32,050 bases of DNA from Candidatus Peribacteraceae bacterium (lineage in GTDB: Bacteria > Patescibacteriota > Gracilibacteria > Peribacterales > Peribacteraceae): positions 1 through 32,050 of the forward strand of contig JAQTSK010000016.1 of the NCBI GenBank assembly GCA_028711345.1, read 5' to 3'. Of this stretch, positions 1 to 32,050 are shown one piece after another (positions within the stretch are counted from its first letter, which is position 1; each line of letters begins with the position of its first letter). Made by a program: the position numbers and the translations under genes. The notes beneath the pieces are model-generated. The model saw only the letters and a program-made list of their open reading frames with translations. It was not told the DNA's origin and did not search any database.

Positions 1-617
1 ACAAGGTGAGGGAAGCGGCGAGAAAACTGGTGATAGCGATTAGCGATAAGCGATTAGCGATAAGCAATAAACTCGTTGCAGTACACGGAAGGAAGGATTG
101 GTTTGAAGAAATGACTGGTGATCTCACTGTCAGGATTGATTTGCGTGACTGTCGGCTTGGTGAGAAAACCTTCTACCAGATACGTAGCGGAACGCCCGTG
201 AGAATCGAGATAGGACCCAAGGATCTTGCGGAGAATTCCTGCGTCATCAAAAGCCGCATCCGAACCCGTGAGCAAGCCATCAAGGCCCCTCTCGACAAAG
301 CTCCCGAAATCGTCCGGGAAATGCTCAAGGAAGATCAGATCACGCTGTTTAATAATGCGAAGAAGATGCAGCGGGAGAAAACCGTGGAGCCTGCGAACTA
401 CGACGAGCTCAAGAAGGCGATGGCAGACGGCAAGTGGGCGCTGATCCCATGGGACGGGACCAAGGAAACCGTCGAAAAATTCAAAGCGGATACCTCCGGC
501 GGCACCTACCGCTGCTTCGCGTTCGATGCAAAGGAAGATGCGGGAGGAATGAAGGATCCCATCTCCGGCAAGGTGAGTGCGTTCAAGAAGAGAATTTTCG
601 TGGCGAAGGCGTATTAA
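1..617 (+). CDS. proS: Prolyl-tRNA synthetase, C-terminal part (5' end outside window)
   Basis: This is the C-terminal end of an archaeal/eukaryote-like ProRS, which charges tRNA-Pro in the cytoplasm. The frame is open to the left edge, so the GTG at 6 is probably internal. The anticodon-binding domain is recognisable from VRIDLRD and TPVRIEIGPKDL. The C-terminal domain is recognisable from the IPWDGTKET segment and the terminal FKKRIFVAKAY, ending in the family's typical Tyr. The Cys residues that bind zinc in the Thermus enzyme are absent from the C-terminal domain. Between EAARKL and VRIDLRD there are about 24 more residues than in typical ProRS. About half of them (AISDKRLAISNK) are encoded by a period-7 DNA repeat. 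Confidence 0.88.
   Translation, partial: KVREAARKLVIAISDKRLAISNKLVAVHGRKDWFEEMTGDLTVRIDLRDCRLGEKTFYQIRSGTPVRIEIGPKDLAENSCVIKSRIRTREQAIKAPLDKAPEIVREMLKEDQITLFNNAKKMQREKTVEPANYDELKKAMADGKWALIPWDGTKETVEKFKADTSGGTYRCFAFDAKEDAGGMKDPISGKVSAFKKRIFVAKAY
34..68 (+). repeat. Period-7 tandem repeat inside proS
   Basis: Five consecutive 7-bp units (tagcgat, tagcgat, aagcgat, tagcgat, aagcaat) lie inside the proS frame and encode the AISDKRLAISNK stretch. The total insertion keeps the frame. It sits in a loop between a helix and a strand of the anticodon-binding domain, where tolerance is expected. Confidence 0.85.
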
Positions 618-729
618 ATTGTTCAATGGTTCAATTGTTAAATTGTTAGCATGCATCGATCAGATTTCTCGGATGGCCTCACCGGACAAATAAATCGCTT
701 GCGAACCATTTAGCCATTTAACAATTTAA
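614..729. repeat. Paired inverted low-complexity arms between proS and queA
   Basis: The left arm (614-640) and right arm (703-729) are inverted copies of an A/T-rich unit of about 8 bp (ttaaattgtt / aacaatttaa). They match at about 22 of 27 positions and enclose 62 bp of unique sequence. A perfect 12-bp inverted match (637-648 with 719-730) also exists. The whole proS-queA spacer is made of this structure. The right arm runs up to the queA start codon. Confidence 0.75.
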
Positions 730-733
730 CCAC

Positions 734-1768
734 GTGTCGTCTTTTCATTCCATCCTCTCTTCCTTCGATTATCCGCTCCCTCCCGAGCTGATCGCCAAGG
801 AACCCGCTTCCCCGCGGGACAGCGCGCGGCTGCTTATCTGCAACCGGAAGAATCAGGCAGTCACGTTCGACCGATTCTCGAACATCATTGAATATCTGCC
901 GGAGAACGCAGTCCTCGTCTTCAACCGGACCAAAGTCATTCCGGCTAAGATGACACTCCGGAAGATCACGGGGGGTGCTGTTTCGGCACTGCTCTTGAGC
1001 GTTCAACCGGAAACCATCACCGTGCTGGCATCGGGAACCCTGAAGCCGGGAGACAAGCTGATCTGGCAAGGCGGACATTCGTTGACGGTCATCAATAGAA
1101 ACAATCAGGAAGCGCTTCTAAAGCCCTCATTCCCGATCACCGAACTCCGCGATCTACTCGACCAATTCGGTGAAACCCCTCTCCCTCCGTACCTCAAAGA
1201 TTCCCCTCTCCCGGAAGATCGCAGGCGCAGTGAATATCAAACGGTTTTTGCAACGGAGAATGGATCAGTAGCTGCACCGACCGCAGGCTTACACTTCACG
1301 GAAAGTTTGATCAATAATATTGAACAGTCAGGCAGGGGAGTCGCGTACGTCACGCTCCATGTGCACCTCGGTACATTTGCGCCGCTGACGGAGGAACAGT
1401 GGATCCAGAAAAAGCTCCATACCGAGCACTATTCCATCGATGAACAGACTGCATCGATGCTCAATCGGGCGAAAGCTGACGGCAGGCCGATCATCGCAGT
1501 CGGAACAACGACGGTTCGAACTTTGGAATCTGCATCAAATGCATCGACGCTGGTCCGGCTGAACGGATCCACCGGCCTGTTCCTCACAGAAGAATCATCA
1601 CTCCATTTCGTCGATCATCTGATCACAAACTTCCACGTGCCGAAATCCAGTCTGCTGATGCTTGTGTCCGCTTTCACGGGGCGGGAGAAATTATTCGAGC
1701 TCTACGATCGGGCGATCAAGGAGCGGATGCGGTTCTTCTCCTTCGGGGATGGGATGATGGTGATATAA
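734..1768 (+). CDS. queA: S-adenosylmethionine:tRNA ribosyltransferase-isomerase (QueA)
   Basis: QueA transfers and isomerises the ribosyl group of S-adenosylmethionine onto 7-aminomethyl-7-deazaguanine in tRNA, giving epoxyqueuosine. The 344-residue length is normal for the family. Recognisable segments are FDYPLPPELIAKEP at the N terminus, LVFNRTKVIPAKM, the central GSVAAPTAGLHFTESL and the C-terminal VDHLITNFHVPKSSLLMLVSAF. The start is GTG at 734, chosen because the family N terminus (SSFDYPLP) begins right after it and no upstream start exists. It directly follows a low-complexity repeat and has no Shine-Dalgarno sequence. No other queuosine gene is in the window. The gene is followed by a palindromic element. 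Confidence 0.95.
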   Translation: MSSFHSILSSFDYPLPPELIAKEPASPRDSARLLICNRKNQAVTFDRFSNIIEYLPENAVLVFNRTKVIPAKMTLRKITGGAVSALLLSVQPETITVLASGTLKPGDKLIWQGGHSLTVINRNNQEALLKPSFPITELRDLLDQFGETPLPPYLKDSPLPEDRRRSEYQTVFATENGSVAAPTAGLHFTESLINNIEQSGRGVAYVTLHVHLGTFAPLTEEQWIQKKLHTEHYSIDEQTASMLNRAKADGRPIIAVGTTTVRTLESASNASTLVRLNGSTGLFLTEESSLHFVDHLITNFHVPKSSLLMLVSAFTGREKLFELYDRAIKERMRFFSFGDGMMVI

Positions 1769-1772
1769 ATGC

Positions 1773-1848
1773 TTCCGCAGCCGGGACGCAGCGTCCCGGG
1801 ATCGGCGCCTTCCGCCGCCATCTGCGACGCGGCGTCGCAGCTGCGGAA
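1773..1848. repeat. 76-bp nested palindrome with cloverleaf geometry
   Basis: An 8-bp perfect outer stem (ttccgcag 1773-1780 with ctgcggaa 1841-1848) encloses three hairpins. These are ccgggacgc-a-gcgtcccgg (1781-1799), cggcg-ccttc-cgccg (1803-1817) and ctgcgacgc-g-gcgtcgcag (1822-1840). It fills the queA-to-membrane-protein spacer. A degraded relative lies at 24390-24446, so this is probably a dispersed element. It could act as a terminator only weakly, since no T-run follows. Confidence 0.85.
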
Positions 1849-1928
1849 ATCATAGGAGATTGTTGAATTTCATATCAGTTAGGTTGGTTGCCTTGGTTTC
1901 CCCACATCACCCAGTACAATTCCCGACA

Positions 1929-4037
1929 ATGACGTCTGTGTCCGCCCTCAATTTCTGCCTCTTGTCAGGTTTCCTGCTCCTTGGAAGCGTCATGCTCGCA
2001 GTCCGCTTGCTACCGGAGGCACGGGCTTCCTTCCTCGGTCTCCTGACATACGGCGGCTTCACGTTCCTCTGTCTCATCATCGGCATACAGACGATCCTGG
2101 GATGGATGGGAATCCTGACCGGAACGTGGGTGACCGTGACGGGATACGGACTCGGCGCCGTGATGATCGCACTGTCCGCCCGATCATTCAAAGCCCACTG
2201 TCCGCTGCCAAAGAAACCGCACCCTGCACTGCTTCTCTTGATCCCTCTGGGAATCCTTCTCTTGATCGAGCTCTATAACGGACTCATCTTCCCCGTCTGG
2301 GAGTACGACAGCATTTCGTACCATCTTCCCATGGTCAGGCAGTGGTTCCTGAGCGGAAGCCTGCGTCAGGCGTACTTTTCGGTTTTCGCCGGACCCGTCG
2401 GCTACTACCCAAGTACGGGAGAACTCCTGACACTCTGGCCGATGCTGCTGACCAAGTCCGATGCATTCGCGAACATCCAGAATATTCTGCTCCTGCCGCT
2501 CGGTGCTGCGGCTCTGCTGCAATGGACGAGACGGAACGGCATTCCGGATCGCACGGGAATCCTCTGCCCCCTCCTGTGCCTCACTTCCCCCATCGTTCTG
2601 AAGGAACTCGGCGCACCGCATGTAGATTTTTTCTTCATGCTCACGTTCATTTTCGCGCTCCTGTTCCTGACCGATTTCGTGCGGAATGGCACTGTCCGCT
2701 CGTGGCTCCTGACTTGTCTGGCACTCGGCCTGTTCCTCGGAACAAAATATCTCGCCGTTCCCGTTGGAATCCCGCTGCTCGCAATCACGATTGTGCAGGT
2801 TGTTCGCCGCTTGAAATACTGGAAAGGAATCCGTCTCGGAGCGATCACCGGAGGCGTCGTTGCATTCATGCTCATGGGCGGACACTGGTACCTCCGGAAT
2901 ATGCTGCTAACAGGTAATCCCCTTTTTCCGGCATCTCTCAGCATCGGATCGTTCACGATACTCCATGGCTACGGATCGATGTCGGACACGATGTTCTCGG
3001 TGTCCCTCCTCTCCAAGCTTCCGTCCATGAGCCTTGGCGTCATTCCTCCCCTGACAACATTATTCGTGTGGAGGATGGGATATCAGATTCTGCTGATGCT
3101 GCTGGCGACATTCCTGATCATTCCAATGCTCTGCCGCGAATGCCTTCAACCGGGAAGACGAATGCTATTTCGATATGACACATGGATACTTGCTATCCTT
3201 CCCGTTTTGATCGTTCTCTATCTGGCGGCGCCGAATACGTACCTGCACTTCGATGCGAACATCCGGTACGCCATCCTCCTGCTGCCGGTCGGAGGGTATC
3301 TGACTGCAGAGCTTGCAAACCGTTCACGTCCCTTGGCTGCAATTCTGACAATCGGCAGCATCCTCATCATCAGCATAACTCTCGTCAAAACTCTACGTGC
3401 TCCGGATCTGCCGCATGAAACAGGAACGCTCAGACTCATTCAGGAATCTTTGCCGGTCTTCCTGCCCTTCGCTCTGCGATTCATCACTCTTGCAATCGTA
3501 TGCGGATTGCTGACGTGGACTCGCTGGAAACGACAATGGAGGATCGGCCTGCTCATTACGATGATCGCACTCCTTCCATCGACGTTGCTCCTGCCGACCG
3601 GGGCGATGTCTGCGATGCGTCAGGAACAGACATTTCCTTCGCTTCATGAGAAATACTCCTTCCTCTCACCACTGCTCCGCGGATTCGAATGGATTGCACG
3701 GGAAACTAAGACCGATGATCGGATCGCCTACGCCGGTTTCCACTTCCGCTACCCGCTCATGCATCCCCTCGATCGGACGGTCGAGTACGTTCCCGTGAAT
3801 GATTGCCTACACTGCAACTACGTCGATTTCCGCGATGAACCCGAGGGGATCTATGCCCGCGCATCGAAGGAGCAATGGATCAGGAATCTTCGTACAGCTG
3901 AAATCTCCTATCTCATCTTGCACAATGAATCGGGATTCCTAAGCTACGAACCGGGTTGGGCAGAATCAATGCCTGAGGTATTTGAGCCTGTTTTCAGAGA
4001 AGAAGGAGTGGAAGTATTCAAAGTGATAATGAAGTGA
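1929..4037 (+). CDS. Polytopic membrane protein, GT-C glycosyltransferase-like
   Basis: A protein of about 702 residues with roughly a dozen hydrophobic segments. A conserved-looking loop early in the protein reads WEYDSISYHLPMVRQW and is followed by GYYPSTGEL. This resembles the first extracytoplasmic loop of GT-C (PMT/ArnT-like) lipid-linked sugar transferases, where an acidic residue is catalytic. A hydrophilic C-terminal domain of about 110 residues follows the last membrane span. The likely role is sugar transfer to lipid or protein on the outer face of the membrane, but the substrate is unknown. The ORF is open from TTG 1860, near an AGGAG. I prefer ATG 1929 because the hydrophobic N terminus begins there. 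The product assignment is by topology and loop motif only. Confidence 0.6.
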   Translation: MTSVSALNFCLLSGFLLLGSVMLAVRLLPEARASFLGLLTYGGFTFLCLIIGIQTILGWMGILTGTWVTVTGYGLGAVMIALSARSFKAHCPLPKKPHPALLLLIPLGILLLIELYNGLIFPVWEYDSISYHLPMVRQWFLSGSLRQAYFSVFAGPVGYYPSTGELLTLWPMLLTKSDAFANIQNILLLPLGAAALLQWTRRNGIPDRTGILCPLLCLTSPIVLKELGAPHVDFFFMLTFIFALLFLTDFVRNGTVRSWLLTCLALGLFLGTKYLAVPVGIPLLAITIVQVVRRLKYWKGIRLGAITGGVVAFMLMGGHWYLRNMLLTGNPLFPASLSIGSFTILHGYGSMSDTMFSVSLLSKLPSMSLGVIPPLTTLFVWRMGYQILLMLLATFLIIPMLCRECLQPGRRMLFRYDTWILAILPVLIVLYLAAPNTYLHFDANIRYAILLLPVGGYLTAELANRSRPLAAILTIGSILIISITLVKTLRAPDLPHETGTLRLIQESLPVFLPFALRFITLAIVCGLLTWTRWKRQWRIGLLITMIALLPSTLLLPTGAMSAMRQEQTFPSLHEKYSFLSPLLRGFEWIARETKTDDRIAYAGFHFRYPLMHPLDRTVEYVPVNDCLHCNYVDFRDEPEGIYARASKEQWIRNLRTAEISYLILHNESGFLSYEPGWAESMPEVFEPVFREEGVEVFKVIMK

Positions 4038-4487
4038 AGAAACCGAGGAGTCCGAAGAGTCCGAGGAAACCGACGAAGTACGCTATACTTCATACATGCA
4101 CGAAAGACCATACGAGAAACTCATTGTCTGGCAGGAGTCGTACAAATTGTGTCTTTCAGTCTACAGGTTGACGATTAAATTTCCTCCACATGAGCGATTC
4201 GGACTTGTGAGCCAAATGAGAAGATCCTCCTACAGTGTTCCAATCAATATCGCCGAAGGAAACTCGAAGAAGTCAACGAAGGAGAAGGAACGATTTTTTG
4301 AAATAGCACATGCATCTTTGGAAGAATTGCACTGTGAATCTCATCTCTCGAAAGATCTTGATTATATTTTTGTCCAAGAATACGAAGCATTGGATGACCA
4401 CATTCAGCGTATCAGTTTTCTTTTAACCAAACTTCGGAGTTCGCTTGGCTGATGTTCATCGGACTCTTCGGACTCCTCGGTTTCTTC
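4036..4487. repeat. 28-bp perfect inverted repeats enclosing the four-helix-bundle gene
   Basis: The 28 bases at 4036-4063 are the exact reverse complement of 4460-4487. Each arm is built from 9-bp units (gaagaaacc, gaggagtcc, gaagagtcc and so on). The arms lie 32 bp before the start and 7 bp after the stop of the enclosed gene, so the gene plus arms forms a cassette of 452 bp. The left arm overlaps the last two bases of the upstream membrane-protein stop codon. The right arm ends 19 bp before ychF. No transposase is present. Confidence 0.85.
4096..4452 (+). CDS. Four-helix-bundle protein (bS23 / 23S rRNA intervening-sequence family)
   Basis: A 118-residue protein matching the small four-helix-bundle family first known from ORFs inside 23S rRNA intervening sequences. 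Hallmarks are YEKLIVWQESYKLCLSVYRL, FPPHERFGLVSQMRRSS, SVPINIAEGNSKKS and an ELHCESHLSKDL helix. Relatives include the Avd accessory proteins of diversity-generating retroelements, but no reverse transcriptase is here. The molecular role is unknown; nucleic-acid binding is suspected. The gene is visibly richer in A/T than queA or ychF, which suggests separate origin. It is enclosed by perfect inverted repeats (separate entry). Start ATG 4096 is the only sensible start. Confidence 0.88.
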   Translation: MHERPYEKLIVWQESYKLCLSVYRLTIKFPPHERFGLVSQMRRSSYSVPINIAEGNSKKSTKEKERFFEIAHASLEELHCESHLSKDLDYIFVQEYEALDDHIQRISFLLTKLRSSLG

Positions 4488-4506
4488 GGTTTCCTCCCTC
4501 ACTATC

Positions 4507-5601
4507 ATGTCACTCAAGATCGGAATTGTGGGCTTACCGAATGTCGGCAAATCGACGTTGTTCAATGCGCTGACAAGAAGCCACGGCGCACAGGCGGCGA
4601 ACTACCCGTTCTGCACTATCGAACCCAACGTCGGTGTGGTGGAGGTGCCGGATGAACGGCTGAAGAAACTTGCCGAAATCGTGAAGCCTGAAAAAATCGT
4701 TCCGGCCATCGTGGAGTTCGTGGATATCGCGGGATTGGTCAAAGGCGCATCCAAAGGTGAAGGACTCGGCAATGCATTCTTGAGCCACATCCGCGAAGTG
4801 GACGCCATCTGCCACGTCGTGCGCGTCTTCGAAGGATCCGAGGTCATTCACGTGGAAGCAACCATCGATCCCAAGCGCGACAGAGAGACCATCGAAGCCG
4901 AGCTCTGCATCGCGGACTTGGATAGGGTCGCAAAGAAGATCGACAAAGTGCAGGGAGGAGCGAAGACCGGCAACAAGGAATTGATGAAGGAGCTCGTCGT
5001 GCTCGAGAAGATCAATGCAGCCCTCAGAGCAGGAAAACTGGCATCCACAGTCGAGCTCGGAAAAGAGGAAATCCCATACCTCAAAGCCATGCAGCTGCTT
5101 ACGGCCAAGCGGATGATCTACGGGCTGAACACGGATGAGCAATCACTCGGAAAGGTGTCACTGCATGATGCGAAAATCAAAGCGGGCCTGACGGACAGCG
5201 ATACGGCGATCATCGTCTCGGCGAAGATCGAAGAAGAATTGATCGAACTCACGCCGGAGGAGGGCAAGAGCATGCTCAAAGAACTCGGCGTGGAATCATC
5301 GGGCTTGGACCAGCTGATCCGTGCCGCGTACGACGCACTGGGACTCCAGACGTACTTCACCGCCGGCGTGAAAGAAGTACGGGCATGGACAGTGAAGAAA
5401 GGCGCTACGGCACCGGAAGCCGCCGGCGTGATCCACACGGACTTCGAGAAAGGCTTCATCCGCGCGGAGACCATTGCCTACGCGGATTACGTCGCAAGCG
5501 GCGGAGAACATCAGGCAAAGGAAGCGGGGAAGATGCGGATCGAGGGGAAAGACTACATTGTGAAGGACGGGGATGTGATGCATTTTCGATTTAATGTATA
5601 A
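4507..5601 (+). CDS. ychF: Redox-regulated ATPase YchF (Obg family)
   Basis: YchF is a ribosome-associated P-loop ATPase of the Obg family that prefers ATP over GTP. The 364 residues are full length. The Walker A motif is GLPNVGKS at residues 9-16, the switch/G3 region reads [19 protein letters not shown], and the G4-equivalent is NTDE rather than NKxD, as expected for the ATP-binding branch. A helical coiled-coil insert follows the G domain. The C-terminal TGS-like domain is seen in [18 protein letters not shown] and ends [14 protein letters not shown], the family's typical end. The start lies directly after a pyrimidine-rich stretch with no Shine-Dalgarno. Confidence 0.96.
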
Positions 5602-5640
5602 CTTGCCAAGAAGTATATTCCAGAGTATTAAGTTATTCCT

Positions 5641-6204
5641 ATGCCCGTCACCAATGAAAATTCCAATCAATTGATAAGATTCCGTATGCAAGAGGCAAAA
5701 GCAGTCAGCACACAGCGACAGCCCGATTTTGACGATATTCCCGAACGGCTCGCATGTGTCTGCGCCATCGTTTCCGGTTGTGAGCAACGTTTGGGTGCAC
5801 TGCTTCCGTCATTGGTCATCGCAACTGACAACAGAACAAGAGGTTTGCTCATCGAAGAGAGATGGAATGACCCCTCTCAGACAATCGGACAAATCGAACG
5901 GCACTTCCGAAGTCCCTCAAGACCGCCGAGAAAGGAAGGAAAAGTATTGATTGTTGATCAGGTGCTTAATATGCAACTGACCCCAAACCAATTTGTTCTC
6001 CCGCTGGTAAAAGAATGCCCGGATCTGATCACCCTTGAATTAGCTGAGCACTCATGGTCAACACACCAAGTGTCAAAGCCCCTCGATACAGTGAATGATC
6101 CACTCCCCCCAAATCACTGGGCAAAAAGGTACAGGCTCGTAGCATACTTTGATCAGTTGCTCGGAGAAATGCAAAGTTTGCTCGGAGAGAGGGCTGCACG
6201 ATAA
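5641..6204 (+). CDS. Hypothetical protein, 187 aa
   Basis: I do not recognise this protein. It has no signal peptide or membrane span. The central part (residues about 35-130) alternates predicted strands and helices, with KVLIVDQVLNMQLTPNQFVLPLV resembling a strand-loop-helix unit. It lies 40 bp after ychF on the same strand and could be cotranscribed. Its stop codon abuts the stop of the convergent minus-strand gene with no base between them. Codon use looks coding, with no internal breaks. Lower G+C than ychF. Confidence 0.6.
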   Translation: MPVTNENSNQLIRFRMQEAKAVSTQRQPDFDDIPERLACVCAIVSGCEQRLGALLPSLVIATDNRTRGLLIEERWNDPSQTIGQIERHFRSPSRPPRKEGKVLIVDQVLNMQLTPNQFVLPLVKECPDLITLELAEHSWSTHQVSKPLDTVNDPLPPNHWAKRYRLVAYFDQLLGEMQSLLGERAAR

Positions 6205-6699
6205 TCACGCTGCGATTCCTCCCCCCACCTTGAGCGACGCCATCACCTGCTGCTGCAGCGCCGCTTTCAGCGGATACACCTCCGCAACATTCCCCATCGG
6301 GGCATCGGATGAGCCATGCTTTTCCTTCGGCTTCGTCGTGGGCTTCACCGCCAACTTCGGCTCCTTGCCGCTCACATCGACCGCCACCTCGAACTGGCCT
6401 TTCTTCAGCGCCTCCTTCGCACTTGCAGACATCCCTTCCAACGCCGCATCCATTCCCTGCGTATCGATGAAGGTCGCTACCACATCTTTGGCTTGTTCCT
6501 GTACGGATGGCTCCGTCTCCAGATGAAGTTTGACCTCGGCAAACTCGGCGTTCCGCTTCATCTCGTCCTTGGCGTATTCAGGACCGCGCTCACGAACCTT
6601 CTCCCTCAGCCATGCATACTCGGCCGGCGAACGGAGCTTCAAGCGTTCCCACTTGCTGCGCTCACGACTGGGAAGACTATCCAAAAATGAATCTGACAT
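6205..6699 (-). CDS. Hypothetical charged helical protein, 164 aa
   Basis: I do not recognise this protein. It is rich in Lys and Glu and predicted mainly helical in the first 110 residues (SPAEYAWLREKVRERG), followed by a Lys/Pro-rich linker (AVKPTTKPKEK) and an Ala/Gln-rich helix near the C terminus. It has no signal peptide, so it is probably cytoplasmic. Start ATG 6699 lies about 160 bp from the divergent promoter at 6862. It converges with, and exactly abuts, the preceding plus-strand gene. Reading the plus strand here gives only shadow ORFs. Confidence 0.6.
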   Translation of the reverse strand: MSDSFLDSLPSRERSKWERLKLRSPAEYAWLREKVRERGPEYAKDEMKRNAEFAEVKLHLETEPSVQEQAKDVVATFIDTQGMDAALEGMSASAKEALKKGQFEVAVDVSGKEPKLAVKPTTKPKEKHGSSDAPMGNVAEVYPLKAALQQQVMASLKVGGGIAA

Positions 6700-6861
6700 G
6701 AGCGCAGTATAATGGATTGCTTGCCCGCGGGGAGAATCCTACGCTGTATCAGCTGCAATCAGACGTCCGGCACTCCACACTTCGGTTTAGGAACGACACT
6801 TTGGAGTATTACGAGTGAACAAGTTAAGTATTTTGGCTTACAAAAGAGCATTTATTTGTCA

Positions 6862-6889
6862 TTGACAAGTTTAGTAGTAATATTATAGT
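6862..6889 (+). promoter_or_regulatory. Sigma70-type promoter for the 6921 gene
   Basis: A perfect -35 box TTGACA (6862-6867) is followed by a 16-bp spacer and TATAGT (6884-6889). The region is strongly A/T-rich compared with its surroundings. The predicted transcript start near 6896 gives a leader of about 25 nt to ATG 6921. Confidence 0.7.
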
Positions 6890-6920
6890 ATCGCACTGTA
6901 ATTTATCCTCCCCCATTCAT

Positions 6921-7364
6921 ATGGCTGCACCTGAAGCTTCAACTCTCAACAAACACACAGAAACAGCGCTTGAATCTATCGACAGAATGAAAGAGACCGT
7001 AATGAGAAGGTATGCAGAAGAAACTCAAGAGAGTCCGTTGAATGTAGAGAGGAACGAAGAACACCTCCGATCCCTTCTTGCCGTGTTCGGAAACATGCTA
7101 TTGGCCATTGGTACTGATCTGGATGAGGATGGGGCGTTTAAGTTGGGAAGTATCCTCGCTGATGAAGTGATTGCGGCAATACGGAAATTGAATTCTGAGG
7201 ATGCAGATCTTGTAAGTCGTAATTTAGGACCGGAGATGGCTGCACGTATGAGAAGGGGTAGGTCAAGGAAGCTACCCGTACAAGAGAGCATTTCTGCCCT
7301 TGTTGCATCTCGAGTGGAGAGTAGCCGAGAACTTCTAGGCGAGGGGCAAGCGACGGTTGCGTAG
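6921..7364 (+). CDS. Hypothetical helical protein, 147 aa
   Basis: I do not recognise this protein. It is predicted almost entirely helical and amphipathic, with an acidic first half and a basic stretch near residues 112-121 (RMRRGRSRK). There is no signal peptide or membrane segment. It is a single-gene transcription unit, with its own TTGACA/TATAGT promoter upstream and a clean intrinsic terminator 23 bp downstream. That arrangement supports it being a real expressed gene despite no recognised family. Confidence 0.65.
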   Translation: MAAPEASTLNKHTETALESIDRMKETVMRRYAEETQESPLNVERNEEHLRSLLAVFGNMLLAIGTDLDEDGAFKLGSILADEVIAAIRKLNSEDADLVSRNLGPEMAARMRRGRSRKLPVQESISALVASRVESSRELLGEGQATVA

Positions 7365-7386
7365 ATTCAATTACCGAAAAGCAAGG

Positions 7387-7407
7387 GCCGCTCGAAGCGG
7401 CTTTTTT
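7387..7407 (+). terminator. Intrinsic terminator after the 6921 gene
   Basis: A perfect 6-bp stem gccgct-cga-agcggc is followed at once by six T. It is placed 23 bp after the stop codon of the 147-residue gene. Confidence 0.85.
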
Positions 7408-7480
7408 GAACTTCAATATCACCAAGAAAATTTGGACGCGATTGCATGCTCTACCTCCCGCTCAAAGCCACATTCGTCTG

Positions 7481-7527
7481 TTCGTCGGTTTCTTTGGACT
7501 CCTCAGTTTCTTCGTTTTCCTCCTTTC
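7481..7527. repeat. Period-9 degenerate repeat downstream of nrdJ
   Basis: Units such as tttggactc, ctcagtttc and ttcgttttc recur at 9-bp spacing. They closely resemble the arms around the four-helix-bundle gene at 4036 and 4460. This is a single arm with no inverted partner nearby. It occupies the 3' flank of the ribonucleotide reductase gene, ending a few bases before its stop codon. Confidence 0.6.
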
Positions 7528-7532
7528 GAGCA

Positions 7533-10500
7533 TCAACTGCATCCCGACGTCCCCCCACAATCCAGACACACCTCGCAGCTGCCGTTCCTCTTCACCTTGA
7601 AGCTGCCGCAGGCTAAGCACATCGATCCGGTATAACCCTGCTGCCTCGCAATCTCGACTTTGCTGGGCGCGGCATCGGTCTGTTCTGAAGCAATGGATGA
7701 TTCGATCTTCGTCTCCTCTGCAACGGCGGAACGAAGAGTAGTCGGCGCCGGATCGCCTTCGTCTAAGATAGGCAGACGCATCGCGAAGGCTTCTTTGCTC
7801 TTCGTTCCATCCAGATACGCTTTCTCGACTAATTCCCTGTTGTGGAACCGCATCGCCTGCTCTTTGGCAAGGAACTTGAGCGCCAGCCAGCGGCCGAGGT
7901 AGTCCATCAAGCTCTTCACCATCGGGATCTCGCGGTTCATGGTCATGCCCATCGGCTCGAATCGCACGTGCACCAGCTTGCCGCAGAGCACGTCCAGCGG
8001 GACGCCGTACTGCAGGTTCATGGAGAGCGACAGCGCCAGCGTATCCATGACGCCGGAAAGCGTGGAACCTTCCTTGTTCATCTTGATGAATATCTCACCG
8101 GGGCGGCCGTCCTCGTACATGCCGACGTGGAGGTAGCCCTCATGACCGGCGACCGAGAACTTGTGGGTGATGGAGAGCCGCTCATCAGGCAGCTTGCGGC
8201 GGCGCGGGACTTCTTTGATGACGATCTTCTCGACAACAGTTGCCTTCTCTTCTTCCTTGTCTTTTTTCTTATCAGACTTGGCGCCCAGCGGCTGGCTCAT
8301 CTTGCAGCCGTCGCGGTAGAGCGCGTTGGCCTTCACGCCGAGCTTCCATGACAGATAGTAGGCCTGCTTGAAATCCTCCACCGTCGCTTCGTTCGGCAGG
8401 TTGATCGTCTTGGAAATGGCACCCGTAATGAATGACTGTGCGGCGGCCATCATGCGGATGTGGCCTTCCGCGGAGATGTACCGCTTGCCGATCTTGCCGC
8501 ACTTGCTGGCACAGTCGAAGACAGGGAGATGTTCGGCCTTAAGATGCGGAGCTCCTTCGACCGTCATCCGGCCGCAAATGGTGACATTCGCCTCCTCGAT
8601 CTGCGCCTCGATGAAGCCGAGTGCCTTGAGCAGATTGAATGATTGATCGTTCAGTTGCTCATCCGTGAACTTGAGCCGCTTCATCGTCTCATCTCCGAGA
8701 ACCCAGCGGTTGAACGCGAAGCCGAGTTCGAAGACGGTGGGCAGCGACTTCTCGATCTTCGCGATGTCTTGATCGAGAAACCCCTTCTCCTTGAGCGACG
8801 CGCGGTTGATGTGCGGTGCGCCCTCCAGACTCAACGTTCCGATGGCATACCGCATGATGTCGGCGATCTGATCGGACGTGTACTGAAGCTCGACGAGTGC
8901 CGGCCGCAGCGACTGGTTCGCGATCTTCATGTACCCGCCTCCCGCCAGCTTCTTGAACTTCACGAGCGCGAAGTCCGGCTCGATGCCCGTCGTGTCGCAG
9001 TCCATCAGCAAGCCGATGGTTCCGGTCGGCGCGACGACTGTGACCTGCGCATTGCGATAGCCGTGCAGCATCCCCTCCGCGAGTGCGCGGTCCCACGTCT
9101 CCTTGGCTGCCGCGAGCAACTCCTGAGGGCACAGACGCTGATCGATGCCGACCGGCGTCACGCCCAGACCCTCGTACTCGTTTGCCGGTGCGTTGTAGGC
9201 GGCACGGCGGTGATTCCGGATCACGCGGAGCATGTGCTCGCGGTTGCGGTCGAATCCTTCGAAGGGACCGAGGACGCCGGACATCTCTGCGGACGTCGCA
9301 TACGCCTCACCGGTCAGAATGGCGGAGAGTGCGGCGCAGATGGACTGGCCGAGTTCGCTGTCGTAGGCGATACCCATCTGCATCAGCATCGCGCCGAGGT
9401 TGGCGTAGCCGAGTCCGAGCGTGCGGAAGCGGTAACTCAGATCGGCGATCTCGCGGCTGGGGAACTGCGCCATGAGCACGGAGATCTCCAGCACCATCGT
9501 CCAGATGCGCGCGGCATGCCGGTACTCTTCAACCATGAACGCCTTCTTGCCGGTCGCGGGATCGTTCCTGATGAACGTCAGAAGATTGAGGGACGCAAGG
9601 TTGCAGGCGGTGTTATCCAGAAACATGTACTCACTGCAGGGATTGCTCGCATTGATGCGGCCGTCCTCGGGACAGGTGTGCCAATCATTGATCGTGGAAT
9701 CGTACTGCACACCGGGATCGGCGCAGGCCCATGCGGCGTAGGCCACCTGATCCCAGAGGGCGCGCGCCTTGATGGTTTTGCAGGGTCGTGCCTCGCGTCC
9801 TTCCTTGGCCGCTTTGCGGCGCTCGGTGCGCCAGATCAGGTTCCAGTCGGCATCCTGCTCGATCGCCTTGAAGAAGGCGTGGGGGATGCGGACGGAGTTA
9901 TTGGAGTTCTGACCCGAAACCGTAGCATAGGCTTCGCCGTTAAAATCGGTGTCGTAGCCGGAGGCGGCGAGAGCGGCGACTTTCTTCTCCTCGTTCACTT
10001 TCCAATTCACAAACTCCTCGATGTCCGGATGATCCAGATCCAGACAAACCATCTTGGCAGCCCTGCGTGTGGTTCCGCCCGATTTAATCGCACCCGCGGC
10101 TCTGTCGCCGATCTTCAGGAAGCTCATGAGACCGGAACTCTTGCCGCCCTGCGACAAGGGCTCCCCTTCTCCGCGGAGATTGCTGAAGTTCGTGCCGGTA
10201 CCGGATCCATATTTGAACAATCGCGCTTCGCGGACCCACAGATCCATGATGCCGCCCTCATTCACCATGTCATCGGCGACGCTCTGGATGAAGCAGGCGT
10301 GCGGCTGGGGATGCGTGTAAGCGTCTTCGCTCTTCCTGATCTCTCCCGTGACCGGATCCGCATAGTAGTGCCCCTGCGCCGGACCGGTGATGTCGTACGC
10401 GGAGTGAATACCCGTGTTGAACCACTGCGGACTGTTCGGGGCGGCCATCTGACGGACCAGCATGTACTTGAGCTCATCCTCGAACGCTTGGGCGTCATGC

Positions 10501-10967
10501 GACGTCGCAAAGTACCCGTGCTGTTCCCCCCACAGCCGCCAGCAGCCGGTGAGCCGGCGGATCACCTGCTTCACCGAACGCTCCGGTCCCGTGACGACCT
10601 TGCCGTTCGCATCTTTGAGAATAGTTCCCTTTGCATCGGTCTGCGGAACCCCCGCCTTGCGGAAGTATTTGGACACGACGATGTCCGTCGCCACCTGACT
10701 CCACGCGGCCGGAACCTCCGCATCCTTCATCTCGAAGACGATGGAGCCGTTCGTGTTCGTGATCCTGCTCGTGCGACGATCGTACGTCACCTGTTCCAGC
10801 GGATCGGAGCCGGGTGTCGTGAACCGTCGGCTCACCACCATCCCCTGTCTCGTACCGCGTTCGGAATGAACCTGCTTCTGGGCTTTTTTCTTGGCGGCAT
10901 CGAGAACGGGGGCGGCTTCATCGCGGGGAATGTCCTGAGCAGTATCTGTGGAAGTGCGTGGATTCAT
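7533..10967 (-). CDS. nrdJ: Adenosylcobalamin-dependent (class II) ribonucleoside reductase
   Basis: This enzyme reduces ribonucleotides to deoxyribonucleotides using coenzyme B12 to make the thiyl radical. From ATG 10967 it has 1144 residues. The family landmarks appear in order: HACFIQSVADDMVNEGGI (first active-site Cys), GSGTGTNFSNLRGEGEPLS, NASNPCSEYMFLDNTACNLASLN (radical Cys with N/E partners), PTGTIGLLMDCDTTGIEPDFALVKFKK, and a Cys-rich C-terminal tail (CLACG, CEVCLDCGG) that re-reduces the active site. The ORF track start at 11162 adds a long non-conserved extension and is rejected. The start is preceded within 14 bp by an NrdR-like operator. A 783-codon plus-strand ORF over this gene is a shadow. 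B12 synthesis or uptake genes are not in the window. Confidence 0.95.
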   Translation of the reverse strand: MNPRTSTDTAQDIPRDEAAPVLDAAKKKAQKQVHSERGTRQGMVVSRRFTTPGSDPLEQVTYDRRTSRITNTNGSIVFEMKDAEVPAAWSQVATDIVVSKYFRKAGVPQTDAKGTILKDANGKVVTGPERSVKQVIRRLTGCWRLWGEQHGYFATSHDAQAFEDELKYMLVRQMAAPNSPQWFNTGIHSAYDITGPAQGHYYADPVTGEIRKSEDAYTHPQPHACFIQSVADDMVNEGGIMDLWVREARLFKYGSGTGTNFSNLRGEGEPLSQGGKSSGLMSFLKIGDRAAGAIKSGGTTRRAAKMVCLDLDHPDIEEFVNWKVNEEKKVAALAASGYDTDFNGEAYATVSGQNSNNSVRIPHAFFKAIEQDADWNLIWRTERRKAAKEGREARPCKTIKARALWDQVAYAAWACADPGVQYDSTINDWHTCPEDGRINASNPCSEYMFLDNTACNLASLNLLTFIRNDPATGKKAFMVEEYRHAARIWTMVLEISVLMAQFPSREIADLSYRFRTLGLGYANLGAMLMQMGIAYDSELGQSICAALSAILTGEAYATSAEMSGVLGPFEGFDRNREHMLRVIRNHRRAAYNAPANEYEGLGVTPVGIDQRLCPQELLAAAKETWDRALAEGMLHGYRNAQVTVVAPTGTIGLLMDCDTTGIEPDFALVKFKKLAGGGYMKIANQSLRPALVELQYTSDQIADIMRYAIGTLSLEGAPHINRASLKEKGFLDQDIAKIEKSLPTVFELGFAFNRWVLGDETMKRLKFTDEQLNDQSFNLLKALGFIEAQIEEANVTICGRMTVEGAPHLKAEHLPVFDCASKCGKIGKRYISAEGHIRMMAAAQSFITGAISKTINLPNEATVEDFKQAYYLSWKLGVKANALYRDGCKMSQPLGAKSDKKKDKEEEKATVVEKIVIKEVPRRRKLPDERLSITHKFSVAGHEGYLHVGMYEDGRPGEIFIKMNKEGSTLSGVMDTLALSLSMNLQYGVPLDVLCGKLVHVRFEPMGMTMNREIPMVKSLMDYLGRWLALKFLAKEQAMRFHNRELVEKAYLDGTKSKEAFAMRLPILDEGDPAPTTLRSAVAEETKIESSIASEQTDAAPSKVEIARQQGYTGSMCLACGSFKVKRNGSCEVCLDCGGTSGCS

Positions 10968-10981
10968 GACGGGGAGGGGGG

Positions 10982-11028
10982 ACACAATATATAGTGGCTG
11001 AAGTACGGACACTGCCACAACATCTGTG
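10982..11028 (-). promoter_or_regulatory. NrdR-like operator upstream of nrdJ
   Basis: ACACAATATATAGTGG (10982-10997) matches 15 of 16 positions of the NrdR-box consensus acaCwAtATaTwGtgt when read on the nrdJ strand. A weaker CACA/TGTG dyad (11016-11028) is centred about 32 bp away, close to the three-helical-turn spacing typical of paired NrdR boxes. The first box ends 14 bp before the nrdJ start codon. NrdR represses ribonucleotide reductase genes when dATP/ATP is high; its gene is not in the window. Confidence 0.7.
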
Positions 11029-11196
11029 TAGTGTACGCAGAAGTTGACGGCACTCAAGTGTGGATATTTTCTTCCGATGCAAAACCGGCTCAGTAATAAT
11101 TTCTTGATCTGGATGAAGAAAATAATGATTTTGGTTGTAAATTCCAATGTACATGACAGCATTATTTTTTAATGCTGCCAGAAGAAGTGGTTATGA

Positions 11197-11228
11197 AACT
11201 GTTAACTGTTAACTGTTAACTGTTAACT
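11197..11228. repeat. Period-7 tandem repeat (gttaact)n
   Basis: Four perfect gttaact units plus a partial unit lie in the divergent spacer between nrdJ and the flavin reductase gene. Each unit contains the palindromic hexamer GTTAAC. The rest of the 313-bp spacer holds the NrdR-like operator and A/T-rich DNA. I see no riboswitch or RNA gene. Confidence 0.85.
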
Positions 11229-11280
11229 TCATTCGGATACAGTAGAGCTCATAGATAATCCATTCTTTGTCCAATCTGCC

Positions 11281-11976
11281 ATGTCATCCGCATCCAAGGT
11301 CACCATCACGATCATCGTCGCCGGCACCAATGAGCCGAGCAACGCCGATTATCTGGCGGAAAGAATGATGGAAGGGATGCGCTCGTCACAACCGGACATC
11401 ATGCTCAGGAAATACCGCCTGAAGGACATGACGCTGAATCACTTCACACTCGAACACTACGCGACAGACCATGCGGATGATGACTTTCCGATCCTGCAGA
11501 AGGCCGTTCAGGAAGCGCATGCTGTCGTGATCGCAAGTCCTATTTGGAACTTCAGCGTTCCTGCCCATTTGAAAAATTTGATCGATCGCATGGGGTCGTT
11601 CGGACTGGATGAGAAGACACGCTCCGTTGGAACCATGAGCGGAAAACCGGCATACCTGATCTTCACCGGAGGATCACCCTCCGTCACATGGCCGCTCTAC
11701 CGGCGGACATTGTCACACGTCTCCGTCGGGCTGCAGTACTTCGGCTGCGCCGTCGTCGGCACGCACTTCGAAGGACGATGCACCCTGGGGCGCGGAAAAT
11801 TCGGTCTGGTCGTGGACAAGCGTCCGGCAACACTCGCGGCAATGATTGAGAAGGGGAAGGCGTTCGCGGAACTCGTAAAGAAATTCAAAACGACCGGTAA
11901 CCTGCCGCTTCAGTACAGGATCAAACGATCAATTGTGAGTGCGGGGCAGAAGGTGAGGAGGAGGTTGGGGTGGTGA
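11281..11976 (+). CDS. NAD(P)H-dependent FMN reductase-like flavoprotein
   Basis: A 231-residue flavodoxin-fold protein. The N-terminal strand ITIIVAGTNEPSNADYLAERM carries the FMN phosphate-binding loop. The family motif SPIWNFSVPAHLKNLIDRMG corresponds to the P-Y/W-N-x-S-P-x-LK-x-x-ID pattern of NADPH-dependent FMN/quinone reductases. FTGGSPS is the third flavin loop. The physiological electron acceptor cannot be deduced. A basic C-terminal tail (KVRRRLGW) is unusual, and the last 23 codons are duplicated at about 88% nucleotide identity at 12620-12688, a relic of a second copy. The gene is divergent from nrdJ. Confidence 0.82.
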   Translation: MSSASKVTITIIVAGTNEPSNADYLAERMMEGMRSSQPDIMLRKYRLKDMTLNHFTLEHYATDHADDDFPILQKAVQEAHAVVIASPIWNFSVPAHLKNLIDRMGSFGLDEKTRSVGTMSGKPAYLIFTGGSPSVTWPLYRRTLSHVSVGLQYFGCAVVGTHFEGRCTLGRGKFGLVVDKRPATLAAMIEKGKAFAELVKKFKTTGNLPLQYRIKRSIVSAGQKVRRRLGW

Positions 11977-11995
11977 GAAAATGGGCTCTAAGTGT

Positions 11996-12024
11996 TTGAC
12001 ATAGAGTGAAATATATTTCATTAT
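11996..12024 (+). promoter_or_regulatory. Promoter with palindromic operator-like spacer for the 12031 gene
   Basis: TTGACA (11996-12001), a 17-bp spacer and CATTAT (12019-12024) form a sigma70-like promoter. The expected transcript start coincides with ATG 12031, so the mRNA would be leaderless. The spacer contains a perfect 14-bp palindrome, tgaaatatatttca (12007-12020), in operator position. Confidence 0.55.
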
Positions 12025-12030
12025 ATATGT

Positions 12031-12450
12031 ATGGCGGCCAACGTTCCTGACGATGAATATTTTGAACGGCATCCAGATGAAATCACGCCTTCGGGACTCA
12101 ACAACCTTCATTGGAGTGTAGCTTATGCACTTACAAATGTGGATAGACCAGATCTAGATCCAGAGTTTCGTGCAGTAATTGAAGTCATCGAAGAACTAAG
12201 GATAGATGCCAAAGAACTACTGGCAGCGCTTAGCGAAAGAACAAAAAGAACGGCTGCAATTATGAGTGTCCAAGCATCGGCAGTTTTTACACTCGGTCTT
12301 TCAGAGGCAGAAATGTATGAGCGATATCCGGAATTAGCTCCATCTGAGGAAAAGGTAAACTCACTCAGCGAAGAGGTAGATCCGCAACTCATTCGAATCT
12401 ATCTCCTGTTGCGCACTCGGGGGTGGAGTCATAGTGCGATTACATACTAG
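12031..12450 (+). CDS. Hypothetical acidic helical protein, 139 aa
   Basis: I do not recognise this protein. It is acidic, mainly helical and has no signal peptide. Residues 45-70 (AVIEVIEELRIDAKELLAAL) form an amphipathic helix, and the C-terminal 25 residues (IRIYLLLRTRGWSHSAITY) are more hydrophobic. It has its own promoter and probably a leaderless transcript. Its TAG stop overlaps the TAG stop of a ribD pseudogene fragment on the other strand. G+C is lower than its neighbours. Confidence 0.6.
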   Translation: MAANVPDDEYFERHPDEITPSGLNNLHWSVAYALTNVDRPDLDPEFRAVIEVIEELRIDAKELLAALSERTKRTAAIMSVQASAVFTLGLSEAEMYERYPELAPSEEKVNSLSEEVDPQLIRIYLLLRTRGWSHSAITY

Positions 12451-12612
12451 CCGCCAACCAACACCACCTCCTCATCCACAAGTCCCGCCTTCCTGAACAT
12501 CTCCCACGTCCTTGTACCTCCTTCGACAAGAATGCTTTAAATACCGTGGAAATCCTGAGTCGGTGTCGTCAGTACTCGCCATATAAAGACCAGGTGCCAA
12601 TCGAAGTGATTC
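12447..12612 (-). pseudogene. Degraded fragment of ribD (C-terminal end)
   Basis: Read on the minus strand this encodes a close relative of the end of the intact RibD at 13937: LTTPTQDFHGI, a stop, then SILVEGGTRTWEMFRKAGLVDEEVVLVGG and a TAG. Intact RibD reads LTTPSGDFHGIS and SILVEGGSRTWGAFREAKTVDEEVILVGG. A Ser codon has become TAA, and everything upstream of about 55 codons is missing, so it is a truncated, inactivated copy. It is joined directly to the flavin reductase tail fragment. Confidence 0.85.
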
Positions 12613-12616
12613 GGAT

Positions 12617-12688
12617 GCGCTTCAGTACAGGATCAAGCAATCAATCGTGAAGGCGGGACAGAAGGTGAGGAGAGGGTTGGGGTGGTGA
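12617..12688 (+). pseudogene. Fragment of flavin reductase gene (last 23 codons)
   Basis: This stretch repeats the last 23 codons of the gene at 11281, stop codon included, with 8 differences in 69 bases. It encodes LQYRIKQSIVKAGQKVRRGLGW. The rest of the gene copy is missing. It abuts the ribD fragment on its left and runs into the start region of the MFS gene on its right. Confidence 0.85.
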
Positions 12689-12726
12689 GGATGGAATGCG
12701 GCATTGAGAATGGCGCATGTAGAATC

Positions 12727-13986
12727 ATGGTCATGGCGACACCATCATCCCGATCGTTCCTCAGGAACTACTACCTCTTCAGCTTCTTCTACGACTTCAT
12801 CTTCGCGTACGCGGTCTACAACGCGCTGTTCCAGCTTCGGGGACTGTCGGTATTCCAGATCTCCATACTCCTCGCGTGGTGGGCGTTCGTAGCAATGGTA
12901 CTCGAAGTTCCGACAGGGGCACTTGCCGACAAGTGGAATCGCAAGACAATGCTGACACTTGCACCGGTACTCAAATCGTTCTGCTTCCTCTGCTGGTACA
13001 TCGCAAGCGGGAACTTCTGGCTCTATGCCCTCGGATTCGTCTTCTGGGCTCTGGGAAGCACTTTCGTTTCCGGGACAACGGAATCACTGCTTTTCGACAC
13101 GTTGAAGAATGCCGGAGTTGAAGAGACCTACAACGTCGTCCTGAGCAAGAAGAAGTTCTTCTTTCACATCGCACTTGCCATTTCCATGATTGCCGGTGGT
13201 TTCATCGCCTCCTTCAACATCGATTGGGCGATCCTGAGCTCCGTAATGCCGCTGGCGCTGTGTGCACTCTTCGCCTTCCGGCTTACGAATGCACCCAAAG
13301 CAGAGGCTGCTCGTTCTATCCACTACCTCGACCACATACGCGAGGGAATCAAGGAAGTCCGAATGAACCGTGTCCTTCTGCCCTTGATCCTCTACCTCCT
13401 TGGCATCGCGCTGTTCGCAGATTTGGAGGAGTTCGACCAACTCTACTACCAGCTCGTCCACCTCCCGCTCTGGGCCTTCGGCATTGTCGGATTCCTCTTG
13501 TCTGTCGGCAATGCAGCCGGCGCCTCCTTCGCCCATCGACTGCAGGGGATGACCGTGCCGTTCTACCTCCTGCCGTTCCTCTGCGGGCTGCTTCTGATCA
13601 TCGTCGGAATCTGGCCAAGCATTCCGGCTCTCGTCGCGCTCGAAGCATCATACCTCCTCTCAACACCCGTTCACATCATCACCGAGGGCAACATCCAGTA
13701 CGCCATACGGAGCACCAGTCGCGCCACCGTGACGTCCGTCACGACGCTGCTCGTCAATCTGACCGGAATCGTCATAACGATTTGCATCGGACTGATCAGC
13801 AAGTTTTGGGGATTGCAGAGTGCGTATGTAGTTTTCGCGGTATTCCTCATAGGATTTGCAATCTGGGCCTATGGCAGGCGGCATGCAATCAGCTTACAGC
13901 TATCCCGGAAAACGTCCCGAATGCTCACAGTGGATCTTACCCCCCGACAAGTATCACCTCCTCATCCACCGTCTTCGCTTCCCTGA
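12727..13986 (+). CDS. MFS-family transporter
   Basis: About 419 residues with around twelve hydrophobic segments, typical of the major facilitator superfamily. The loop between helices 2 and 3 carries a motif A variant, EVPTGALADKWNRKTM, and a second-half counterpart is weaker. The substrate is unknown; family relatives include drug and sugar exporters. The ORF is open from GTG 12682, but that part overlaps the flavin reductase relic, so ATG 12727 (or 12733) is preferred. The last 17 residues (about VDLTPRQVSPPHPPSSLP) are read from the antisense strand of the ribD 3' end, a 50-bp convergent overlap, so the tail is probably not functional. Confidence 0.8.
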   Translation: MVMATPSSRSFLRNYYLFSFFYDFIFAYAVYNALFQLRGLSVFQISILLAWWAFVAMVLEVPTGALADKWNRKTMLTLAPVLKSFCFLCWYIASGNFWLYALGFVFWALGSTFVSGTTESLLFDTLKNAGVEETYNVVLSKKKFFFHIALAISMIAGGFIASFNIDWAILSSVMPLALCALFAFRLTNAPKAEAARSIHYLDHIREGIKEVRMNRVLLPLILYLLGIALFADLEEFDQLYYQLVHLPLWAFGIVGFLLSVGNAAGASFAHRLQGMTVPFYLLPFLCGLLLIIVGIWPSIPALVALEASYLLSTPVHIITEGNIQYAIRSTSRATVTSVTTLLVNLTGIVITICIGLISKFWGLQSAYVVFAVFLIGFAIWAYGRRHAISLQLSRKTSRMLTVDLTPRQVSPPHPPSSLP

Positions 13987-15052
13987 ATGCCCCCCACGTC
14001 CGAGAGCCGCCTTCGACGAGAATACTTGAGATACCGTGGAAATCTCCTGAAGGTGTTGTCAGTGCTTGCCAGAACGATTGCCAATCGAAAGTGACTGAAT
14101 GCTCCGCGGGTAGATACCCGCTCCCGTTGTTTAAAATTTTGTGATCCCGATTGAGTGGAATCGTCAAAATCCTCACTCCCCTCTTTTCTAGAATCCGCAT
14201 CTTTTCCTCTGGTTCTTCTGGTTCCTCTGAATCCTCTGGTTCCTTCCTGACGACGATTGTCCCCTCCGCCAATTCCCCATTCACCACCCTCGCAGTGAGC
14301 GGGATTCTGAAATGTGGATCGAGAATAATGCGATAAGGCTCTCCCCTTCCCCCGTCGGAGAAAGGGGCTGGGGCCTGCCCTCCGAAGCCTTGGCGAAGGA
14401 GGGGGTGAGGGCGCACCGTCAGCTCCGGATCATCCGCCAGAACGGTCCCGATGCCGACGAGAATCGCATCATGCCGCGCCCTAAGGAACAGATGCGACCA
14501 CCGATCCTGTTCCTCGGAAGTGATCATCAACCGCGGGCTGCCTGAAGCATTCGCGAATCGTCCATCGACCGTCATCGCCGACTTCAGCGTGATCCACGGT
14601 CTGCCATTCCTCATCACTGAAACAAATCCGCGATTCAATCTGGCACATTCCTCCGGCAATACCGGACCGATGACCTCAACTCCATGCGACTGCAGAAATT
14701 GAATCCCCCGTCCCGCGACGTTCGGATTCGGATCGATCAGTCCGTACACAACAATCTTGATCCCCTTCTCGACAATGAATTGTGCGCACGGCGGCGTCTT
14801 TTTGTCCGTGTGGCAGCATGGTTCCAGATTCACATAAAGAATATCATTTGCGCTAATTTTTTGATCAGACTTTTCCAGAAGCTGACGCTCTGCGTGAGCG
14901 TTGCCAAATCCTTCGTGAAAGCCTTCGGCGATAATCATTCCATCACGCACGAGGACTGCGCCGACCATGGGGTTGATGCCGGTCAGTCCCCGACCGTTCT
15001 CGGCAAGTGCCAAGCAACGGCGGAGGAATATGATATGAGATGAGGTATTCAC
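13937..15052 (-). CDS. ribD: Riboflavin biosynthesis deaminase/reductase RibD
   Basis: A bifunctional enzyme of riboflavin synthesis that deaminates the pyrimidine amino group and then reduces the ribosyl chain with NADPH. The N-terminal deaminase has the zinc motif NAHAE followed by PCCHTDKKTPPC and the opening PMVGAVLVRDG. The reductase begins near RPWITLKSAMTVDGR and ends ILVEGGSRTWGAF and VDEEVILVGG. The reductase part contains three repeat-encoded segments (separate entries). GTG 15052 is the start; its GTGA overlaps the hicA stop, so translation may be coupled to hicBA. Total length of 371 is within family range despite the insertions. No other rib gene is in the window. Confidence 0.93.
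   Translation of the reverse strand: MNTSSHIIFLRRCLALAENGRGLTGINPMVGAVLVRDGMIIAEGFHEGFGNAHAERQLLEKSDQKISANDILYVNLEPCCHTDKKTPPCAQFIVEKGIKIVVYGLIDPNPNVAGRGIQFLQSHGVEVIGPVLPEECARLNRGFVSVMRNGRPWITLKSAMTVDGRFANASGSPRLMITSEEQDRWSHLFLRARHDAILVGIGTVLADDPELTVRPHPLLRQGFGGQAPAPFSDGGRGEPYRIILDPHFRIPLTARVVNGELAEGTIVVRKEPEDSEEPEEPEEKMRILEKRGVRILTIPLNRDHKILNNGSGYLPAEHSVTFDWQSFWQALTTPSGDFHGISSILVEGGSRTWGAFREAKTVDEEVILVGG
14106..14121. repeat. Small palindrome in ribD frame
   Basis: gcgggta-ga-tacccgc is a 7-bp-arm palindrome encoding GSGYLPA within RibD (between the DHKILNN and EHSVTFDW segments). A related gcgggtc/gacccgc hairpin lies between hisB and hisH (19193-19210), which suggests a shared element family. 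Confidence 0.6.
14205..14249. repeat. Period-9 repeat in ribD frame
   Basis: Five 9-bp units (tcctctggt, tcttctggt, tcctctgaa, tcctctggt, tccttcctg) encode the acidic EDSEEPEEPEE stretch in the reductase domain. Because 9 is a multiple of 3, unit number can vary without breaking the frame. It resembles the intergenic period-9 repeats at 4036, 4460 and 7481. Confidence 0.8.
14337..14412. repeat. G/C-rich interrupted palindrome in ribD frame
   Basis: A block with cctccgaagcc/ggcgaaggagg inverted halves and flanking C-rich and G-rich arms encodes PLLRQGFGGQAPAPFSDGG between LTVR and PYRIILD of RibD, where other RibD proteins have only a short loop. From memory, LRQGFGGQ-like peptides recur in unrelated proteins of candidate-phylum genomes, which fits a mobile repeat read through in frame. 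Confidence 0.7.
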
Positions 15053-15273
15053 AGCAATTCCAGAAACTCACGCTGGGATAAGCCTGCGGATTTCAAAATC
15101 CCGAATAGTAAACCTCGCTTTATATCCCGCTTGTGCATAGGGACGACCACCAATCGCCTTTGATCCTGCGACACGAGAACCAAATGACTGCCGTTCTGTC
15201 TGACCTTTTTGAAGCCGACCGTCTTGAGCGCGCGAACGAGTTGCGCCGGATTCAGAGCGGGCAATCTGTTCAT
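15049..15273 (-). CDS. hicA: HicA-family toxin
   Basis: A small dsRBD-fold mRNA interferase of the HicA type. The 74 residues contain the family pattern: PAQLVRALKTVGFKKVRQNGSH with the catalytic His, followed by VVVPMHKRDIKRGLLFGILKSAGLS. ATG 15273 is preferred over TTG 15279 of the ORF track because it lies just after the hicB stop. Its TGA overlaps the GTG of ribD. The order is antitoxin first, the reverse of the classic hicA-hicB order. Confidence 0.88.
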   Translation of the reverse strand: MNRLPALNPAQLVRALKTVGFKKVRQNGSHLVLVSQDQRRLVVVPMHKRDIKRGLLFGILKSAGLSQREFLELL

Positions 15274-15275
15274 GG

Positions 15276-15536
15276 TCAAACGGGAATGGCGGCACTGACG
15301 CTCGCCACGATAGGCTGACCGCGAAACGCCGGTCGCACCTCGTGAAGATCCTGAAGCGCGAGGAGATATGTCTCAATGGCCTCCTGTGCATGCTTGGTTG
15401 CCTCCTCGAATGTTTCCCCCTGTGTCAGGCAGCCCGGCAGCATGGGTACGCTGACGACGTATCCTCCCTCCTCCGCAGATTCGAAAACCGCGAGAAAATT
15501 GCCGATGGTTTGTCGTGAAGTTTTCATCTTTGACAT
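15276..15536 (-). CDS. hicB: HicB-family antitoxin
   Basis: An 86-residue HicB-type antitoxin with the partially degraded RNase H-like fold: FLAVFESAEEGGYVVSVPMLPGCLTQGETFEEATKHAQEAIETYL. No C-terminal DNA-binding domain is visible, so autoregulation may depend on another part or protein. It pairs with hicA, whose start lies 2 bp after the hicB stop. ATG 15536 is preferred; the upstream codons of the track ORF cross the putative promoter. ATG 15527 is a possible alternative. Confidence 0.87.
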   Translation of the reverse strand: MSKMKTSRQTIGNFLAVFESAEEGGYVVSVPMLPGCLTQGETFEEATKHAQEAIETYLLALQDLHEVRPAFRGQPIVASVSAAIPV

Positions 15537-15542
15537 GCTCGT

Positions 15543-15571
15543 ATTGTACTCATCCGACCTCACCGCGTCCA
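15543..15571 (-). promoter_or_regulatory. Putative promoter of hicB-hicA-ribD
   Basis: On the minus strand TGGACG, a 17-bp spacer and TACAAT precede hicB. The expected start point falls at about ATG 15536, giving a leaderless transcript. The -35 box is weak (4 of 6). Confidence 0.4.
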
Positions 15572-15621
15572 CTCATTGCAGCCAAAAATGACAACTGAGA
15601 TTGTGACAATACGATAATACA

Positions 15622-15651
15622 TTGACACCCCCTCGCTCGGGATGGTAGGAT
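15622..15651 (+). promoter_or_regulatory. Putative promoter of the yerC-his block
   Basis: TTGACA (15622-15627), an 18-bp spacer and TAGGAT (15646-15651). A leader of about 100 nt follows before yerC ATG 15760. It includes a ctccg/cggag hairpin and ends in a long C/T-rich run. No run of His codons typical of a his leader peptide is present. Confidence 0.55.
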
Positions 15652-15759
15652 TCACTTCGTCACGCATCGCCGCATGCTTCTCCGGTCTGAACGGCCGAGC
15701 TACGGAGTGCAGGCACCTTCCTCTCATCCTCTCCTCTTCTCAATCCTCTCCTCCTTCCC

Positions 15760-16113
15760 ATGTCCCGCAAATCCTACACCGAAGGCAACTACAGAACGGA
15801 CCCCTGGTTCAGGACTCTGTGCAAGGCTCTCGCAGCATGCGAAACCGAAGCCGACGTGGCGGCATTCCTCCGCGATGTCGCCACTCTTTCGGAATTGAAA
15901 GCGTTGAGCGAGCGGCTGGAAGTGGCGAAGAGAATCGATGCCGGCGAGACGTACCGGTCCATCATGGAAGCCACCGGTGCGTCGACGACGACCGTGACGC
16001 GCGTGGCACGGTTCACGCTGGACGGTGCAGGAGGCTACAAGCGCTTCCTGACCAAGAACCATCATCATACGACGCACGCCACACGCGGGAAGAGACCGAC
16101 GCCGACATCGTAG
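15760..16113 (+). CDS. TrpR-like regulator, YerC/YecD family (copy 1)
   Basis: A 117-residue all-helical DNA-binding protein of the TrpR superfamily. Features are DPWFRTLCKALAACETEADVAAFLRDVATLSELKALSERLEVAKRI, then a helix-turn-helix from about residue 63 to 83 with the recognition segment TGASTTTVTRVARF and the GGYKRFL end. The family's ligands are unknown, although E. coli TrpR binds tryptophan. It is the first gene of the histidine block and is separated from hisG by an intrinsic terminator. A role in controlling the his genes is inferred from position. A second copy lies at 23878. Confidence 0.88.
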   Translation: MSRKSYTEGNYRTDPWFRTLCKALAACETEADVAAFLRDVATLSELKALSERLEVAKRIDAGETYRSIMEATGASTTTVTRVARFTLDGAGGYKRFLTKNHHHTTHATRGKRPTPTS

Positions 16114-16139
16114 AACACTCGAGACGATTCGACTTCACT

Positions 16140-16162
16140 CCCTCCCCGCCGGAGGGTTTTTT
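16140..16162 (+). terminator. Intrinsic terminator/attenuator between yerC and hisG
   Basis: A perfect 6-bp stem ccctcc-ccgcc-ggaggg is followed directly by six T. It lies 27 bp after yerC and 21 bp before hisG. Unless hisG has its own promoter, readthrough here would set his expression. Confidence 0.8.
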
Positions 16163-16182
16163 GTATTTTTCCCATTCTTCCC

Positions 16183-17073
16183 ATGGACATTGCTTCCTCA
16201 TCACCTTTCAACGGCAGCGGCTCGCTGCGCATCGCCATCCAGAAATCCGGAAGACTGTCGGAAGGATCGCTCGCGCTGCTCCGGCAGATCGGCCTCGAGT
16301 TCGAAACCTACCGCGACCGGCTCTTCACGCGCTGCCGGAACATGCCTGTGGACATCCTGTTCCTCAGGGATGATGACATACCGGAATACGTGCGGGACGG
16401 AGTAGCCGACCTCGGCATCGTCGGAAGTAACGTCCTCGACGAGTCGTCATCGCCCGTGAATCGTCTGCAGCTGCTCGATTTCGGTTACTGCTCGCTCTCC
16501 ATCGCCATACCGGACCAATCGCCGATCACCACGGTTCAGGACCTGGAAGGCAGGCGAATCGCAACGTCGTACCCAGCCACGCTGGCGCGCTTCCTCAAAG
16601 ATCAGGGAATATCCGCGGAATCGGTGCTTCTCAAAGGTTCGGTCGAAATCGCGCCCGCGCTGAAGATCGCGGATGCGGTCTGCGATCTGGTGTCCACGGG
16701 ATCGACCCTGCGGACAAACCGGCTCAAAATCCTCACGACACTCGCGAAATGTCAGGCGGTACTCATCGGTCGGGGAGAACCTGATCCGAAGAAGGAGGAT
16801 CTCGTCCGGAAACTGCTCCTGCGCGCTCGATCAGTTCAGGAAGCGAGGAGATACAAGTACATCATGTTCAACGCGCCGGAATCGGCGCTGGAATCGATTA
16901 AGAAGCTCGCCCCGGGATCCCGGAGCCCCACCGTCATGCCCCTTGCGGAACCCGGCTTCATCGCCGTGCACTCGATGGTGCTGGAAGAAGCGTTCTGGGA
17001 CGTCGTTGAACAAATCCGCGCCTGCGGCGGCAGCTCCATCCTCGTCACGCCCGTCGAAAAATTTGTGCGATGA
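16183..17073 (+). CDS. hisG: ATP phosphoribosyltransferase, long form (HisG)
   Basis: HisG catalyses the first step of histidine synthesis, joining PRPP and ATP. At 296 residues this is the long form with a C-terminal ACT-like domain, which normally binds histidine for feedback inhibition, so no HisZ is needed. Landmarks are LRIAIQKSGRLSEGSLALL at the N terminus, VADLGIVGSNVLDE, the PRPP loop region ICDLVSTGSTLRTN-like (here VCDLVSTGSTLRTN), and the C-terminal domain starting near YKYIMFNAPESALESIKK. It starts 21 bp after a terminator and is followed by hisD after a (cccctatt)n repeat. Confidence 0.95.
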   Translation: MDIASSSPFNGSGSLRIAIQKSGRLSEGSLALLRQIGLEFETYRDRLFTRCRNMPVDILFLRDDDIPEYVRDGVADLGIVGSNVLDESSSPVNRLQLLDFGYCSLSIAIPDQSPITTVQDLEGRRIATSYPATLARFLKDQGISAESVLLKGSVEIAPALKIADAVCDLVSTGSTLRTNRLKILTTLAKCQAVLIGRGEPDPKKEDLVRKLLLRARSVQEARRYKYIMFNAPESALESIKKLAPGSRSPTVMPLAEPGFIAVHSMVLEEAFWDVVEQIRACGGSSILVTPVEKFVR

Positions 17074-17109
17074 ATTTCAAAAACATCCGCAGATCTGTAG
17101 ACCTGTTCT

Positions 17110-17161
17110 CCCCTATTCCCCTATTCCCCTATTCCCCTATTCCCCTATTCCCCTATTCCCC
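17110..17161. repeat. Period-8 tandem repeat (cccctatt)n
   Basis: Six perfect cccctatt units plus a partial one fill the hisG-hisD spacer and end 14 bp before the hisD start. It is the least degenerate repeat in the window. Confidence 0.95.
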
Positions 17162-17175
17162 TCACCCCTACTCTC

Positions 17176-18492
17176 ATGTCCCCCCTCCCCATCATCCGTA
17201 ACTGCGAACTCACCGGCAGTGCACGTCAAACGATTTTCCGCAGAGCACAGGCGGATATCGATGCCTTAATGAAACCCGTCAAAACCATCATCGACGATAT
17301 CAAAGAGCGCGGCGACCAAGCCGTCGTGGAATACATCTGCCGGTACGATGCGCCGAATTTCCTCGCCGATCAGATGCTCGTCACCAAGCAGGACATCATG
17401 AAAGCCTACGCCGACGTGCCGCCTGGGACGCTTACAATCATGAAGCGGCAGATAGAGATCTCACGCAATTTCCACATGAAGCAAGCGGAGAAGATCTACG
17501 CTGATGCGGATTGGAGCATCGAATACGTTCCCGGAGTACGAACCGGCGTTCGGAAAGGACCGATCGACGCCGTCGGTCTCTACGTTCCCGCAGGTAAAGC
17601 GCCGCTCCCGACTGTGAGCCAGATCCTCACCGTCGCAGCCAAAGCCGCTCGCGTTCCACGTATCTGCGTGTTCTTTCCTCCCACCGCGTACTATCCGGAA
17701 ATTATCGTTGCGGCTGATCTGGCGGGTGCGGATGAGATCTACCGCGTCGGCGGAGTCGCAGCAATCGCTGCGATGGCGTACGGAACGGAATCGATCAAGT
17801 CAGTCGATAAAATCGCCGGACCCGGATCGCCGTGGGTACAAGCTGCAAAACTTCAAGTCTTCGGACAAGTGGGAATCGACATGTTGAGCGGCCCGAGCGA
17901 AGGACTGGGGATGGCCGATGACACGGCAAATCCCGCATGGGTGGCTGCCGACATCCTCGCGCGGCTGGAACACGGCCCGGACTCGGCCTTCCCGATCGTC
18001 ACGACGTCGAAGATGCTGGCGGAAGCAACCCAAAAAGATGTCAGTCTGCAAGCGCCCAAGCGAAGCCGGTACGAGAAATTCATCAAACCGGCGCTCAACA
18101 ATGGTTATCAGGCGATTATCCTCGTGGATTCCATCGATGAAATGATCGCCGTCGCCAACGAGTACGGTGCCGAACACTTGCACATTCAGGTACGTAATGC
18201 GGAAGACGTCAGCAAGCGCATCCGCAACGCCGGATCGATCTTTATCGGCTCATACGCACCCGTCCCGATTGGAGACTTTGCCTCCGGCACCAACCACTGC
18301 TTGCCCACTTCCCGCGCCGTCGCCTTCAGCTCCCCCGTCTCCGTCGAAACGTTCATGAAGACAAACGAGTACCAGATTCTGACGAAGGAAGGCCTTGAAG
18401 CTCTGGCTCCCATCGTCCGGACGATCAGCGACGTCGAAGGGCTGGATGGGCACAAGGAAGCCGTTGATATCAGGTTGAGGCATCAAGAATAA
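17176..18492 (+). CDS. hisD: Histidinol dehydrogenase (HisD)
   Basis: HisD is the zinc enzyme that oxidises histidinol to histidine in two NAD-dependent steps, the last reactions of the pathway. The 438 residues are full length. Landmarks are GLYVPAGKAPLPTVSQILTV, GVAAIAAMAYGTESIKSVDKIAGPGSPWV, DMLSGPSEGL, ARLEHGPDSAFP with a zinc/catalytic His, NEYGAEHLHIQV, and the C-terminal FASGTNHCLPTSRAVAFSSPVSV. The start follows a pyrimidine-rich leader. A period-8 A/T repeat separates it from hisB. Confidence 0.96.
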   Translation: MSPLPIIRNCELTGSARQTIFRRAQADIDALMKPVKTIIDDIKERGDQAVVEYICRYDAPNFLADQMLVTKQDIMKAYADVPPGTLTIMKRQIEISRNFHMKQAEKIYADADWSIEYVPGVRTGVRKGPIDAVGLYVPAGKAPLPTVSQILTVAAKAARVPRICVFFPPTAYYPEIIVAADLAGADEIYRVGGVAAIAAMAYGTESIKSVDKIAGPGSPWVQAAKLQVFGQVGIDMLSGPSEGLGMADDTANPAWVAADILARLEHGPDSAFPIVTTSKMLAEATQKDVSLQAPKRSRYEKFIKPALNNGYQAIILVDSIDEMIAVANEYGAEHLHIQVRNAEDVSKRIRNAGSIFIGSYAPVPIGDFASGTNHCLPTSRAVAFSSPVSVETFMKTNEYQILTKEGLEALAPIVRTISDVEGLDGHKEAVDIRLRHQE

Positions 18493-18522
18493 TTTTCAAT
18501 TTACAATTTTCAATTTTCAATT
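18493..18522. repeat. Period-8 A/T-rich repeat between hisD and hisB
   Basis: Units ttttcaat, ttacaatt, ttcaattt and tcaatt begin right after the hisD stop and end 12 bp before the hisB start. It has the same size and position as the other gene-border repeats. Confidence 0.75.
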
Positions 18523-18534
18523 CCCCCCCATCTC

Positions 18535-19179
18535 ATGAAACCTCTCGGAATCATCTGGAAATCAGCAACATCAATGGCTGTCTCGCTGACCAGAAGCACC
18601 CGCGAATCCTCCATCGAAGTCCTGATCGACGATGCACCGCGACGTGAGTTCAAGCTCACGACCGGCATCGACTTCTTCAATCACATGCTGGAAACCCTCG
18701 CTTGGAGATCGTGCCTGAACATTGATGCGTCGTATGAAAACACGCAGTTCCGGCTGACGCACGTCATCACGGAAGATATCGGCATCGTGCTGGGAATGGC
18801 ATTCGCCAAACTCATCGAGAAGCGTATCCCCGTCGGCGTGAACGGTGCCGGCTCGGGGATCCTCGGCATCGATGAAGCCTTGGCAATCGCCTCCATCAGC
18901 TTCGAAGGCCGGTCCATGGCCACGCTCGATTTCTCACGGGCTCCCGGATGTACAGTCGTCCAAGTGGAAGATGCACTGACAGCCGACATGGCCGAGTTCT
19001 TCCGTGGCTTCGCGCAGGGTGCACGAGCGACGATCAACATTCAGGCACTGAGCGGCGCCGATCCGCACCACTCGTGGGAGGCCGTGTACCGCAGCTTCGG
19101 CCTCGCGCTCAAAGATGCGCTTACTCCAAATCCTTGGCGCGCGGGAACGACTGTGGGGGTAAAGGGGACGCTGGATTGA
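18535..19179 (+). CDS. hisB: Imidazoleglycerol-phosphate dehydratase (HisB), divergent
   Basis: The 214-residue product fits the dehydratase family by TGIDFFNHMLETLA (metal His50), ITEDIGIVLG, IDEALA, FEGR and SGADPHHSWEAVYRSFGLALKDAL (His178, His179, Glu182). Two core features differ. The HHxxED dimanganese motif reads THVITED, so the second His is Val77. The substrate-binding Arg of the (V/I)RxG segment is missing (GVNGAGSG). It may still be active with altered metal binding, or be a diverged homologue. ATG 18574 (Met14) is an alternative start nearer the family N terminus. It lacks the phosphatase domain of E. coli HisB. Confidence 0.8.
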   Translation: MKPLGIIWKSATSMAVSLTRSTRESSIEVLIDDAPRREFKLTTGIDFFNHMLETLAWRSCLNIDASYENTQFRLTHVITEDIGIVLGMAFAKLIEKRIPVGVNGAGSGILGIDEALAIASISFEGRSMATLDFSRAPGCTVVQVEDALTADMAEFFRGFAQGARATINIQALSGADPHHSWEAVYRSFGLALKDALTPNPWRAGTTVGVKGTLD

Positions 19180-19192
19180 TTTTTTAATTCCC

Positions 19193-19210
19193 GCGGGTCA
19201 GCAGACCCGC
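19193..19210. repeat. Hairpin between hisB and hisH
   Basis: gcgggtc-agca-gacccgc, 7-bp arms, 13 bp after the hisB stop. No T-run follows, so it is not a convincing terminator. It resembles the gcgggta/tacccgc palindrome inside ribD. Confidence 0.55.
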
Positions 19211-19230
19211 TCTACCCTTCCTGCCCTATC

Positions 19231-19267
19231 AACCTTTTGCCCTTTTTCCCTCTTGCCCTCTTGCCCT
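19231..19267. repeat. Period-8 repeat overlapping the hisH start
   Basis: Degenerate units of the type cttttgcc/ctcttgcc run into the first codons of the fusion gene, and the only standard start codon (TTG 19253) lies inside the repeat. A relative of this repeat lies upstream of hisC at 25601-25626. Confidence 0.7.
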
Positions 19268-21460
19268 CCCATCGTCGGCATCCTCCAAACCGCCTCGTGC
19301 AACACGGGAAGCATCATGCGATCCCTCTCACGACTTGGCATCACTTCGGGAATCGTCCGGACCCGGGACGATATCGACGGCATCGACGGCCTGATCGTCC
19401 CCGGTGCCGGAGCGGCAAAAGCGGCGATGGATGATCTGCACAGCCGCAATCTGATCGATGTGCTTCGGTCGTTTAGGAAGCCGCTGCTGGGCCTCTGTCT
19501 CGGTATGCAACTGCTGTTCGATAATTCTGAAGAAGGGCCGACTGAGTGTCTCGGAATCATCCGTGGAACGGTGCGGGCATTGCCGGATAACGTGATCAAA
19601 CCGCACATGGGCTGGAACAGGCTTTCAACGGGTGAATATGCCTACTTCGTCCACAGCTTCGTCTGCGTACCGGACGATCCGCGCGTCATCACGATGACCG
19701 TGCGATACGGCGACGACCTCTGCGCAGGTGTGCGCTCCAAGAATTTCTTCGGCGTTCAGTGGCACCCGGAGAAGTCAGGGATTGCGGGTGATTCGCTGCT
19801 CCGATCGTTCGCGAAGCTATGCTCCGAACCCCGCCCCCCCTCCCCCGGCTGTGAGCCGGAGCCGCAGGCGACGGTGAACCCGGGGGAGGGGTCGGGGGAG
19901 GGGGCATTCCGAATCATTCCTGCAATCGACATCCTCGATGGAACAGTTGTGCGCCTCAAACAGGGTGACTTCGATCGCGTCACGTTATTCGAAACAGATC
20001 CGCTGGCGCTGGCAAAGAAGTTCGAAGCCGACGGCGCTCAGGCACTGCACCTCGTCAATCTGTGCGGAGCCAAATCCGGCCGGATCGATGATGCATTTAT
20101 CACTCTTGTGCGATCCATCGCATCCGAGACATCATTGTCCATTCAAGTCGGCGGCGGCATACGGACACTCAAAGACATTGCCCGCCTCCTCGATGCCGGC
20201 GCCGACAACGTGGTTCTCGGCACCGTCATTCTGACCGATCCCGGATTCCTCCGCGCTGCAATCGACCTCTTCGGTCAGAATCGGATTTTGGCTGCACTGG
20301 ATACGCTCGATGGCATCGTTCGCATCCGCGGCTGGCAGGAAACATCCGCGATACCGATTGATGATGCTTGTCGGTCAGTTCAAGCATCACGATGCAGCCG
20401 GATCCTCGTTACAGACATTGATAAGGACGGAATGGAGCGGGGCCCGAACGTGGAACTGTATCGGAAGCTCAGCAAATCTTTTCCGGAACTTTCGATCACC
20501 GCGAGCGGTGGCATTGGAACGCCGGACGATTGCAGAATCCTCGCTGATGCCGGATGTACCGGCGCAATTGTGGGAAAAGCGCTCGTGAGCGAAAAGCGAT
20601 CATTCAAGGAATTCTCTGCTTCATCAATCCGAATTATTTCTGATTCTATGCCGTCCGTTAGCTGCCGAATTAATTCGGCAGCTAACGGTATCAATACAAC
20701 CAAAACTCTCGCCATTCGCATCATTCCCTGTCTGGACATTGATAACGGCCGGGTGGTCAAAGGAACCGCCTTCCAAAACCTGCGCGATGCCGGTGATCCC
20801 ATCGAGCTTGCCAAGCGGTACTGCGCCGAGGGAGCCGATGAACTCGTCTTCCTCGACATCACGGCAACATCGGATAATCGCAAGACAATGATCGACCTGG
20901 TGTCACTCGTAGCAGATGCGGTGAATATTCCCTTCACGGTCGGCGGGGGCGTCAGATCCGTAAACGATGCCCGAGCGCTACTCAATGCCGGAGCGGATAA
21001 AGTCGCGGTCAATTCCGCAGCCGTCAGGAATCCGACGCTTCTCTCTGCAATGGCACAGAAACTGGGCAGCGCCAATACCGTCTGCGCGATTGACGCAAAA
21101 CGCAAAGGAACCTCCTGGGTTGTGCTGGTTCGTGGCGGCAGGGACGATACGGGCATCGATGCCATTGCGTGGGCGAAGAAAGCAGCCGAACGCGGTGCAG
21201 GAGAACTACTCGTCACCTCCTTCGACCGCGACGGCACCGGCGAAGGATTCGACGTCGAGCTCCTGAGCACAATCAAGCAGGTTGTGAAAGTCCCCGTCAT
21301 CGCATCCGGCGGAGGAAAGTCCCTCCGATCATTCGTGGATGCCGTGAAGATCGGCAGAGCGGATGCCGTCCTCGCCGCGAGCGTCTTCCACTTCGGAGCG
21401 CTCAGCATTGCCGATGTGAAAAATGCTTTATCCGCCGCTTCCTTCCCCATACGACCATGA
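19253..21460 (+). CDS. hisHAF: HisH-HisA-HisF triple fusion (IGP synthase glutaminase + ProFAR isomerase + IGP synthase cyclase)
   Basis: One uninterrupted 735-codon frame holds three enzymes in the order their genes usually take in his operons. HisH (about 7-189): class I glutaminase with GLCLGMQLLF (Cys82) and QWHPEKS (His171, Glu173). HisA (about 219-455): IIPAIDILDGTVVRL (Asp226), QVGGGIRTL and ILAALD (Asp350). HisF (about 487-733): IRIIPCLDIDNGRVVKG (Asp495), VGGGVRS, CAIDAKR (Asp614) and IASGGGKS. All catalytic residues are present. Neither HisA nor HisF has a start codon at its usual N terminus, except an in-linker ATG at Met466, so a real fusion is likely. Linkers 190-218 and 456-486 are encoded by palindromic DNA. 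The start is uncertain (TTG in a repeat). The stop overlaps the hisIE start (ATGA). Confidence 0.93.
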   Translation: MPSCPPIVGILQTASCNTGSIMRSLSRLGITSGIVRTRDDIDGIDGLIVPGAGAAKAAMDDLHSRNLIDVLRSFRKPLLGLCLGMQLLFDNSEEGPTECLGIIRGTVRALPDNVIKPHMGWNRLSTGEYAYFVHSFVCVPDDPRVITMTVRYGDDLCAGVRSKNFFGVQWHPEKSGIAGDSLLRSFAKLCSEPRPPSPGCEPEPQATVNPGEGSGEGAFRIIPAIDILDGTVVRLKQGDFDRVTLFETDPLALAKKFEADGAQALHLVNLCGAKSGRIDDAFITLVRSIASETSLSIQVGGGIRTLKDIARLLDAGADNVVLGTVILTDPGFLRAAIDLFGQNRILAALDTLDGIVRIRGWQETSAIPIDDACRSVQASRCSRILVTDIDKDGMERGPNVELYRKLSKSFPELSITASGGIGTPDDCRILADAGCTGAIVGKALVSEKRSFKEFSASSIRIISDSMPSVSCRINSAANGINTTKTLAIRIIPCLDIDNGRVVKGTAFQNLRDAGDPIELAKRYCAEGADELVFLDITATSDNRKTMIDLVSLVADAVNIPFTVGGGVRSVNDARALLNAGADKVAVNSAAVRNPTLLSAMAQKLGSANTVCAIDAKRKGTSWVVLVRGGRDDTGIDAIAWAKKAAERGAGELLVTSFDRDGTGEGFDVELLSTIKQVVKVPVIASGGGKSLRSFVDAVKIGRADAVLAASVFHFGALSIADVKNALSAASFPIRP
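19830..19904. repeat. G/C-rich palindromic element encoding the HisH-HisA linker
   Basis: The 12-bp arms cccctcccccgg (19837-19848) and ccgggggagggg (19880-19891) are perfect inverted copies. Inside them lies a cggct-gtg-agccg hairpin, and a second gggggaggggg run follows. The block encodes the Pro/Gly/Glu-rich stretch between the HisH and HisA domains (residues about 193-217). Confidence 0.85.
20655..20688. repeat. Perfect 34-bp palindrome encoding the HisA-HisF linker
   Basis: ccgttagctgccgaatt is followed immediately by its exact reverse complement, with no spacer. It encodes about SVSCRINSAANG (residues 468-479) between the HisA and HisF barrels. Confidence 0.95.
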
Positions 21461-22101
21461 TCGATCCCGCCACACTCAATTGGCAGAAATCTCCCGATGG
21501 ATTGCTTCCAGCGATTATTCAAGATTCACGGAGCGGCACCGTGCTCATGCTTGGCTATATGAATCAAGCAGCACTCGAGTCAACGCTCGAATCCGGCTTC
21601 GTCACCTTCTGGAGCAGATCGAAGAGAAGGCTTTGGAAGAAAGGCGAAGCATCGGGCAATACCCTCAAGATCCAGTCGATCTGCGCAGATTGTGATAATG
21701 ATGCGTTGCTGATCCGTGCGATTCCCGCGGGGCCGACATGTCACACGGGAAAAGAATCATGTTTTATGTCCCTGCAGTCGAGACGCCGCGTCCCGGATCT
21801 GCGCCCCGCAGACAACGCATATGCGATCCTCGATGACTTGATCGAAACCATTCGTCAACGATCCACAAGCAAGAGTAAAACGTCGTACACGAAACAATTG
21901 CTTGATGGCGGCATCGCTGCCTACGGCGCTAAGGTTCTGGAAGAAGCCGAAGAAGTCGTCCGCGCCGCGCGATCAGAAGGCAAGCAACGAACGATCGAAG
22001 AGAGCGCGGATCTGCTGTATCACTTGCTGGTTCTGCTGCGCGGAGAAGGGATTGAAATCGATGATGTGGCGGAGGAATTGAGGAAAAGACAGAGGGCATA
22101 G
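21457..22101 (+). CDS. hisI: Phosphoribosyl-AMP cyclohydrolase / phosphoribosyl-ATP pyrophosphatase (HisIE)
   Basis: A bifunctional enzyme for steps 2 and 3 of histidine synthesis. The N-terminal HisI part has the metal motif CADCDNDALL followed by GPTCHTGKESCF. The C-terminal HisE part has KVLEEAEEVVRAA and ESADLLYHLLVLL. The 214 residues match the usual fused length. ATG 21457 overlaps the stop of hisHAF in an ATGA, indicating translational coupling. The longer track ORF starting at 21169 is only upstream frame opening. It is the last plus-strand his gene. Confidence 0.95.
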   Translation: MIDPATLNWQKSPDGLLPAIIQDSRSGTVLMLGYMNQAALESTLESGFVTFWSRSKRRLWKKGEASGNTLKIQSICADCDNDALLIRAIPAGPTCHTGKESCFMSLQSRRRVPDLRPADNAYAILDDLIETIRQRSTSKSKTSYTKQLLDGGIAAYGAKVLEEAEEVVRAARSEGKQRTIEESADLLYHLLVLLRGEGIEIDDVAEELRKRQRA

Positions 22102-22117
22102 CCAGACACCGTCCACA

Positions 22118-22145
22118 TTGCCACCGATTCGAAGACTGATACACT
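22118..22145 (+). promoter_or_regulatory. Putative promoter of the 22155 gene
   Basis: TTGCCA, a 16-bp spacer and TACACT (22140-22145) end ten bases before ATG 22155. This would give a leaderless or nearly leaderless transcript. Confidence 0.4.
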
Positions 22146-22154
22146 GTGGAACAT

Positions 22155-23573
22155 ATGATATCCCTCCGCATCAAAGTTTTTATCGGAACATTCGCGCTTC
22201 TGCTGCTTGCCGGTCTGGGGTGGATGTTTGGTGAGTACATTCAATCCAGTGACCTGCACTCAATAAACGAGTCTTCGGGCTTTCGGGATGACCTTGTGTG
22301 CTCCAACAATGAGGATTGCATTGTCGCATCGTGGTCACTTTGCGGATGTGAGCATTCCAGCATAGTCAACGTACGGTCCCGAGGACAATTGCCATCAGGT
22401 GATTTGGGGTATGAGAACTGTGAGGGCATCTGCGGGATGAGTGCTGAGAGCATTGAGGACGTGTACTGTGATCGAAAATTTGGACAGAGATTGGGGACAT
22501 GCAAGGGGCATTGTTCAAGTTATGGAAGCGAAAAAACGTATCAGTGTAATGAATACTATTATGGGATACCTCCCTACCTTCAGAATGAACAAAAAAATAC
22601 ACAACGCAGCACTGTGCAGAATATTGAGAGTCGTTTCTCACATTCCTCATCGATTGCCTCCGAGGTGCCGGAACGATGGAATCGGTACTCACCTCCCTTC
22701 TTCCCTCCGCTCCAATTCTCCCATCCGCCGGAATGGGAAAGAAGTATTCCGGAACGAGTCTCACAGGTCACGTTCAACCGAGGGAGGAGTACGAAGAATC
22801 TGGTCTCTGTAAGCGTTTCACAGCATTCATCATCCGATCTTGGTCTGCAGCTATCGTCCTATGACTTTTTCCGTGGCCCATTCAGGAATCATCAATACCG
22901 GAAGTTCACGAATGCAAACGGTGTAGAAATCTATGCCAGCCTGGACAATGACGATACCTATGATGATGCGTTCGCATTCGTCAGTGGAAGAACCGTGTAC
23001 CTGAAGAATGGCGTCAATGACCTGACGGGGGCTGACGACATCACCTTCATGCAACTGCTGCAATCCATCCAAACGACTGGCGCGAGACACCTGGCCACAA
23101 CTCCATTCACTTCCCCCGTCTGCTCGACGTACGTCGATGATTTCTCAGACCTCTACTGGAGCTACCGGTATTCACAGCATGCGAAACCGCACGAAGTGTA
23201 CATCGTTGGGTCTGTCTGCAAGATAACGCCTGTGAAAACCCTCGTTTCATTTGCAGATTATCCTACTTCCCGATCGTTTGTGATCTTCGATGCCAATGAT
23301 GATTTCCTGCAGGAGAACACTTCATTTTCCTGCTCAACGATAGGCGATTTTGAGCCGCCTCGCATAGAATCCATCGTCGATGGCACTGCGAGTGCTTTCT
23401 GCTTCGGTTGGGATGCCGGGTGGACGTCTTTCGATGCTTTTGACATGCAAGTCGATTCGCTCATGTTCAGTGTGATGCCAGAGGAAAGTTCTGCTTACCA
23501 TGAACTCCGGAAGCGTCTCAGCCAGAGATTTAACATTGAGTTCCTCGAAAATGGAAAGCAGATAGAACCATAA
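22155..23573 (+). CDS. Membrane-anchored, cysteine-containing exported protein, unknown
   Basis: I do not recognise this 472-residue protein. The N terminus (ISLRIKVFIGTFALLLLAGLGWMFG) is a signal anchor with no lipobox Cys. It is followed by a Cys-rich segment of about 110 residues (CSNNEDC, SWSLCGCEHSS, CEGICG, GTCKGHC) likely to form disulfides outside the membrane. A Ser-rich linker and a mainly beta-predicted C-terminal domain with a few Cys follow. It is lower in G+C than the his genes and reads as a separate unit. ATG 22155 is preferred to GTG 22146. Confidence 0.65.
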   Translation: MISLRIKVFIGTFALLLLAGLGWMFGEYIQSSDLHSINESSGFRDDLVCSNNEDCIVASWSLCGCEHSSIVNVRSRGQLPSGDLGYENCEGICGMSAESIEDVYCDRKFGQRLGTCKGHCSSYGSEKTYQCNEYYYGIPPYLQNEQKNTQRSTVQNIESRFSHSSSIASEVPERWNRYSPPFFPPLQFSHPPEWERSIPERVSQVTFNRGRSTKNLVSVSVSQHSSSDLGLQLSSYDFFRGPFRNHQYRKFTNANGVEIYASLDNDDTYDDAFAFVSGRTVYLKNGVNDLTGADDITFMQLLQSIQTTGARHLATTPFTSPVCSTYVDDFSDLYWSYRYSQHAKPHEVYIVGSVCKITPVKTLVSFADYPTSRSFVIFDANDDFLQENTSFSCSTIGDFEPPRIESIVDGTASAFCFGWDAGWTSFDAFDMQVDSLMFSVMPEESSAYHELRKRLSQRFNIEFLENGKQIEP

Positions 23574-23591
23574 TTCTCCTCACTTCCCCTC

Positions 23592-23924
23592 ATGAACATG
23601 CTGAAGAAATCATTCATTGCCATGGCAATATTGTCTGCGGGAATAGTGATCGGTACTTTCGGCATCGGCGCCGGGTTCGGTAACATCGACTGCGGATGCG
23701 GCTGCTGCGGCGGGACCACGTTGGCGCTGAAACGCATGCGTCCGCGACTCTTCATCGTTGATACGCTTTCTCAGGATACGGGAGACCAATCATATGCCGG
23801 TAGCTGCATCTCTGCCGGCTGTTCTCTGCCTGTATTTCCAATCTACGTCGATCTCTATGCCCTGAGCCTTGCTCTGATTATTGCTTCTCCGTTTTGCTCT
23901 CACCGTGTACCCCGTCTTGTGTAG
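23592..23924 (+). CDS. Small exported protein, unknown, 110 aa
   Basis: The N terminus (MLKKSFIAMAILSAGIVIGTFGIG) is a signal peptide or anchor. It is followed by a Gly/Cys cluster (DCGCGCCGG). The rest is not recognisable. It starts 18 bp after the preceding exported protein and may be cotranscribed. The last 15 codons overlap the 3' end of the convergent yerC-like gene, so the true C terminus may be non-conserved. Confidence 0.5.
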   Translation: MNMLKKSFIAMAILSAGIVIGTFGIGAGFGNIDCGCGCCGGTTLALKRMRPRLFIVDTLSQDTGDQSYAGSCISAGCSLPVFPIYVDLYALSLALIIASPFCSHRVPRLV

Positions 23925-24333
23925 CTCTCTCCAGATACTTCTGCAGAACGGATATCGGCTTCTTCACCTCTCCACTGCTCTTCATCTCCGTTTGTTGTTG
24001 CTCCTGCGACGAAGACACCATCCGATGATGCCGATGCGCATTGAGCACTTTGCGGTACCCACCCTCGCCGTTCTCGAGAAACTTAGCCACCCGCGTAACT
24101 GTTGTGGTGGATGCTCCTGTATTCACCGCGATGTCGCGATACTTCTTCCCCTGCGCCAGCTGCTTGGCGACCTCAAACCGCTCGCTCCACGCCTGCAGCT
24201 CGGACAGCGTGCCGATGTCGCGAAGAAAGTTCTCCATGTCCTGATCCGTTCCGCATGAACGGAATGCGGCTACCAAAGCCTTGAACCACGGTTCTTTCCG
24301 CCAGCTGTCATCGGTGAAGCGTCGTTTGGCCAT
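23878..24333 (-). CDS. TrpR-like regulator, YerC/YecD family (copy 2)
   Basis: A 151-residue paralogue of the protein at 15760. The shared core is WRKEPWFKALVAAFRSC, IGTLSELQAWSERFEVAKQL and the helix-turn-helix with the recognition segment TGASTTTVTRVAKFLENGEGGYRKVL. It adds a basic, Gln-rich C-terminal tail of about 50 residues. ATG 24333 is chosen because the family N terminus starts there and the upstream track codons cross a repeat. It lies downstream of hisC on the same strand, so the two TrpR-like genes bracket the his genes. Confidence 0.88.
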   Translation of the reverse strand: MAKRRFTDDSWRKEPWFKALVAAFRSCGTDQDMENFLRDIGTLSELQAWSERFEVAKQLAQGKKYRDIAVNTGASTTTVTRVAKFLENGEGGYRKVLNAHRHHRMVSSSQEQQQTEMKSSGEVKKPISVLQKYLERATQDGVHGESKTEKQ

Positions 24334-24389
24334 ACGGAAGGAGGTGGGGATTGAGAGGTGAGAGAGGAGGAGAGGAACACCATTTTGTA

Positions 24390-24446
24390 TTCCGCAGCCG
24401 GGACGCCGCGTCCCGGAATCTTGAGCAAAGCTGCCGCTCTGCAGAA
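24390..24446. repeat. Degraded copy of the cloverleaf palindrome
   Basis: It shares the outer arm ttccgcag and the hairpin ccgggacgc-c-gcgtcccgg with the element at 1773. The right outer arm is ctgcagaa (one mismatch), and the other two hairpins are lost or altered. It fills the hisC-yerC spacer of 123 bp. Confidence 0.8.
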
Positions 24447-24456
24447 ATGGAGCCAA

Positions 24457-25539
24457 TTACACATCGGCCATGACCCCACGTACCGCCGAGAGTACACGTT
24501 TCACATCCTTCCGAGAAGGAACAGCGGTCATGATGAGGTTTTCCGGAACACCGGGGCAAATCGCAAGCGACTTCATCGCGATCTTCCACTCCAGCATCTT
24601 CCTCCGGAATTCCGCCGCAGGCATCGGAGTTGAGAAGATGGTGAACGGGGTGTAGGTCGGTCGGATGACAATTCCCGGAATACGGCCAAGATCCTTCTCA
24701 AATGCCTTCTTGCGTGCCATGAACGATGCCACGAACTTCTTCCCTGCAGGCAGATTGCGCATGATCGCCTCCCCTGCCGCCAGTGCCAGCCGGTTGACCT
24801 CGAACACCTGCGTGGCCCCCTGCGAATTGTCGAGGAGCCGGATGATCTCCTCGCACGCGTACAACGCACCCAGACGGAGACCGGAAATGCCGTAGCTCTT
24901 GGAGAAGCCGCGCATCACGATCAGATTCTTGTACTTCTTCAGAAGAGAAACGGCAGTGACGCCGGAAAAATCCACGTACTCTTCATCCAAAACCAGAATC
25001 CCCTTAAACCGCTTCAGGATGGTCTCGATCTGCGGAAGGGCGAGTAGAAGATTTCCGATGGGATAGTTGGGGTTGGCGATGAAGATCAGCTTTGCCATCG
25101 GCGTGATCGCCTCCATGAACCTATCCAAATTCAACGAGAAATCCGGCTCCAACGGCACTTCGATTACTTTTCCGCCCATGAACTTCACGGCATCCGCGTA
25201 GCATGGATACGTCGGCAACGTGAGCAGCGTGTCGTTCCCTACATCGATAAACGTCCGCGCGACAAGATCGATGAGCGCATCCACACCGCTGCCAAGGAAT
25301 ACGTTCTTTGTGGTTAATCCGTACTGCCGGGCCATCAGCCAGCGTACACGATCAATCGTTGCGATTTCAGGATACTGATTGACCAGAGGAAGCTCCTTCC
25401 GAAGGACTCGCAGAATAGGTGGAAATACTCGAGGCGCTCCGGGGAACTGCAATGAAAGGACATCAGGAGGCAAAGGGTGGCCCCACTGAATGCCGGTAAG
25501 AACGCGGACAGGAATCCGAACGAGGGAGGTAGGATCCAT
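24457..25539 (-). CDS. hisC: Histidinol-phosphate aminotransferase (HisC)
   Basis: A 360-residue class I/II PLP aminotransferase that converts imidazole-acetol phosphate to histidinol phosphate. Landmarks are GSGVDALIDLVARTF, LTLPTYPCYADAVK, the IFIANPNYPIGN loop (usually NPNNPTG), LDEEYVDF with the cofactor Asp, and the PLP-Lys site MRGFSKSYGISGLRLG. The NPNYPIGN variation is modest. It is on the opposite strand from the main his block. A TTGACA promoter lies upstream, and a TrpR-like gene lies downstream on the same strand. Confidence 0.9.
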   Translation of the reverse strand: MDPTSLVRIPVRVLTGIQWGHPLPPDVLSLQFPGAPRVFPPILRVLRKELPLVNQYPEIATIDRVRWLMARQYGLTTKNVFLGSGVDALIDLVARTFIDVGNDTLLTLPTYPCYADAVKFMGGKVIEVPLEPDFSLNLDRFMEAITPMAKLIFIANPNYPIGNLLLALPQIETILKRFKGILVLDEEYVDFSGVTAVSLLKKYKNLIVMRGFSKSYGISGLRLGALYACEEIIRLLDNSQGATQVFEVNRLALAAGEAIMRNLPAGKKFVASFMARKKAFEKDLGRIPGIVIRPTYTPFTIFSTPMPAAEFRRKMLEWKIAMKSLAICPGVPENLIMTAVPSRKDVKRVLSAVRGVMADV

Positions 25540-25570
25540 AGAATATGTGAATGCAGGATTCTTCCTGCGG

Positions 25571-25599
25571 AGCGTACCAGTGTTTTATCTCGCTGTCAA
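25571..25599 (-). promoter_or_regulatory. Putative hisC promoter
   Basis: On the minus strand a perfect TTGACA (25599-25594), a 17-bp spacer and TACGCT. The -10 is weak (3 of 6). It lies about 32 bp upstream of the hisC start. Confidence 0.45.
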
Positions 25600-25600
25600 G

Positions 25601-25626
25601 TTGTGCCCTTTTGCCATCTTGCCTTT
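25601..25626. repeat. Period-8 repeat upstream of hisC
   Basis: Degenerate units ttgtgccc, ttttgcca and tcttgcct at 8-bp spacing resemble the repeat at the hisH start (19231). It sits just outside the putative hisC -35 box. The rest of the 281-bp spacer (25540-25820) holds that promoter and a hairpin at 25745. Confidence 0.6.
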
Positions 25627-25744
25627 GTACGCCTTGATTCATTGTCCTGAAACTTGCGCGACACAACAGTAGCAACGGACATACGCAGGTCGCCGCTCTG
25701 GAGAGAAAATTCAAATCAGGTTCATTCCGTATGACATCAGCAAA

Positions 25745-25775
25745 CCCGCCATCCTCCACGGGAGAGGACGGCGGG
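25745..25775 (-). terminator. Possible terminator of the dockerin-like protein gene
   Basis: A 12-bp stem with one mismatch (cccgccatcctc with gaggacggcggg) lies 46 bp downstream of the minus-strand stop at 25821. Only a short TTT follows on that strand, so termination is plausible but not strong. Confidence 0.45.
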
Positions 25776-25820
25776 GGCTGAAACTTGTGACGACGAGAAA
25801 CTGATTCTGCGACGCAATGA

Positions 25821-27674
25821 TTACATCGTCGGAAGAGGCGCCAGAATCTTGCATTCCAAACTGCAGGATCCGGACGGACCGTTCGCGCTGCCGCGATCAC
25901 ACTGCTCACCCCAGTTCGGCCGGTCGTCCCTCCCGTCCTCGATGATCCCGTTGCCGCAGGTCACGGGCAACGGTGAACTGTGCAAACCTGCATTGGCTAC
26001 CAAATTGGCGTCGTTTGCTGCCAGCGCGCCGTTCGCGTCCGCATCGGTGGTGCAGATCTTCCATTCCGGGAACGGCAGGAACGGCTCAATGCTCATTCCC
26101 AGCGTTTGCTGGTTAATAAGGTGCGCATCGGCACCGCTCAGAATCTTGGTACCATCCACGTCACCGAGCATGACGGGGAGGGGCGTTCCCGCATGCTGTG
26201 CGGCACAACGGGCGACGTAGTAATCTGCGACAGTGAGGGTCGGGACAACATCCGTTTTTCCGCGCTGGACATCCGCGAACGGCAGATCCGCATCGGGAAG
26301 CAGCGCGATGCCGTTGATGTGCTTCTCGATCAGTTGGTAGTCGGTCGTATCGATGTCACCGTCGTTGTCCACGTCACCGAGAGCGCGCTCCTTCTGACAG
26401 ACAGCGCTGCATCCGTCGCCGTCCACGATGTTGCTGTCGTCACACTGCTCACCCCAGTTCGGCCGGTCGTCCCTCCCGTCCTCGATGATCCCGTTGCCGC
26501 AGGTCACGGGCAACGGTGAACTGTGCAAACCTGCATTGGCTACCAAATTGGCGTCGTTTGCTGCCAGCGCGCCGTTCGCGTCCGCATCGGTGGTGCAGAT
26601 CTTCCATTCCGGGAACGGCAGGAACGGCTCAATGCTCATTCCCAGCGTTTGCTGGTTAATAAGGTGCGCATCGGCACCGCTCAGAATCTTGGTACCATCC
26701 ACGTCACCGAGCATGACGGGGAGGGGCGTTCCCGCATGCTGTGCGGCACAACGGGCGACGTAGTAATCTGCGACAGTGAGGGTCGGGACAACATCCGTTT
26801 TTCCGCGCTGGACATCCGCGAACGGCAGATCCGCATCGGGAAGCAGCGCGATGCCGTTGATGTGCTTCTCGATCAGTTGGTAGTCGGTCGTATCGATGTC
26901 ACCGTCGTTGTCCACGTCACCGAGAGCGCGCTCCTTCTGACAGACAGCGCTGCATCCGTCGCCGTCCACGATGTTGCTGTCATCGCATGTTTCGCCTTCC
27001 TGAACGATTTCGTCACCGCACCAGGTGAGGTTCCGGACTGTCAACACCGCATCGGCGGGATTGTCCCCTTCCCTGTTCTCTTCGACGATGATCAGGTACC
27101 GCGCTTCGGCAACCAACGGAACATCGCTCAGAGAGACGAAAGAAGCTCCTCTCTCCCGCATCCCATCGACGAATGCCTGATCCGCAAGCTTCGCATCGGA
27201 AGCGAAAAACACTCCGGGGAAGAGGTAGTCATACATGAACGGTTGCCCCTGATTATTGAGCATTTCCAGACTCCTCGTCCGCTCCAGAGCCGCATCCTTC
27301 GACTCATACTTATACCCGTACAGTCTCTTGCCCGTCGTCAGTGCTTTGACAAGAGAGGCACCTTGCGAGAATCCTCCGTCGGCAACCGGCGTCAGGACGA
27401 AAGTCAGATCACCCACGGTGAATGATTCGGACTGTTCACCGTTATCGAACGTCATTTCCATGACCCTTTTACCGCCGACTGTCCCCAGTTCACTGACGGA
27501 ACCGCGGAAGGACGTCGTGCCTGCGGAGCCGAACGGAAGCGGGATCTCTCCGTCCCATGTCACTGATAAACGAGAGGAAGGCCGCAGCAAGACAACGATA
27601 ACGAAGCCGAGCACTGCGATACCCGTCCACATCAACAGCCAACGATGACTGTGTAAAAAAGAAGAGAACGTCAT
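25821..27674 (-). CDS. Membrane-anchored surface protein with DUF4215 and dockerin-like repeats
   Basis: The N terminus has a signal anchor (WLLMWTGIAVLGFVIVVLL), so the 617-residue protein is exported. After an unrecognised beta-rich domain of about 180 residues come Cys-rich motifs of the DUF4215 type (CGDEIVQEGETCDD, DGDGCSAVC, CGNGIIEDG, GEQCD). They alternate with dockerin type I-like calcium loops (LGDVDNDGDIDTTDYQLIEKHING, LGDVDGTKILSGADAHLIN, TTDADANGALAANDANLV). A 181-residue unit occurs twice with no visible difference. The likely role is a calcium-stabilised cell-surface protein; a cohesin partner is not seen. The last residues lie 3' of a shortened third DUF4215 motif. Confidence 0.75.
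   Translation of the reverse strand: MTFSSFLHSHRWLLMWTGIAVLGFVIVVLLRPSSRLSVTWDGEIPLPFGSAGTTSFRGSVSELGTVGGKRVMEMTFDNGEQSESFTVGDLTFVLTPVADGGFSQGASLVKALTTGKRLYGYKYESKDAALERTRSLEMLNNQGQPFMYDYLFPGVFFASDAKLADQAFVDGMRERGASFVSLSDVPLVAEARYLIIVEENREGDNPADAVLTVRNLTWCGDEIVQEGETCDDSNIVDGDGCSAVCQKERALGDVDNDGDIDTTDYQLIEKHINGIALLPDADLPFADVQRGKTDVVPTLTVADYYVARCAAQHAGTPLPVMLGDVDGTKILSGADAHLINQQTLGMSIEPFLPFPEWKICTTDADANGALAANDANLVANAGLHSSPLPVTCGNGIIEDGRDDRPNWGEQCDDSNIVDGDGCSAVCQKERALGDVDNDGDIDTTDYQLIEKHINGIALLPDADLPFADVQRGKTDVVPTLTVADYYVARCAAQHAGTPLPVMLGDVDGTKILSGADAHLINQQTLGMSIEPFLPFPEWKICTTDADANGALAANDANLVANAGLHSSPLPVTCGNGIIEDGRDDRPNWGEQCDRGSANGPSGSCSLECKILAPLPTM
25897..26982. repeat. 543-bp direct tandem duplication within the surface-protein gene
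   Basis: Bases 25897-26439 and 26440-26982 are direct copies offset by 543 bp, which is 181 codons. The stretches I compared base by base are identical, as are the two translated units. Such identity implies a very recent duplication or ongoing homogenisation. Confidence 0.9.
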
Positions 27675-27818
27675 GGGATGAAGGGGAAATGGATATTGAT
27701 TTCAATGCCATTTTATCAGAAGTTGTGTATTTATGCAAATCGAAAGATCGAATGAACTCACGAATCGGCAGAGGTCTCGTATCCGATTCTCAAACCATGA
27801 GTTGCAATGATCGACTCC

Positions 27819-27858
27819 GTTCTCGTAGAGACGCCCGATCGGGTGTCTCTACGAGAAC
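27819..27858. repeat. 40-bp nearly perfect palindrome
   Basis: gttctcgtagagac and gtctctacgagaac are perfect 14-bp arms around cccgatcggg, with a single mismatched pair (g/t) between arms and core. It lies in the 328-bp spacer between the surface-protein gene and fusA, in which I see no gene. The gtagagacgc...gtctctac type is, as I recall it, a common dispersed bacterial palindrome. Confidence 0.85.
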
Positions 27859-28002
27859 AAATCCCTTCTTGCGATAACGAGAAAGGGTATCACAGCAGCC
27901 AATTCCTGAGTGTATTCGAAGGCTCGACGGCTTCCGCATCGACCCCGACAGACACGTCGTTCGTCAAATCGATTCCCTTAATCGGCACAGGAGAACGACA
28001 TC

Positions 28003-30099
<2,097 letters not shown>

Positions 30100-30113
30100 A
30101 CAGTAAATGGTTA

Positions 30114-30193
30114 AATTGTTAAATGGTTAAATTGTTGGCAGGCAAGGAATAAGGGTGATGGAAGCAATAAAACAATTTAGCAATTTAACAATT
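30114..30193. repeat. Paired inverted low-complexity arms upstream of fusA
   Basis: The 23-bp left arm (30114-30136) and right arm (30171-30193) are inverted copies with 21 of 23 matches and enclose 34 bp. The unit (ttaaattgtt/aacaatttaa) is the same as in the proS-queA spacer. The left repeat begins about 7 bp from the fusA start codon. The remaining 100 bp to the toxin gene hold nothing I recognise. Confidence 0.8.
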
Positions 30194-30295
30194 GGGGAAT
30201 AATGCATCTACCAGGATCGAATCTGTGTGATGATCGCCCGGCAGCCGCGGCAGTATAGGGAAAGAGGCACTGACACGAAAGGGATTATCGAGCTT

Positions 30296-30565
30296 TCATG
30301 ACTTCCGGTATATCGCATGATCCCCTATCGAATGCAAAATTGCCGTATCTTTGTGCATCTCGAGAATAATGCGATTTTTTCGATCGATGGAAATACTCCA
30401 CAAACCTCGGAGCTTTCCGCTGAGATCATGCAAACGCAGCGAGGGATGAAAGGGATTTTGTTGAAATTGCGTGATTGCTTTATGCGCCCGATGCTTCGTC
30501 TCTTGTGGTAGAGACTCCCAACGCTTATCAAACTTTGGCGCAAACAGGACGTGTCGTATCTTCAT
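30296..30565 (-). CDS. RelE/ParE-family toxin
   Basis: An 89-residue protein of the RelE-like mRNA interferase superfamily: FAPKFDKRWESLPQETKHRAHKAITQFQQNPFHPSLRLHDLSGKLRG, then LWSISIDRKNRIILE, and the C-terminal HSIGDHAIYR. It probably cleaves mRNA on the ribosome and is held inactive by the upstream gene product. Its ATG overlaps the antitoxin stop (ATGA). Confidence 0.85.
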   Translation of the reverse strand: MKIRHVLFAPKFDKRWESLPQETKHRAHKAITQFQQNPFHPSLRLHDLSGKLRGLWSISIDRKNRIILEMHKDTAILHSIGDHAIYRKS

Positions 30566-30804
30566 TTTTCCAAAGGAAGATATTCCTCAATAGAGTCTCC
30601 GGGGCCCATGATCCTGAATCTGCCCGCAGCAATATCCTTACGATTTTGATGAATATCCCTGAGAAGTTCCTCCTCGGAAATGACATCCTCCTCGTCAACG
30701 AAGCGGAGGACGTAGGCGCTGATAGTCATACCCGCGCTCTTCGCCCTCTTCTTCAAGGCAGCCAGTTTTTTCGGAGGGATGGAGATGGAGAGGACGGAAC
30801 GCAT
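30562..30804 (-). CDS. Ribbon-helix-helix-like antitoxin
   Basis: From ATG 30804 the protein has 80 residues. SVLSISIPPKKLAALKKRAKSAGMTISAYVLRFV fits a ribbon-helix-helix DNA-binding fold: one strand followed by two helices. The acidic C-terminal half (EEDVISEEELLRDIH) probably wraps the toxin. ATGA overlap with the toxin gene indicates a coupled operon. The longer track start at 30873 adds codons of no clear conservation. Confidence 0.8.
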   Translation of the reverse strand: MRSVLSISIPPKKLAALKKRAKSAGMTISAYVLRFVDEEDVISEEELLRDIHQNRKDIAAGRFRIMGPGDSIEEYLPLEK

Positions 30805-30871
30805 GGTGAAAATATGGAAGTGTATGACAATTGTATTACAGAGATCGTATAGCGTCAATGTCCCCCATCGC

Positions 30872-30900
30872 AAAACGCCCTCCCGATGCGCAGGAAGGCG
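30872..30900 (-). terminator. Intrinsic terminator of the serine-rich protein gene
   Basis: On the minus strand an 8-bp stem with one mismatch (cgccttcc with gggagggcg-type partner) is followed by TTTT. It lies about 30 bp downstream of the stop at 30929. Confidence 0.55.
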
Positions 30901-30928
30901 CTTGCTGGAATAATTAACGCGAACCGAA

Positions 30929-32050
30929 TTACTGTAAACCTCCTCCCAGTTTCCGGATCATGTCATCGATTCTTTTGATCAACCTTGCCTTGATCCCTGT
31001 AAGCAATTTCTGAGCAGAGGCAGGCGCCGTTCCGATCCGGTCATCGATTCTCTTGATTAACCGCTCGCGGATCTTCGTCAGAACACGCTGTCCGCCTGAA
31101 AGCGACGCAGTGGATGCGGCAGATGAAGATTGGCTGGAACTGGAAGCGGTTTGCTGAAGCACGCTCGTGCTGCTTGAGGACGATGACCCTGCAGAGGACC
31201 GGCTGGAACTGGAAGCGGATCTGCTACTCGAAGAGCTGGATGAAGATTGGCTGGAAGCCGATACAGATGAACTGGAAGATGAAGCGCCGATGACAATTCG
31301 CGGCGTGGAGGAAACGATCCGTTCGACCTGCTGACGTTGACCTCCGCGCTCGAGTTCAATCAGGAACTTGAACGTGGGCGTCACCTCGGTCTTCGGCATC
31401 GTCATCGTCATCATGAACATGGGAGCGGTCCCGTACAGTCGCTTATTCAGAATAGCGGGAAACATGAACTGCTCACGGTCGGGGATCCATTCCGAGAGCG
31501 TCAACCAAAGGGAATCCGACGCGGGCAAACGGCTGCCGTCCGGCATTTTGACATCGACCCAGAGATCGAACGTGACGCAGTCATTACCGCCGTTCGTGAT
31601 GTCGTTGCACTTCGCCTGCTGCTCGAACCAGATGTCGGTGACGCCCGGAAAAGCAGCGGCAGAGGAGGAAGCTGAAGACGGTTGAGAGGAAGACGTTGCG
31701 CTGGAACTGGAGCTCGATTGCGACGATGTAACCGAGGACGCGGACTGGCTGGAAGCGGAAACCTGAGAAGATACTGAAGAGGACGACCCCGTCTGATCCA
31801 CAAGATCCGGAGCCCCGACGCAAACACCGTCCAAACACCCCTGAGTACAAACAATCTCGGTACCGGTATACTCCGGCTGTTGCCTTCTTATTGCATCCTG
31901 GAATGGCGCACAATCAAACTCCGTCGCCTCTTCAGGTAATCGAGTGGGTAAACTGATCTGACATTCTTTTTCATGATCAAAGTTTAGGAAGCATGCAAGT
32001 GAGCACTTTGAGCCGCAAATATTCTTCATCACGCAGACCGTAGGCTCGTC
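30929..32050 (-). CDS. Serine-rich surface protein (5' end outside window)
   Basis: The frame stays open to the window edge, and the track start at 32032 (GTG) falls inside a Cys-rich segment (DEPTVCVMKN-ICGSKCSLACF), so the true start is probably upstream. Order of parts: a Cys-rich region; a Ser-rich linker of about 50 residues; a globular domain (FPGVTDIWFEQQAKCNDITNGG to PRIVIG) that looks like a beta-sandwich; a second Ser-rich linker; and a basic C terminus. The C terminus contains two copies of LTxIxxRLIKRIDDxI. Ser-rich linkers suggest an exported, possibly glycosylated surface protein. The function is not known. Confidence 0.7.
   Translation of the reverse strand, partial: DEPTVCVMKNICGSKCSLACFLNFDHEKECQISLPTRLPEEATEFDCAPFQDAIRRQQPEYTGTEIVCTQGCLDGVCVGAPDLVDQTGSSSSVSSQVSASSQSASSVTSSQSSSSSSATSSSQPSSASSSAAAFPGVTDIWFEQQAKCNDITNGGNDCVTFDLWVDVKMPDGSRLPASDSLWLTLSEWIPDREQFMFPAILNKRLYGTAPMFMMTMTMPKTEVTPTFKFLIELERGGQRQQVERIVSSTPRIVIGASSSSSSVSASSQSSSSSSSSRSASSSSRSSAGSSSSSSTSVLQQTASSSSQSSSAASTASLSGGQRVLTKIRERLIKRIDDRIGTAPASAQKLLTGIKARLIKRIDDMIRKLGGGLQ

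What the first reader, a model, noticed from the sequence alone, without database searches (positions are those of the whole stretch)
4036..4487. Four-helix-bundle gene enclosed by 28-bp perfect inverted repeats
A low-G+C bS23-like gene is enclosed by exact inverted repeats placed within a few tens of bases of its start and stop, giving a compact 452-bp cassette between two higher-G+C housekeeping genes. This looks like a mobile unit without a transposase. The family has been found inside 23S rRNA insertions, so a link with element mobility is plausible.
Basis: partly seen in the sequence, partly recalled or inferred. Interest (0 to 1): 0.7.

Follow-up and report, generated by a model that had tools for sequence, protein, structure and literature searches.

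The report
bS23 gene inside tandem-repeat hairpin cassette
A small bacterial gene of unknown function (bS23, known from insertions in ribosomal RNA) turns out to sit, here and across most bacterial phyla sampled, between two mirror-image arms built of 7-9-letter repeats whose sequence matches the type of protein, and the same arms are scattered through the genome as empty hairpins, which points to a widespread, little-understood kind of mobile repeat system.

Summary
The window's bS23 gene (4096-4452, PF05635) lies between 33-nt inverted arms (29 bp perfect) made of degenerate 9-nt tandem units that run on to 4077 and 4496. Ten of the 11 bS23 genes in this genome, 25 of 27 in relatives and 60 of 78 across bacterial phyla have such arms, mostly of 7-nt units. 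Only 4 of 433 other ORFs do.

Each cassette has its own unit, and the unit follows the protein subfamily even between unrelated loci (z = 6.2). The same units recur as gene-less hairpins. Their density rises with the number of bS23 genes (Spearman 0.63, p = 3e-4): one likely artefact in 600 kb of bS23-free relatives, against 34 in 1,148 kb. They resemble the arms of resident cassettes (25/30, p = 4e-6). Arms are polarised: the 5' arm is richer in G than C in 107 of 114.

Best reading: a two-part dispersing system. bS23 is the unit-specific factor, cassettes the gene-bearing form, hairpins the gene-less form; the 23S rRNA IVS of Coxiella is a special case. Movement itself is inferred: no base-exact empty site and no recent duplicate were found, and the protein has no known catalytic motif.

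The parts
4036..4077 (+). 5' arm: tandem 9-nt units GAAGAAACCGAGGAGTCCGAAGAGTCCGAGGAAACCGACGAA; the 33-nt inverted part is 4036-4068
4096..4452 (+). bS23 / four-helix-bundle gene, 118 aa (PF05635, TIGR02436; solved relative 2GSC, 5 chains)
4455..4496 (-). 3' arm: inverted copy of the same tandem 9-nt units; the 33-nt inverted part is 4455-4487
614..729 (.). gene-less tandem-unit hairpin (TTAAATTGTTCAATGG... units, loop 64 nt) just upstream of queA; same class of element
30114..30193 (.). gene-less tandem-unit hairpin (AATTGTTAAATGGTTAAATTGTT, loop 34 nt); same class of element
1860..4037 (+). upstream neighbour, PMT_2-like membrane protein; its stop codon overlaps the start of the 5' arm
4507..5601 (+). 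downstream neighbour ychF, starting 10 nt after the 3' arm

Best explanation
The cassette is the gene-bearing form of a two-part dispersing repeat system. It has (a) a bS23 four-helix-bundle protein and (b) inverted arms of degenerate 7-9-nt tandem units, the G-richer strand running 5' to 3' towards the loop on both sides, in a family matched to that protein. Gene-less hairpins with the same units are the non-autonomous form, spread to gene junctions in trans. Shown here: the anatomy, its near-universality for bS23 genes, the protein-unit matching between unrelated loci, the association of hairpins with resident bS23 genes, the polarity, and re-use of the same junction by different cassettes and hairpins. 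Inferred: (1) bS23 is the recognition factor, binding the unit array as RNA or single-stranded DNA, perhaps one unit per subunit of an oligomer (the paired part of the arm has a median of 32 nt, about 4-5 heptamers; 2GSC has five chains); (2) cassettes and hairpins are copied or moved to intergenic sites, with strand transfer done by host replication or recombination enzymes because bS23 has no known catalytic motif; (3) the S23-bearing IVS in 23S rRNA is a cassette that landed in rRNA, where RNase III removes it from the transcript.
For: Arms around bS23: 95/116 genes (own 10/11, relatives 25/27, distant phyla 60/78) against 4/433 other ORFs and 9/1200 random segments at the same threshold; periods 7 (70), 8 (12), 9 (13) (distant loci). 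The weak Avd-like homologue in the same genome has no arms. Protein-unit matching: between five genomes the best protein hit has the more similar arms; mean percentile 0.68 against 0.50 when arms are shuffled within genomes, z=6.6; z=6.2 on 177 comparisons without related flanking genes; percentile 0.83 for the closer protein pairs. Gene-less hairpins: 1 (AT-rich, probably artefact) in 600 kb of 14 relatives without bS23, 34 in 1,148 kb of 15 with bS23, Spearman 0.63, p=2.8e-4; they resemble arms of resident cassettes, 25/30, p=4e-6. Xanthomonas: the four species with a carA-bS23-carB cassette (GGGACC arms) are the top four of 35 in dispersed GGGACCS tandem sites (67-105 against 0-58; rank p about 2e-5). 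Junction re-use: atpD-atpC holds three bS23 cassettes with three different units (the two in one genus 48% identical while AtpD is about 95%), two gene-less hairpins, or nothing. accB-accC holds a bS23 cassette with GGGAATC/GGGATTC arms in most Xanthomonas species and a gene-less GGGACC hairpin in four species without it. Polarity: 5' arm G>C in 107 of 114 cassettes (p=5e-25) and 29 of 34 gene-less hairpins. Patchy presence in relatives: 0-21 genes per genome; bS23 ORFs in this genome have lower G+C than their flanks in all 11 cases. Coxiella IVS: 428 nt, 28-bp stem, GACAGAT heptamers, RNase III excision (PMC4990558).
Against: No movement was observed and no base-exact empty site: no relative examined keeps the window's PMT_2-ychF order, and the Xanthomonas carA-carB site holds other ORFs when the cassette is absent. 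No recent duplicates: among 54 cassettes sampled from five genomes no two proteins of one genome exceed about 64% identity. The protein has no known nuclease or transposase motif. Two Xanthomonas genomes without detectable bS23 still have 58 and 25 GGGACCS sites. 21 of 116 bS23 genes miss the arm threshold. Unit matching to the most distant phyla is weak (z=1.3). Eight bS23-positive relatives sampled at only 40 kb each showed no tandem-arm inverted repeat, so the density comparison is sparse, and a plain with/without test on presence is not significant (Fisher p=0.08); species are related, so p-values are optimistic.
Confidence: 0.6

Rival explanations
1. The hairpins are host or selfish repeats that spread by themselves (replication slippage and template switching at hairpins, or recombination). 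bS23 is a passenger or domesticated binding protein whose gene is kept between arms it binds, for example for autoregulation or RNA stability.
For: bS23 has no catalytic motif; one gene per unit but many hairpins per unit; hairpins persist in Xanthomonas genomes without bS23; tandem units and inverted arms can be lengthened and kept alike by known template-switch mechanisms (general knowledge).
Against: Hairpin density follows bS23 count and is essentially nil in bS23-free relatives. bS23 genes are almost always inside such arms, and gene-size loops of tandem-arm repeats mostly hold bS23: 9 of 12, the other three being a pairing of two separate tracts, a 1.4-kb pairing and a low-complexity pairing.
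Confidence: 0.25
2. RNA-processing element: arms in the transcript form an RNase III-type stem between genes, and bS23 binds and regulates that processing. Junction positions reflect selection for operon regulation, not mobility.
For: RNA stem of the window cassette; positions right after stop codons and inside operons (atpD-atpC, accB-accC, carA-carB); 23S IVS cut by RNase III (PMC4990558).
Against: Patchy presence, differing units at the same junction in sister species, lower G+C of the ORF, and many gene-less copies are hard to explain without spread.
Confidence: 0.1
3. Non-autonomous element moved in trans by a transposase or reverse transcriptase (IS200/IS605-RAYT type, or a DGR/group II RT, since Avd is a bS23 relative).
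For: REP-RAYT is a precedent for dispersed hairpins; Avd works with an RT; this genome has 5 Y1 hits and an RT fragment pair beside an Avd-like gene.
Against: Relatives with 7-9 bS23 genes have neither RT nor Y1 transposase (G008, G014, G039, G053), and one with 11 has no RT (G043).
Confidence: 0.04
4. Chance or general genome repetitiveness.
For: Short tandem repeats are common in intergenic DNA (PMC4692102, PMC4679880).
Against: Matched controls 4/433 and 9/1200 against 95/116; shuffled DNA gives almost none.
Confidence: 0.01

Closest known systems
23S rRNA intervening sequences (IVS) with an S23p ORF (Coxiella burnetii 428-nt IVS, PMC4990558; Leptospira, Ralph and McClelland 1993 as cited there)
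   Same: bS23 ORF enclosed by about 28-bp terminal inverted arms, about 430-450 nt in all, short tandem repeats next to the start codon, stable RNA stem, patchy distribution; called selfish or possibly mobile.
   Different: Lies between protein genes, not in 23S rRNA; arms are full arrays of tandem units in both copies; unit is 9 nt here; the genome carries many gene-less hairpins of the same unit; many cassettes per genome.
Heptameric GGGAATC repeats of Xanthomonas and GGGGA(C/T)T of Nostoc (Rehm 2015, PMC4692102)
   Same: G-rich 7-nt tandem units near stop codons; about 70 convergent inverted pairs per Xanthomonas genome. The arms of the accB-bS23-accC cassette found here carry the same unit.
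   Different: That work proposed G-quadruplexes; S23 and helix-bundle terms do not occur in the paper.
TAACTGA heptamer repeats of Beggiatoaceae, cyanobacteria and Bacteroidetes (MacGregor 2015, PMC4679880)
   Same: Intergenic 7-nt tandem repeats shared by distant phyla; the author suggested that a repeat-binding protein might be the mobile part.
   Different: Mostly single direct tracts near start codons; no binding protein identified; no link to bS23.
REP palindromes with RAYT (Y1) transposase
   Same: Dispersed intergenic hairpins with a gene-bearing form flanked by the same palindromes.
   Different: The protein is a four-helix bundle, not a Y1 HUH transposase; Y1 genes are absent from several bS23-rich relatives.
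Avd of diversity-generating retroelements
   Same: Homologous family (NF033474 hit below its cut-off, E=1.7e-7).
   Different: No RT or template/variable repeats beside the cassette; the Avd-like gene in this genome has no arms.

Membership tests
bS23 / PF05635 four-helix-bundle protein | Profile match over the whole domain | tested here: met
   PF05635 114 bits (cut-off 33.8), positions 1-105/106; TIGR02436 105 bits (cut-off 24)
23S rRNA IVS | Located inside a 23S rRNA gene | tested here: not met
   Lies between a PMT_2-like gene and ychF
23S rRNA IVS | Terminal inverted repeats forming a long stem around an S23 ORF | tested here: met
   33-nt arms, RNA fold z=-4.56
23S rRNA IVS | Excised from the transcript by RNase III | not testable with these tools
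   No RNA data
REP-RAYT system | Y1 (HUH) transposase coded between the palindromes | tested here: not met
   The only gene between the arms is bS23; relatives with 7-9 bS23 genes lack PF01797
MITE / DNA transposon | Fixed family-specific terminal inverted repeat sequence | tested here: not met
   Each cassette has its own tandem unit
MITE / DNA transposon | Target-site duplication at a clean junction | tested here: inconclusive
   No base-exact empty site was found
Diversity-generating retroelement | Reverse transcriptase and template/variable repeats beside Avd | tested here: not met
   No RT beside the cassette; the RT hits of this genome are on another contig, C92, near the Avd-like gene

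The most novel reading that the evidence does not exclude
bS23 proteins are the sequence-specific drivers of a bacteria-wide class of mobile hairpin elements that move without a classical transposase or reverse transcriptase. Each protein subfamily propagates its own 7-9-nt repeat unit, which would account both for the S23-bearing rRNA IVS elements and for unexplained heptamer repeats such as those of Xanthomonas.
Probability: 0.4. Interest if true: 0.95.

Novelty: new variant of a known kind. Interest (0 to 1): 0.85.

Why it matters
S23/bS23 has had no function since it was described in rRNA insertions decades ago, and heptamer repeats in Xanthomonas, Nostoc and Beggiatoaceae have had no agreed origin. 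Tying them together gives each a partner and a simple test: does the protein bind its own repeat, and do hairpins spread only when it is present? If it is the driver, this would be a mobile system without a recognised recombinase, present in many phyla and sitting inside core operons. No paper in the searched library makes the link, though that library is open-licence papers only.

Tried and rejected
Reverse transcriptase or Y1 transposase as the mover: several bS23-rich relatives have neither. Known RNA family: nothing credible in Rfam. Empty site for the window cassette: no relative examined keeps PMT_2-ychF; in G005 queA and ychF are adjacent. Clean carA-carB junction in Xanthomonas: species without the cassette carry other small ORFs there. 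Recent duplicate cassettes within a genome: none in the sample. Phage carriage: no match for one bS23 query; plasmids: cyanobacterial and a few others. An alignment of ten paralogues was too diverse for the collection scan, so three were used; distant loci are therefore biased to that subfamily. A tandem-arm pair with a 704-nt loop without bS23 (L075 873-1644) proved to be two separate repeat tracts in two genes. A first-pass control that paired arms of different cassettes was confounded because units recur; it was replaced by matched ORFs and random segments.

Full report
WHAT IS THERE. The arms at 4036-4068 and 4455-4487 pair over 33 nt with one mismatch and enclose a 118-aa ORF (4096-4452) that is a clear bS23/PF05635 protein. 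The arms are not unique terminal repeats. They are arrays of a degenerate 9-nt unit, GARWCCGAR, that run on to 4077 and 4496. The left array begins within the stop codon of the upstream PMT_2-like gene and the right one ends 10 nt before ychF. ORF G+C is 41% against 54-55% in the neighbours, and all 11 bS23 ORFs in this genome are below their flanks. Folded as RNA, the arms close a stem around the ORF (z=-4.56).

THE GENOME. The core of the arm, GAGTCCGAAGAGTCC, occurs 44 times (at most one mismatch) in the 1.77-Mb genome against once for the reversed control, mostly as gene-less hairpins with short loops. The genome has 11 bS23 genes and one weak Avd-like gene. Ten of the 11 have inverted arms built of short tandem units, and each has a different unit: AGCTTTG, AGGTTTT, AGCGATT, GTAGTTG, AATTGAAA, TTAACAA and so on. 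The eleventh is near a contig end and the Avd-like gene has none. A scan of 354 kb found 39 inverted repeats against 1 in shuffled sequence, many of them gene-less hairpins of the same style.

HOW GENERAL. In 29 relatives' loci and 80 distant loci (Bacteroidota, Firmicutes, Proteobacteria, Acidobacteria, Planctomycetes, Spirochaetes, Chloroflexi, candidate phyla) the pattern repeats. With one fixed rule (local inverted match score >=26 within 120 nt), bS23 genes pass in 95 of 116 cases, other ORFs of the same loci in 4 of 433, and random 360-nt segments in 9 of 1200. The dominant period is 7, with 8 and 9 as minorities. The 5' arm is richer in G than C in 107 of 114 cassettes (p=5e-25) and in 29 of 34 gene-less hairpins. 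Because the arms are inverted copies, this is a property of the element and not of the strand read.

PROTEIN AND UNIT MATCH. Across five relatives with several cassettes each, the closest protein in another genome tends to have the most similar arms: mean percentile 0.68, null 0.50 with arms shuffled inside each genome, z=6.6. Without comparisons that share related flanking genes it is still z=6.2 (177 comparisons), and for closer protein pairs the percentile is 0.83. The window's own subfamily goes with 9-nt units of the ACCGA/ACCAA/ACAGA type in G001, G004, G031 and G034. Against distant phyla the signal is weak (z=1.3). So gene and arms are linked independently of place: either they travel together or the protein requires its unit.

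HAIRPINS FOLLOW THE GENE. In sampled stretches of 14 relatives without bS23 there was one tandem-arm hairpin in 600 kb, an AT-rich low-complexity case; in 15 with bS23 there were 34 in 1,148 kb. Density rises with gene number, Spearman 0.63, p=2.8e-4; a plain presence/absence test is only suggestive (Fisher p=0.08) because many genomes were sampled thinly. Gene-less hairpins resemble arms of cassettes of their own genome more than those of other genomes, 25 of 30, p=4e-6. In Xanthomonas, four of 35 species have bS23 between carA and carB with GGGACC arms, and exactly those four have the most GGGACCS tandem sites, 67-105 per genome against 0-58. The exceptions are instructive: G087 and G092 have 58 and 25 sites without a detectable bS23.

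SITES. The atpD-atpC junction of relatives is empty in many, holds gene-less hairpins in two (different units), and holds bS23 cassettes in three with three different units. The two in one genus are only 48% identical while AtpD is about 95% identical in the compared stretch, so they are best read as separate arrivals. In Xanthomonas the accB-accC junction carries bS23 with GGGAATC/GGGATTC arms in most species; the four checked without it carry a gene-less GGGACC hairpin there. Near ychF the window has its cassette, and G003 has a gene-less hairpin upstream. On cyanobacterial plasmids bS23 lies between cas6 and cas4 or between ribonucleotide reductase genes; in two of the three read, both flanks carry the repeats, and in the third the long tract is on the upstream side only.

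WHAT IT PROBABLY IS. The evidence fits a dispersing repeat system with a protein-bearing form and a gene-less form. The recognition role of bS23 is inferred from matching and association. Chemistry is unknown; a host-enzyme route is proposed because the protein has no known catalytic motif, and RT and Y1 transposase are missing from several bS23-rich relatives. Cassettes within a genome are not recent copies of each other: the gene seems to exist once per unit while hairpins of that unit multiply.

KNOWN WORK. The Coxiella IVS has the same plan inside 23S rRNA: 428 nt, a 28-bp terminal stem, GACAGAT heptamers before the S23p start, excised by RNase III and described as selfish (PMC4990558). 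Heptamer repeats were described in Xanthomonas and Nostoc (PMC4692102) and Beggiatoaceae (PMC4679880) without mention of S23. Searches found no paper linking them; the library holds open-licence papers only. The window element is therefore filed as a new variant of the IVS kind, outside rRNA, with a wider system behind it that appears undescribed.

LIMITS. No observed movement, no base-exact empty site, sampled and not whole genomes for hairpin density, related species in the tests, and distant loci chosen with one bS23 subfamily as query.

Noticed in passing
window 27819-27858; also L075 1326-1365 and 13635-13674, L088 10820-10859: Dispersed near-perfect palindrome with core GTAGAGACGC.../...GCGTCTCTAC and no loop, several copies in the genome; a different repeat family from the tandem-unit hairpins.
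   Followed up: no
window 1773-1848; L084 6005-6547: Another inverted repeat family with core GCAGCCGGGACGC / GCGTCCCGGCTGC, one copy between queA and the PMT_2-like gene.
   Followed up: no
L077 14350-14421; L086 21-89: Inverted repeat TGTCATCCTGAGCGGAGTCGAAGGATGA, a dispersed element of yet another type.
   Followed up: no
L075 1610-1650 (carB N-terminus) and about window 30-90: Heptamer-like tracts (AGCGATC units) lie in frame inside coding sequence, giving peptides such as AVSDQRSAISD at the start of CarB and AISDKRLAISNK in the first ORF of the window.
   Followed up: partly
G000 contig C92: L012, and RT hits at C92:9353-9927: Avd-like gene next to two RT fragments in overlapping frames, probably a diversity-generating retroelement, perhaps damaged.
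   Followed up: no
L302-L331 (Xanthomonas carA-carB junction): The carA-carB spacer holds different small ORFs in different Xanthomonas species (bS23 cassette, or one of at least three other unrelated ORFs), so it looks like an insertion hotspot.
   Followed up: partly
L452, L453 (cyanobacterial plasmids): bS23 with repeat arrays sits between cas6 and cas4 on plasmids of two different cyanobacteria.
   Followed up: partly
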